Part shown: positions 1 to 64,000 of the stretch, piece by piece
Position numbering within the stretch: position 1 is the stretch's first letter
Layout: each line of letters begins with the position of its first letter
Assembly (NCBI GenBank): GCA_947568835.1
Contig: OX387609.1
Span: forward strand, 4,654,001-4,718,000
Direction: 5' to 3'
DNA: 64,000 bases
Source: Protonemura montana
Lineage: Eukaryota; Arthropoda; Insecta; Plecoptera; Nemouridae
The notes under the pieces: generated by a model
Seen by the model: only the letters and a program-made list of their open reading frames with translations
Databases searched by the model: none
What the model was told of the DNA's origin: nothing
Made by a program: the position numbers and the translations under genes

Positions 1-465
1 ATTATATGACTGGTAACGAAATTTACTTTTTCCATAAAATTATTTAAATACAGTAAAGATAACAGTAATATTTAAAAGGTCTATCAAATTCTGTAGCAAA
101 GTTAACGAAAGGACATATGTAACGGGTTTTATTTCTTTGAAAAAACTAACCTCTCTCATAGTTTTTATTTCATTTAGAAGCGTATTAAAAAATCTTCCTG
201 CAATCAATTTTAAAGATTTGTGCATTTTACTCGTTTTATTTGTATTTCTGATGCTTGGTCCTATTTTGCGTATCAGATAAGAAAAACGCACTATCGAGGG
301 TTACTAACGCTAGCAAGTCGAAACTAGTTATCGAAATGTCTCACTAAAAACACAAATAAATATAAACAAATATCGAATCCAAAATTTTGTTTATAAACAA
401 ACAAGATTTGAATATTATATCATTATCTTAGCATAGTATCTAAGAAGAGCTCGGCTGCAAAAATA

Positions 466-541
466 TGCAACCAAACGGGGATCCGAACCCGGACGTCCCA
501 AGTACCGGTTGGATGCTCTCGTAACTGGGCTATCCGGCCAC
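466..541 (-). repeat. tRNA-derived SINE head (pol III A and B boxes)
   Basis: Read on the minus strand this has a tRNA-like D-arm/A-box region (GGATAGCCCAGTTACGAG) and a near-consensus B box (GGTTCGGATCC), followed by GTTTGGTTGCA. The acceptor stem does not close, so a working tRNA is unlikely. The same head, with GGTTCG/GTTGCA ends, recurs at 20238, 27761 and (reverse) 21935 and 42650. That identifies it as a dispersed tRNA-derived SINE, not a single-copy tRNA gene. Confidence 0.65.
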
Positions 542-2437
542 ACAAATCCTGCTTCGCAAAGTGGGATAAGTCATCCCAGCACGAGTGTTTATAAATTATT
601 TAGTACATTATTAATTATTAGTACATATTAAGAGTAAAGAGTAAAGAGGTAAAGAGTTGAATACGATTTTACTTTTTCCATAAATATTTCTCTGTTGTGA
701 TACTTGATTGGTCTATGCCTTCAATTTACGCTATTCTGAAGGTGCCTTTTTGCATTATTGAACATGTTAGTTTATAATATTCGTGAAAAGCAAAGAAATA
801 TTTTTTTTCGCAAATTTATATACTTAAATGTAGAAGAAATAGTAAATTTTTCTTGGCAACAGATTTTCTTTATATGCCTTGAGAAATCTTAAAAAATCAT
901 CGTAATTTTCCACTTACATTTTCCACTTTTCTATTTTTAATTCGCTTGCTCACGAAATGTCTATGAAAATCCATTTTAGCTACGACTGGAAACGGGGTGG
1001 AAACACCAATGCAATGAAATCACGTGATATATTTGGAAAGAGGATATACTCCTGTCATTTATCCGCCCTAGATTCAACATAATGTTTTTATACATTTCTA
1101 ACAGAATTAAGAAACGGCCGATTAAATCATGGAATCGTTATGTTTTGTAACTATTTAATTTGTTACTTATGTTTGTCATTCGATTATAGGGGAGTTTTTG
1201 TCCTAAGAGTTTGTAAATTTATTTTTTACTTGATAATTTACTTGCCGTGCCTTCAAGAAACTAGCTAGCTGCTAATAATCATAATTTTGTGCTACCAGCA
1301 GTGTGTCAAAACAGTACCCCCCAAAGAACGGGAATAATTGATGCCCATACAGTTAATTATCACAATTATGTATGCATTTTTGTTCGGTCTCTCTCGGCAA
1401 ATACAAAAATATGATAGACATGACACATGTCAAAACAGTTGTAATTACGCTGTCGCCAAAGGGCTGTTAATTTTTGTTGTCTAGTTCTAGTCTGCACAAT
1501 TAATTATGTGAGACTTTTCTTTAAAACCACTCCGAGCCTACTCCTGCATGCATCTCAATGGACCCAAATACGTGTGTTTTGTTCAGTTACAATGTAAAAA
1601 AAAAAAAAGTTTTCTTGAAAAAAAAAAGAGACTGTCTTTTTACAATGCTTTTTACGCTGAAGATCTTCAAAGAAATTTACATAACTTGGGTGGGTCTTCG
1701 TTGCTAGGGGCCGCCCGAAAACATCCAATATCATTTTTAATGATGATATTTCTTCAAAATTGGTCGCAGAATTGCTACAAGATGCTACAAGTTATACAAA
1801 AACCGGGCCATTAGCCCAGAGGCGCAAGTTTGCCAGACTTTTTATTGTATGTGTATCAAATTGACGCTACGGCAGAAATGGACCGATTTAAATAGTTTGA
1901 CTTCGATCAAATCGACTGCGAACAATTTTAAATCAGCTGATTAGCAACAACAACAAAAGTCACAGGAAAGCCATTATTTTACCAAAATGTCAAGCACATA
2001 CTTCTAAGTAACAATTACCTACTATATCTGAACTTCATACGGGTTTCAAAGCACTGTGGTGAGAAGATCTAAGATGACATGTCACCAGGCAAATCTCTGG
2101 TCTGGAGATATTCTCACTTGGTTTTATGAGAAAGATGGTTTTATGAAAATGAGATAACCGCTCATGTCAATCGCAACGTAGGTTACAATTCTCTGTATGT
2201 CTGTATTATATATGTATTTTTATTAACTCGGAGAATGAATTTGATCTTTCATCAGAGAAACAGATTTAGAAGAATCTTAGTAGAACAACCGGTAGCTTTA
2301 GTTGCCATGAACAATATCTAAATATAAATCGTAACCATTGCCCAAGAAAGCTCATAATATATGATAGCATCTCAGCTCAGTGAAGTCATCCAATAGTAGA
2401 ATACCTCTTCATGGCATTGATCACCTTGAATACAGAG

Positions 2438-2535
2438 CCGGTGCCTCGAGCGAGGATCGAACCGGGCTATTAAAGATCGACTAATGAGTGGATAATGGTG
2501 CAGCGTCACGCCTCACTAAGGATATAGGTATTGCT
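2438..2535 (-). repeat. Decayed tRNA-like repeat related to 11925-12030
   Basis: The minus strand contains a B-box-like GGTTCGATCC. The plus strand shows GAGCCGGTGCCTCGAG followed by CAGCGTCACGCCTCACTA. A similar order of words (AGCCGTGCCTCTCGA, CAGCGTCCTGACCGCGTCACTA) occurs at about 11925-12030, so both are probably copies of one old SINE. The identity is too low for firm boundaries. Confidence 0.35.
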
Positions 2536-4137
2536 GCACAGGTGGGTGATCGACTACATGTGCATAGCCTTCTGTATGGATTAGTAATTAAGATGATTTA
2601 CTGTTCGTGTGTTCTTGGAGATAATGTTGTCAATATGTCTTACTTTTCGGCTGTTTCCTAGATCCAATAATATTGGTGCCAAAGGTTATCAAGAGTTAGG
2701 AACTCCTCTGCAAAATTATACTTTTCAAAATAGTTTTTTCTGTGTTTAGTAAATTTTTTGTAATCTTGCACTCGATGGATAGCGATTTATTTTTGTTTTT
2801 AGTTAATTAATTGTGACTGTTGATTTTATAAATTCGGAGAGTTTTATAGAAAGCCGTCAGTAGTAATTGATAAAATTGAAATTTTCCAAGCAAACCAGTG
2901 AAATAAATATTAAAACAAATAACCGCGCGAGTGTGCACGTAGAATTAGGTTTAAAAATCTCATGCAAATCCGTATTAATACTGGCAACTACCCCTTAATT
3001 TCTTTTAAAACATTTTTTCGATGACTTTTCGGCAGCCCTCTTAGGTTTTCCTCTACTTCGATGGTAAATATGATACTAAATTTAACAAACTACCGTAAGA
3101 AATGAAACAAGTGCTAGGTTTCATAGCAGTAGACATAAGTCTAAAACTGTAGGAAACTTCTTAATTGTTTTCAAACATTTATAAACGCTGGCTGCTTGCT
3201 TTTTTAAATCAATGAGGACTAAATTATATGATCACAATGTGACTAGATTGTATCAATTATAATTAGTATCAATGGGAAACATTAATATGTCTCAGAACAA
3301 ACCAAAGTGGATACAGGTTTAGAAGTTAACTCTTTCTCACACTTGTTATTCTTTCACACATTTTCTACTTGGCATTTATAAACACGTTTGCTTTGCTCAT
3401 CCACACAAAGACAAAGACCAAACTCTGGCCAAAATAAATCAGTGTTTCCTCCATATTGTAAAGCCTATAGACGCGTCTTTGTGCACGCTCCACGCACAAA
3501 CGCACAAATTAATCTAAAATTACATACCCGAACTCCAATTATTAAACAAGTCAGTTTAAAAATTCGAGAGGATCGCAATCAATTTGCATAGACCCGGATG
3601 TGGACTGCGGAACATCTTTTTCCTAAGGGCTGTAAGCCGCGACACGCAAGTGAACAATTTGCGCCCCGGGAGAGACGCGGACCCGGACCGGGTCTCTGAC
3701 TCAGGATTCTAAGTGCTACATGAAGAAGGCCATGGAGTGACTGTCATTTAGATGCAAAACAATAACATTTTCTATTGTTTGATCTTAAATGTATTGTATT
3801 TTAGAATCGAATTGCCTTTAAAAAACAAGTGTTCATGACCTTTGAAAAGCGGTTGACATTTTTATTTAGGCTCTGTAGTTTAAAATGTCCAATTATAGTG
3901 CGATCGCCTTGCTTCCGCAATATTGAATTATCTGTGATATGATTTTTATATCACTCATTTTTTATCAGTTCTCGAGTTTTGTAAATGTGCAGATTATGAT
4001 CAGCCATGGGAAACATAATAAGTTTAAATTGGCCAAAATCATAATAACGCCAGACATTGAGTTAATTGCAAGAAATTTCTTAGTGCAAGTTGGCCAGCCA
4101 TCCAAGTCTTGAGCAGACTTTGGTTACCATTAGTTTC

Positions 4138-4482
4138 TTACATTTCGGACATCGAAGTAAATTTGCAGGCAAAGAAACGGCTCAGGTTGTCCAGGCATCG
4201 GCTAAAGTATACCTGAAGCGGATCTTCACCGAAGTGCGTGACCAACATATAATTGGGCAAATCTCTCACCGACGCCCAAACGTTCGTGTAGCAAAACTTA
4301 ACTGCCAAGGAGCTATAAAGAAATTTGCACTCGCATGTGGTAGACATTGTGGCACCGGTATGGCGGATAATTACAGTAATTACTGTATCGTTTTTGTTAG
4401 TTATAGGTACATTTTCAGTGATGAGCAAACTATCTGAAACTGCCATGATCACGACCGCTTGCGGTGATTTTTGTAGCTGCAA
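4138..4482 (-). CDS. Unidentified open frame or exon; opposite strand also open
   Basis: A 114-codon minus-strand frame contains a candidate exon bounded by a pyrimidine-rich ...TTTCAG acceptor near 4436 and a CTTCAG|GTATAC donor near 4212. Its residues (DTVITVIIRHTGATMSTTCE, then KFCYTNVWASVRDLP) look like ordinary globular protein, not low-complexity translation. The plus strand is also open over the same stretch (115 codons, 4090-4437), so only one, or neither, is real. I recognise no domain. No neighbouring exon was found to support it, and the call rests on composition and splice-like borders only. Confidence 0.25.
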   Translation of the reverse strand: MQLQKSPQAVVIMAVSDSLLITENVPITNKNDTVITVIIRHTGATMSTTCECKFLYSSLAVKFCYTNVWASVRDLPNYMLVTHFGEDPLQVYFSRCLDNLSRFFACKFTSMSEM

Positions 4483-7400
4483 TTTGGTTTTAAGCTAGTT
4501 GTGCTTGATTTTTTTTTAATATATCAGTTATTCAACAATGATTTTTGGAGTTGCAGACATATAGACTATGAAATATATGAGAAACGTGACATGGAGCTTT
4601 ACACGATATCGAATAAAATCATTTTGCATCATTAAGAAATTATTGTTAAAAGGTAATTAATATGTTTTGTCGAAAAGTCTAGGGTTCAAAAGCCTGAAAA
4701 AATAAACTCGTTTCCAGAATGTTAAATAAAAAATGTTTTTAAGAAAGCTGGAATAAGAAGCTTTAATAAAATACAAAAGTGGAACGACGCTTAGTTCTGA
4801 TAATCTAAAAAAAATATTCCATCCGCACTTGCATTTTACTGGTTTATATTTACATTCACATTCTTCTTAAGTTATCGTTCGTCTCAGGGATTTATATTCA
4901 CGTACTATTTTATCCTGCCATTATCATAACTAAGAAGTGTTTTACTCAGTTAGGACATTTTTTAGTAAATAAATACTTTAACCAGGGGGGTTTGAATGCC
5001 AAAAAATCAACTAAGTTTCCCCGAAAATACGTAAATTTCTATTACACAGTAGTGAAAGACAAACGATTTCAATGGTTTTTTGTTCCAAAGACACTTTGAA
5101 TTGCTGCGAACATTTTAATGACAGAGATTATGCACCATTGACATTCAATACAATTATTTAGATATCATCGCTCACAAGGCCTGTATATTCACTTACTATT
5201 TTTACTTGCTCTTATCATAACTAGACAAAACTGTCTCCGATCTTTTAGTAACTTATACCTCAATTTATTTGAGGTTATCTCAAGGGTTTATCAAACTGTT
5301 GGTCATTTTATCGAAACAAAGGCTTCAATCGTCTCTGATCGGCACTTTGATTCTGCAAACAGCCATAGCTATTGTGACAGGACCATAATCACTATCTTGC
5401 CTTATTCATAACTAAGCATGATTTTCGCCAAACTCTTCCTAATCTCTTCCTTACTTTATTAAGGGTGAACGCTGACCAGACTCTTCTCTTATAACCAAAA
5501 AGCAATAAAATTAGGCACCCTGTGCATAATACACCAATGTTACCATGTAAGTAACACACTTAACAGGTGTAAAACAAAGTGACTTAATGGCAGTCCTGCA
5601 ACATAGTACCGGTCCCAATAGCTTGTAATACTTACTTAAAATTTCATGTACACTTCCTAATTGACAATGCCAATTACCAAACTTTAGACGCGATTAAATA
5701 TTTTCCCTCAAAAGGCGACTTTACGATTCAGGTGCCCGTTCCCGATTCTCCCAACAAGCATCTTCGTAGTCCGGCACTCGAAGGGATATGGTGACAAATA
5801 TTTGTAGGTCATTCAAACTTTCTGATTTTACGGGATAGAGCTTTTGGTATGGAGTCACCACCTACCCGCAAACCCAGTGGAGGCTTAAATATGATAAAGA
5901 AGCACTGTAATTTCCCCCAGATCAGGCGAGAGTGGAAATAATGTTCTTTTTCCTTTTTTTTTAGCAGTTTCTTAATAATTATTTGTTTAAATTCTGCCTT
6001 TTCGGTTTATTTTTATTATAATCAAGAATTAGATTAAGTTTACACAATTCTTGTTTAAATAGTTCTATGATAAATATTTACACACTACTTTATTATATTC
6101 TCTTGAGGATTTGTTTCCATAGTTTATGAGGGCCTGACTAAAAAATGTCGATATTTTTAAGGAAAGGAAAGATTCAACCACACATTTCAACTAAAACCTG
6201 CAAACTATACTTTTTTAAATATTACTAAAACCAAATTGCAGTATAAATACTATACTGAGTTTACATACTTCCATATTCAATTCAATTATGCAACCACTAA
6301 TCATCCAAAAACAGGTACTGAATCCGGTACTACATCGATTTACTGATACACTTCGAGCTCTCAACGGTGGTCGCTGTACCAGATAGCAGAGAGAGAGGAA
6401 TGCAACATCAAACGACCTTGCCCGGTAGATTGCATTGGACGCGGAAGCTGACAGAGAACGCCAAACGCCATTAATTAATAATTGGACCTGCCAGAGATTT
6501 CGACCGGCGCGGTACGGTCTTGTGGAATGGAAATAATTTGGAGGCGATTCAGAACAATGGCTTCACTGCAAAAGGATCGGACGAAACGCATACGAAAGCG
6601 GTAAGGTGTAGAAAAAACCACTTTATGACGAAATCAGAGAGCAATTGAGATGTAGATGTTTGAAGGACCTTTGGAGGAATTCGGTTTTAGTATCCTTTTT
6701 TTTAACACGATGACTTCATGTAACGAGTGGATCATTTTTAGGAAAAGCGTAATTCATCGTTGTTTTATAGTTTTGATCAATTTCTTTTGTAATTCTTTGA
6801 TAATTTCATTTCTTCAGTCATGCTTGCTTGTAATACCAGAAGAAACTTCAAATAAACGTAAAAAGGTGAATAATTTCAGACTGTTTTTCTTTGTTTCGTT
6901 TAATATGTCGTTTTAGATTACTCTTGAATAAATTCGATTAGAAAAGCGATAATTTAGCCATGACTCGTCGCTGAATATAGCGATCGCTTACTGGGTCTTG
7001 GCCACAGTTACAGGAATAAAAATCATCGAGCTTTTATTAACATACCCCAACGAATGGTGTTAAGTATTCATTCCATTTAAAATACTGTTTAAATAGGTAC
7101 AGAAAAGCGAAAGCTTCAGCAAAATTTTACAATTACAATTTCGGTTCCATTCGATTTCAGCTAGGGCACGAGTTAGCATTATGTTTAGTATTTCCAAAAT
7201 GCCAAACCGAAAATTGTAACACAAATAAAGATAGAAAAGGTCCTGAGATGCCTAGATATTAAAACTACCGAACAGTCGAAAGGGGATTCTTACTTTGACC
7301 CCCGAAACACGGTTTAAATGTCATCTTTTCTAGTTCAAATAGTTTACTTGTAAATATTGTTATAAAGGTATAATAATGCATAATGTATAATACGACAATG

Positions 7401-10400
7401 GGTAGGTAGGAAATGTAAATATTGTGACGAAGTAATATCTACTTTCTAATAAAATACAATGTATTATTATTATTAAATATTAATCGGGGGTTTACAGAGA
7501 GAACATAGTGAAGGTTTTTTAATTATGATTTATTTTACACCACAATTCAAAGCCTTCTTACATAATTACAAAATTCAAATTTTGGTACAAAAATTTTAAT
7601 ATTTTGCGTATTTATCCAGAAATTCTCTTGTAAAGATGTCAAAATATTGTCAAAACGATGAAAACCAATTCTTCCTTCAAATCTCCCTTAAACGCCAATC
7701 GAGAAAGATTGAATCGCGGTGAAATCAGTGGTGAAATATGCAATACATGCATTGATATAGAATATTTATAGATTTTACACAATCACACTAGCCAGGAAAT
7801 TCCTTGCTTGATGCAACCGGTCACAACAATTCGCAATCCACTTCAACAATCACCTCCAAAGTGATGAGACACCTTACAAATCCAAATCTGGCAGTTTTAA
7901 TTGGTGGCAATCGAGTCTGCTAACCTCGTGCACGCTTAGCCATGTACTTTCAGATCTTAACAAGGAGCAACAGGTACCATAGACTGAAGGACTTCCGACA
8001 CTGACAGATAGTCATCAGATCAGAATCATCTTTCCTAGGAATAGTTACGTGGCGACGGAATTAACAAAACATTCTTCTTAGTTTCAGAACCATTACCCGA
8101 CCGAATTTAAACGAAATCGATTTTTTGCTTAAAAATTTTGTGTGGTGGTGCAAAGATGATGCATAGTTAGAAGATAAATTTAAGAATATTTTTTCGTCAG
8201 ATTTAAGACAAGAGCATAAGTCAAGATTTGCTAGACTCAAAGATATCTCAAAGTGAAATCGATTATTTGAAAAATGGAAATTTAATGAAATCGAAATGAA
8301 ATTCTTTCAATGTGTAATTGAAAACAATGTTTAAATGAAACGTCATTATTGAAAAGGTAGTTTTTTTGTGAGTACCTTTTCTTCGTTTCTGATTCACGCG
8401 TTTAAGCTGCAAGAAAAACACCACCACAGATTTTACTAACAGCCGAAATTTTCCGAGATTTTCAACTTTAATGCTCTGCGATATATTTGTTTAAGTTCTA
8501 ATCCCCTATTCTTGTGCAACACGTCAAACAACATCTTCAAATGTTACTCAAGACCGACATTCTAAAAAGTATTTAACAAGTCTGAAGTTGTTCTTTCGTT
8601 TAACTGTTCGATTCTTTGATTAAATTCAAGTTCATCGAAGTGGTTGAGGAATAACGATGAAAAATAGGAGAGAAATCAGTAAATTAATATATGAAATATT
8701 CAATCTACAAATATTTTATAAAACGGGGCGAAAGATCAGAGCAGACAAATTTATTCGGAAATAATGGAATGTATATAAATAAGCTCTGAAGAAAAATGAA
8801 TGAAAATTATGTTATATAGGAATACTGAGAAAATGAATTGAATATTGTAATAATATAAAAATAAACTTAAGAAATGATGGACAAAGAATGAAAGTTAAAA
8901 CATTAAAAGTTAAAAGGTTAAAAGTTAGCTATATGTTTCACCATTGAAGCAACTCATTCACTGTAAACTTGATTATCAATTTGTTAAAACATGTTAATAA
9001 ATCGATTTTATTTGTCATCCATTAATTAAAACAGGTAGAAAATATTTAATTGAACGCATGTGACTAAATTGTACATCTCATTTTTCTTCACGAACTTATA
9101 CCAGGCTTTGTTCAGCCAGCTTATTTCTCTTCTACTTCATTCCACTTCTCATCTCTTTTAATGTTAAAATATACAACAAAAAATCACAAAGTTCATTCCG
9201 GAATACTTAACCGATTCGATAATTCATATTCCCTACGAACTGAGCCCCTGCAGTCGCGGGCAAGAGACAGTCGAAGGTCTTTCTGAACCGATTCCGCACA
9301 AGATCATCCTTGCCGCTATTCGTGATCAATTGACCAATAAAATTCGCTGTGCGCCACATAAAGCTATTGCGGATGCACATCAATAAAATATTATCCATGT
9401 CGATCACGAATAGGCGATAAAAAATTAAGTAACAAAAAAAACCTAATATACGCTGAAGGATGCAGTTCAAACTGGCGCTGCAAGTTTAAGGAGTTAAGTG
9501 CACTTGAGTGGTGGTCATTCTTAGCATAACTCGTTATTATAGACAAAATATGTAACTTTAATTCCTGGTTTATCATATAAAAAAATGTGTATCCTAAAGG
9601 GATTCCTAAAGGGATATTCCTAAAGAATAAAAATTCCTAAGGGGTGATGTAAATTCATTGAAACCATGAAGGAAGTTCGATTTTGTCGACCAACTATGCA
9701 AAACGAAAATTCCAGTTGGTTCTGCAAGTTAGAAGAGTAGTTGAAAGCAGTTGTAAGTTGAAGTGGAGAGTGGTAACATTCTTTGGTCACATATTTTGCT
9801 GCCGTAGTTCCAATCTAACAATGTTTCTCGAGTTGTCGATAAAGTTGTTTTCAGAAAGGTCACAAATCCTAATTTAAAACAAAACCATGAAGCTGACTCG
9901 TACCAAAAATTTGTATATTTTTAGATATTTTTGGATTAGTATTAAGAATTTGGCTGTATTTTTGAGACGGTTTTAGTGTTCATAATAATAAAATGCCCCG
10001 CGCATTGCAAGCGTTTGCAATTTAAATAAGATTGTTCGCATGCATTTTTCCTGCAACAACACTTCTCCTATAAAACTTGAAAGGGATTCCTCGTCACGAT
10101 AGTTTAACAAGGAATTACATTTAAATCGTGAAATTATTCTAAAATTCTTTAAGGAGATACCGAAACCTGAAGTGGACTAATATTTGATATAATGATTTGT
10201 AAATCTAAGAATGGTCACATATCAAAGAAAAAGAGAAAATATACTTCCAAAATTTTGAACTGTTCGAAATATAAGAGGTCAATAGCGTGATTGCATGAAA
10301 TTAAAAATTAAAAATCAAATATCGGCGATATGGCATGCATCATTGATTTTCCCAATGACACCTGCACAGCAAAAAGTGTATTTCTTGCTCATCCATCTCG

Positions 10401-10803
10401 TTTATTCTGAGAAAGTTCGATGTCTTGATTTAAAGAAGTCGTGCTCCCCGAGGACGTTCTGAGGGGGTCATTGCTAACACTGCTTCTGACATAGGTGAGC
10501 AAGAGCTGGCGGCCAAAAGTGAGTTGAAATGCGAACGAATTTAACTACATTCATTAAACTATGAATTAATAAATTGATTGTTAGTACTATTTTACTATTA
10601 TCTCTTTATGAAAAAATGTATTCTCTGATAATTCATGCTTTTAAGTGCAGAATGTACCAATAAAAATTGCACCATAGGGGACCATGTGGGTAAGTTCAGT
10701 AAAACGATAACTGTCAGTCTATTATCGCTCCACGGCCACAGCCAATCAAAATTTAAAAAAAGTTAACCTCCCGTGCATTCTGCATAAGTTATAAATTAAA
10801 TTA

Positions 10804-10915
10804 TAAGTTGGGTCTCTAACTCACAGAAACATCTGAATTTCTTTGCATGTGATTGGAGGTCGCCATGGCAATAGTTTCAACTTACACTTCAACTAGGAGG
10901 CGAGATTTTGGTAAA
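10804..10915 (+). repeat. Dispersed repeat, copy 1 (copy 2 at 46918-47035)
   Basis: The stretch beginning TCTAACTCACAGAAAC and ending AGGCGAGATTTTG matches 46918-47035 over its whole length with scattered substitutions. Shared words include GCATGTGA, TGGCAATAGTTTC and CACTTCAACTA. It has no coding capacity and no obvious terminal inverted repeats. It is probably a short piece of a mobile element inserted at two sites about 36 kb apart. Confidence 0.6.
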
Positions 10916-12159
10916 ACAAGACCTTAATCCACTAGAGCGGGTTTCGTGTTATTGCAAAAGGCCATAGCAATTTTTTTAACTTTTATTTATCTAGGAGTGG
11001 AACATTTAGAAGACTGAGAATAATTAATTAAAAAACAAACATTTTCCTGGAAATCATAACCTATAGGTAAGCCAAAATCAAAAGTAGAAATACCAAAATA
11101 TACAACAATACAAAAGTAGACAACAGACAAAAGTAGAAATATTAAGACATATTTTTAGAATATTTACCGGTCTTGTAGGTTACTGAAATCGTGACGTACT
11201 TGACGCCACTGATTTTATCATTTTTGTGTTTCAAAGAACAGAATTTTTCTGCCAATTCCTAGACTGATAATACACATTCAGTAGAATAGTCAGGACATAA
11301 TTGTAAACGTGCACCACTGAGTTTATATAGCAAAATCAATTAGTAGAATTGCATAAAAAAACCATCGACAAGCAGACATATGGGCATTTATTTGGAATAT
11401 TTCCATATCTTGTAATTCTTTTCAATGGATGATATTGTGTTCGTATATTTTATTAGCGTTCGAGCGTTTAATAGAATCGTAATTTTTCTGACCTGTTTTA
11501 CTTACCCTGGAATTAATTAATTTTTGTAAGAGTGTTTGTCTAGTAAACAAGGTGCTGACCAGCAAACTCCAAGAATGTCCATCCGAGTTAAAAAACCACT
11601 GAGCTCCTAATAAGTGAAGAGTCTCATTGCTAATCAACCTAAAATAACCTGAACCTGAAAACGAAAACTGTCTACCGACAAAAATCGTGGTCCACCAGAA
11701 ATGGAGTCACCTTCATTTCGAGTGTTAAAACATTTAATTCCCGTAAGTCTCGCAGAATATTCGCGTTTGTAAGTTGCAATTACGCTCAATTAATCTGTAT
11801 TAATTCTAACCTCAACGATTTAAATACATGTATTGATATATTGAGTCATAATTATATATTTGTAGAGGTTTATTCGGGTTGTCCCCACCGTCACCACGTA
11901 ATGCCGGTTCGCTTAGCAAAACTTTTTAACATCAGAGCCGTGCCTCTCGACTAACTGGGTAGCCAATGGTATAAGAAGACCAGCGTCCTGACCGCGTCAC
12001 TAGAGACATCCTGGTCGCATCCTGGTCTAGAGTCCTGGGCTTCCTACAGTGACGTGTTACCACCAGTATCAGCTGATCGGCACAAGGTTGCCCGGTTTGG
12101 TAGACATACTGTGTGGTTGCAGACTCGATGGTTACTATTAGTCTTCGTCTAGTCTCCGT

Positions 12160-12690
12160 CTGTGCTGGTAGCCGGAGAGAGAGAGGCTCTAGCTTATAGA
12201 CGCCCGTGAGCGAGACAGAGTCCGCGATAGCAACGGACTGGTCTCATATACGGAAACACCGGGTAATAAAAGAGCTTCATTTGACGGTTGGTCCGTTTTT
12301 TTTCAAATGTGTGCGATTTTTTCGATCGGTGTCTACAACGTGCCAAAGTGACAGATTTTTTATTTAAAGATTGGTTAAATTTGGAGTTAAGAAAACCGCG
12401 TGAATTTGCATAGTGATTTAAAAGTGAAACCAGTCTTTTGTTACTTTACAACAGTTTTGTAAAATTGAAGTTCCCGTGCGATAATCTAAGGTGAAATTAG
12501 GCAACACGAAAGTGGTGTTGAGACTTAATTAGTTATCTAACTAGATTCGCGAAGCACGTGGGGTGCTAATTATAATTATAATTAAGCGGAATAAAAAAAA
12601 AACCTATCAAAAGCTGAATTACCACGAGACGAAAATATGATGAAAATCAGCAACGATTCTGTTCGTGAAGTCGACGAGGTGAAGATAAAG
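12160..12690 (+). CDS. Putative 5' exon: leader plus short coding start
   Basis: A GC-richer island (12160-12260) is followed by a leader and, at 12637, two adjacent ATG codons. The frame reads MMKISNDSVREVDEVKIK and stops at a good donor (ATAAAG|GTGAGA) after 12690, leaving phase 0. Candidate exons at 29969 and 32272 on the same strand can be read in continuous phase from it (0, 0, then 1), which is why I propose it as a first coding exon. This is inference: there is no homology I recognise, the implied intron is more than 17 kb, and 18 codons is little evidence. Confidence 0.28.
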
Positions 12691-13481
12691 GTGAGAAAAA
12701 CGGAAGAAAGCTTACAGGATAAATAAAATGTGTTAAATATTATTTTAACTCGAGTATGAATAAAAGAGGTGCAAAGGAGATTGGACATTCTAAGGCAATA
12801 TGATATTATTTCGTTTGCTGGATTTTTTCATGACTTCTCAACTTATCATAACTTACCGGGCTTTTATGAGCCAGTTATGAATTGCAACATCCACGCGAAA
12901 GTCAGAATAAGCCCCATTCACAAAAAAAAATAAAATAAAAAAATAAAAAACCTTTGGGCAGTCTGAATTTGTCATTTTTTTCCAGAAACTTCTTGGTCTT
13001 TGGTCTGCAGTCAATTATTAGTCAAACATAAAAATGTCAGGCAATATTTTAAACACTGAAAAACGGTTTAATTATGATTTCTAGACTCATGTCTACTGTA
13101 TCTAACCATATAGCAACAGTAAAAAAAAAACTGGATTCTAAATGTAAAAGCAATTTAACAAATTTTCCCAGGGCGTTTTTAGAATCGTTGGCAAACCACA
13201 TAGGGCACGTTTTACCAAATTCTTCACATAGTCATTGTGTACAGTCATTGATAAACACACCAACACATGTGCATTTTACTGCATGTGATTCGAAGTCACT
13301 AAGAAAATTCAAAATCGGACTTTGACCACGTTGACCCGACAAGTTCAAGTGAACGTTGCCAGGAAAAATCGGTATTTACCACGACCTGCGCAACACAGCT
13401 AAGACATCATCACGATTTCTCTGCAGTTCCAAGCTGCAATCATCTCTTACGCAACGCCCAGTCGCTGTAGGTTAATGCCAC

Positions 13482-13515
13482 ACACACACACATACATACT
13501 TACACACTCACTTAC
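13482..13515 (+). repeat. CA-type microsatellite
   Basis: A short run of alternating CA with interruptions (ACACACACACACAT, then ACATACTTACACACTCAC). It is a plain simple-sequence repeat. Confidence 0.8.
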
Positions 13516-15989
13516 ACCCACTCTAAGTGCGGTCATCACGATGCTACCGTGAAAATAGATGACGCGTGTGTCATGGCCGTTTTCAGGTTACGGTGCAGTG
13601 CGCGGTTTTACTCTTTTAATATCACAAATATTACCGTCATCTATTACTTTTGGCAAAAATTAGAGCAAAAATCAACTAGAATGACAAGAGCGAAACTAGA
13701 AGACCGGCAAGTTAAGTATTTCAGATTGAAATCGCCTGAAAGTCACATAAAAAATGCTAGCTGGAAGCTTTATAAAGCTCTCCGCGCCATTTTTAAGCAA
13801 AGTCCTTTACTAAAATGTAAAAACCATTGAGATGCAAGTAAATCATAGTTTTATTTTCATGTATTTTTTCTTTGGACTGTTCATGGATAAATGAGAGGTC
13901 AAGGGTCCCCTTATATTTATCGAAGACATTTTGTCCAAGAAAACTAAGTGAATTGGTCAGCAAGTCTCTGGATTCTCTAGAATAAATATTACTACGCAAA
14001 CACGGATTACTTTAACATCTATTTCTTTACGACATAGCATGAAAACAAGTAAATTACATCATGTAAACCGTATTCCATGTAACCCTCTTAAAAAACCACC
14101 AACAAGAATCCCAACTGGAAGTATTAAGATGTTTCCTGCGCTGTTTCCGTGGCGACCCGCCGGTTCCTGGTGATGTCAACGCACGACACCGCGAGTAGGA
14201 ACAGATAAAACTAACAAAGTAGAGGACAAATCGATCAGATCTTAACGGGCTGATTAGCGAGACACCTCAAGTCTAAAGTGTAAGGCCGAGGCGTGCCGCT
14301 CCGTGCTAGGTTGCTTGCCGATCACTCACTGAAGTCTACGATTCAAGTTCTAGCATTTACTTAAGTGAACCATTTTATCGTAGAAACATTAGCAACAACG
14401 CCATGTTCAGAGCCAAAATGCACCGGTTATCTATAATTCCATCATTTCGGTCAATTAATTTAGGTTCCAAGGCCAAGCGTTTCTTCTCTAATAGCTCTTT
14501 ATCTACACTCACCTGTTGATCTAAAAGTAAAATAACCCTCGTGTCTATAATCACCGTTTAGTCTAAATAAAGACCACTCTCTGTACAAAAACCGAATAAT
14601 CATCAATGTACAGTCGGTTTACACACAGGAAAAGAAAACTAGTGTTAGCCAGGCAAGTGTGAGCTTTTAAAAATTAATTGTCAATCAATCATTTTAGGCG
14701 TTAGCAGTCTCAAAATGAAGTGTACATCATGATGTAACTGACACTCTATATGCTGCAGTTACGGGCTCGGTATATGCTGAAGATTCAAACACCTTCAGCC
14801 TTCAAATGCCATCTTAAATCAACTCTTTATTCGGTCGTTACGGACTATAGATAGGCTTGATAATCTGAAGACATCCTGAGGCTTAAAAATTATTGTTTTA
14901 ACAAAACTTTGCAGCCGTTCCATGTTCTATATGCTCTAAGTTTCCTACGTTTTATATTTAGATTCAATGTCAATCGTATTCTCGATTCCATTCCTTACTT
15001 GCTCATCTAGAATCACGCTCATAAAATACGCGTACCTTCACAAAAAACCGATGAGCGCATTGATGAAGCGGTCATCCACCCACTAAAGTATTTAAAAACA
15101 GACAGTAAAAACGCAGGGAAACGCTACGGAACTAAATGCCAGTATGACGAAGACAGCAAATCACATATTTTCACATATTAAATCACATATTAAATCACAC
15201 ATATAAATCACAAATCACATATTAAATATTCCGAGTAATGCTTACTAAATTCTGGACAAAGGACTTAATATTTTCGGGCGCTTTAAATGCAGGTCATCAA
15301 GCGCCATTATCTAGTTACAGAAAAAGGACACTCTTAGGTTACTTTTAAGGATAACTACCACAAAAAATGGACACTCTCAAACTTATTCGCCATAAGAGCT
15401 AAATAACAGGAAGGGAGTCTCAACCATATTTGTTTGTGGTTCTTATCTAGAACTATAAAACCATATTATTTTATTTTGTCAAAATTCATCTGCCAATTTG
15501 CAATTTTTATCAACCAAAAGCAAACATATATAATTACAAATGTACTGTTTTTATACTATGGATCGGGGTCTAGAGATTAAAAGTGCAATTTTGTTACGTG
15601 TACATGATAAAATGTTTAGGAGTACATCACTGACTAAGCTTCGGTCGAAAATGACCTTACTTGTACCGTTGAGTGTAATACCTGCACCAATGTGCGTTTT
15701 TTGCACTGGCCTAGTTCTCTGCTAACGCTTGTGATAACTAGATAAGGGCAACCCGCACTTATCCAAAGCCAGCGTTAAACTGTAGGTGATAACGAGTTGG
15801 CAAGGTTGACCTCTGAAAGTTATTTATTTGGAAATAATTGCAATTTGTTGCAGACCAAGAGGTGAGTTGGTCGAGCGCCTGCTCGATTGGTGTTTTTGTG
15901 GGTTTTGTTCGGAATCAAGTTTTGGCTCAAATTTTCATGATTTTAAGTTAAAAATCAGCTGTGAGTTGACGTTATCATTCATTTTATAC

Positions 15990-16690
15990 AGAACTTCTCA
16001 AGTCTACTTTCTTATGTTACTTCGGGTATACCATGGCCTAGCATAGGAGGTTCAATGGTAGATTCAACGTTTGGTACCCATGGAGATGTCGAGATCATGA
16101 CAGAGCTTCTCAATTCTGCTATCTTATGTTACCACGGGTATATCATGGCCTAGAATAGGAGGTTCAATGGTAGATTCAACGTTTGGTAGCCATGGAGATG
16201 CTGAGATCGCCTCACAGAGCTTCCCAAATATGCTATCTTATGTTACCACGGGTATATCATGGTCTAGCATAGGAGGTTCAATGGTAGATTCAACGTTTGG
16301 TAGCCATGGAGATGCTGAGATCGCCTGACAGAGCTTCTCAATTCTGCTATCTTATGTTACCACGGGTATATCTTGGTCTAGCGTAGGAGGTTCAATGGTA
16401 GATTCAACGTTTGGTAGCCATGGAGATGCTGAGATCACCTGACAGAGCTTCTCAATTCTGCTATCTTATGTTACCACGGGTATATCTTGGTCTAGCGTAG
16501 GAGGTTCAATGGTAGATTCAACGTTTGGTAGCCATGGAGATGCTGAGATCACCTGACAGAGCTTCTCAATTCTGCTATCTTATGTTACCACGGGTATATC
16601 TTGGTCTAGCGTAGGAGGTTCAATGGTAGATTCAACGTTTGGTAGCCATGAAGATGCTGAGAGCTTCTCAATTCTGCTATCTTAAGTTAA
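15990..16690 (+). repeat. 114-bp satellite array, locus A (about six copies)
   Basis: The word GGTTCAATGGTAGATTCAACG begins near 16049, 16161, 16275, 16389, 16503 and 16617, so the period is 112 bp once and then exactly 114 bp. A partial copy precedes the first unit, and the last unit is shortened by an internal deletion. Copies are nearly identical in the middle and more diverged at the left edge, as expected for unequal exchange. The same monomer occurs three times at 45973-46298. 114 bp equals 38 codons, so reading frames run through several units, but in-frame stops in this array argue against a protein. Confidence 0.92.
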
Positions 16691-16859
16691 CCGGAGGTAT
16701 AATATTTCCATGGCTGCTAGTTATGATTTGACAGCAATATAGAAAACAGAATGAAGGTGTTACGTGGATACAATTTCGGTAAAACCCGAGTTTTTTTGCA
16801 CTTATTTTACAGTTTCATGACAGTCTGTTATTCTTGGTAATTTTACCTTGTAATTTTCA

Positions 16860-16994
16860 GGCCTAAGATGCTTTTTTGGATTCAAGATTAGAGATCTTAG
16901 TGGTTTATTACGTGTTTTGGTTTTAAGGCCTAAGATGCTTTTTTTGGATTTAAGATTAGTGATATTAGTGGTATATATTACGTGTTTTGGTTTT
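16860..16994 (+). repeat. 67-bp direct tandem duplication
   Basis: GGCCTAAGATGCTTTTTT through TTACGTGTTTTGGTTTT is present twice, starting at 16860 and 16927, with a few substitutions and a short insertion. It is a simple local duplication with no coding potential. Confidence 0.85.
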
Positions 16995-17299
16995 CAAACT
17001 TGCTAGCGACCGGTTTGCACATTGCCAAAGACAATGTCCCGAGACCAGTTGTTTAAAAATACATAATTTTCTTATACCATTTCGATTGATAGAAACATAA
17101 ATTTACTTAATTTAAACTAAAACTTTATTTTGTAACACTGCCAAGACAGTGGGTTCACAGGCCAATTACTATGTAAGTTTTAACTGATATATTTTGTAAA
17201 TACATTTCTTGTTTAGAAATCGGATTTAAATTGTATTGCAATGGCATTGCTTGCAATGGGCCAAATATATTTTTATCAGGAACACTAATAATCACTCAA

Positions 17300-17372
17300 A
17301 GAATGGTACCCTGACGGGGACTCGAACCCCAATCTTCACCTGTCGTGAGTGTTGCTCTAACCAATCGAGCTA
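17300..17372 (-). repeat. tRNA-derived SINE head
   Basis: On the minus strand the A-box region TTAGCTCGATTGGTTAGAGC and the perfect B box GGTTCGAGTCC lie in a convincing D-arm and T-arm layout. The acceptor arms (GAACAAT against the GTCAGGGTACC end) do not pair, so this is a pol III-competent tRNA relic and not a tRNA gene. A SINE-tail word (CCAGTCTAGCTTCCTTTCC) follows separately at about 17585. Confidence 0.65.
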
Positions 17373-18389
17373 AATTGTTCTCAATAACACTTCTCAAAAA
17401 TTTACATTTTACATAGCCACTGCAAACGATGCCAAGATACAAAAATAAATGAAAATATTTTTGTATTTCTCTGCCTCTATCGAATCGAACTCATCTTTCT
17501 AATATGGATGCATATAATTGGTAGTTGCCGGGTTTTCGGTTTTGCTGGTGTTTTGACTAAGGAGCTGAAACCAGCAAGCGAAGCCAGTCTAGCTTCCTTT
17601 CCATGATATTTCTAGGTATACACTTCTTGTACCTACTATATGTGTCCAAAATGACTACTAACAAGAAAGTAGTTCACTAAAACATTTAGCTATTATCTTT
17701 CTTGGTAGCTCACTGAGAGATTGGAGTGGTAGACCATGAAAATTTTGAAAATTGTTATTTACTTTGTAAGGCTATGATCGTTTATGATTTCCCATTTTTA
17801 ATTCAGAGAAGCAAACATTCACAGGTCGATTAGTCACTACGGTAATTAGAATATTTGTTGACAAGGTGATTGTGGTTATATTTGATGAATTGAGGTATAT
17901 CGTGTCTACGGTTTTGCGTAAACATAGGCTTGGAAGGCAATTTATTTCGCTAAAAGTGATGAAGGATCAAGAAAATTGCTCTCTTCCTACAAAGGTGCAT
18001 AAATTCCTTCATACAAATAGCATAACTTAACGGCTTTTCACATTAGATTGAAGATCACATGATTTTTTTTTAATCTTAACTATTTCCGAAAGAAGTTTTT
18101 TTTTTTTAATACAGGTAAAAATGCTTTCTGAACTAGCGCGACATGTATAACGTAAAGAAATCCGTTTTCAATAAATATATTTTCCTGAGAAGCCCAAAAC
18201 CAAGAAAACAGAAAAAAACACAATTAACTTTGTTTCGTCTTTTTGGAATGGGGCACGAAGTTTAAATAAAATCTTCTAAAACCGAGTCTGGTGAACATTT
18301 TTTCTTTACGATATAATTTTTGAAGTCTGAAGAGTTATCAATTATATTTTAACATTTAAACTTTGATTTCGGTGGCAGAATTAAAATAT

Positions 18390-18412
18390 ATATAATATAT
18401 ATATATATATTA
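18390..18412. repeat. AT dinucleotide microsatellite
   Basis: An imperfect ATATAT run. Similar short TA runs occur at 32757-32781, 40729-40741, 43868-43890 and 53868-53882. Confidence 0.8.
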
Positions 18413-18954
18413 ACAATTATTGGAAATTTTTTTATTATTAAAACAAATTATCTACAAATATATTCGTGATTGACCGGGAATAGAAACTGCGACAGAACTC
18501 AGAAAATGCAAGTTGACACGACGGGTGAGGTTTGGGTAAAAAGTCGATTGCATCGGACATCAATGGACATGATTTTAGTGTTTTTACAGTTTCACAGTTT
18601 TCACTGGTGACATCAAAACATTTTCCAAATTCTTCGACTGTTTCTTAGCTTTATGAGCTCGGGCCATCGCGGAAATTTCTTAAACAACATGTGCCGTATG
18701 AAAAAAAGTACAAAAATAAAATAGTATTATTAATTTTTTTTTGAAAATCTTCCTTTCCTTAAACTCTGAATAGTTTTAACGCAGAGTTAGTCTTGAACAG
18801 AGTCAAGTGGGAGACCATCAATAGAAGAAACGTCTTAAATATGTTTTAATATTAAAACTGTTGCTTGCTTTGGCACAAGAAACAAAAAAAAATATAAGTT
18901 TTAGAAAATTAGAAAACTTTTTGTACATTTTTCGAAAAATAATATACCCTAGAG

Positions 18955-19012
18955 GTCCCGGGTTTGTATCCCGCTTCGGTCGAACATCTCTTCAGTCTGG
19001 CTTCCTTTCCAA
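18955..19012 (+). repeat. 5'-truncated tRNA-derived SINE
   Basis: Only the B-box half (GGTCCCGGGTTTGTATCCC) and the shared tail (CTTCAGTCTGGCTTCCTTTCC) remain. The tail matches those after the heads at 20238 and 27761, which ties the copies into one family. Confidence 0.6.
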
Positions 19013-19385
19013 CATCTTAATAGCTTTATCCATATTTTAATTTAGAATTAAATATTTTAGGCATATTTTCAAATATTAGTAACTTAAAGTAACAATTAAT
19101 TATTCTTAAGTTTTATAATATAACATGAATTACCATTTTTAACGATTCTACCATTGCTTCAAGTATTATCTGCGGTGTTATCTCAAGTATTTCAAAAGCG
19201 TTTTTTATTTTTTATTTTTTAGCTATCTTTTCAAGATTTTTTTTATATTAGAAAAGATTTTTTTCGCAAGTGATGCAGCAAGCTTTGAATTTCATTGAAT
19301 CATCTTCTTGTGTTTCTAAATTTATAGGTTTTGTAGAAATTTAAAATTCTTTGGTTTGTTAAATCTTAATTTCAATTGTGGTCAA

Positions 19386-19585
19386 CTGCCACAGTTTAAC
19401 TTCACACCATGTGAAGTTAACCTGACACTGCCACAGTTTAACTTCACAGCATGTAAAGTTAACCTGACACTGCCACAGTTTAACTTCACACCATGTGAAG
19501 TTAACCTGACACTGCCACAGTTTAACTTCACACCATGTGAAGTTAACCTGACACTGCCACAGTTTAACTTCACACCATGTGACGT
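19386..19585. repeat. 42-bp tandem array, each unit a hairpin
   Basis: Units begin at CTGCCACAG at 19386, 19428, 19470, 19512 and 19554, an exact 42-bp spacing. Inside each unit is a near-perfect palindrome with 11-bp arms, TTAACTTCACA and TGTGAAGTTAA, around the loop CCA. One unit has CA replaced by GC in the loop region and one compensating-looking change in the right arm. Because 42 is divisible by three, all frames through the array are periodic, which explains the overlapping open frames on both strands; none looks like a protein. No spacers vary between repeats, so it is not CRISPR-like. Confidence 0.92.
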
Positions 19586-20237
19586 AAAACAACAGGTCCA
19601 AGGCAAAACTAAACAAAAAAAACACATAACGGCGTCGCCATGGTTACCCCGCTTGCAACATATATATCACTATATCGATTGGCTAATAATAATAAACCAC
19701 GCCGTCGTTTTGCGATGAAGGACAAATCTGTCAGTAGACCGATTGATTTCGAAAGGAATGTTGCAAATTTAGAAAACTTATTTTCGTCGCTGGTCATTTC
19801 CGGAGATATCGCAATCTTACTGACAGTTTTTTTCTTGTGTGACAAAAATAACTCGTTATTTATTTTTTTCGTGTATAATTCAAATTTCGAACCGTTTTTT
19901 TAATCTGCAACGACCTTGAACCGTTCAACGGACAGAAGCAAGGTGGATTTGTTTTTGGTTTTCGATGTTTTTTTTTTTACAGTTTGGTTGATATTAGTAA
20001 CTTGTAAACTTTTGTCTTCTCGCCAACCTGTTTAGCTACCTTTTATTAGTCTGTAGGTACTATTAAAATAATGAGAACGCTTAAATTCGATCTACCAAAA
20101 AGTGAATATAGTGCATTTAACACCACAAAATAGCTCAAGAATAAGTCTCTTTACACGCAGATTCAATTCTAAAGATTTTAATAACAGTGCTGTAGATTGA
20201 AAAAAATTTATAAATTTAACTGGAATATGTGTGCTCA

Positions 20238-20345
20238 GTAATGTAGCTCAGTTTGTACAGCACCCGACCGGCAATTGAGAAGTCGTGAGTTCGTATCCCG
20301 GTTCAGTTGCACTTTTCTCCAGTCTAGCTCCCCTTCCAAATGTAT
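20238..20345 (+). repeat. tRNA-derived SINE with family tail
   Basis: The A-box region TGTAGCTCAGTTTGTACAGC, B box GAGTTCGTATCCC, GGTTCAGTTGCAC and the tail CCAGTCTAGCTCCCCTTCC follow in order. The layout matches 27761-27860, and the two share the CTGGCTT-type tail seen at 18955. Confidence 0.72.
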
Positions 20346-21885
20346 TTAATATTAAATTAAATTGACACGCACTTAAGATCAAAGCTCTGCGAATAATCGC
20401 CGACTCTGAGCGAAAAATCTATTTCTAGTCGCTCGCCTCAATTCTAAAAAATAAAAAAATAAAAACTTGAGAAAAAGACAAAAAGTTCTGGCCCTCGGGC
20501 GCAGCGGGATCTCGCGAGCGCCGAACGCAATAAAAAGCACCTCTTTACGAGTTTTCTTGGGCATGCTCGCGAGACTTCGATAAAGAAGTGTCCTTGCTGA
20601 GGACAAGGACTCTCGAGGTGCTTTCGAGTGTTTGTGGTCAGCCCACATTTGCCGGAAGACATTCTGATGCAGCCAGAACGTGGGCAGTTACAGAGTGGTT
20701 GGAATATACGGACTGTTCTGATATTAGGTGGCCGATCTTAGGTATAGCCATTGCAGTAAGAGTTTTAGGTTTTGAACGCTGAATCTTTATGAAATCTTAA
20801 CTGAAACAAGACGTTTCCAGGTTTTAAAACGAATAACCTTTCGACTCTTTACCTAAATGTAAAAAAAGTTTGATATCGTTTTAGCATTCGTGTCTCAGAT
20901 TGGAAATTTATTTTCGTAAACTCGCTCTGTGGTTGGAATATTTTTCAAAAATAGTATATTTCAAAAATTAAAAAATAGGCTTGTTTACAAGTTGGACATT
21001 GAATCAGGACAGGAACTTCCGTTTAAAAATGTAACTTTTCATTGCAAATAAAAGAAATATGGGTGAAAACAGCTAAATGTGATGTTTATACTCATGTCTA
21101 TTTTATAAAAATAGCCGTTTCTGTGAAAACGTTTTATTTCATTTAAGCATTGAAGCCGACTTTGGAATATATTTTCGAAAACTCGTGCTGTAGTTAGAAT
21201 AGAACTTAAACAAAAATCTCAAGAAATTTTCATCAAGAATTTCATCAAGTGCCTGTTAAACAACTATTTTTATTTAAAAAATGTATTTTTCACCAGAATT
21301 AAAAGAAGAAAAACGGCCTTTTTAAATATCTCAAAGTCAAAGTGGTTCGGGTTTGGTTTCGGTGATCTGAAATATCTTGAAATGATTCCGATGAGACGAA
21401 GAAAAGTATATTTTTAAAAGGGGCTAACTTAGTATCGTGCAGCCTGTACATAAAGAGGCAAAATTTAGGCACTATGAGACGATGAGACAGCACATTTGGA
21501 AGCCAATCTTAGCATACTGCTTCAAAGTGATCTTGAAGAAATACTCGAGTGACAGATGTCATCACACTGTAATGACGTAAACGTGGAAGTCAATTCATAG
21601 TTGTTTATGTCCGCATGTCTTTCGTACACACGATTGTGAAGAACTAGTTACTACAAAAAAGTTCAAAATAAGGAGAATCACGAAAAGGCATTTTTTTGGG
21701 TCACAAGTTTTTACAAAATGGTTTTTAATTGGAAAGATTTTATCGTTCTGAGGATGTTTAATTGATTAGTGTTATAAGTTACCTCACATAGATATTTTTT
21801 CTTATAAAACACTTCACACTTTTCCTAATATATATTTTTTTAATTCAGAATTAATTAAGAATTGGTTTTTCTGGTTATTCCACTA

Positions 21886-21995
21886 CGGAGCTGAAACCAG
21901 CAAGCGATTGATTGTAAAGAAGATGGACAGGAATATATGCGACCGAACCTTGATACGAACCCGGGACATCCCAATTGCCAATTAAGTATGTTTTA
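21886..21995 (-). repeat. tRNA-derived SINE, different tail
   Basis: On the minus strand CCCGGGTTCGTATCAAGG and TTCGGTCGCATA represent the 3' half of the tRNA-like head. They are followed by a tail ending in CGCTTGCTGGTTTCAGCTCC. The same tail word is present (plus strand GGAGCTGAAACCAGCAAGCG) at about 17560, and a related form follows the copy near 42650, defining a second tail class. Confidence 0.6.
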
Positions 21996-23884
21996 GTTTG
22001 ATGCAATGTTTGAAATAATAATCGAATATATAATTCTGATAAAGTCAATGAAGTTTTAATTACAAATGCTGATTTGTTTTCGTAAGAGCAGCGTGCTGAA
22101 AAAATTGGATAAAAATAGATATTTGTTAGTTGTGCCGAACTCTTTCTTTTTCTTTGATGCCTTGATACCTGTTTTTAATTTATGTGCAATGTTTGGGAAG
22201 TTTTTAAGTGATTCAAATAATTGAAAAACTTTAATTTTAAATCATAGTAATGGGGAAATGTTAATATTTAAAAATAAATCGATTTAAATTGAAAAATATC
22301 TATAATTCCCAACCGCTAATGCAATTAGACTTTTACTTGATATATTATACCTAAGATGTCACCAATGAAAATTGCAACCCACCTGTCTTCGAGTCAACGT
22401 ACTGGAAAACCCTCGGCCTCTATGACGGATTATACCACGAACATACCAGTCCACTTTGATAAAGGTTAGCCAAAGCATTCGAGTAATTTCTTACTTCTCA
22501 AACGCAATTACTATAGGATAGCAGTTCTTACAATAATGCAAGTTCACTGGATTTTTTGCGACAAATGGCTTAATAGTCAAGATTTGCTATCCGGTGAAAA
22601 CCGGTGTTAGCCCGTTTCATATGGCAAGAAGTTCATTTTACTGTTGGTGGCGATTTTTTTAAATTTTTACATTGTTGCCCGTTTTTCCCTCTATTATTTA
22701 TGATTGGAAGAGTACTGAAGCAGAAAACATTTATATGTGCATTCATTTGGTATAAATATTTAGTAATAAGTGTAGCTGTTAAATTTCATTTTTAATAGCG
22801 AAGTCGCTTGAAATTTTTTGTAACCAGAAAGATATTTTTATAGATGTCATAAAACCTGGTTAAAGAAGCGTAGAAGCCATTGCAGACGTGAAAGAAATCA
22901 GACATTCTTTCATGCTTTATGTAAAGGTAAAACCACAGATAGAAAAACTGTGTTTCTTTTTTTTAATATTAACAAGCAATTTTTCGCCGGAAACACATTT
23001 TCCTAAAATTTCGAATGCATTTTTCAATGCCAAACATCATAAAAAGTACGATTGTTTCTAGACGCATGTCTATTAGATCTAACCTTAGCACTAGTTTTGT
23101 AAAAAACTATATTAACTAATTATAAATTTCAACAATTATTTCAACAATTACAAACTAATTATAAGTGATCGCAAAAACAATTTTAAAAAAATAGTCATTG
23201 TACGATTATTGCTGTAAACTATTTCTTGCACTTCGATAGGGTTTTTGTTTTCGCCCATCCAGAGCTAATACATGTTTCCATTTCAATTTAGTACGAGTCT
23301 TTCGCCAATTTCAATTTCTTCTGGCAGGCACACACAGTGGCAAAAAATAAGGATAAAGATTAAACACCAAAAAACCAAAAAAAAACCACAACCAAAGATA
23401 CAAACAAACTATGAAGAAAAGGAGATAAATAATTTGACAAAAAAAATGTAGCGAAACCCAGTGTGGTCTTGTCTAAAACAAGTCACCTCCGTTTATAGCT
23501 AGATCCGAGTCCAGTCCGTTTCTTGGAAACCGTTCGTGCATCGAGCAGGATTGTTCAGTCGACAACCAACGCTCCGTACATACCTTTGTACCTTTTTCGT
23601 ACAGAACCAACGCATAAATTAGCATTTAGCAAAAACGAAGACCGCAACTATGAGATCACTTTGTTCAAGATCAACAGAGTTGAACGGCCCAGTGGCCTTT
23701 GTTTTAATATGATAAGCAGTTTTATATTCCTTCCAAAATAATAATCAGTCTACCATCAAGTTAAAAAGCGTTTTTATATATAAAAAAAAAATATATATAT
23801 ATACATAAAGGTATAAATGAGGTGTTCTACGAAGATATTACTTCTGGCATATAAAACGAACTATTATTATTTTATAGCTCAAGC

Positions 23885-24165
23885 TTTGATTACTGTGTTT
23901 AACGACGCACTGTTTTAAAAACAGGCCCTGTGGGACTAATGAAAGGCGTCGACGAAATAGTGGATGAGGAGGAACCTAACCTAACCTAGGAGGGCGGAAA
24001 GGAAACCCGGTGCCGGCACGTAGCATACTTCAGTCGAAGAGCACCAAGGGGACCACCAGTTTAACGTCCCTTCCGAAGGACGGTACAACTCAAACAGCAG
24101 GATTCCTCCACAAATTCATGCTGTCGAGAGGTTGATAAGTAAGGCAAATGAAGAAGTGTAAGAAT
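23885..24165 (-). repeat. 5S-derived SINE, body only (head missing)
   Basis: Matches the body of the copies at 25875-26165 and 37405-37672: TTTAACGACGCACTG, AACCTAACCTAACCTAGG, CACCAAGGGGACCACC, CGTCCCTTCCGAAGGACGG and AGCAGGATTCCTCCAC, in that order. It stops at the point where the 5S-like head would begin, so it is a 5'-truncated insertion. Orientation is minus (3' end at low coordinates). Confidence 0.8.
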
Positions 24166-24489
24166 ATTGAGCGTTCTAAATACTCCCCGGCAACTACCGA
24201 GTGAATTATAACTTCTTTAGTGAGTTCATCATTAGAAATTAGTATTTTATAAGAAATATGTCAATCGATATTTCGTCACTGCAAAGGAATCGATGTGTTC
24301 TGATGACTTAAGGTTTGAATGAAACCTATTACTCACAAAGGCATTCTTAATTTCATTGTAATGCTTCAAATTTAGGTGCATCTTTCATTGACCCATTCCC
24401 ATATTTCAACAAATGCCTATCGATTTTTGTTTTACTCTCAAGTTATCACTTCACTCGCATCAAAATTCCATGTCGCTCGTCATTTCTCG

Positions 24490-24745
24490 TCCCATTGTCG
24501 ACCCCCACTCCTGTTTAATAACGTCATGACGTCACGGCAGTCGGCACCTCAAATTCGCATCCCGATTTCTGCCCATTGTCGCCCCCCACTCCAGCTATGA
24601 GATGTGCTTTCAACATCAAATTCACATCGCTAGTTTGCCTTCCGATTGTCGACCCCCACTCCTGCTTTACATCATGACGTCACGCCATCTCGAATTCCCA
24701 GCGCGACTTTGTGTGGCACATTGTCGCCCCCCACCACTGCTGAAA
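24490..24745. repeat. About 75-bp array with TGACGTCA motifs
   Basis: ATTGTCGACCCCCACTCC or its variant ATTGTCGCCCCCCAC occurs at 24494, 24574, 24644 and 24719 (spacings 80, 70 and 75). The two GACCCCC-type units are followed by ATGACGTCAC palindromes at about 24525 and 24674, and the GCCCCCC-type units are not. The array therefore looks like a dimer of about 150 bp repeated twice. TGACGTCA is the consensus CRE/ATF site; whether it binds anything here is unknown. Confidence 0.7.
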
Positions 24746-25009
24746 AGTGCAGTTTTCGACAGAAGTCGGCCATTTTTTCATCAGTCTTTTCTGAGATCTG
24801 GCTGGGTGCGAAGCTCATGCAGCTTTGCTCCGCATTTTTTGATGAGATTTTTCTCTCATCAAAGTATTGATTGCTTTGTTTGGTTAAATATTATGATAAA
24901 TTGGTTGATATATGCTACACATTACTCTTCGGTGGTGAAATATGATTAATTTGATAGTAATTATCATTTTATACTTGCTTTTTTAGTAGTTTTATTGGAA
25001 TTTTTATTG

Positions 25010-25137
25010 GTCGTTTGGTTGGTTGGTCGGTTGGTTGGTTGGTTGGTTGGTTGGTTGGTTGGTTGGTTGGTTGGTTGGTTGGTTAGTTGGTTGGTTGGTT
25101 GGTTGGTTGGTTGGTTGGTTGGTTGGTTGGTCGGTCG
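25010..25137. repeat. GGTT tetranucleotide microsatellite
   Basis: About thirty tandem GGTT units with rare GTCGG or GTTA interruptions. It is open in several frames and would translate as a PTNQ repeat on the minus strand and as LVGW on the plus strand. That is a property of the repeat and not evidence of a gene. Confidence 0.95.
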
Positions 25138-25749
25138 GTTGAACTTCTGATTTATTTATTAAGTAATTGTGTGAGCAATGGATTCGCTGCAAGTATACGC
25201 AAAATGCTATGGGTTTACAGAAAGATACACAGAAAAGCAAGTGTCTTCCACTTACTCCCCAAAGATTGCTCTAATTATGAAGCCAGATCCTGTTTATCTC
25301 ACGTTTTTTTCTCTGGTGTAATGCAACTAAGATGTTCTGGACCCATCCGGGGTGACACTTTTCTAGCGACAGCAATTTTGTTCATAAAATCCAGTGAATT
25401 TTCAAAGCGGGATCTTTGTCAAAATATTTCCATAGTTTGATTTATATCTGCAAGAAATATATTACACTTTTCTGCTGAAATTTTCTTGGATATCATGAAA
25501 TCATTCTGTAACTGATATTTTGAATTATTGTGCTTATAGGTCAATCGATTGGTTGGTCGGAAATCTAATTGAATACGATACAAATGCAAATTTTTGTTAC
25601 CATTTAATATAGCAGCATCGACCGAAATACGATTTTGTATAAATACTTAATTACCCTACAATGCAACCTCAAATGAAGGTATATTGAATCTTCATGGTTC
25701 GCATCTTTTATAACTATAGCATGAGGTTCTTAAACATGTGACAGAACAT

Positions 25750-26165
25750 ATTGGTAACACCGGTTCTCGTTAGATCACCGAAGTTAAGCAACACTGTGCT
25801 GAGTCGGGTATGGGATAGGTGACCATCGTACACGTGACCAGTTCTGTTTGGGAAAGAGGTTGGATGTTTAAGAAAGTTAGTTAAATCTACGAACTTCACT
25901 CGCCTTGCTTATCAACCTCTCAACAGCATGGATTTGTGGAGAAATCCTGTTGCTCGCGTTGTTCCGTCCTTCGGAAGGGAAGTCAAGCCTATAATCCCCT
26001 TGGTTCTCTTTGTATGTAAAGTAGGCTTTATGTCAGGACCGGGTTTCCCCTCCTAGGTTAGGTTGGGTGCATGATTTCATCATCATTAACATATCAATCA
26101 CCGACAGCGTTATACCCATGCCACAGGACTCGTTGTCAAAACAGTGCGTCGTTAAACACCACTAA
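25750..26165 (+). repeat. 5S rRNA-derived SINE, single head
   Basis: Positions 25755-25850 resemble the internal part of animal 5S rRNA: ACACCGGTTCTCGT, GATCACCGAAGTTAAGCAAC and GATAGGTGACC, i.e. the A box, intermediate element and C box that recruit TFIIIA. The head is followed by a non-5S body (25875-26165) ending CAGTGCGTCGTTAAAC. The start and 3' end of true 5S rRNA are absent and substitutions are many, so it is a SINE3-type element. Copies lie at 23885, 37405 and, as a 3' fragment, 39165. Confidence 0.85.
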
Positions 26166-26219
26166 TATATCAGTTGATTAAGTGGCTATCGTGGAGTTTT
26201 TTTATTAATTCATGTGCTA

Positions 26220-27412
26220 AAGAATAAGCTATTAGCCTAATTTCTCCTTGTCAATTCCACTCTGTGGAAAAATTATGGGTTTTTCAAATAAAATGAAATA
26301 AAATAAACCAAGAAACTCTGTGATACCAACAAGATTGCCAAGGTCCTACCATCAACACTGATGGTAAAACCAATGAACAAATTAAGCCGAGGGTCTTTAT
26401 TTTAAGCGAATGCACAGTTTTGTCTTTCCAAAATAATTATCACCCTGCTACAAAGTTAAATGGCGTGATTTATAAAAAATATATATTTAAAGGTACGTGG
26501 ACTAGCGGTTCTAAGAAGTTACAAAAACTTGGTTTTAGGAACCTACTGTTTGAACATAACCGGTGTTACTTCGAAAGGATACAGAAATGTCCAGAAAAAG
26601 GGTAATATTCTGAAAAACCACAGGAAAAATAATTTCAAAAGAAATCTTCTTGAGAAATCAAACTATCATTGAGGCATAACGTCAAAGTTGAAAACAACGC
26701 AATCAATTGAACATACCTTTTAATTTCATGTTCAAGGTTTAAGATGCGGGATTCCTTGTGCAAATTAGAACGCTAAAAGACCCGCGACCACAATTTATAT
26801 AAGCGTCATATTTCCCCAGCGAAAGAGTTTGGCGTTTTTTCCGTTCGGTGAATTATATTTTTATACAGAAATGAACGTTTATATGAAAAGTTAGCGACTA
26901 AAATATCTTCTGTTTGTTGTCACTGTGTTTTTCCAAAACTTAAAAAATTCCGAAGTAGTAATACATAATCTTCACTAGGTACTCATCTTTGATATCTGTG
27001 TTCATACCTAACATCTTGCCCGGTGTTCAAATTACACATTGTAAACAATCCGTTAGGTGGATCACATTAACGACGAGAGACAGTGGCAACAAACGATTGA
27101 AAATATCCTCTCGATTGCAATCATCAAATTATTATTTTTCCCATTTAAGAAATTAACTGATACAGCAACAACCTACATAAAAAAATAATCTAGAAGCCTA
27201 GTGTTTCTTTGTCAATTTCATTTAGTGAAAATCATTGTGGGCTATAAAAATAACCTCTTGCCAATTGTTAACATGTCCACCTACGTTAGTTTGGGATCCG
27301 TCTCCCTTTGATCCATACAAAATCGGCGAAACTAATATCCTCTGTGATACCATCATGATAGCCAAGGTAATACCATCAACACCGGTCCATTGGTAAAACC
27401 AATGAACGGGTA
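26220..27412 (+). repeat. Two diverged copies of a roughly 170-220 bp sequence
   Basis: 26220-26390 and 27185-27412 share, in the same order, CTTTGTCAATTTCA-type, CTCTGTGATACCA, GCCAAGGTNNTACCATCAACAC and GGTAAAACCAATGAAC words. The copies are roughly 1 kb apart in direct orientation and clearly diverged. The sequence between them shows no gene. Confidence 0.6.
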
Positions 27413-27760
27413 CTCCCACCTTAAAACCACCACATCATGCCGCGCTCGACCAGCGCAAAATAAACAAAACAAACAAAACCAACGAAACCATTCGGTCGCG
27501 GGACAACGAACGCACGCGTCGCAATTATTCAACGGTAGCTCGGTCTTGGAAAATACCCGCCTATCTCGTTTTAAGATCTTGACAAAGTGACCACCCGCCG
27601 TCCGAGTAGCTTAGAATCTTTCATCACAAGCAATAGGGTCATGAGGTTTGCTGCTTAACCTGTCAGCAAAGCTGTATGCTTCATGGATCTTCCTATTTCA
27701 AATCAATAGCTTCCCATTCTAGAGTCGCTTATGCTACCCCGCCAAGCTGGGATGCGTATG

Positions 27761-27860
27761 CCCGGATAGCTCAGTTGGTAGAGCACGCGTCTGGTAATTG
27801 GGAGATCCCAGGTTCATATCCTGGTTCGGTTGCACATTTTTCCAGTCTTGCTTCCTGTCA
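27761..27860 (+). repeat. Best-preserved tRNA-derived SINE (tRNA-Lys-like head)
   Basis: The head starts GCCCGGATAGCTCAGTTGG and continues TAGAGCACGCGTCTGG, very like the 5' half of a tRNA-Lys. It has a perfect T stem (CCAGG/CCTGG) around TTCATAT. The 3' acceptor strand (TTCGGTTGCA) does not properly pair with GCCCGGA, and the family tail CCAGTCTTGCTTCCTGTC follows, so I call a SINE. A diverged tRNA gene is the alternative. Confidence 0.72.
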
Positions 27861-28406
27861 ATCATAGGTAGATTCCGATCACTACTGCTTTTATGTTTAC
27901 GAATGTCTCTGTCGAACATTAATGGGAATCATTCGCAAGCCTTTAATTGAAGATAAAATATGGGTATTTACAGGGAAAATACAGAGTTTTTACACAAAAT
28001 TTATCGTGTTAATTAACTAAACAAATACAGTGTTCATAAATTTGTGTAGAATAACAGTTTCGTGATTAAACAAAGTAGAATTTAACCTGCAATTTCAGAG
28101 GAGAAAATTTACTACACGTTCAGTAAAGGTTTTTGTTTTGATATGGCCAAATGTATACAAATACGTATTGTTGAGGTATTTTGAAGCAGTTTCATCGAAA
28201 AAATAATAATTTTCTTAAATTTTCTAATTGGTCGGCTTTACAAGAATTATTCTAGTAAGACGAGATCAAATTTAGACGGTTTCCTATCTGTTATCAAAAT
28301 GTATTACACCAGACCAGCGTGAATGAAAAAAAAACACTCAACCTGCAACACGAACGAAAACCGCTTTAAAGTGAAGACCTATTAACTTCAAATCCGTCAA
28401 ACCTTT

Positions 28407-28440
28407 TATAAATAGCACAATCACGATCCCGATCACTACC
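28407..28440 (+). promoter_or_regulatory. Candidate TATA-Inr core promoter
   Basis: TATAAATAG at 28407-28415 lies about 28 bp upstream of a TCACTA initiator-like word (A at 28435). This is textbook spacing for an arthropod pol II promoter. A GC-rich stretch with a downstream ATG (28500) follows. No transcript evidence is available. Confidence 0.35.
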
Positions 28441-28595
28441 TCACACCACCCACACGATAATCGCGTAGAGAGATCCTTGCTCCAGGATCAAGGAACAGGA
28501 TGTTCTCGATCGGCGCCGGCTACGGCGGCGGTGGAATGTGCTCTCATTGAGATTGCAGAGTTGCTGGCCCAGTCAAGGTTGCAATCGACTGGTTT
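28435..28595 (+). CDS. Possible first exon downstream of the TATA box
   Basis: After the putative start site, ATG at 28500 opens a glycine-rich frame (MFSIGAGYGGGGMCSH) that ends after 16 codons. An alternative frame in the same stretch reads CSRSAPATAAVECALIEIAE and LLAQSR, and reaches a possible donor (CAAG|GTTGC) near 28588. The two frames conflict and I cannot decide between them. It may be an alternative 5' exon of the plus-strand membrane-protein gene proposed at 29969 and 32272, or non-coding leader. Confidence 0.22.
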
Positions 28596-28859
28596 GAAGT
28601 TACCTCAGGCCTTCGCCAGACAAGTGTGCATTTCATGCGACCTTTCGCCCTAAAGTCGCAGTCTATAGGCTTCCTTGCAATGAAATTTCTCGCAATCATT
28701 GATGGACTTGCTTTTAGTTGCAAACTAAACCTAAAACTATTACTAAAAATAAGTAACAAAATGTGTGAATGGATTACAGAAGTGTTTTTTAAACCAATTA
28801 TGTCCCAAGAGAGCAAATCTACATCTCTTTACAATCTCTTTTATCCTTAACAACTTAGT

Positions 28860-29130
28860 TTGTATAATGTATTCCAAAAACTTAGGTGCGACAATATCTT
28901 GCAAATATATTTCTATGTTCACACATTTGTTGAAATCAATATTTACCTCCGAATCGTGTAAGCTGTCAGAATTGATTGATTGCACTGCAATTTCCAATGG
29001 TCTACCGAAGATAGCACCAGTGCGTTTGAGGTTGAGCAAATATCACTGATTTGAATGAAGGGACAGGATGAGGGTAGGTGGTCAAGTCGATAAGGGTTGA
29101 AATGTAGCCTCTTGAAAAAGAACAAGATCA
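28860..29130. repeat. Third diverged copy of the 41-kb/44-kb repeat
   Basis: TATTTACCTCC, CTGTCAGAATTGATTGATTG, GGTCAAGTCGATAAG and GTTGAAATG occur in the same order as AATATTTACC, CTGCCAGACTTGATTGATTG, GTCAAGTCGAGAG and GTGAAATG at 43930-44130, and their equivalents at 41130-41240. Identity is low, and it is best seen as an old dispersed repeat. Confidence 0.45.
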
Positions 29131-29968
29131 GATAATTTGTCCAAATAAACCTGAATGCTAGCCGCCTCAGTTGACGTCTCGGTTTGTCCGATTAGTTATT
29201 AAGCGTGCGTACACGCTTCATTGATTACAATTACCATTGCGTATCGTACAGTAATTACGTTGATGTTAAATTACTAAATACACGCTTCACTGGATGTTAG
29301 GCTTCGTAGCATTTGAATGCATGAGGTTGTCCATGCAAAAAAGAAGCCAGATGGCTAGTAGAGAATTTTATTTGCTCTTTGTATATTTGCAATTTCTTTA
29401 TTTACCCGTAAGCACCAGTAACCGAAGTATGGAATAAACTTCAAACTAGAGCTGTGGCACCAAAATCCAGAGAAAAAGGTCCACAAATTAAGAATAAAAT
29501 ACAAAATAAATAATAATTCACTCGTCGCCAAACAGTGCATATTTTACATATTTTGTTTTCTACTTGCGACAGATATTGTACAGAAATGTCTTCGGTTTCT
29601 ACAGGAATTTAAAAACGTTTCATTGAATGTTTAAAAAGATGTGACCCGAGAAAGCGAGAAGTAAGCTACGTTATATTCATCCGCAGAATCCATAAACAAA
29701 ACAACAGATCAAATCAAATTTCGTAATAGGTACATATTTCGATCATATTCCGTCAGAAAAAATTAAAATTTCCTAACCTATCTTAGGACTTTTGACATAA
29801 ACCCCCATCAGCAACTCAGCTAGCAGTATCATACGATGTAATTATACTTCATAACAGAGAAAAATTAAAAAAAAAAAACTGATAAACTGGGGCCATCCCA
29901 GCATCGCCATGACCAATATTCGCTCGGCAATATTGGTTCGTCTTCTAAACTGTTATCCCCATTCCCAG

Positions 29969-30124
29969 ATTTCCGAATCGAATCACGCCAAGCTGGCAGG
30001 TGTACACAGCTGGCACATCCCGCGGCCTTCTTTGATCGCGGACAGTGATGGAGAGTCGAGGTCATCGCAGCTACCGAGGGGTTCAACATCCAGCCAGGGA
30101 TCTAACTCGACCACTAGCACACAG
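29969..30124 (+). CDS. Putative internal exon, Ser/Thr-rich (52 codons)
   Basis: The acceptor is ATTCCCAG|ATTTCC and the donor is ACACAG|GTAGGC. The 156-bp exon is open in phase 0 at both ends. The peptide begins ISESNHAKLAGVHSWHIPRP and ends in a Ser/Gln/Thr-rich tract (SSQGSNSTTSTQ) typical of disordered cytoplasmic tails. It is GC-richer than its surroundings. Its phase matches that of the transmembrane exon starting at 32272, so I place both in one gene. I recognise no domain. Confidence 0.45.
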
Positions 30125-30402
30125 GTAGGCCATGGGACAACCCTGCAACCCTCTTCCTAAAGTTCAAATCACATAAGGTGGTAAATAAACAACCTGATTG
30201 TGGATTTTTGACTTAAATCATTATTCCGCTGAGAATTGGAGTGTTACATGTGAATGTTTTTAAATATTTTTAGTAAGATGTAAAAAATGTAAGATTCATG
30301 TGTACTATGTCTAAAATAGTCATCTCAATACGGATATATTTTATGTGTTGTTAGATATTATCGTTTGCATTCAGTCACCGTTGATTTACCTAAGGAATGT
30401 TT

Positions 30403-30490
30403 ATTGGTTGGTGCCTACTACCTATTGGTTGGTGCCTACTACCTATTGGTTGGTACCTACTACCTATTGGTTGGTGCCTTACTACCTACG
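30403..30490 (+). repeat. 21-bp tandem repeat, four copies
   Basis: ATTGGTTGGTGCCTACTACCT begins at 30403, 30424, 30445 and 30466. Because 21 bp is seven codons, it translates as a repeated WLVPTTY heptad. There is no flanking evidence of a gene, and the copies are nearly identical. Confidence 0.92.
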
Positions 30491-32227
30491 TTCACACCAG
30501 GTCCAGACAAACCTTAATGCACTTTTTGAACAAATCTTCGCTGAAAACCTTTAAAACTGTGGTCACAATCCACCAAACGAACTAAAAAATGATTTAATTC
30601 ACTTTAAAACTGAAAATGTTGATAGTTTCATTTTACACGTTGTGTTCTAATTTCACATTGTTTTCCAAAATTTAAAATACAAAAAAAATGTACTCAATTT
30701 TCAATGATTAATGATTCAAGGGTCACTTTAATCCATGTTCTGAAAATTTCCCTGCCACAATAATATTACGTTTGTGATAGATACCCAAATTACAACATCG
30801 AAACTAAACAGTGTAAAAATGGCAATATTCACAAAATAACACCTGCGTACACGCATTAAATAAATTTGATTTTACACGTTTACTGCTGAGATTTGACTCA
30901 TTAAAAGTAATTTACGAGTTCATTCGGGTAATTTGTATTCGTCTAACGTGTAACACCGAAGTGCTGCAACCAATCGTACACCAATGAATAGTGGGTTGCA
31001 TACGCATAAAAGTCACCGGGCAATCTACGTTTACTTTGCACCATCTTACAAAATACTTAGCAGCTCCCAAAAATAAACTCGTACTGAAACGCTTCGTACT
31101 GAAAACGAGTCACACACTTTTTTTTTGTATATTTCTCTATAGATGTACATTTTCATTCATTAAACGAGTTGAGAAAATCACAAAAATATCTCCCCGAGTC
31201 AAAAGTGAAATAAAAATATAATTTTTGAGTGACGTATCAAATGAAAATCGTTTGCCCGTCCTTTCAATATGTAATTTAATTTGAAATCTCAAAACAACTT
31301 ATACTGCTGTGAATGATGTCACATTGGGCAATATAAAACAGTGTTAGTACTGGGTTCTTGATCTGGTCGCTAGGTTTTTACGTTCAGTCTAATGTACATT
31401 TTGAGAACCCTGTTTTAAGCACCGAGCTGTCTGTGTTTTGGTTGGTTTCTAATGAGTTGAAATTATAAAAGTTCATGAACAACTGTAGAGAGTTAAAAAA
31501 AGTTGTGAACTCACAAAAAAAAACCTCACTTCGATGCTGCTATTCTAAAGCCAGCTGAAAAACTCTTTCCTCAAGTTTAGAATTAACAAAATCCATTGCA
31601 GGCTGAATTTTTGAAAGCCGATTAAAAAATCGGCAAATTGTCCTGCCATTAAGCTGCCCCTAAAATCGAACTAACCTTACCTAGTAACAACTTTTTTTTA
31701 AATATTTATTATTACATGGTAATAACAAGCGGCTCAGAGCCCTGGCTAGATAAACCAGAGTTTTATGGTTTTGTTCATTTCCATCAACAAATCTAAATGT
31801 ATCCCAAAATATCTCCAAAGTCATTTGAAATGAACTACTCGCACTTTCAGGTTAGGTATTTTAAAGCTCAATCAACGTGTCCACTTATACTGGTGTAAAA
31901 TAGGGCAGGATTTGCCAATGGTATATACATAGTACATCTAGTTCTAAGGTTTCTATTTTCAAATTGGAGAACCCGTTTTGAGAGTTGAAAAACCTTATAA
32001 AAACACACAAACACTCACTTAAATAAAGCTATTCTAGAGCCAGTTGAAAATTCCTTGTCATAAATTTACACTAACAAAAACTATCACTGAATAGATTTTA
32101 CAAATTTCCCTATATTTTAAATACCACGACACTTCACAAAATCTGTTAAAAAATACTTAGTAACTGTTACATGATAACGTAGGCACATCTATTAACGACA
32201 AACAGCCTCGATATTGCCCCCCTTGAG
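30491..32227. other. AT-rich stretch, probable intron
   Basis: Nothing is recognised apart from A/T runs and a poly(A)-flanked motif near 30680. It lies between the two putative plus-strand exons and is best read as their intron. Confidence 0.4.
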
Positions 32228-32271
32228 CCACGGAACCACCGACAATAACAAAATCTCCTCGGATCCCACAG

Positions 32272-32536
32272 AGCGGCGCCAGCGGTTCCCTACTTCTCAC
32301 CGCAGCGAACCTTGCGTCCCTTCGCTGCGAACCGCTAGCGTTCGGCGCCAAGCGATCGCTCGACACGGTGTCGCTGGCCTCATCGACGCACTTTACAGTG
32401 GTCAACGGGCTGGAGAGACGTAGGGGCAAGCCACTCCCATCTTGTTGCTGCAAGAAACATCAGCTACCCGTGCTCGTGGTTGCAATGAGCGCAATCTTCC
32501 TAGTGGCACTGCTTGCAGCGATATTCTTTATGGAAA
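32272..32536 (+). CDS. Putative exon with signal-anchor transmembrane segment
   Basis: The acceptor is ATCCCACAG|AGCGGC and the donor is ATGGAAA|GTGAGT; it enters in phase 0 and leaves in phase 1. The frame carries a Ser/Leu/Arg-rich stretch (RSLDTVSLASSTHFTVVNG), then basic LERRRGKPLP, the cysteine cluster SCCCKKHQ and a hydrophobic run LPVLVVAMSAIFLVALLAAI, ending FFME. Basic residues and palmitoylation-type cysteines just before a lone hydrophobic helix fit a type II membrane protein with a cytoplasmic N terminus, as in M13 peptidases or teneurins; I cannot say which. An earlier acceptor near 32227 is possible. A 28-bp candidate next exon (32974-33001, TTTCAG|TGCGTT to TTCAC|GTGAGG) fits the phase. 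No ectodomain exons were found. Confidence 0.5.
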
Positions 32537-32756
32537 GTGAGTAGCGTTTGGTGATACCCAAGATTTAATAGATGGTAGGATGGCTGATGGGCAAGCTAAG
32601 CTTGATTTAAACTCGGTTTAAATCTTACTTTTAAATCACTGCTATTAAATCACTGATTGCATGATATTTCGAATCATTTCAAAGAAAATCCTCAAATAAC
32701 AATGAAACTTTACATTCAAATTTAGTTTTTCATTCAATGTAGAAGCTAATTGTATG

Positions 32757-32850
32757 TATATATATATATATATATATATATCGACATTTCTCATGCCAAA
32801 AGCCGCCAATTGTGATGAATAAACTATTATTATTATTATTATTATTATTA
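32757..32850. repeat. TA and TTA microsatellites
   Basis: A (TA) run at about 32757-32781 and a (TTA) run at about 32824-32850 lie close together, separated by ordinary sequence. Confidence 0.9.
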
Positions 32851-33001
32851 CGAACATCAGACAAAGTCAATTTTCCAGGTGATAATATATTCTCTTGTAC
32901 TAATCTCCGTTTCGACTTTGCATCGAGAACAATAGAGATTTGAAACATCATTGAATATGATTCAATGTTTCAGTGCGTTCACGAGACATCCATCTGTTCA
33001 C

Positions 33002-34818
33002 GTGAGGAGCCACCTGAACGCAGCCACACAACTCAGTATTGCCTGCGCAGCAGAGCTACGCAAATATTTATAACTAGAATTATCGATCGTGAAATTGGCA
33101 GCCCGAAGAAATTAATCGCTTTTAAAATGTCTAGACCTTTTAAAAGTTGATAAGAACATGGTGGTGTTAAGCACACTTTTAATTTATATTTATATTAAAC
33201 ACATTTTTTTTTACCTAATGACTTGTCAAATGAAACTCTTATCTCCTTCAAGTTTGCTGGGGTACTTTACCATTTGAGAGCATGTTTATTCCGAAATAGA
33301 CTAACGCCAGATTCATTCTGGTGTAGGTTTGTTGAAAGCAACTTCGGAATAATATCATTACAGTTCAGAATGAGTTGCTTTTACGAGATGCAAATGAGTG
33401 TGTATTTATTAAACGGACAGTTAACTTTTTTACGTCACGTGGCTGGGCCACTAAGGTAAAAAAATAACTGATAAGTCAGATTTGAAGTAATCTGCCCAAT
33501 TCAGTGACCTTGCTTAAGTTTAGTGACTAGCACAGCCTCTCTCAATTACAATGGTTTGGGTTTGAGATCTGCTAACAATGAACTGAACTTTCAAGACAAA
33601 CTACTCTTGAAACTAGTACAAGAAAGTTGGCGCAAAGTGTTTTAGTAGTTAGAGTAGCTGACGCCCAATGGTATTTAAGTTCTTCGATTTTTTATGCTGA
33701 AAAGTGCCCAGTTTCGGGAGGATTAGTAATAATCTTGCCAGAGACGAATGTAAGTTATTCCAGACATCTGTGATATTTCGAGATGCAACAGAGCGTGTGA
33801 AAACGTTAACTAAACCTAATTTAATTAATAAACATGACGTGTCGATGAACAATGTTATTTGGTTCCCTTCCCATTCCATCCTATATGAAAACAGAATTGG
33901 ATAATTTCTTGATTTAAGAGGAAATTTTGCTGATAAAAATAAAAAAACGGGCCTTAGCGCTTATTTTATCTGGAGGAAACAAATTATTTTTGTTTTTTTC
34001 TACTAGTGAACCGTAGAGATTATACCAAAGAATACTGGTCAGAAGGTATGAACAAAAAGAATGTTCAAAAAATCCAACAACAGTCCAACAAACTTGTTAC
34101 GTGCAATTCCCTACAGTAACTAGTAGCACAATAGCCAATTGTAAACCCATTTGTCTTTACGTTTAAATCAGCAGTTTCTTGCCTCGTATTAATTAAAAAT
34201 TTAAATGTTAGCCACATGGGGCATTGGAAACCAGCATTTGAAAAAGTCTCATTTCATCTAAAATGAAGACTCTCAAAAACAATAATATCTAATTTAAAGT
34301 ATTTTGTTAAGTGCCTTGAGTTTGTTGTAGTTTTCAATGCCCTTGGCAAACTTGCCTCGAGCCATGCTGCAAGTACAATACAGTAAGTGCTCATTTCTTT
34401 CCGACTGGAGGTGTGTAGATTTCACTTACCAGCCTTCGAACATATATCTTTGCACAGATAAGCTTTTAAAAAATTTTGATCGCAAGAACCACAATTGTCG
34501 GAATGTGAGTCAAAAGATTTGGCTCATTTACCCAGAAAAAAACCAAATTCTGGAATGAACTAGATTCAAGCTTGTATAGGATTCATCCTAGAATTAAACT
34601 CAACAATGCATAACTTGCTATACCTAAATTCATTGCTTGCCCTTGTTTGGCAAACCAGCACCAAGCAACCCCTAGCTTCTTGGCCATCAAATACTGGGTC
34701 ACATAATTCAAAGCGGTCGTTCGAATATAACACCGTATTTCTCCTCCAAGTCCAGTTGCAAAGTCTAGCCGTCTCCGCGCATTGCTTTTAAAAACGTTAC
34801 GTCGTTGACGTGACTTAC
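33002..34818. other. No gene recognised; expected site of downstream NudC exons
   Basis: NudC is transcribed leftward and its CS-domain exons would be expected from here to lower coordinates. Reading the minus strand I do not find the conserved CS-domain segment or the conserved tryptophan pair that follows it. The stretch is AT-rich with short meaningless frames. Confidence 0.4.
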
Positions 34819-35013
34819 CTCGACCTCCGTCAGCGTCTGCGTCCAGCGGTAGTTGGGCAGGTCGCAGCCGTTGCCGGCATTCGGCTTGAGCTTGCCCTTC
34901 TCCTTGGGGTCGTCCTCTTCGTCGTCGCCCTCTGCTTTCTCGGTTGCTGCGTCAGCTGACTTGGAGCTCGAAGCGACCGGCTCTGCAGGAGCTGATACCA
35001 CGGGCGTCTTGGC
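34819..35013 (-). CDS. nudC: NudC coding exon 4 (acidic linker to CS domain)
   Basis: The exon has 65 codons between CCAATCAG|GCCAAG and GTCGAG|GTAAGT: an Ala/Ser/Pro stretch, the acidic [18 protein letters not shown] and then [12 protein letters not shown]. It is markedly GC-richer than the preceding exons. The next exon should start the CS beta-sandwich. Confidence 0.92.
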
Positions 35014-37051
35014 CTGATTGGTAACAGAACATTAGGTTTAAAGCCAGGTTAATTATGATTTAAATTTATTTAGTATTTTATTACTATCCTCTGATAAAAT
35101 TGGTACTCAATCAGGAAATTTAAATTTGGTCTCTGTTTCTCCACCTTTTCCAGTTGTTTGTAGTGATTTTCACTGATCGATCCAGGGAACAAAATACAGT
35201 CTGTTTATTCTTTACTTGGGATTGGAAAGAACTGTTTAACCAACCAAAATAAAAAACTCTTGGAACAAAAATGTTCCAGCACAGGATACTTCTATAAAGA
35301 GAGGCATTTCAAAATGGTTGCCTTGGGTTTTTTTTTATGTGCAGTGTAAATGGATTGACTAAACTTGGGACTGACTTAATCAGGCAACTTTTACAATGCT
35401 TATAACAATAAAACAAAATAATATTTTAGATTTTGGAACACGTCGATCTGTTGCCAATAGAGTGATAAATTTTTTGTTTTGGGGCGATCGGACAAATAGT
35501 GTGGCCGCCTGGTTGTATAGTAATTTCTTTGGACTTTAAGAGATCAAATGTCAACCTCACGGTTCTACTTATTGGATATTTGTTATTCTTATCAAATACA
35601 CTCAAAATCCTTCGTGTTCGATTAGCACAAATGGCTAGTGCAACACATGCAAAAGTCGGAGACTAGGACTCGAGTCCCCGATTGGGTACTTATTGTAGAG
35701 AGCTTAGAAGTGATTCATCATCATAAGGTTTTGGTAGAGTGGGTTTTACAACTTCGTCAACCAAGAGTATCACTTTACTGAAAGGCAACTTGTTTGTCAT
35801 TTAGGCAAACGCAAGGCATGTTCTCTTGCGGTACCTACTGGGTACCATAAGGTACCATAAGGTACCTACTGACGAGAAGTCAACATACACGGCCACATTT
35901 GCCATGAGTCCAGAAGCATAGACGCCAAAGATTTGTAATCGATTGCACGTAGAACATAGAACTAAAAGGCAAACTTAGGCTCACATTGTCAATCTCTCTC
36001 TGAAGTTTTTCAGCTTCTTCATCCGTAAGCTCTTTGATCTGTGGTTCCTCTACTTTCATCTTCGCAGCTTCCTCTTCTTTCTTTTTCATCGCTATCTTTT
36101 CCTTTCGTTTCTTCTCCGCCGCTTCTTTCTCCTCAGTCTTTTTGTTGCGAATGGATTGAGCTTGGCCTTGATGTTTTTGAAACATTGCCATGACAAGCTG
36201 AAACATATCAAACATTCTGCATGATTACATTTGCATTCAAAAAGTACTTATTCCTAAAATGTGTCAGAAGTTGAGTGACCATGCAGATTAGACCGCAATG
36301 AAATCACCTAAATTGAGGCCCTGTCTCTACCTTAAAGAGCTGGTAGCAAAAGGAACTGAATGGTATTTTCGACTGGCCTGTACCAAGCTCTCATGCTCTA
36401 CGCTGGTTTTGCACCAGCTTCGAGCAAGGGCAATCCCTCCGGAACAAGTGATCACTAGCTGTCAGTGCATTTATTTGTTTTCCTATTACTATATTAAAAA
36501 TAATAATATTCGGAGTAAAAAGAGCCCACCTGGGGGCACATTGGGGCAGCCAGTTGAATTCACCATCATCAACCAGCCAAGTTCATCTTCTTACATTTAA
36601 AGAGCAAAAGATATATGAAAATTGATTCACGCAACTGACAGGAATTGTAACGAGTGGATAGCTAATCAAAATAAGGATCTCATCTCACATGATGCAAGAT
36701 TCAGAATCATCCTTCAAAACCTAGACCTCGTGTGGCCATGAGTGTCATGCCAAAAACAAGTGAACAATGTAAGAAACCTTTTCGCCGGCGCCATCGCCTC
36801 CTCCCGTGTAAAAATCCGTCTTTCGGGCAAGGAAACTGAAGATTGTATCCAGGAGCTGAAAAAAATTAGAAGATTGGGCATAATTAGGCATAAGACTTTA
36901 AAAAACGTTTGATCAATATTCGAATCTGCACCAGTGAATCATGCGACACATAACCCAACTTAAATGTATTTACCTCCTGAACTCCTCCTTCGTGTTGCTG
37001 GGCCATAGCCAACAGCATCGAATCAAACTGTTCAGGATCGCGAGCAGCCAT
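34819..37051 (-). CDS. nudC: Nuclear migration protein NudC, N-terminal half (four exons)
   Basis: NudC is a cytosolic Hsp90 co-chaperone that stabilises LIS1 and dynein components and is needed for nuclear migration and cytokinesis. Four coding exons, all phase 0, read 37051-36974, 36855-36778, 36197-35985 and 35013-34819, giving 188 codons. Visible landmarks are the N-terminal [14 protein letters not shown], a [15 protein letters not shown] segment, a long Lys/Glu coiled coil ([20 protein letters not shown]), [20 protein letters not shown], an acidic [16 protein letters not shown] linker, and [15 protein letters not shown] leading into the CS domain. The order and wording match animal NudC, and the length so far corresponds to the part before the CS fold. 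I chose the ATG at 37051 because it lies immediately before family-like sequence; an in-frame ATG at 37087 would add 12 residues. The CS domain and C terminus (about 145 residues) are not visible downstream in this window. Confidence 0.93.
35618..35695 (+). repeat. tRNA-derived SINE fragment in NudC intron 3
   Basis: TTAGCACAAATGGCTAGTGC resembles an A-box/D-arm and GGACTCGAGTCCCC a B-box/T-arm, about 30 bp apart, in plus orientation. The B-box half resembles the copies at 17300 and 39040. It lies inside the NudC intron, antisense to the gene. Confidence 0.55.
35828..35875. repeat. GGTACC-rich palindromic repeat
   Basis: Four GGTACC palindromes occur within 45 bp, spaced by CTACTG or ATAA words, so the stretch reads nearly the same on both strands. 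It lies just inside NudC intron 3 near the exon 3 donor side. No function is apparent. Confidence 0.75.
35985..36197 (-). CDS. nudC: NudC coding exon 3 (coiled coil)
   Basis: The exon has 71 codons between ATGTTTCAG|CTTGTC and GACAAT|GTGAGC. It starts [20 protein letters not shown], passes through a Lys/Glu-rich helix and ends at the conserved [20 protein letters not shown]. Confidence 0.92.
36778..36855 (-). CDS. nudC: NudC coding exon 2
   Basis: The acceptor TTTTTCAG|CTCCTG opens 26 codons encoding [19 protein letters not shown], and the exon ends GAAAAG|GTTTCT. The FLARKTDF motif is a strong NudC signature. Confidence 0.9.
36974..37051 (-). CDS. nudC: NudC coding exon 1
   Basis: This exon has 26 codons beginning [16 protein letters not shown] and ends at CAGGAG|GTAAAT. 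It corresponds to the conserved N-terminal dimerisation helix start. The in-frame extension upstream (MEFSSYRLKQSI) has no family counterpart that I know of. Confidence 0.9.
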
Positions 37052-37404
37052 AATTGATTGTTTTAATCGATACGAAGAGAATTCCACGCAAAAGTTCTGA
37101 TTTAAAGTGTGGACAAAACGCCGCGAATGTCAATACAGATTCAGAACAAAATCTGTCGAAGTACAACAGAGTCGATGGATACTAAATTCATTTGTAGTGA
37201 TTCTGACGCGACCTGCTGGCAAGAGGTAGAACTATCGTTTGCAAGATTTTTAAATGACTTGGTATTTCTCAATTTTTAAGAATATTATCATGAAGACTTT
37301 AGGTGCTATTTTCGTTCTTGTTCTAAAAAAATGTGGGGTGAAAACTATTGTAATGTATTAGTTACTTTTATTTCAATTCGGTTTCAATCAAGCATGCGTG
37401 TCGA

Positions 37405-38196
37405 TTGATTGATTAATGTTGTTTAACGACGCACTGCTTTGACAACGGGCCCCGTGCCACTGGTCTAAAGGTGTTAGTTACTGAGTGATTGTTGAGATGA
37501 ACCTGACCTAACCTTTAGGGAAACCCGGTAGCCTACTCCTGTTGAATAGCACCAACTACCAAGGGGACCACCGGCTTCACGTCCCTTCCGAAGGACGGAA
37601 CAACTCGAACAGCAGGATTCCTCCACTAATCCATGTCGTCGAGAGGTTTATAAGCAAGGCGAATGAAGTTCTGGTCATGTGTATGATGGTCACCCATCCA
37701 ATACCTGACTCAGCGCAGTGTTGCTTAACTTTCATCCCTCCAACCTCTCTCCCGAACAGAACTGGTCATGTGTATAATGGTCACCCATCCAATACCTGAC
37801 CCAGCGCAGTGCTGCTTAACTTTCATCCCTCCAACCTCTCTCCCGAACAGAACTGGTCATGTGTATGATGGTCACCCATCTAATATCTGACCCAGCGCAG
37901 TGTTGCTTAACTTTCATCCCTCCAACCTCTCTCCCGAACAGAACTGGTCATGTGTATGATGGTCACCCATCCAATACCTGACCCAGCGCAGTGTTGCTTA
38001 ACTTTCATTCCTCCAACCTCTCTCCCGAACAGAACTGGTCATGTGTATGATGGTCACCCATCTAATATCTGACCCAGCGCAGTGTTGCTTAACTTTCATT
38101 CCTCCAACCTCTCTCCCGAACAGAACTGGTCACTTGTAAGATGGTCACCCATCCTATACTTGACGCAGAGCAGTGCTGCTTAACGTTGGTAACGTG
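37405..38196 (-). repeat. 5S-derived SINE with six tandem promoter heads
   Basis: On the minus strand a head derived from the internal part of 5S rRNA (GTTAAGCAACACTGCGC, then GGATGGGTGACC, i.e. A box/intermediate element and C box) precedes the same body as at 25875-26165 and 23885-24165. Here the head is reiterated: GGTCATGTGTATGATGG-type starts fall at 37673, 37764, 37855, 37946, 38037 and 38128, exactly 91 bp apart six times. Units differ by only a few bases, with paired variants (ATCCCT/ATTCCT, CCAATACC/CTAATATC) alternating in a way that suggests amplification by unequal exchange. The body ends in a TTTAACGACGCACTG tail and GATTGATTGATT at low coordinates. Confidence 0.9.
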
Positions 38197-39164
38197 AACC
38201 TGTATTTCCAACACGCCACCCCGTTCGGTTTGAAAGACATTGCAAATAGAAATACAATTGATTTTTGTATTGTAAGTGGCTCAAAATCCAAAACAGGAAC
38301 AGAACATACTAAAAATCTGAACATAAAAAATAAGATTAAAAAAAAACTTCTGGAACCTTTTAACATTTTAATGATGGTTTTTGAAAGAGCGAGTCTACAA
38401 TCGCTTATGGGGGAATCAAGTACCAATTACGACAATTGTCTAAGCCAACACTAATAACTATGAGGTTAGTGCGAAAACATGTTTCTAATCTTGACGTTGT
38501 ATCTAATATTTCTTTGAACTTGACCAATAATGTTATCAAAAATCTCATGACCGATCATAAAAAGCAACAAAAAAAAAAACGTAGGTACTCATCATTTTTT
38601 ATTCAACTATGACATCTTACCAACACAAAATCGTAACTCAGCTATGCAATCAGATGGCATCTTTGGAACTAACGGGCAAATCTATTGTAGTCTCGCTGAC
38701 CACTCTGCAGACTTGAAAGAAATTACCAACGCATGCAATGCCAGCTGACACGATGGTCCAACACAATCATAATAAGCCACTTAATAATTCTAGCATCAGC
38801 ACTGTACCATGAGTCACTGACAAAAGAAACCATCCTGGCCAAGTACTCACGATGGACATTCCATCAGAAGGTAACAAAGACACACGGAAGGGATTCTGAA
38901 CGGTCATCGTGCCCAAAGAGGTCATTTTACTTTAGTACGTTCAGGTCAAATGTATGTGAAAACTGATTTTAATTGCTAACGCTTGCAATGCAAGGGGTAT
39001 TTTATTATTAGAAACACTGCCACCCTTTTGAAAATGGATGTCCAAACGGGGACTCGAATTATCCATTTTTGGCATCAATTTTTGTGAGAGTTACTAATAA
39101 TAAAAATATGTCAAATACATTAATATTGTGGATTTTAGAATCATCATCCTCATCATCATCCACT

Positions 39165-39245
39165 CATTCACCGACGTCATTAGACCAGTGCCACACGGTC
39201 TGTCGTCAAAAAAGACTAAAAAATAATCATCATCGTTAAACGAGT
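39165..39245 (+). repeat. 3' fragment of the 5S-derived SINE
   Basis: CACCGACGTCATTAGACCAG, CACGGTCTGTCGTCAAAA and CGTTAAAC correspond to the last part of the copy at 26090-26165, with an inserted ACTAAAAAATAATC. A tRNA-SINE crumb (CAAACGGGGACTCGAATT) sits just upstream at 39045 in the opposite orientation. Confidence 0.6.
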
Positions 39246-40599
39246 TAATTTATTACCAAAGTTTTACTATTCATAAAGTTCCAAGGCGATTGAATCTGCG
39301 GAGCAAATTTTGTGATGGGCATTCTTTTTGAATTCCTGAAAAGTGCCACGATGATGGATACAATCTACTTATTTGGTGCAGAGAAAACTTCTAGGTCGTA
39401 GCGTTCAAAAATCTTTCTTAAAATAAGTTTGTTTATAATAAATATGATTGGCTTATTTTCTTTTTAATGCCGTGATTCATCAATATGAGTCGTTTCCATA
39501 CATTGGATTCTAGTCTTAAGATAATTGCGCTAGTCTTTCTTTACCTTTTGGCGCACGACCTAGGCCATTGGTGGCATGGACTTTTCTGAAAATTAATCAC
39601 TCACATGATCTGATCAAGTAAATTTTTGTCACTTTTTTAGAGTTTGAACTTTAAATTATTGAATTTATTTGCGATGCTTGATTGCTAAGCTAAATAAATT
39701 CGTACATAAGTTGATGTGATTCTCAAGCGAGTTAAGAACTTCATCTCATAATTTCAGCAAAAATTGCAATATTTACAAAAATTAAGTAAAACTAGTTTAA
39801 ATGTCAAAATAAATTGACACAATATTACAAGAAGACAATCATGCCCCGGTTTGATCAGGGTTATTTTTCCAGTAATGTCCATCTTTTATTTTAGAGTTAT
39901 ACGAAATAAAAGTCACTAGATTATATCCAAAGAAATTGTCCTACCTGTCAAATTTCAAACCTAAAGTCAGCCAAACAAAATCACATGTAACAAAACTAAT
40001 CACGAGTTTTACAATCAGTTTCTTCAATTTTTGGTCGAAAAATTTCTTATTTTCACAGATGACCATCTTATGTTTCATTTTCCCGTGGACTGTGCTTTCC
40101 TCGTTCGGTTTTTTTTATCGTGAGGCAATTTAGAGTTTTGCAAGGATTGTCAAAAATGACGGATAATAAAGTAATTTTGTCATGTAAGTCATAAAGTCAT
40201 GGTGTTTTATGTGTCTTTTCTTTGATGTACTTGTATGTACTTTTATGGTGTTGACTTTTCAAATGTTAACAAATATCTAATAAGTCGTGGAAGAAAAATA
40301 CAAATCTAAATACAATACCATTCTATTGCTGGGCATCACCTTCACAAGACAAAATTTGATATGTTTTGAAACGTTTTGTTTAAGTTTTTGAAATGATTGG
40401 GAATTTGATCGTTTAGCACTACCAAGTACTTACTTATTGAGCTTCTCATAAAATTTCTAATAATTCTGGGAATAAAAAGAACATTTACTTTGCTTTTAAT
40501 TGAAAATGGAGATACTTTTCTTATTATTAGTGGAATTTAGAATATATTATACTTTAATTCACTTATCTTAATCGGATTCAATTTTTAGAGACAATTCTG

Positions 40600-43500
40600 C
40601 CGGCAATTGAATGATCACATCTACAAATAATTCGTTTTTACTAAATTATTTATTATCATGATACAATATAGTTATGAGTAAAATCAATTTAAAATACATT
40701 TATGTAACCTAATATTGTTAATTATATTTATATATATATATCATCTTTACATCTTGTACTACCCGTTACATATTGTCGAGACGGTGACAATCTCACGCCT
40801 ATTTTGTTTCCAAAATCCTGACAACTATTTTCCAACCAGATGAAAATGTACTGTACATTTAACTAAATCAACTTACGTGGCACTGGCAGAACATTATTTT
40901 TTCACATAAAAAAATTAAAAATATGTTTTCATAGAACAATATTTCAGAGGGATTCTCAAATAATCTCGAAATATAAGCCAAAGTACAAAGCTTTGTATAT
41001 GCGAAGAGATCAACCTTTTTTTGACATTACGAAGCGTCGTTTTTACTCCCTATTTGCATATAGGTACAGTGTATCCCAAAAAACTCTGGTGCATCAATTT
41101 CTAGCAACTACCAACACATTTTCAAGAATTCAATATTTACCTCCAAAACATGAAAGCTGTCATTGATCAATGAAAGGGCTTCGTTTTGAACAAAGTTGTG
41201 ACGGTCAAATCGAGACGAGTTGAAATATTCACACCTGACAAGATGAAAATTAATCGACCCTTTCGATTTCCACTTTAAAAATTTAAAAACCAATGCTGCT
41301 GATTTTTATTATTTTTTATCCAGTAGTTTATCTCACAATATTTTATATACTCTCCTCATTGATTAGCATTCTGAGATTATTTAGAAATAAGGGATTGCCC
41401 CTTAGAATGGATTCAAAGGAGATGAGATAACATACTTTTAAACAAAATTCCATGAAGATTGTGCGTAATTTTATTATTTTCTCTAGTTTAAAACGTATAG
41501 GAAACACCTGAACACCTTAAAATAATGAAATTAATTGTTTAAATGAGTATTGTGTAATCTGTCGTAACCTGAATTTGTGCATGTTAAGTATTATTTGTTG
41601 GCTCAACAAAACATACTTGAATATTGCAAGCGTCTTTCTTCGGATGCGTTTTGAATGTATTTCCCTTTTTTTCAAATTCATCTGATTCACTCATTTTCAC
41701 TCAACAAAATGTAAACTTAACTAATTCAGTACCGTTAAGTTCATAGGACAGAGGGGCAGCGTTAATGTTTAAACTTTCTGCTGAGCAAACGAGCCGGCAA
41801 CTCGTGGTAGTGGTAAGTGCCATCCGATGACGCTAGCGGCCGTTCTTTTTAACAAACCTCTTACAAATAAATAATTACGACTGAAAATATCGATGCATGG
41901 ATATCAACGGTTGAGGTTAGCAATAATAAATATTAATTTAACGCAACTCTTTCTGAAATGCGAGTAAACTGCGAGAGAAATTAAAGCATCTAAAATTTGA
42001 ATCGACGATGGCTCCATCTAGTAGGATCCTCCACTTTTGTCGGTAAAGTAATAATTTTGCGGCCTTTTTTCGATTTCGGCTTCAGGTAAAAATATGACAT
42101 TGATTTCTAGCAAGTATTTATGCATTTCTTGGTTTTTGTGCGTAGGTTTTTATTTGTAACGACTGTCTAGAGCCAAAACTGCACGATTTTTCCTTTTCAA
42201 AGTTTGCATTAAATTCACAATGCATTTTCAAACTAAACCCCGTATAATTTAAAACACCGCCTGTGATTGGCTGAGCATCTTTTAACTCTGGAGATTAACT
42301 TTAACTCTATTTAAAGGATATAGCTCTTTTTGTGTTCAAAGCTAAGATTGGGTGATTTCATTAGAAGATTCATTCTCCAGTAATATCAAAGGTAATATCT
42401 AAATTGTGAAAATTAGAGAGAATATTTAAAATAAATAATTTTGTGTAACCTCTGGAAGCTATTTGGTTTACATTTGGTTTTACCCCACTTATCCTTATTG
42501 TACCATGAATTCTCCTGTAGTCTTGATATTCCTGCCATGTACCTGAAAAAATGTTTAACGATTGGGTATTTTTCTATTATTAATTACCGGTAGGCTCAGT
42601 CGATTGGACCATAATTGGTATTTTTAAACCAGCAAGCAAGGCTTGAAAAGGTGAAACCGAATCGGGATACGAACCTGGGGCCTACCAATTGCCGGTCAGG
42701 TACATTTCAAGTATTAATTTTGTCTTTTTTCTGTTGGTTTTGGATCCTTTTGGACGCGTGAAAGTTTGGTATTTGTAAAATCATAATAATTCTTGATATG
42801 CTTTTAATTAAAATTATACTATTATTAATTATAAATACCAGTTTGGTATTTTACACGCTATTTTCTCAGGTTTTCTCAGGAATCTTTCCTCGTTGAATTC
42901 ATCAGTTAACTCGATAGTACGGTTTCCAAGTTGTCACTGAAAGAATGATTTCATTTACTTGGTCTTATGGACAAAATTTAATTTGCAATAAACGTGATTA
43001 AACAACCTTGAATTTAGTCTTACGCATTACGCATTTATTCAAGCGCGTGTTTTTTGAAATCGTTTACATCACTTCTTAGAAGGATGATTCCATTTACAAC
43101 TTTTTGGATTTTTGGAACTCTGCACTCGTTAGTGCGTTTTTCTATAAAGTCTTCAAAATCATATTGTTGTCTTCTAAGTTCTAAGGACTTCATGGCAAGT
43201 TTGACAATGTAGTATAATACTGACGTACAATATGCAAGTTTTTGTGTAAGACATCGTATTTTACTGTGTTTCAGGTAATGCGAAAACGAGCATCGAGGTG
43301 AATTTAAAAATTTAACTTCGAATTTATCATATTTTAACTAATGTTACTTCTTTGGTATTACTTCTTGCATTGTCAATCTGTCCGAAATTGATCTTCTTTG
43401 TCATTCGACGAGACATTTTCATGATATACTTAAGATAATTAATCTATAACATATTTAATCAATTAAATATATATTATTAAAAAATATATATATTTTTTTT

Positions 43501-44760
43501 TTTATAAAAATAATGTAATCATATACATATATTATAAATTACAAATTTAAAACATCACTATTCCTAGCATGACCCGTTACTAATTGACGAAACTTTAATA
43601 AATTCCCAGCGTTAAATGCAAATATCTCTAACTTCATGAACAGAATGCAAGTAGGTACTTAGCAGTTTCATTATCCTGTCAATTGTGGAATTTACTCAAT
43701 ATTTGATATTTCAATGTTGCAATTTCGCTATATTAGAGAAAAATTAAAAAAAAAACTCTCTAAAGTACAAGATATTACAGAGATTCTCAAAACTTTTCTT
43801 TTTTGATCAAGTAACAAGCTTTATATTTTTCATGTGATCAACCTCTTTTGCGTTACGATATGTTGTATTTTATATATATATAAATATATGTCATAATGTC
43901 ACAAAAACTCGGTTTCATTGATTTTTCTAACAATGAATGATCCACGAATTTTTAGAAGAAAATATTTACCTTGACTGCCAGACTTGATTGATTGGTCTTA
44001 GTTGTCGAATGTATATGTGTTTCGTAACAGTAATATTTCTGGTGGTCACCGGACGGAAAATGGAGAGGCTGGGTGTTTTAGTTGACAACGCAGCTTAATT
44101 AGTCAAGTCGAGAGGTGAAATGTTGACATTTGACAAGATGAACTTGAATCGAACAAAGTCCTTTCTGATTGCCACTCGAACTCTTTTAGAACCAATGTGT
44201 TTTCCAATATTTACCATACCAATAGTAGCATACCAATATTTTATTTTGTTTGACTTCATTTTCGGTTGCTGTCACATATAGTGAGTGGCAGTTATGATGT
44301 TATCACTCAAATATGTTCTGTACTTTCCTAAAAAAGTAGCATTTCTGGATTCATTTTAATTAAGGAAAACTGTTGTTGGACCGTGGAGTTAAATAAAATC
44401 AGACAACACTATTAAAAAAATAACATATATATTATAACATTTATTATTTTTTTCTCTAACATTAAACATTAAAGGAAATACTTGAAAACTTAAAAATAAT
44501 ACAATTAAGTGTTTAAATGAGTATCATGAAATCTGTCGTGGGAATAAAATAGAATATTAACAGACATATGTGTATTTTAAGTATTATTTATTGCCTGAGA
44601 GAAATTTAAAAGAATGATGAACGCCCTGATATTTATCTTATCACATAAAACACCGTTTATCGGAGGTGTTAATATAGTTTCACTTTTTTACAATTCATCT
44701 GAGCAATTTATTAATTGTCACTCAGGAAAATTACAGCTTAATTGATGTAATACCATTGAA
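40600..44760. repeat. Old direct duplication: 40600-41760 and 43430-44760
   Basis: The two blocks share collinear words: CCCGTTACATATTG/CCCGTTACTAATTG, GATTCTCAAA, GATCAACCTNTTTT with an adjacent TTACGA, AATATTTACCT, GTCAAATCGAG/GTCAAGTCGAG, TGACAAGATGAA, TCTAGTTTAAA/TCTAACATTAAA, GTTTAAATGAGTAT, AATCTGTCGT, TTAAGTATTATTT and AATTCATCTGA. The offset is about 2.8 kb. Divergence is high and indels are many, so the event is old. A weaker third copy is at 28860-29130, which favours a dispersed element over a simple segmental duplication. Confidence 0.7.
42590..42705 (-). repeat. tRNA-derived SINE
   Basis: On the minus strand GACCGGCAATTGGTAGGCCC, CAGGTTCGTATCCC (B box) and ATTCGGTTTCACC are followed by a tail word CTTGCTTGCTGGTTT that matches the tail at 21886. 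This supports a second tail class in the SINE family. Confidence 0.65.
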
Positions 44761-44941
44761 TGTGTATGTACATTCAAATCACCAGCGTTATGTCATTCTA
44801 ATGCATTCCCTGGGGATTTCGAATAGTTCTCTATCCAAGGTTTTAGTCGTAAGACGAATTGTACAAACTGTAATGCATCGGTAATATTTTTACTCTCAAA
44901 AGACTTACCAAATTGCATGTATGACAAAAATGTACATTGGT

Positions 44942-44947
44942 TTTATT
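44942..44947 (-). terminator. Candidate polyadenylation signal of the BTB-ZF gene
   Basis: AATAAA on the minus strand lies about 250 bp past the stop codon at 45195. In AT-rich DNA such hexamers are common by chance. Confidence 0.25.
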
Positions 44948-45194
44948 TTTAGGTTTACTGTCGACTTGTCCTAAATCATTTTTGATAAAAAAAGATACCA
45001 AAAAATCACAAAACAATACAATTTGTACCCGACTTCTAAGTGTCTGTCATCGTATATCATAACTTCAAGTCGCAAACATGACTTCTTATCGGCAGCATTG
45101 TCGGTAGACCCGTTAGTAAATTGTAGGCTTCATCCGAATCCTAAATTCTCTTTGCACTCTCCCAATGAGGTTCAAACAGGACAAGAAAAAAAAT

Positions 45195-45434
45195 CTAAAC
45201 AGGGACTTCCTTGGGGACAGAACATCGCTTCCGATGAGTTCTCATGTTACTAGATTGGCTGAAAGTTAGACCACACAGGTCACAGTGGTATGGTTTGACG
45301 CCCATGTGAAAGTTCATGTGGGTCTTCAGATGGTGCTTCTTGGTGAAGCTCTTTTCGCAAACTGCACAATTGTATGGTTTAATGCCGGAATGCAGACGCA
45401 TATGTAGACTCATGTTGCTTCGATCTGCGAATGC
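45195..45434 (-). CDS. BTB-ZF last exon: end of finger 8, fingers 9 and 10, stop
   Basis: TTTTTCCAG|GCATTC opens AFADRSNMSLHMRLH, completing finger 8. CAVCEKSF with HMNFH and CDLCGLTF with HRKRC (C2HC) follow, then a short SVPKEVPV tail and TAG at 45195. Confidence 0.92.
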   Translation of the reverse strand, partial: AFADRSNMSLHMRLHSGIKPYNCAVCEKSFTKKHHLKTHMNFHMGVKPYHCDLCGLTFSQSSNMRTHRKRCSVPKEVPV

Positions 45435-48400
45435 CTGGAAAAACCGAAAAAAGTGAGTGATATTAATGTGATAAGTGACAATTATTGTGACTGTAATCCT
45501 ATTTATTGTTAATTGGATTGTTTGTTGATGTTTTCAAGATTTTCATTGTATATTTTCTGCAATTTTTCTTATAGTTAGTCGATTTTTGTGTTTTAGTTAT
45601 TTTTCCTACAGTCTCAAGTCTGAATAGAAATATCTCTTTTATAACCAACAATTTTACGATGTGAATTTCAAATTTTTGTTTGTGGCCCACACCATGAATC
45701 TTATGGTGTCCCAGAAATTGTACCCTTTCCTCTCAATAAAGAGTTTTAGTAAGTATATATTTTTTTAATTGTCATACAATTCAACGTAAAATAGTTGAAC
45801 GCCTTATATTTCAGATATCATTCAACGGGTGCTTTTATTGCTCGAATTTGTTTATCAGTGTGCCCTATACTGTCAAATGTTCCTCTAATGCAGTGATTTA
45901 CTCAAATTTTTTCAAGACAGTATTTTTTGTTGCTATCATTGAAAACAAACAAATATTATCAAGCATACTAGGTCGAATGGTAGATTCAACGTTTGGCAGT
46001 CATGGAGATGCTGAGATCGCCCGACAGAGCTTCTCAATTCTGCTATCTTATGTTACCACGGGTATATCATGGCCTAGCATAGGAGTTTCAATGGTAGATT
46101 CAACGTTTGGTAGCCATGGAGATGCTGAGATCGCCTGACAGAGCTTCTCAATTCTGCTATCTTGTGTTACCACGGGTATATCATGGCCTAGCATAGGAGT
46201 TTCAATGGTAGATTCAAAGTTTGGTAGCCATAGAGATGCTGAGATCGCCTGACAGAGCTTCTCAATTCTGCTAACTTATGTTACCACGGATTTATATACT
46301 ACTAGGAAATACCTTGTGGCAGATGGTGCAGCTAAAAGGCCGCTCGCCCGTATGTATCCTCATGTGCTGTTTAAGAAGCATCTTACGAGAGAAGCTTTTA
46401 GGGCAGAACGTGCACGTGTGTGGCTTCAGTCCAGTGTGAATCCGCACGTGCATGTTGTAGGCAACTCGTTGGTTGAAACTTTTCTCGCAGAACTGACAGG
46501 CGTACTGAAAACAGAAAGGTAACGTGGTGGGTTAGGAATGGAGGTGTGAAAATCTTGCTAAAAAAAAATCCCACATATTCCATAAAACAGAGTAAAAGTA
46601 AAGCCTCAAAGTTTGAAGATAATTAGTCAACAACAACTGGTTTTTCTTGGTTTTCAGAGGTAGCTTCCGTAGTAAACACCGTTTTTCTTCCAACTTTTTG
46701 GGAATGAGCTGAACATTTGATTTGAGGATCCGGCGCAGAGGAATGCAAAAAAAAGATTATTTTCAAAATTGGAGTTCAAATTTTTTTCTAGCTTATCGTA
46801 ACTTCTGTTTAGTTACTTTAACTGTTCGATTTGTTTATTTTTTTATTTTTAATCTCAGGCAGGTCGTTTACTAACTACAGAGTTATATTTAGGTCGAGTT
46901 TTACGAACATTTTCAACTATAAGTTGGACCTCTAACTCACAGAAACTCTGAATTTCACTGCATGTGACTGGAAGTCGTCATGGCAATAGTTTCGACAAAC
47001 ACTTCAACTATAAGAGGCGAGATTTTGAGTATAATAGTTACCTCTCCAAATAAATAGTTATGATTTAAATATCGAAAAATGAATATACGTAGTTGAGGTT
47101 AGCATTAATACAGATTAGTTGAGCGAAGACCAGTCTCAGGATATCTGATGATGATTGAAAAAAGACATACAGTAATATAATTATAAATGTAATTAAAGAG
47201 AATAATTAATCATCTTGTTTTACTATCATTTGAGGTTGTAATACTAAACAATTTGTTTCTTGTTATGGGTCATTCCATATCAAGTGCCCACACTCAAAAC
47301 CTTCACTATCTCAGAACTTGACGAAATTTTCAGGAGGGTTAGAACACCGGAAATAAAAAATCTCTTTTAAAGTTTTTTTCCATATGTCTAGCGGTTTGCC
47401 CGTGGCAGGGGATGGAAAAATAAAATATTTTACTTTTTGCCCCGCACGGCCATTCACTATATTCACTCTAGCGTTTGAACAAATAAACTTAAAACAATGG
47501 GATTAGTTCTAAAATGATAATCGTGCTTTCATTAACAAGAAAAAATGCATAAATTGCTTACTTATCAAGTTTAGGGGTAGAAAAAATCCACCCTTAAATT
47601 TCAACCCTTAATAACTCGAGAAGTAATATTTTTTTTTTTTTTTTGTTTTGTTGTGAAGCATCTCCTGTCTATTATCTTTCCATGAAAAAAAAATTAATCA
47701 TTAACAGCCGTATGATCAGAAGTTATGAGATTTTTATTGTATAAATGTGTGTGCATTTAGTTGTGTTTCTGCAAGTCTGTTAGCATGGTCCATGCAAATC
47801 ACCCGTAAATTGATAGATTATATAATTTTTCAGTTTAAAAATTGTGTGTAAGTACTACAAAGATTCTTTTTACTCACTCATTTCTTCGTTTCACTCTGAC
47901 CTATCACTCTGGCTTCTTCGAACAACGGCGAGGAGGAGAACACCCGCGTGGCTACTGAGTGCTCAGACACGGGTACGAAGCAATGCAGTTTTTGCGTGCC
48001 GGGAATTGGCCGGGATGACGCAAATCGTGTGGCTAGCACCTGTTCTGTGTCTTGGTGCTCCTCAATAGTTCCGAATGTGAAGTTGATGGTCGGGATGGCT
48101 TCGACCGCCCAATCGAAGAGTTGCCGGGGTGTTATTATTTGCGACTCGTAGGGGCGCTGAAGACTCGCCCGCGCTGCCAGCCGCTTGACCGTCCCTCCGA
48201 CGCCGTCGCAGGCGCTCTTCCCATGTGACGTCGCCGTGAAATGCCACTCCACGTCGGCCCCAAAGTCTCTTTGATAGTGGCACAAGTTGGCAAAATTTTT
48301 CCTATTTTTATATTGCGAGGCTGCCCCATCAGAAAAATAGAACATCTTCTTTATGGTCTGAAATTTATTGTGCAAAAAGCTCACGAGTTTTTTTATGAAT

Positions 48401-51400
48401 AGATGCACTGCGACAGTGTTGTGGATCAAACTCTCGGAAATTACAACAAAGCTGATGTGGCGCTCTTCCCCGCCCTCTTTGTAATATGCCACGAAGGGGT
48501 GGATGGTGGCGGACGCATTGTTCCAGTGGAACCCCTGGGCCTCGTCTTGTAGCACGAACGCATAGTTTTCGGCAAAATCACAGATCACCAAAAACTCGCC
48601 GGGCAGGAGACCGCACTTGATGTCCGATTGGTGCGAAGATTGTTTTTTAGCAATAAAAGAGTGGCGGCACAGAGCAACTAATTTTGCACAACAACTGTCC
48701 ACGAATTCCTCGGATGAATCGATGTGCGTTTGCAGGGTGCATCGGTCGGATAAAAGAGTGGATTTTCAAAATTTGCAGAGCTGCGGCCGAAGAACTGTGT
48801 GTTGCCTGGTGCCAGTGGGACTCATTCGGTGTGCGTGTGCACTATCCACCAAAACGTCAAGCTAATGATCATCGGTGCCGACTTGACGAAGTTGACAGTG
48901 GACCAATCTTATCCGATAACATCTTACCACGACTGCCTTGAGCAGTTGGTCTGCGACAGTCCCCTCCCCGAATGCCATCTAGGCGAGTGTGAGGAGTGCC
49001 CGGGCATCGAGCCGTTAAAGGAGCGCCTCACGCAACTGCTGGACGACGAAATGGTGGACAATGTTATCTACAAGCAGTGGGAGAGCACCGACCGATGCAC
49101 CCTGCAAACGCACATCGATTCATCCGAGGAATTCGTGGACAGTTGTTGTGCAAAATTAGTTGCTCTGTGCCGCCACTCTTTTATTGCTAAAAAACAATCT
49201 TCGCACCAATCGGACATCAAGTGCGGTCTCCTGCCCGGCGAGTTTTTGGTGATCTGTGATTTTGCCGAAAACTATGCGTTCGTGCTACAAGACGAGGCCC
49301 AGGGGTTCCACTGGAACAATGCGTCCGCCACCATCCACCCCTTCGTGGCATATTACAAAGAGGGCGGGGAAGAGCGCCACATCAGCTTTGTTGTAATTTC
49401 CGAGAGTTTGATCCACAACACTGTCGCAGTGCATCTATTCATAAAAAAACTCGTGAGCTTTTTGCACAATAAATTTCAGACCATAAAGAAGATGTTCTAT
49501 TTTTCTGATGGGGCAGCCTCGCAATATAAAAATAGGAAAAATTTTGCCAACTTGTGCCACTATCAAAGAGACTTTGGGGCCGACGTGGAGTGGCATTTCA
49601 CGGCGACGTCACATGGGAAGAGCGCCTGCGACGGCGTCGGAGGGACGGTCAAGCGGCTGGCAGCGCGGGCGAGTCTTCAGCGCCCCTACGAGTCGCAAAT
49701 AATAACACCCCGGCAACTCTTCGATTGGGCGGTCGAAGCCATCCCGACCATCAACTTCACATTCGGAACTATTGAGGAGCACCAAGACACAGAACAGGTG
49801 CTAGCCACACGATTTGCGTCATCCCGGCCAATTCCCGGCACGCAAAAACTGCATTGCTTCGTACCCGTGTCTGAGCACTCAGTAGCCACGCGGGTGTTCT
49901 CCTCCTCGCCGTTGTTCGAAGAAGCCAGAGTGATAGGTCAGAGTGAAACGAAGAAATGAGTGAGTAAAAAGAATCTTTGTAGTACTTACACACAATTTTT
50001 AAACTGAAAAATTATATAATCTATCAATTTACGGGTGATTTGCATGGACCATGCTAACAGACTTGCAGAAACACAACTAAATGCACACACATTTATACAA
50101 TAAAAATCTCATAACTTCTGATCATACGGCTGTTAATGATTAATTTTTTTTTCATGGAAAGATAATAGACAGGAGATGCTTCACAACAAAACAAAAAAAA
50201 AAAAAAAATATTACTTCTCGAGTTATTAAGGGTTGAAATTTAAGGGTGGATTTTTTCTACCCCTAAACTTGATAAGTAAGCAATTTATGCATTTTTTCTT
50301 GTTAATGAAAGCACGATTATCATTTTAGAACTAATCCCATTGTTTTAAGTTTATTTGTTCAAACGCTAGAGTGAATATAGTGAATGGCCGTGCGGGGCAA
50401 AAAGTAAAATATTTTATTTTTCCATCCCCTGCCACGGGCAAACCGCTAGACATATGGAAAAAAACTTTAAAAGAGATTTTTTATTTCCGGTGTTCTAACC
50501 CTCCTGAAAATTTCGTCAAGTTCTGAGATAGTGAAGGTTTTGAGTGTGGGCACTTGATATGGAATGACCCTTATGTGGTTATGAATCCTGGAATCCGGTA
50601 TCAAACTTGAAGCAAGGGTGAAACTTGATTGATGCAAGAAATAAGTTAAAGTGTTCATAATAATAAAAAACAACTTCTTCGTCTGGTTTATTTACCTTTA
50701 CATTCCTTTTGCGCATAACATACAATGAAAAGTATACACATAATGTTTTCGTGCTATACCTGAACAACTGAATACGGAATAGGAAGCCAAACGTTTCAAG
50801 TGTGAGTCTCATTTAGTTATTCATACATTTTTCGATACCATCGAATCCAGAAGAAAGATAATTAACAGAGGTAAAATAACGAGACATAAAATGCTTCGTT
50901 CGAATAACTAATAGATCTTCATACTCCCTATTTGCCCAGACTTTGAGGGGTCTAAAATTATTCAAAACTATCTAAAACGTGCAACTCTCTTTTCCTCAGT
51001 TAAAAGTAGACGCTTTACTCCAACTAAATGCCTCGTGAAATCGGCAATCTACTGACTGCAGATGTGATTCGACATCGGTTCAAAGCAGCTTTTTAATTCT
51101 AATCAACAAAATTTTTGAAAAATTTGAAATGACAGTTTCATTTTGTGGTATGATGTCATATTGACTAAGCGTGATTCATAAACAAATTTACCCGATAGCA
51201 CTGGTACTAAATTCTGAATTCGATAGGCGTGTTTAAACTTGCTATCAACATGAAGATAAGAGGATAAACCAGTACAAAGACTCGTAAAGAAATGTTGTCT
51301 TCAACTTTACACTAAAGAATAATCAATCATAATCTTGCTAACACTTTTTCTCATAGACAAAAAGAAGTCAACCTCCTCAGGCATTGATTGTTTTTCTTGG

Positions 51401-54400
51401 TGGTGCTGTTAGTTGAGGTCGAACTCAAGAAAAAAATCGCATGTGGTCACTTTTAAACGGTAGCTGCATCTCTTTGACAACCCGCCAGGAAATCAATCAT
51501 AATTTCACATTAATATACTCGTCAGGCAGAGTAATTAACCTCTATCAGCCACTACACTTACTTAACAGAAAAGCATCGGTCAATCTTGGAGTGCATACAT
51601 TATTATTTTTTTTTTTATATGTAACTCTGTGGGCATGCACAGCTTTTTCAATCTCTCAGCTGTCGTCGCATCTCCTTAGATGTTTCTGAATAAAATGCAG
51701 CTGTCCATTCGTTGGGATAACAGACGGTGAAAGAGCGAGATGCAAATCTATTGAAAGGCAGAAATGAGATGGCGTTTGTCGGTCAAGTGCATAGCAATGC
51801 ATACGTCTAACTTAAGTCAGTAAAACTAATTTGTTCTGTTTAGCAAGTGGTGTACGTTGGGTTTGATGTACAACTTCTCTCAAGAAAAGGTTTCTAAGGA
51901 GGCTGTGATTTATGGTTACCTATGTCAGTGTCGTAGCGCAAATAAATTTGGTACATTAAATATTTGCTTATGATTTAAACAGCAAATAAATATTTCGTGT
52001 AAGAATTTAAATAAAAAAATGTTAAACTACTTCAATCTACAACGCAGCTCAAATTGCGTTGCAAATTGTGTACCTACTGCGTATTGCGTGGTATCGATGC
52101 ACCTGTGTTTTTGAGATACACTTTGACTCGAATAGTTTTGCGAATTTGTCCGGTCAATACGACTAGCAGACAAGTGGTATGGAATTTTTTCAAGTGCACT
52201 TACTGCCGGCAGGTAATTGAAGATGTGCTGTTTCTACGAGGAAGCAATAAGTAGGAATTCTTTGGAAGATCTAAAAAGAATACTAGTTGGAGTGCAGTTA
52301 AATGTTGAAATGAGTTGCGATTGCCGCTGCCACTTCAAAGAGGCAGCCCAGACAATGGTGCAAGTCGTTGACACGATGGAATTCGATTGGCTTGAAAGCT
52401 TATGTAAAGAAATTGCAGGCAGTGACAAGACGCTTGCAAATCTGTCTCACTATATGCAAAGAGACCAAAAACATTTTTTCTTTTTTAATTTGATTCGGTC
52501 GATAAAAAGAATTCTAATATCATCACTTAAGCAAATAGTGTCCATGACAATGCATTTCTATGTCAGTTTTTTTACGTAATTGTTACAGAATATTTTTTGA
52601 GTTCAGCCTCCGCTTTCTTAGCGCGTTCCAAGCGGTATGGACATAACTTTTAAACGAAGTCTCCAGGAAACTAATATGGTGGTTCTCCATTCTCCATTAG
52701 TTACACTAATGTTTTATTTGGTAAAAACGCACTGGGGTCACTTTGGTAGAGGAAACATTGAACTCGCCACTTTATCAATAAATTCTGATAGATACAATTT
52801 TTATTAACTTGCGTGGAAAAAGCCCACTGTAAAAATATCGTCTGTGATTGGCTGATCATTTTTAAACTCTGGGAATCGAATAAAATCTCCTGAACCATGA
52901 GTTTTCGGGAAACACCATTTCGCAGATAACTAAGAAATCCACAACAAAAACACATGAAAAAAGAAAGAAATAAGAAAAAAGTCTTCCGTGAAATTAGTAA
53001 AACAAATGCAAGTGACATGGACCTCATCGTACACAATAAGCCACCAGAAAATATTGAAAAAAATAAAAAACCAATGGTGACTTTTAAAAATGCAGTCAAG
53101 GATTTCTTAATACAGCACAGTTTTTATTCCATCGACGAGTACATAACCTTAAAAGATTGTGTTTGTACATTTTGTAATGCTATCTGATGTAAAAAGATGC
53201 CATAAAATTGTGTAAATCATGTATGTATTTTTTTTTTTTATGTTTTTATCCTGAAAATATCCAGCGTCTGTCTTACCAACAATTATGATAAAACATTATG
53301 GCATCTATAAAATACAACGGAAAAAAATGCAAATACAAAGATATCTGTAACTACTTTCTGTACTGCGTTCCAATCTAAATTAAGTCGGATACCTAAAGCA
53401 ATAAATTGAACTGAAATAATTGTACTCTTACCTCTTTCTTATTGAGATGTATCTTCATATGCGACGAGAGGTAACCCCGATCGTTGAAGTATTTGCCGCA
53501 CTCGGGGCAAGTGCAAGCGAATTCATTGGTACCGGCGTGAATCGACAAATGGTACTTGAAGTTGCGAAGTTGTGAGAACTCCTTGTTGCAATCCGGACAC
53601 TGGTACGGCTTGATTCCACTGTGCGTTCTGACGTGAACCTAGAGAAGGACAGGGAACTTGTTAGAAACTCCTTTTAACTTAACTTTGAGAAGGACAGGCA
53701 ATTGGTGAGAAAACTCAGTGAGAAAGACAGGTCACTAGTTAGAAAACTCATTGAATCTAACCTTGAAAAGGGCAGGGCACATGTGAAAAAACTCTTTAAA
53801 CCTATCCTTGAGAAGGACATGTTATATTTCTAAAAAAAATAATTCATTTAACTGCACTACCTATATGTTTATATATATATATTTTTTTTTTTTTTCGCTG
53901 TGGTTTAAATTGTAAATATAAATAATTCACATATTATTTAATATTTATCTTACAGAAAAGTTTGTCTTTAAAATAAACATGATATAAATCAGTCACTTGG
54001 TGTTTCTTGTACGTTTTCTCTATTCTCTCAAATCTTTTGTGATTTTAATTCTAATTAGCATTTTTCTTTGCTTTCTTAGCCTTTCTTCGGATCCTTTCGG
54101 TTCACCAAAATTGGTTAAAAAAATAAACATTATCAGAAAAATGTACTATGATTTTTAACCCACCCATGCTTTGTGGAAATTTAAACCAATTGTTATTAAA
54201 TTCTTGATTTAATTGATTTAATAATAATTTGAACTCCTTTATTATCAAAGACACTTTCTGAATTGTCGGAAAAGTTTCGTCTGAAAAACGCGCAGAGTCG
54301 AAGATATAAACTTGAAAATTAACCCGAAAATTTTACAAAAATCTTCACTCGCCACACTCAACAAATGAACTAAAATGAGTTTCCCTATCGGTTTACGTCA

Positions 54401-55057
54401 CAGGAAAAATGATAATGTATCCCTATTCAGTAGCAAATAATTAAAAATTCGTTGAGTAATAAGCCCCTAATGTCACTCTAGAGGGTGGCCACCCTGACCC
54501 GATGACTTTTTCGAAACCTATTCACTTTTAATCGAATTTCACGAATTCTTGATACAACTTTAATTTTCCAGAAGTTAAATGGCGTCAATTGCTTACATTC
54601 TCGGTTATTTTACTTACTTAATGCCGCTCAGATATCAGAAGACTAGTGTTTAATAAGTAATTCCTCAACTAAGTATTATCATATGTCTTGACGGTTTATG
54701 GATCATAATATTTGGATACTCTGAATTGGACATCAAGACATCGAGAAATTACTCCAATTACCCGAAATATATATTTATATATATTTATTTATTTCCTTAA
54801 GTCACCAGTGAATTTGAATTGTTTGACCTCAAACTTTTTAAAAGAAAAAGTTTTTTTTTAATCTGGGAGAAAAATGCTTTAATCCAACAGCTTTTTTTAT
54901 GGTTGTTTTTAGACTTATGTCTACTTGATCTAAACTTAGCAGTAGTCTTGACAAAAACTTTTTTGCAGCTGGCACAAAATATAAAATAATTGCCAACTTA
55001 ATGAAAAAAAAATATATATATACACAGCCTAAACACAAGCTAAGTCCCTTGTGCAAT

Positions 55058-55091
<34 letters not shown>

Positions 55092-57706
55092 TATATCCTC
55101 CTGGATATAAAAATTAACTGAAAAAAATCTAGAATATGATTGATGATATATAAATATATTGCTGATATTACCGATAGCAACAATTAATCACTCTGCGTAC
55201 GCACCTTGAGCGACGCACGAGTAATGAAAGACTTGGCGCAGTGCGTGCAGACATGCGTGCCAGCGGCGCGTGGTTCGTGCTGCTTCTGGTGCGTCGACCA
55301 ATGGCCACGTTGCGTGAACTCCTTGCCGCACTCCTCGCAGCGGTAGGGCTTTTCGCCACTGGAAACAGATTTCTGTGAGACAATTTATAACTTGCGTCCT
55401 TCGTTTTGAATTAGATTAATCTTTAGCGCTACCAACATTTAATACTAAAGGTCTCAGGTCTTCCTAACGTAGGAGTAAAATGGGGCTCACAATTTTTTTT
55501 AAGTCCACAGCAACGAAACAAATGAATTGCTGTGCAATTTTGTTTCTACTCCTCCATTCTCCTTACAGGTATTTTATGAAATATTTGTTTTTTATGAATA
55601 CTAAAAAAAAAACAGTGTTACGGTTACTACCAGGCTAGAAATACAATGTTTAAAAAACTGTATCTTCTAAAAGTGAATGGTCCAAAAAAGCCTGTAAAAA
55701 TAACGTTTTGGTTAAAGGGCTCTTTTCTGCTGCAGAAAGTGTGGTGACGTACAGGAGGCGGCTCAAATTTCGTAATGACCGCCCTCCCTCTCATATATAT
55801 ATATAGCATACAAAGAGTGCAATCTATGGGTCATGCCGGAAAAAATGTGATAATTTTGGAAAAAAATATCAGTCCACCCAAAAACCTACCTGTGGATTCT
55901 CTGGTGCTGTACCAACAATTGCCTCCTCGCAAAGTGTTTCCCGCAGTCGTCGCAACCGTGGACTTTAACGGCGACGTCGGCCAAGAGCGCCTGCGTTAAA
56001 ATACTACACGACGCCTCGGCGTCGCCCTTCTTCTCAGCCGTGACGACGCCGACGTCCAGCGTCTCGACGTCGACCAGCGACATCGACGCTTGAGGAACGT
56101 CCAATTTCTGGTTAGGTTGTGGAGGTGGTGGTAGCATGGAAAAGTTGAGTGGTGTTTCGAGGCTCGTGTTCACTTTTGTCCTGTTGCTGTCTTCAAGGAT
56201 TTTATTCAGTATGTTGATTCTGTCAAACGGCTGTAGCGAAGTTTTCAACAGGGTTGTTTTCGAAGCGATTTCGGTTGTTTTGAAAGCTTGATTGGGAACA
56301 TTTTGCTGCGATTTTGTTGTGGTTGAGCATTGTTTCAGCTGAAGGCGATGTTGGTGTGACTTTTCAATAAATAACTGTTTTCTTTCTGGCGATTCTACGT
56401 TGACAGAACGCACTTCGGGAGTTTCGATGCAAAGACGTTTCGTGATTTCATTGTGAGCAGAGTTCCAAGAACGACTTTGCTCTGAAACGATCCTCCGTCC
56501 GATATCGTCTGATCGTTTCAAACTCTCCAGACCCTGTCTTGTCTTTTCTCGGACGTCCAGTGAATTCGAACAACCGTTAACTCGAATCTCTTCGCGATAA
56601 CGCAGTATTCTCTCATAAATATCGTTGTTCCTGCTAGCGATGGCTTCGCCCTGGATAGGCCCATCCCGTCCTCTGGCAAAATCTCTCGGAACAACCGCGA
56701 ATTTGTCAGGGGTCGCCTCTTCAATGATCTGCACATCATCGTCCTTCTCAGGGGACTTCCTAGCCAACAGCTGACGCCTTGACGACAAATCTTTCACACC
56801 ATCGCTGATCACCGTCTCAGGAAAACTCTGTTCACTCGCCATTTTAACACTGTTGATGAAAAGCCTGTCATTTTCCTTCATGGTCAAGTCAAGTAAGCCA
56901 AAGAGTGGATTTTTCTCTGAGTCTTCTTCTTCGGCAGGTATCTCGACGGGACGCCAATGTTTCAGCGGCGTCGTCCTTGTAGACGCAGGCGGCCAATTCG
57001 GCGGCGCCGACGCCATTTCGGAAGCGGGGACGTCGACGACGTCGTCCCTGGACGTTTGTTTGTGCATTCTGACGTTGTCTTGACTGGTCCGTTGTATGGG
57101 CATTAGGGAGGGCAACGGTTTAACACGCGCCAACCCTCGCGGTCGGTCGCTTGACATCCGTCGCTTTTGTCCGACGTGTACCTTGGATATCGACATTCCG
57201 GGAAGATTGTTTAAGATCTCGGTCACGTTGATGTCGTCGATATCAGCGCCCTGATGAAGACGGCTATCGGCCATTTGTTTTCTTTCGTTGATTTCGAATT
57301 TTAATTTCGCTTCTTGTTCGAATTTGGACATTTTTTCTTCGACGAATTCGCGCGCACGCTCGATGCTCTTCATGAAGTAGACTTTTGGCAAATTGGCGCA
57401 GTTTTTTAAATACGTTTCCGCTTCTAGTTCTAGTTTTAAAAGCTTGTATTTGTATTCTTCTTCTCCGGCGAAACCTAGATTCAGGTCGCGGTGGTTGGTG
57501 GTTTGTCGTGCTGGTTTGCCCTTGATTGGGTTGAGTATCTCGATGTCCAGAAGGGAAGCTAGGCTCAGGAAGCTATTGAACCGACTTTTGCTGACGGACA
57601 CCTTTCCCGTGTAGATGAAGAGCAAAATGGCGGCCATATCTTCGTGGTGGACGTCGTCCAGGATTATAGTGACGTGGTCGTCGAGGGGATGCGACAGCAG
57701 GAGTTT
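45195..57706 (-). CDS. BTB/POZ and C2H2 zinc-finger transcription factor
   Basis: This is a nuclear DNA-binding regulator of the BTB-ZF class: a BTB domain for dimerisation and co-repressor binding and ten C2H2 fingers for DNA binding. Exons are 57706-55890, 55358-55205, 53638-53432, 46504-46313 and 45434-45195 (stop). All splice phases agree, giving 869 visible residues. The first exon starts inside the BTB fold (HPLDDHVTIILDDV, then FIYTGKVSVS). A long, probably disordered linker of over 500 residues follows, then finger 1. The remaining exons hold fingers 2-10, with TGEKP-like linkers (SGEKPYR, TGERPF, SGIKPY). The last finger is C2HC (RTHRKRC). The 5' exons with the first half of the BTB fold are not visible and may lie beyond the Helitron. 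The intron at 46505-53431 carries a satellite and the palindromic transposon. I cannot assign an orthologue. Confidence 0.92.
45973..46298 (+). repeat. 114-bp satellite, locus B (three copies)
   Basis: The same monomer as at 15990-16690, with unit starts near 45973, 46087 and 46201, i.e. exactly 114 bp. Shared words include GTAGATTCAACGTTTGG, CATGGAGATGCTGAGATCGC and TTACCACGGGTATATCATGG. It lies in the last intron of the BTB-ZF gene and ends about 15-20 bp from the splice donor at 46312. Being 30 kb from locus A, it implies spread by more than local unequal exchange. Confidence 0.92.
46313..46504 (-). CDS. BTB-ZF exon: fingers 6 and 7, start of finger 8
   Basis: GTTTTCAG|TACGCC to CACAAG|GTATTT, 192 bp. 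CQFCEKSF with HVRIH, then TGLKPHT and CTFCPKSF with HMRIH, then TGERPFSCTICHK opening finger 8. The donor is only about 15-20 bp from the edge of the 114-bp satellite in the following intron. Confidence 0.92.
46918..47035 (+). repeat. Dispersed repeat, copy 2 (see 10804-10915)
   Basis: TCTAACTCACAGAAACTC through AGGCGAGATTTTG parallels copy 1, with substitutions at roughly one base in eight by eye. It lies in a BTB-ZF intron next to the transposon insertion. Confidence 0.6.
47267..48749. repeat. Left arm of the palindrome
   Basis: The reverse complement of 49088-50570. On the minus strand it carries the C-terminal 274 or so codons of the transposase-like gene (47878-48702), identical in translation to the right arm. 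The join to the centre falls between ATCGGTCGG and ATAAAAGAG. Confidence 0.95.
47878..48750 (-). pseudogene. Inverted duplicate of the transposase 3' half
   Basis: Encodes the same C-terminal residues as 49137-49959, including VICDFAENY, FSDGAASQYKN and HGKSACDGVGG, but on the minus strand. It lacks everything upstream of about residue 96 of the right-arm frame. It is a passive product of the inverted duplication and not a second gene. Confidence 0.85.
48754..49959 (+). CDS. 5'-truncated DDE-like transposase of the palindromic element
   Basis: The frame is open from just after an in-frame TAA at 48751 to TGA at 49957. There is no good ATG at the start: family-like sequence (FSKFAELRPKNCVLPG, then GTHSVCVCTIHQNVKLM) already runs into the junction. 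Numbering from the GTG at 48799, candidate catalytic acids are D154 in VICDFAENY, D237 in FSDGAASQYKN and D278 in HGKSACDGVGGTVKR. Spacing of about 83 and 41 residues fits an RNase H-fold DDE/D transposase. A cysteine-rich patch (CHLGECEEC) precedes them and may bind zinc. I know similar proteins as unnamed transposon-borne ORFs in animal genomes, but cannot name the superfamily. The gene is GC-rich against the AT-rich flanks. Without its N terminus it is probably inactive. Confidence 0.75.
   Translation, partial: KSGFSKFAELRPKNCVLPGASGTHSVCVCTIHQNVKLMIIGADLTKLTVDQSYPITSYHDCLEQLVCDSPLPECHLGECEECPGIEPLKERLTQLLDDEMVDNVIYKQWESTDRCTLQTHIDSSEEFVDSCCAKLVALCRHSFIAKKQSSHQSDIKCGLLPGEFLVICDFAENYAFVLQDEAQGFHWNNASATIHPFVAYYKEGGEERHISFVVISESLIHNTVAVHLFIKKLVSFLHNKFQTIKKMFYFSDGAASQYKNRKNFANLCHYQRDFGADVEWHFTATSHGKSACDGVGGTVKRLAARASLQRPYESQIITPRQLFDWAVEAIPTINFTFGTIEEHQDTEQVLATRFASSRPIPGTQKLHCFVPVSEHSVATRVFSSSPLFEEARVIGQSETKK
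49088..50570. repeat. Right arm of the palindrome
   Basis: Begins CCGACCGATGCACC inside the coding frame, passes the stop at 49959 and continues through about 610 bp of AT-rich 3' flank, with poly(A) and poly(T) runs, to GGAATGACCC at the terminus. Confidence 0.95.
52054..52579 (+). pseudogene. Two adjacent unidentified frames in a BTB-ZF intron
   Basis: The first frame (52054-52254) is cysteine-containing (CKLCTYC, KCTYCRQ) and passes a splice-like CGGCAG|GTAATT. The second (52217-52579, shifted) reads SLEDLKRILVGVQLNVEMS, CDCRCHFKEAAQTMVQVVD and FDWLESLCKEIAGSDKTLAN, then becomes AT-rich. The composition is protein-like in both, with a frame change at about 52220-52250. This suggests a decayed mobile-element gene on the strand opposite to the host gene. 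I recognise no family. Confidence 0.3.
52954..53187 (+). pseudogene. Unidentified short Lys-rich frame
   Basis: A 77-codon frame with KKERNKKKVFREI, then VTFKNAVKDFLIQHSFYSID and a C-terminal CVCTFCNAI. It may belong with 52054-52579 as part of one decayed element. No promoter, splice or domain evidence was seen. Confidence 0.22.
53432..53638 (-). CDS. BTB-ZF exon: end of finger 3, fingers 4 and 5
   Basis: TTCTCTAG|GTTCAC to AAAGAG|GTAAGA, 207 bp. It starts VHVRTHSGIKPYQ, closing finger 3, then CPDCNKEF with HLSIH, an AGTNEFACT spacer, and CPECGKYF with HMKIH, followed by LNKKE at the donor. Confidence 0.92.
53639..55204. other. BTB-ZF intron between the finger 4-5 and finger 2-3 exons
   Basis: Close to the exon, imperfect repeats of an AACTC and GAGAAGGACAGG-type unit occur at 53641-53830, about 55-60 bp each. 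A short TA run (53868), a poly(T) run (55059-55088) and a copy of the TAGAC/GTCTA dispersed repeat (54905) follow. There is no gene. Confidence 0.6.
55205..55358 (-). CDS. BTB-ZF exon: finger 2 and most of finger 3
   Basis: GTTTCCAG|TGGCGA to CTCAAG|GTGCGT, 154 bp. It begins GEKPYRCEECGKEF with HQKQH closing finger 2, then an EPRAAGTHV spacer and CTHCAKSF of finger 3, whose histidines are in the next exon. It is GC-rich. Confidence 0.9.
55890..57706 (-). CDS. BTB-ZF exon: BTB C-terminal half, linker, finger 1
   Basis: The acceptor GTCCACAG|AAACTC opens in phase 0. The BTB alpha-helical half (HHEDMAAILLFIYTGKVSVS, SLASLLDIEIL) is followed by about 520 residues rich in Ser, Arg, Glu and Pro with short charged patches. 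These include an EEEDSEKNPLFGLLDLTMKE segment and an RRRQL-like basic run, with no known domain. Finger 1 (CDDCGKHF, HQRIH) ends at ATCCACAG|GTAGGT, leaving AG to join T and form Ser in SGEKPYR. The codon at 57637 (Met) is internal and not the start. Confidence 0.92.
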
Positions 57707-60113
57707 CTGTGGACAATGAGTTGAGTGTGTAAAGATTTACATCGCTCAATTGCTTTGACTTGATATGAAGTTACTTTACTAAGAATTGTCATTATTTTAT
57801 TCTGTGGGGGAATTATTCAACAAGTTGTATCAGTTGACAGTTGTCATTTTGTATTCCTGGATTTATATTAATTATAATAAATTATTGATATGTGATATAT
57901 TTTGTTTTACTTTACTGATAAGGTGAGAGACCATATATTACAATATCTAGTTATAAAATATAAAATATAAAATTCTTTTGAACCTTACCATTTCGAAAAA
58001 ATAAAGACGTTGGTATAATAATTATTATTTCTCTCTTATCTTTTAACAATGTCGCCCTAGTTTCATAATTAGCTTATGACAAAAACTTGCCAAGAAAATC
58101 AAATAAACCCCAGTTTCTAATGGTTACAAAAAAAAATTCAAAAATATTTTTAAAAACTTATATAAACTGAAACATTCGATACCATCGCCTCCAAGATTTA
58201 CCAAACGTCTCAAGAGCTTCCCAAGAGTGTCAAGTCATCGGTCAGTCACTATTGAGGACGGTCTTAATCTAACGCTATATAATTTCAGATAGCAATCATT
58301 GTCATGAGAATATTTGCAAGAATTTATCCAACCTAATTACCCAATAAAGTTTTCATCAACCCCTCAAAAACAGAAAATAAGAATTACAAAACTTACGATT
58401 TCGATTAATATTTCGTAAATCATAGTTTGGCACGTGCTTTAATTTTGGTGCCATACAGTTTCCTCTCGTTTCTATGCTGTTTTTTAACCTTTAAAGACCA
58501 ACTCTTGACCTAAAGCCACGCCTGTAATTGAAACCAATTAAATTAACGATCAAAATAATTGTTTCAAGGCATGATATGTCATCATGAAAACGACAAAAAA
58601 AACGTTGCGAATTTCGATCACGATAAAAAAAAAACGTATCAATCAAACGAGAATTTGAAAACTGGATCCATAAAATTTCCAACTGTCACAACATCACAAA
58701 CCAACCGGTCCTGACAAGGAGGTTATTCTTTTTTTTTTTCATTGAGTCACAGTTGCTCTTAAGATGATTAGCATTCACAATGTGTTACAGATACTTGAGT
58801 TGATAAGAGGATGCTGATGCTGCTATTTTTTTTCAAGATAAGAGGACCTATTGTATGTTCTTTTCATTCTGTGAGCCTCGAAATGACATAAGCATATATT
58901 TTTGAGTTGTGGTGGCGTTTAACTTGAAGAAAGAATCTGTTTAGAGTGTTAAGATTGAGTCGACAATGAAATAGTACTTGTCATTGTCAATTATGTCACG
59001 AGTGATATAGGCTGTTAATATAATTATTTTCGGTGTTGTCCTGAAAGTTATTTGTCGATCTATAGTTGAGTCCGTGAGAGAAGGTACATTATAACATTCG
59101 TTTCCAATAGATCTGATGGTAGAAATGATTTTAGAAGGCTGGAAAATGGTGTCTTCTCTCGAGAGATAATCAGTAGATTTTGTGTACCCTTGATGAAAGG
59201 TTAACTGGTTTAGGGGGTTCCTCCTACAATAATCGAGCCTTTATTTTGACAATAGATATTATAACTAGCAGTACCCGATGCCTAACGGCACCTGTTGTTC
59301 TTATCCCTAGTGGTTTTATTTTAGTATTAGTATTGTCTTTGTACTTGGATTAACAATTACAAAAAGCTCACTACTGTTTTTCTAGTACCCTATGCCCATA
59401 GGGCATATGCCGATAGGATAGATCATGACAAAAATATATGGGCCTAGGCCAAAATCTAGTCCCTAAGCCCTGGGACCGAACTGAGACTTTACACTTAATG
59501 TAGCCTCTACGCATACATTTAAGAAACTTTTATGGGACAACAAAATAAAGTACTGAGAAAATGTCAAGAAAACAAAGTATTATGCCCTTACGACTTGATA
59601 TACCATACCTTACCTGATTTCCGCCAGTACCTTCAACGATGATGGCTAACCAGCAGCATTGCTTATAAGGACACAACCATTTGGTGTGCTTTTTGGACAG
59701 AAAGGACAAATATTTTTGGTTTGGTTTCAGTGACGAAGGTTTTTTTTTGAAGATTAAACAAAAAAAAATGTACCTATTAATTATTGTAATTTTTATTTGC
59801 CAATATTATGATCATTCTTACAAATATAAGAAATATTCACATGGTTACGACGATTTGCGTTAAAAACATTGACCATTTGAAAGCAACAGTCAATGCAGAA
59901 CTGCCATGTCGCAGTATCGCCACTGTTCATTCGTAATTGAAAGTAATCTCCGCAATGGTGCCATAAAGAAGTTCCTTCTCCACGATTGGCAGGGGGAGGG
60001 GGTCTAAAACAAAATAAAAAAGACGGCAAGAGAGAGGCACCATTCTTGGAGAAAAAAAAAGTTTCTAAATGTATTCAAGCTGTTAATTGAGAGAATTTTA
60101 AAAATAATTGTTA
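57707..60113. other. AT-rich stretch upstream of the visible BTB-ZF exons
   Basis: The missing first half of the BTB fold was looked for here and not found. Two minus-strand stretches look faintly exon-like: about 59617-59690 (KWLCPYKQCCWLAIIVEGTG, ending AATCAG|GTAAGG) and about 59870-59995 (TSLWHHCGDYFQLRMNSGDT, then TWQFCIDCCFQM). Both are Cys/Trp-rich and unrecognised, and could be 5' exons of the gene or chance. Confidence 0.35.
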
Positions 60114-60140
60114 TGCCGGGGCCCCCATCCCGCCCCGGCA
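60114..60140 (-). repeat. Perfect 9-bp GC hairpin, candidate Helitron 3' end
   Basis: TGCCGGGGC and GCCCCGGCA flank a 9-nt loop. It is isolated in AT-rich DNA, which makes chance unlikely. On the minus strand it is followed by TAACAATTATTTTTAAAATT and not by CTAG. Confidence 0.6.
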
Positions 60141-60234
60141 GCATGGCGATCGTCGCACACTACATCGCCTCTGCCTTACACTATCAAAGATTGTGCAGCC
60201 CGTTGCAAGCAACAGGAATCTCTGATGTGCGGAC

Positions 60235-60640
60235 ATGCAAGGATACATGCAAGGATCTGTGTCGGATAGGTAGGATGCATTGTTCAGTTTTTAGACTGGT
60301 GCAATGCTATCATGCTTGGTAGTTAGTTGGTTTGGCATTCCAAGATGGAATCGAGAAGAGAGATGCAAGGATACATGCAAGGATCAACTGTGTCGGATAG
60401 GTAGGATGCATTGTTCAGTTTTTAGACTGGTGCAATGCTATCATGCTTGGTAGTTAGTTGGTTTGGCATTCCAAGATGGAATCGAGAAGAGAGATGCAAG
60501 GATTCATGCAAGGATCAACTGTGTCGGATAGGTAGGATGCATTGTTCAGTTTTTAGACTGGTGCAATGCTATCATGCTTGGTGGTTAGTTGGTTTGACAT
60601 TCCAAGATGGAATCAAGAAAAGAGAAACATGCAGTAAAAA
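60235..60640. repeat. About 130-bp tandem array, three copies
   Basis: ATGCAAGGATACATGCAAGGAT starts near 60235, 60363 and 60494 (128 and 131 bp), each followed by GTGTCGGATAGGTAGGATGC and GCTATCATGCTTGGT. It lies between the hairpin and the second array. Confidence 0.9.
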
Positions 60641-60683
60641 GACCGACACGAAAGTAAGATTGTGACCTTAAAAAAATTGCAAA

Positions 60684-61375
60684 CATGCAGATAGAAAACA
60701 GTAGGTTGCATAACTATTAACTACTTACTTACCAACTACTACTACTACTTACTACTTAGTAACTACTTTACTAAATCTATGATTTTTTTTTTGTTTTTTT
60801 GTTTTTTTGAACATGCATGACATGCAGATGGAAAACAGCAGGTTGCATAACTATAAACTACTTGCTTACCAACTACTACTACTAACTACTTAGTAACTAC
60901 TTTACTAAATCTATGATTTTTTTTTTATTTTTTTTTTTTGAACATGCATGACATGCAGATGGAAAACAGCAGGTTGCATAACTATTAACTACTTACTTAC
61001 CAACTACTACTACTACTACTTACTACTTAGTAACTACTTTACTAAATCTATGATTTTTTTTTTATTTTTTTTTTTTGAACATGCATGACATGCAGATGGA
61101 AAACAGCAGGTTGCATAACTATTAACTACTTACTTACCAACTACTACTACTTACTACTTAGTAACTACTTTACTAAATCTATGATTTTTTTTTTGTTTTT
61201 TTGTTTTTTTGAACATGCATGACATGCAGATGGAAAACAACAGGTTGCATAACTATTAACTACTTACTAACCAACTACTACTACTTACTACTTAGTAACT
61301 ACTTTACTAAATCTATGATTTTTTTTTTGTTTTTTTGTTTTTTTGAACATGCATTTTTTGTAAAACAGCAGGCTG
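60684..61375. repeat. 131-137-bp tandem array with long T tracts, about six copies
   Basis: CATGCAGATGGAAAACAGCA recurs at 60684, 60821, 60952, 61089 and 61223, with a truncated copy near 61349. Each unit has an ACTACTACT trinucleotide core, TTTACTAAATCTATGA and a T tract broken by a single G or A. Length differences lie in the T tract and the number of ACT units. Subterminal arrays of this kind are common in Helitrons. Confidence 0.9.
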
Positions 61376-61720
61376 CATTTCTAATACTATTAGTTAGAAG
61401 TAACTACTTTACTAAATGTATGTACAATATAATCTATCAATTAATGTACATGCATAATTGTCTAGCTCTGGGAGGAGCAGTTCCGTTAGAGTGTCCACAT
61501 GCGAGCGCAATGGTCGTGAAGTTAAAGGGCTATGCGGCGTCCGGTGCTTTATACCTGCAGCAGAAAAGCGTGTCAGCATGGTGAAATATATGGGAATTGG
61601 GTTGCTACCTGCCGTGCTAGTCACGGTTCCTGGTCTGCCCTACCTAGCCTTACTGAATTTAAATTTATCTAGGAAATGTTACCGCTATTGCAAATGTAAG
61701 GGATAGTACAATGATAGGAT
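61376..61720. other. Short GC-richer link between array and helicase gene
   Basis: Contains open frames on both strands with no recognised content. It is probably the 3' flank of the Helitron coding region. Confidence 0.45.
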
Positions 61721-64000
61721 TTAGGAGGAGGAGGCGTCCATTGGAACTTCTTCATCCGCATCCGATACAGCGAGTTGACTAAGCGACTGCTCAAGGGCCT
61801 GCTGGTCAGCCTCTTGATAGCCACTACGCGAGGAAGGATCCGCTGCCTGGTGGTCCGGCGCATGAATCTCGAGCACCTCCTGGTACACGATGTTCTTGGT
61901 GAAGGTGGTGTTGCTCGAGACGATCAACTTGCCCTGCGCCTCGTTACCGGCGACTGCCACGAAGATCGAGTCCAAAGAGCGAGCCCGAGAAAGCGCCACG
62001 TATAGCTGACCGTGTCCGAATACTGGTTTTTCTAAATGAATTCCCACCCTCTTTAAAGATTGACCCTGGGCTTTATTGATGGTCATGGCGAATGCCAGAC
62101 GGATCGGAAACTGGCGCCTTGTCATCGTAAAGGGCATGCCAATGTCCGAGGGAGTTAGGTTGACTCTACATAGGAAAGTGCGTCGTCCCGCACAGCGCCC
62201 TCCGATGATCCTGCAGTCGATCACGTGCTCGTGGAGTGCAACAACGCTGAGTCGAGTCTTATTGCATAGGCCGGCTCTCACGTCGACGTTCCTCATGAGC
62301 ATCACGATTGCATGAACTTTCAGACGAAGCTTGTGCGGTGGCATCCCGGATGGCGTTAATGAATTTAGATATTCTACGGGATAATCGGTAGCCAAAACGT
62401 CGCCATCTTCGCCTTCACTGACATCGACAGTGTCGGCGCTGCAGTATTCGAACACGTCACCTTCGAGGCGCTCAAGAACGTTGTCATTGATGTTCAAAGA
62501 CTCCACGTTCTTCGGGCAGAGGATGGCATGGTCTTGCATCACGGCCATCTCGGCAGCACTAATGCTCGTGCCGAAGACGGCGTCAATGACGCAGTCCACG
62601 ACGCATTGGACAGGTAATGCGATGGTGTCATCCGGGAGGTGGCAGTCATTCAAAATCTCGCCGTTTCCGACACGCAAGAGCCACTCGACGAACTCTACTT
62701 CGCCTGGGTTGGCGCGCATGTTCGCGCGCAGCTCGAGGGTGCGGAACAACGACCAAAGCTCGCCACGCTTAATGCATTGCTCGACAATGGTCGTTCGGTT
62801 GCCATTTCGAACGACTGGGAGGCACTGCCTAAAATCCCCGCCGATAACGATCACCTTTCCGCCGAACGGACGCTCATCGTTGGTCACGTCTCTTAGCGTC
62901 CGCTCGATCACGTTCAGGGCCAGCAGAGGCGCCATGGGTCCTTCATCCAAGATGATGACCTTGGCCGCCCTCAGCGAAGCGCCCTCGGCGGAGTTGGGCT
63001 TCACGCCAGACGTGCTGTTTTCCACAATCGGAACAGGCAATCGAAATCGCGAGTGGCAGGTCCTCCCTCCCTTCAGTAACGTCGCCGCAATGCCCGTCCA
63101 CGCGACGGCCACGGCTCGCTCGCCTCGGGCTCGCAGCGTGCTGATGAGGGTGTTGTATAGGAAGGTCTTCCCGCTGCCGCCCGGGCCGTCCAGGTAGAAG
63201 CACCTCTGCTCGGCGTTCGGGTCGTCGATTGCTGCCATCACCGCGTCGAATGCCACGCGCTGCCTGCCGTTGAGCTTCACCAAGTTCTCCTCGGCCTCTT
63301 CCCTTTCGGCGGTCTGGTCGAACTGCTCGTCGACAGCAACGATGACTGGCACTCGAGGCGCCGGCAAACCGATTTCGGCGTTGGTCAGGCGGTGTAGGGC
63401 AAGGACGGACTGGATGGAATTCAGGGCCAACTGTTCTGCCTCGATGGGGTCGTGTTCTCGGGCGAAATCTTCGCAGAAATCGCCCTTGAAACGCTCCCAT
63501 AGAGACAGCGGGTCAAGAGGCTGACAGAACGCGCAAATGATAGCAAACAGCTGACGAAGTTCGTTTGGCATCTTTATAGCAACCGCCTCCTGCAGACATT
63601 TCTGCCACTCGTCGTCGTCCATTAGCAGGTTGCGTGCGATGGCAGCTTCCTTGAAGGTAGCGTAAACCCTACCCTGGAACGTGCGCACGTCCTCGAATGA
63701 GGTGGCGCCGGCGACGTGTAGCAAAAGGAGACGAAGATGGTATCGCTCGATCTGCCGGGGCGTCACGGAGTACATTCGGCTGATGATTGAGCCGGCACCT
63801 CGCTTTCGTGGCTTCCACGCTTTGCCCTCGAAACGGAAGTGGTACGGGATGTCGATGTACTTGTACTGCCGTGCCGCCGGGTTGCTACTATTCAGCGCAA
63901 ACCATGCCGTCAGCGTAGTCAGCGCAGCCCTGCCGCGTTCTGCTGCGGCTTCCTCGTCTCCAGGACGGAACGTGACCATGTGGTCACCCTCGAGGTGGAT
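61721..64000 (-). CDS. Helitron helicase (Pif1-like), partial at the window edge
   Basis: This is the C-terminal part of a RepHel-type protein that unwinds DNA during rolling-circle transposition. At least 759 codons are open without interruption; the Met at 63979 is internal because IHLEGDH precedes it in frame to the edge. Numbering from that Met, Walker A GPGGSGKT is at 265-272, Walker B VIILDEGPM at 341-349, GGDFRQCLPVV at 380-390 and LRANMR at 417-422. Near the C terminus are AFAMTINKAQGQSLKRVG and GQLYVALSRARSLDSI (motifs V and VI). The upstream residues (ARQYKYIDIPYHFRF, SRMYSVTPRQIERYHLRLLL) match the Helitron region between Rep and helicase. Base composition is far GC-richer than the surroundings. 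Intactness and composition suggest a recent arrival. The acidic/Ser tail ends at a TAA. Confidence 0.97.
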   Translation of the reverse strand: MHLEGDHMVTFRPGDEEAAAERGRAALTTLTAWFALNSSNPAARQYKYIDIPYHFRFEGKAWKPRKRGAGSIISRMYSVTPRQIERYHLRLLLLHVAGATSFEDVRTFQGRVYATFKEAAIARNLLMDDDEWQKCLQEAVAIKMPNELRQLFAIICAFCQPLDPLSLWERFKGDFCEDFAREHDPIEAEQLALNSIQSVLALHRLTNAEIGLPAPRVPVIVAVDEQFDQTAEREEAEENLVKLNGRQRVAFDAVMAAIDDPNAEQRCFYLDGPGGSGKTFLYNTLISTLRARGERAVAVAWTGIAATLLKGGRTCHSRFRLPVPIVENSTSGVKPNSAEGASLRAAKVIILDEGPMAPLLALNVIERTLRDVTNDERPFGGKVIVIGGDFRQCLPVVRNGNRTTIVEQCIKRGELWSLFRTLELRANMRANPGEVEFVEWLLRVGNGEILNDCHLPDDTIALPVQCVVDCVIDAVFGTSISAAEMAVMQDHAILCPKNVESLNINDNVLERLEGDVFEYCSADTVDVSEGEDGDVLATDYPVEYLNSLTPSGMPPHKLRLKVHAIVMLMRNVDVRAGLCNKTRLSVVALHEHVIDCRIIGGRCAGRRTFLCRVNLTPSDIGMPFTMTRRQFPIRLAFAMTINKAQGQSLKRVGIHLEKPVFGHGQLYVALSRARSLDSIFVAVAGNEAQGKLIVSSNTTFTKNIVYQEVLEIHAPDHQAADPSSRSGYQEADQQALEQSLSQLAVSDADEEVPMDASSS

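Follow-up and report, generated by a model that had tools for sequence, protein, structure and literature searches.

By analogy of structure, the closest known systems to the element described here appear to be the foldback transposon Tc4, the TIR extension of Galileo and the maize locus Mu killer. In Caenorhabditis elegans, a short, nearly all-palindromic non-autonomous form of Tc4 reportedly spreads beside Tc4v, a longer relative that bears the gene. The Tc4 target is described as a TNA duplication within CTNAG (PMC11071193). For Galileo, a P superfamily transposon of Drosophila, published accounts describe copies that lengthen their TIRs by recruiting internal sequence, which in D. willistoni includes the last stretch of the transposase frame (PMC4168063, PMC3573991); the target-site duplication (TSD) in that species is given as 7 bp (PMC4168063). 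The longest TIRs reported from D. mojavensis measure ~1.26 kb, and that account describes no transposase-bearing copy with an intact frame (PMC3573991). Mu killer, a locus that silences its parent, is described as internally deleted, with both TIRs from one parental end and a ~1300 bp inverted duplication of transposase sequence (PMC3440606). Other named foldback families include Tetris (PMC4079207) and Tm1 (PMC3169594).

The window that we analyzed, 64,000 nucleotides of the genome of the stonefly Protonemura montana, very probably holds one type-A copy from a palindromic lineage, mobile and non-autonomous, that derives from a cut-and-paste DNA transposon (Table 1). The first-pass annotation had described a perfect-looking palindrome that stops exactly at the transposon ends, and both statements hold: aligning one arm with the reverse complement of the other matched 1483 of 1483 positions with 0 mismatches, and the match extends by 0 nt outward and 0 nt inward into the 338-nt centre. 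The arms thus make up 1483 + 1483 of the 3304 nt between the termini GGGTC...GACCC, with the 4-bp TSD TTAT on each side, and elements of which long inverted arms form the greater part belong to the foldback structural class. No repeat array was found inside 47267-50570, so that the internally repetitive TIRs of Drosophila FB and Galileo have no counterpart here. The longer of the two open frames lacks both the transposase N-terminus and the parental start. Chance cannot account for the palindrome: 1483 bases match, and the 3303-3304-bp arrangement recurs at eight loci.

Table 1. Parts of the palindromic element and its target-site duplication, in window coordinates.
Feature	Position	Strand
Left TSD TTAT	47263..47266	.
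Left arm, inverted copy of parental 3' part (parent 3780 down to 2299)	47267..48749	-
Left TIR, counterpart of the parent's ~490-bp TIR	47267..47760	+
274-aa open frame, transposase C-terminal part, inverted copy	47878..48702	-
12-nt scar ATAAAAGAGTGG, type-D junction remnant (side of origin of its last GG ambiguous)	48750..48761	.
Single-copy, transposase-coding centre (parent about 1973-2298)	48762..49087	+
386-aa open frame, transposase ~residue 304 to 689	48799..49959	+
Right arm, parent 2299-3780	49088..50570	+
Right TIR	50077..50570	+
Right TSD TTAT	50571..50574	.

The parent element is 3780 bp long. It has TIRs of ~490 bp and a 689-aa frame free of introns, and its insertions are flanked by 4-bp TSDs. 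Two markers place full-length-like relatives at 56 loci of the host genome, ten of which were read in sequence (L033 and L048-L056). Nine of these are recent, near-identical copies with differences of 0-7 substitutions, and the frame is intact in seven of the nine; the full-length parents are probably active. The tenth, L056, is an old copy and it too has a perfect 4-bp TSD. Comparison of the left and right TIRs of L033 gave 489 identical positions in 493 nt, with divergence beyond; TIR sequence therefore does not allow the outer ~490 bp of a palindrome to be assigned to the 5' or the 3' end. The earlier statement that the window element has no 5' half therefore stands for the interior and fails for these outer ~490 bp. 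For the same reason, the suggestion that one terminus used twice suffices for transposition loses its force as a special claim and becomes unsurprising, because the two ends of the parent are already near-identical.

No named superfamily for the transposase was found through Pfam, with the query and 35 homologues, or through the PDB. The query gave weak, below-cut-off Pfam matches only, each family matched at most two of the 35 homologues, and THAP was absent among the Pfam matches listed; against the PDB the single sequence matched at E 0.56 and 0.84 and the profile had no match. As for the RNase H-fold DDE/D transposase expected of a cut-and-paste element, acidic residues, D457 and D540 among them, are invariant across 35 aligned sequences. 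Sola2 elements are described with 4-bp TSDs and TIRs of 12-21 bp (PMC3627910), and the likeness to Sola, taken from that description, lies in the 4-bp TSD alone, the TIRs here being ~490 bp.

The first-pass annotation had proposed looking in the genome for full-length parents and for further palindromic copies with different flanks, and both are present: beside the full-length-like loci, palindrome junctions occur at 42 loci of the 258-Mb genome, in four main architectures, and many of the copies have independent flanks and TSDs. Allowing at most two mismatches, the type-A junction pattern of the window falls at 10 loci, type B at six, type C at nine and type D with its derivatives at 18 junction sites in 17 loci. 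Arms reach 1644 + 1644 in a 3412-bp palindrome, and the type-C copy L042 has perfect 1346-bp arms with 31 nt between them in a total of 2723. Both ends were read at 35 of the 42 loci, leaving seven, and a perfect 4-bp TSD is present in 34 of the 35 (14/14 and 20/21), the exception being L030 at C16:12340689 (ATGT/ATTA). In the wider set of elements that includes those 14, the count is 23 of 24, the exception being the 1006-bp L046. Inverted termini with a TSD of fixed length mark cut-and-paste elements of the TIR order, and since almost every copy with both ends read has its own TSD, the palindromes moved as finished units. When 800 bp on each side of ten elements were compared with the loci sampled, no flank common to two copies was found at the element ends; what was shared were repeats of 46-113 bp, none closer than 16 bp to an element end.

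Each of the eight complete type-A copies, the window's copy included, has a perfect TSD with a sequence of its own, and none departs from the window's copy by more than one substitution and one length change. These data bear out the earlier reading of a transposon derivative with two copies of the 3' part that inserted as a unit, and of a recent event. They speak against an inversion formed in place after insertion, the other possibility then raised, as the internal junction recurs at 10 loci, of which eight yielded complete elements.

How, then, do the palindromes compare with the known systems? As in Tc4, a palindromic non-autonomous form stands beside a longer relative with the gene. Unlike those of Tc4, however, the TSDs are 4 bp and of varied sequence rather than TNA within CTNAG. 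Transposase-coding DNA forms part of the arms, and full-length copies with open frames are present together with several architectures, for some of which the order is known. Galileo differs in the shorter TIRs described from D. mojavensis (arms reach 1.64 kb here), in the TSD of D. willistoni (4 bp here) and in the frame, broken in the D. mojavensis copies with transposase sequence (intact here in 7/9 sampled full-length copies). The TSD here is not the 7-8 bp of the P superfamily, and the THAP domain of P-type transposases is absent among the Pfam matches listed. With Mu killer, the likeness is one of structure alone: both ends derive from one parental end and the transposase sequence is duplicated in inverted orientation, whereas Mu killer is one locus and the palindromes occupy 42.

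We are highly confident that the mobile palindromes are a single lineage. The haplotype 2710A+3551T+3660A+3662A is present at every covered position in all 28 palindromic elements examined, of the 42 loci, and in none of the nine recent full-length copies; because all 28 share these four diagnostic SNPs, the palindromes look like one lineage, and repeated separate origins from recent full-length copies are unlikely. Genome-wide, 80 of 81 exact matches to 2710A fall in palindromic loci, as do 65 of 66 exact 3660A+3662A termini, with one or more at every one of the 42. Some SNPs of the palindromes do turn up singly among full-length copies (2356G in L049; 3009G and 3250T in L033; 3250T in L053), and the old copy L056 carries 2710A, 3250T and 3662A, so that the ancestry of the two forms is partly shared or mixed. 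The conversion between arms proposed by the first-pass annotation receives divided support. Some private changes are found on both arms, namely 3235T>C in L030 and, in L029, 3403C>A, which adjoins a poly-A run and is present in other copies too. Others are limited to one arm (3654C>T in L036, L039 and L040), so that recency accounts for most of the identity between the arms. In L044 the two arms differ in haplotype outside the four diagnostic sites.

The order of descent can be read in part from junction scars and SNPs. Examined by eye, the type-D joint shares GG and also AATAAAA close by, the type-B joint has a 12-nt filler containing an inverted copy of a nearby 9-mer, the type-C joint repeats a nearby 6-mer, and no microhomology was found at the new joint of type A. 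Type A, L044 and L045 contain the internal junction of type D or a piece of it and so descend from D; the window type, which bears the 12-nt scar, is accordingly a second-generation rearrangement. Seven of the eight D copies examined have the SNP 2356G on the long arm, and A and B have it on both, as expected if the D long arm had been copied twice. Types B and C carry no D scar, and we infer their descent from D.

Altogether, we favor a model in which a non-autonomous palindromic lineage was probably born in faulty break repair, moved in trans and was reshaped several times over. The first palindrome, type D, would have formed during double-strand-break repair, probably after excision, as the 3' part was copied inward from both sides and the ends of the two strands were then united with the help of microhomology. 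One strand could have switched to the wrong end because the TIRs are near-identical. Later repair of the palindrome with either arm as template could yield A, B, C, L044 and L045, and the transposase of full-length copies would move the products. No founder locus with inverted flanks was found among 21 copies tested (ungapped, up to 100 bp), so the mechanism of birth is deduced from descendants, and we lean only slightly toward gap repair as the mode of birth. No palindrome of the parental 5' half was found, as 70 5'-unique marker sites gave 0 facing pairs and the one pair of sites within 10 kb has a common orientation. A symmetric repair model permits such a palindrome, and with one founding event its absence says little.

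A founding fold-back is a possible, if less probable, origin. A resected or nascent single strand of the 3' side would have snapped back at microhomology near parent 2384 and been copied outward, with the co-duplicated flanks left behind at the next transposition; this concerns the birth only and leaves the mobile lineage unaffected. Small-loop and large-loop hairpin inversions are described in yeast (PMC7467729), type D read the other way round (3780 to 1959, then 2384 to 3780) has the large-loop geometry, and the 31 nt between the perfect arms of L042 would suit a fold-back as well. However, the joints of B and C, with their fillers, and the 12-nt scar of type A point to end joining, and none of the 21 copies tested has inverted flanks. 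End joining could still come after a fold-back. Quite unlikely, and again a matter of birth only, are two opposite insertions close together, 3' ends outward, whose interiors were fused by deletion and whose outer ends were thereafter mobile as one unit. The geometry permits this and the family is abundant (257 termini at up to two mismatches), but the D arms share a haplotype where both are covered, which calls for two equal copies, and A, B, C, L044 and L045 must then be further rearrangements. Moreover, no host DNA was found at the centre of the seven palindromes mapped to the parent (window, L031, L042-L045 and L047), in which only fillers of up to ~12 nt are unmatched. A fold-back in assembly, amplification or sequencing typically shows perfect inverted arms, yet we reject such an artefact, as one junction recurs at 10 loci, the end flanks of the eight complete type-A copies are mismatched to each other beside eight different perfect TSDs, and architectures of differing arm length have one haplotype. 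An ordinary internal deletion in a family with very long TIRs is likewise rejected, although foldback-type families do have long TIRs (PMC3573991, PMC4168063), since the ends of L033 match over 493 nt and differ beyond and the window arms include transposase coding sequence.

We see a slim chance that the palindrome is a self-renewing replicator, in which either arm can be the template and each cycle of excision and gap repair can place new copies of one arm on both sides, and that it could also be a spreading Mu killer, a role conceivable because the element is a mobile inverted duplication of transposase sequence. If self-renewal were true, arms would stay identical and arm length would evolve stepwise (D to A, B, C and L045); if the second were true, hairpin-RNA silencing of the element's own parent would be carried to new loci.

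Kilobase-long, near-perfect palindromes are usually thought to be unstable. Here, transposition has carried what appears to be a single such lineage to dozens of loci in a genome that also contains full-length, probably active parents. The family thus offers a natural system for asking how palindromic (foldback) transposons arise, whether transposition involves re-copying of the arms, and whether a parent element can be silenced by mobile inverted duplications.

The element at 47267-50570 of the window is 3304 bp long and consists of two 1483-bp arms around a 338-bp centre. The coordinates proposed in the first-pass annotation are exact: aligned with one arm reverse-complemented, the arms show 0 mismatches over 1483 bp, and the symmetry stops at the arm limits on both the outer and the inner side. 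The ends read GGGTC/GACCC, and TTAT (4 bp) flanks each side. The annotation had also called for a genome search for full-length parents and for palindromic copies with different flanks, and both were found. Searching the genome (258.5 Mb, 34 contigs) with one arm recovered the 3303-3304-bp arrangement of the window copy at eight or more loci, plus other arrangements, a lower bound since 40 of 571 first-look candidates were scored. In this genome the window lies at C12:4654001-4718000. A genome-wide census by junction pattern, allowing up to 2 mismatches, located 42 palindromic loci: 10 of type A, to which the window copy belongs, six of type B, nine of type C and 17 of type D (18 sites, including L044, L045, other derivatives and the half element L032, whose D junction has 2 mismatches). 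Marker spacing is unaltered (1062 nt) in 12 of the 17 D loci. Seven type-A copies besides the one in the window are complete: four match it exactly, two have a 1-nt difference, and L040 departs from it by one substitution and one length change. A further type-A copy, L009 on contig C5, has its second arm cut short.

Architectures of the palindromic elements, in coordinates of the full-length parent (1-3780)
Element	Arrangement	Length	Arms
Type D	3780 to 2384 joined to 1959 to 3780	3205 bp	
Type A (window)	3780 to 2299, 12 nt, about 1971 to 3780	3304 bp	
Type B	3780 to 2170, 12-nt filler, 2314 to 3780	3090 bp	1467 bp
Type C	3780 to 2409, short filler, 2436 to 3780		
L042 (type C)		2723 bp	perfect, 1346 bp, 31 nt between arms
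L043 (type C)		2718 bp	imperfect
L045	longer palindrome, D junction inside each arm		perfect, 1644 bp
L044	D derivative, internal deletion		

The palindromic copies are independent insertions. In a first set, 23 of 24 elements with both ends had a perfect 4-bp target-site duplication (TSD): 14 larger palindromes and nine full-length copies. L046, a 1006-bp element about 93% identical, lacking 3551T and 3660A and without a TSD, was left out of the palindromic lineage count. We tried 25 further palindromic loci; four had no recognisable end and 20 of the other 21 had a perfect TSD, so that a TSD is present in 34 of the 35 palindromic copies read at both ends. The TSDs of the eight complete type-A copies all differ from one another, inverted flanks were found around none of 21 copies tested, and in a comparison of ten elements no flanks matched each other at the element ends.

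A full-length parent is represented by L033, a 3780-bp element with terminal inverted repeats (TIRs; 489/493 nt identical between its two ends), the TSD GCAT/GCAT and a single frame of 689 aa without introns. In pairwise comparison the nine full-length copies sampled (L033, L048-L055) are separated by 0-7 substitutions and 0-5 gap positions; seven read the 689-aa frame and the remaining two read 527 aa and 705 aa. The tenth copy, L056, shares 98.7% identity with L048 and has frame-breaking gaps. Counting a 5'-unique and a mid-gene marker together gave 56 full-length-like loci, with exactly 1500 nt between the markers in 52. On contig C14 (243262-3438687), eight 5'-end marker sites lack the mid-gene marker, perhaps another deletion derivative or duplicated segments. 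Of the 7995 candidates scored, 945 are related to the 689-aa protein at E <= 0.001, and the top one has 56% identity over 98%. The protein is not placed in a named superfamily: its Pfam matches are weak and below cut-off, no Pfam family matched more than two of 35 homologues, and its profile had no match in the PDB.

A single older sub-lineage of full-length elements is the most likely source of the palindromes, as argued by a four-SNP haplotype and the genome-wide distribution of its parts. SNPs were scored relative to L048 in 28 palindromic elements, 14 of them partial reads; 2710A, 3551T, 3660A and 3662A are present in all 28 wherever the read covers the site, and the nine recent full-length copies sampled carry none of the four. 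Exact 2710A sites number 81 across the genome, and for 80 of them a palindrome junction is found within 2 kb. The remaining one is the old full-length copy L056, which carries 2710A and 3662A without 3551T and 3660A. The terminal haplotype 3660A+3662A has 66 exact matches, 65 of them in palindromic loci, so that each of the 42 loci has one or more; the remaining terminus, at C3:8957595, is unassigned. Other SNPs of the palindromes turn up in individual recent full-length copies (2356G in L049, 3009G+3250T in L033, 3250T in L053), suggesting either exchange or common ancestry.

Within this lineage, type A retains ATAAAAGAGTGG (window 48750-48761), the left-arm part abutting the D junction, and is therefore derived from D; the D junction itself lies inside L044 and L045. 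A, L044 and L045 thus arose after D. The variant 2356G, at a site beyond the reach of the short arm, is on the D long arm in seven of the eight D copies examined, L028 being the exception, and A and B have it in both arms; this pattern fits a long arm that was copied to both sides. Because B and C carry the palindrome haplotype without the D scar, we only infer that their ancestor was D and not a sister palindrome.

The annotation read the identity of the arms as a recent event or ongoing conversion. Recency explains most of it, with conversion or re-copying suggested by a few cases. Private changes occur in both arms in L030 (3235T>C), L045 (3339G>A), and L029 and L043 (3403C>A); the last may be a recurrent change, since it adjoins a poly-A run and is also in one arm of L044. 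Other changes are confined to one arm: 3654C>T in L036, L039 and L040, 2565T>A in L021, 3393C>T in L031, and 3768T>C in L027, L029 and L031; in these three, the opposite end is an exact match to the standard terminus. Two A copies have 3654T on the right arm and a third has it on the left, a distribution expected if the arms exchange sequence. The arms of L044 differ in haplotype, 3009G and 3250T being absent from the right, as if it had recombined from two palindromes. L030 (C16:12340689) is the sole palindromic copy read at both ends without a TSD (ATGT/ATTA), and is perhaps a recombinant.

The joints, compared by eye, have GG common to both sides in D, with AATAAAA just upstream in both; an inverted copy of a 9-mer from the adjacent right arm within the B filler CGATGTGCGATG; a repeat of the nearby GATTGG in C; and no microhomology at the new joint in A. 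Fillers of this kind are typical of microhomology or polymerase-theta joining. We infer that the palindrome was born by faulty repair: during gap repair, strand switches between the near-identical TIRs would place the 3' part on both sides. A fold-back origin, which we consider less likely, gives the same geometry and is still compatible with the data, because transposition would leave any duplicated flanks behind. The palindromes appear to have been moved in trans, since their frame is retained only from about residue 304 on and the 5' half of the parent, the presumed site of the promoter, is missing from them.

Elsewhere in the window, a 752-aa frame with PIF1 helicase domains (61721-63979, minus strand), which we take to be a possible helicase part of a Helitron, lies in a G+C-rich stretch (57% at 62001-64000 versus 37% for the window). 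A 583-aa frame (55886-57637, minus strand), whose BTB and C2H2 zinc-finger matches are weak and fall below cut-off, is perhaps a host gene exon. Two tandem arrays about 30 kb apart (15988-16662 and 45976-46289) apparently share the same 114-bp repeat.

The palindromic element is built like a foldback element. Membership of Tc4 or Galileo was rejected, as the TSDs did not agree and there was no THAP match. Galileo is described as extending its TIRs by recruiting internal sequence (PMC4168063, PMC3573991), and Mu killer as having both ends derived from one side, together with transposase sequence duplicated in inverted orientation (PMC3440606); a title cited in PMC11071193 names Tc4 as a fold-back element. 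The present palindromes combine these features and add to them a succession of architectures that can in part be read, next to full-length copies whose frames are open.
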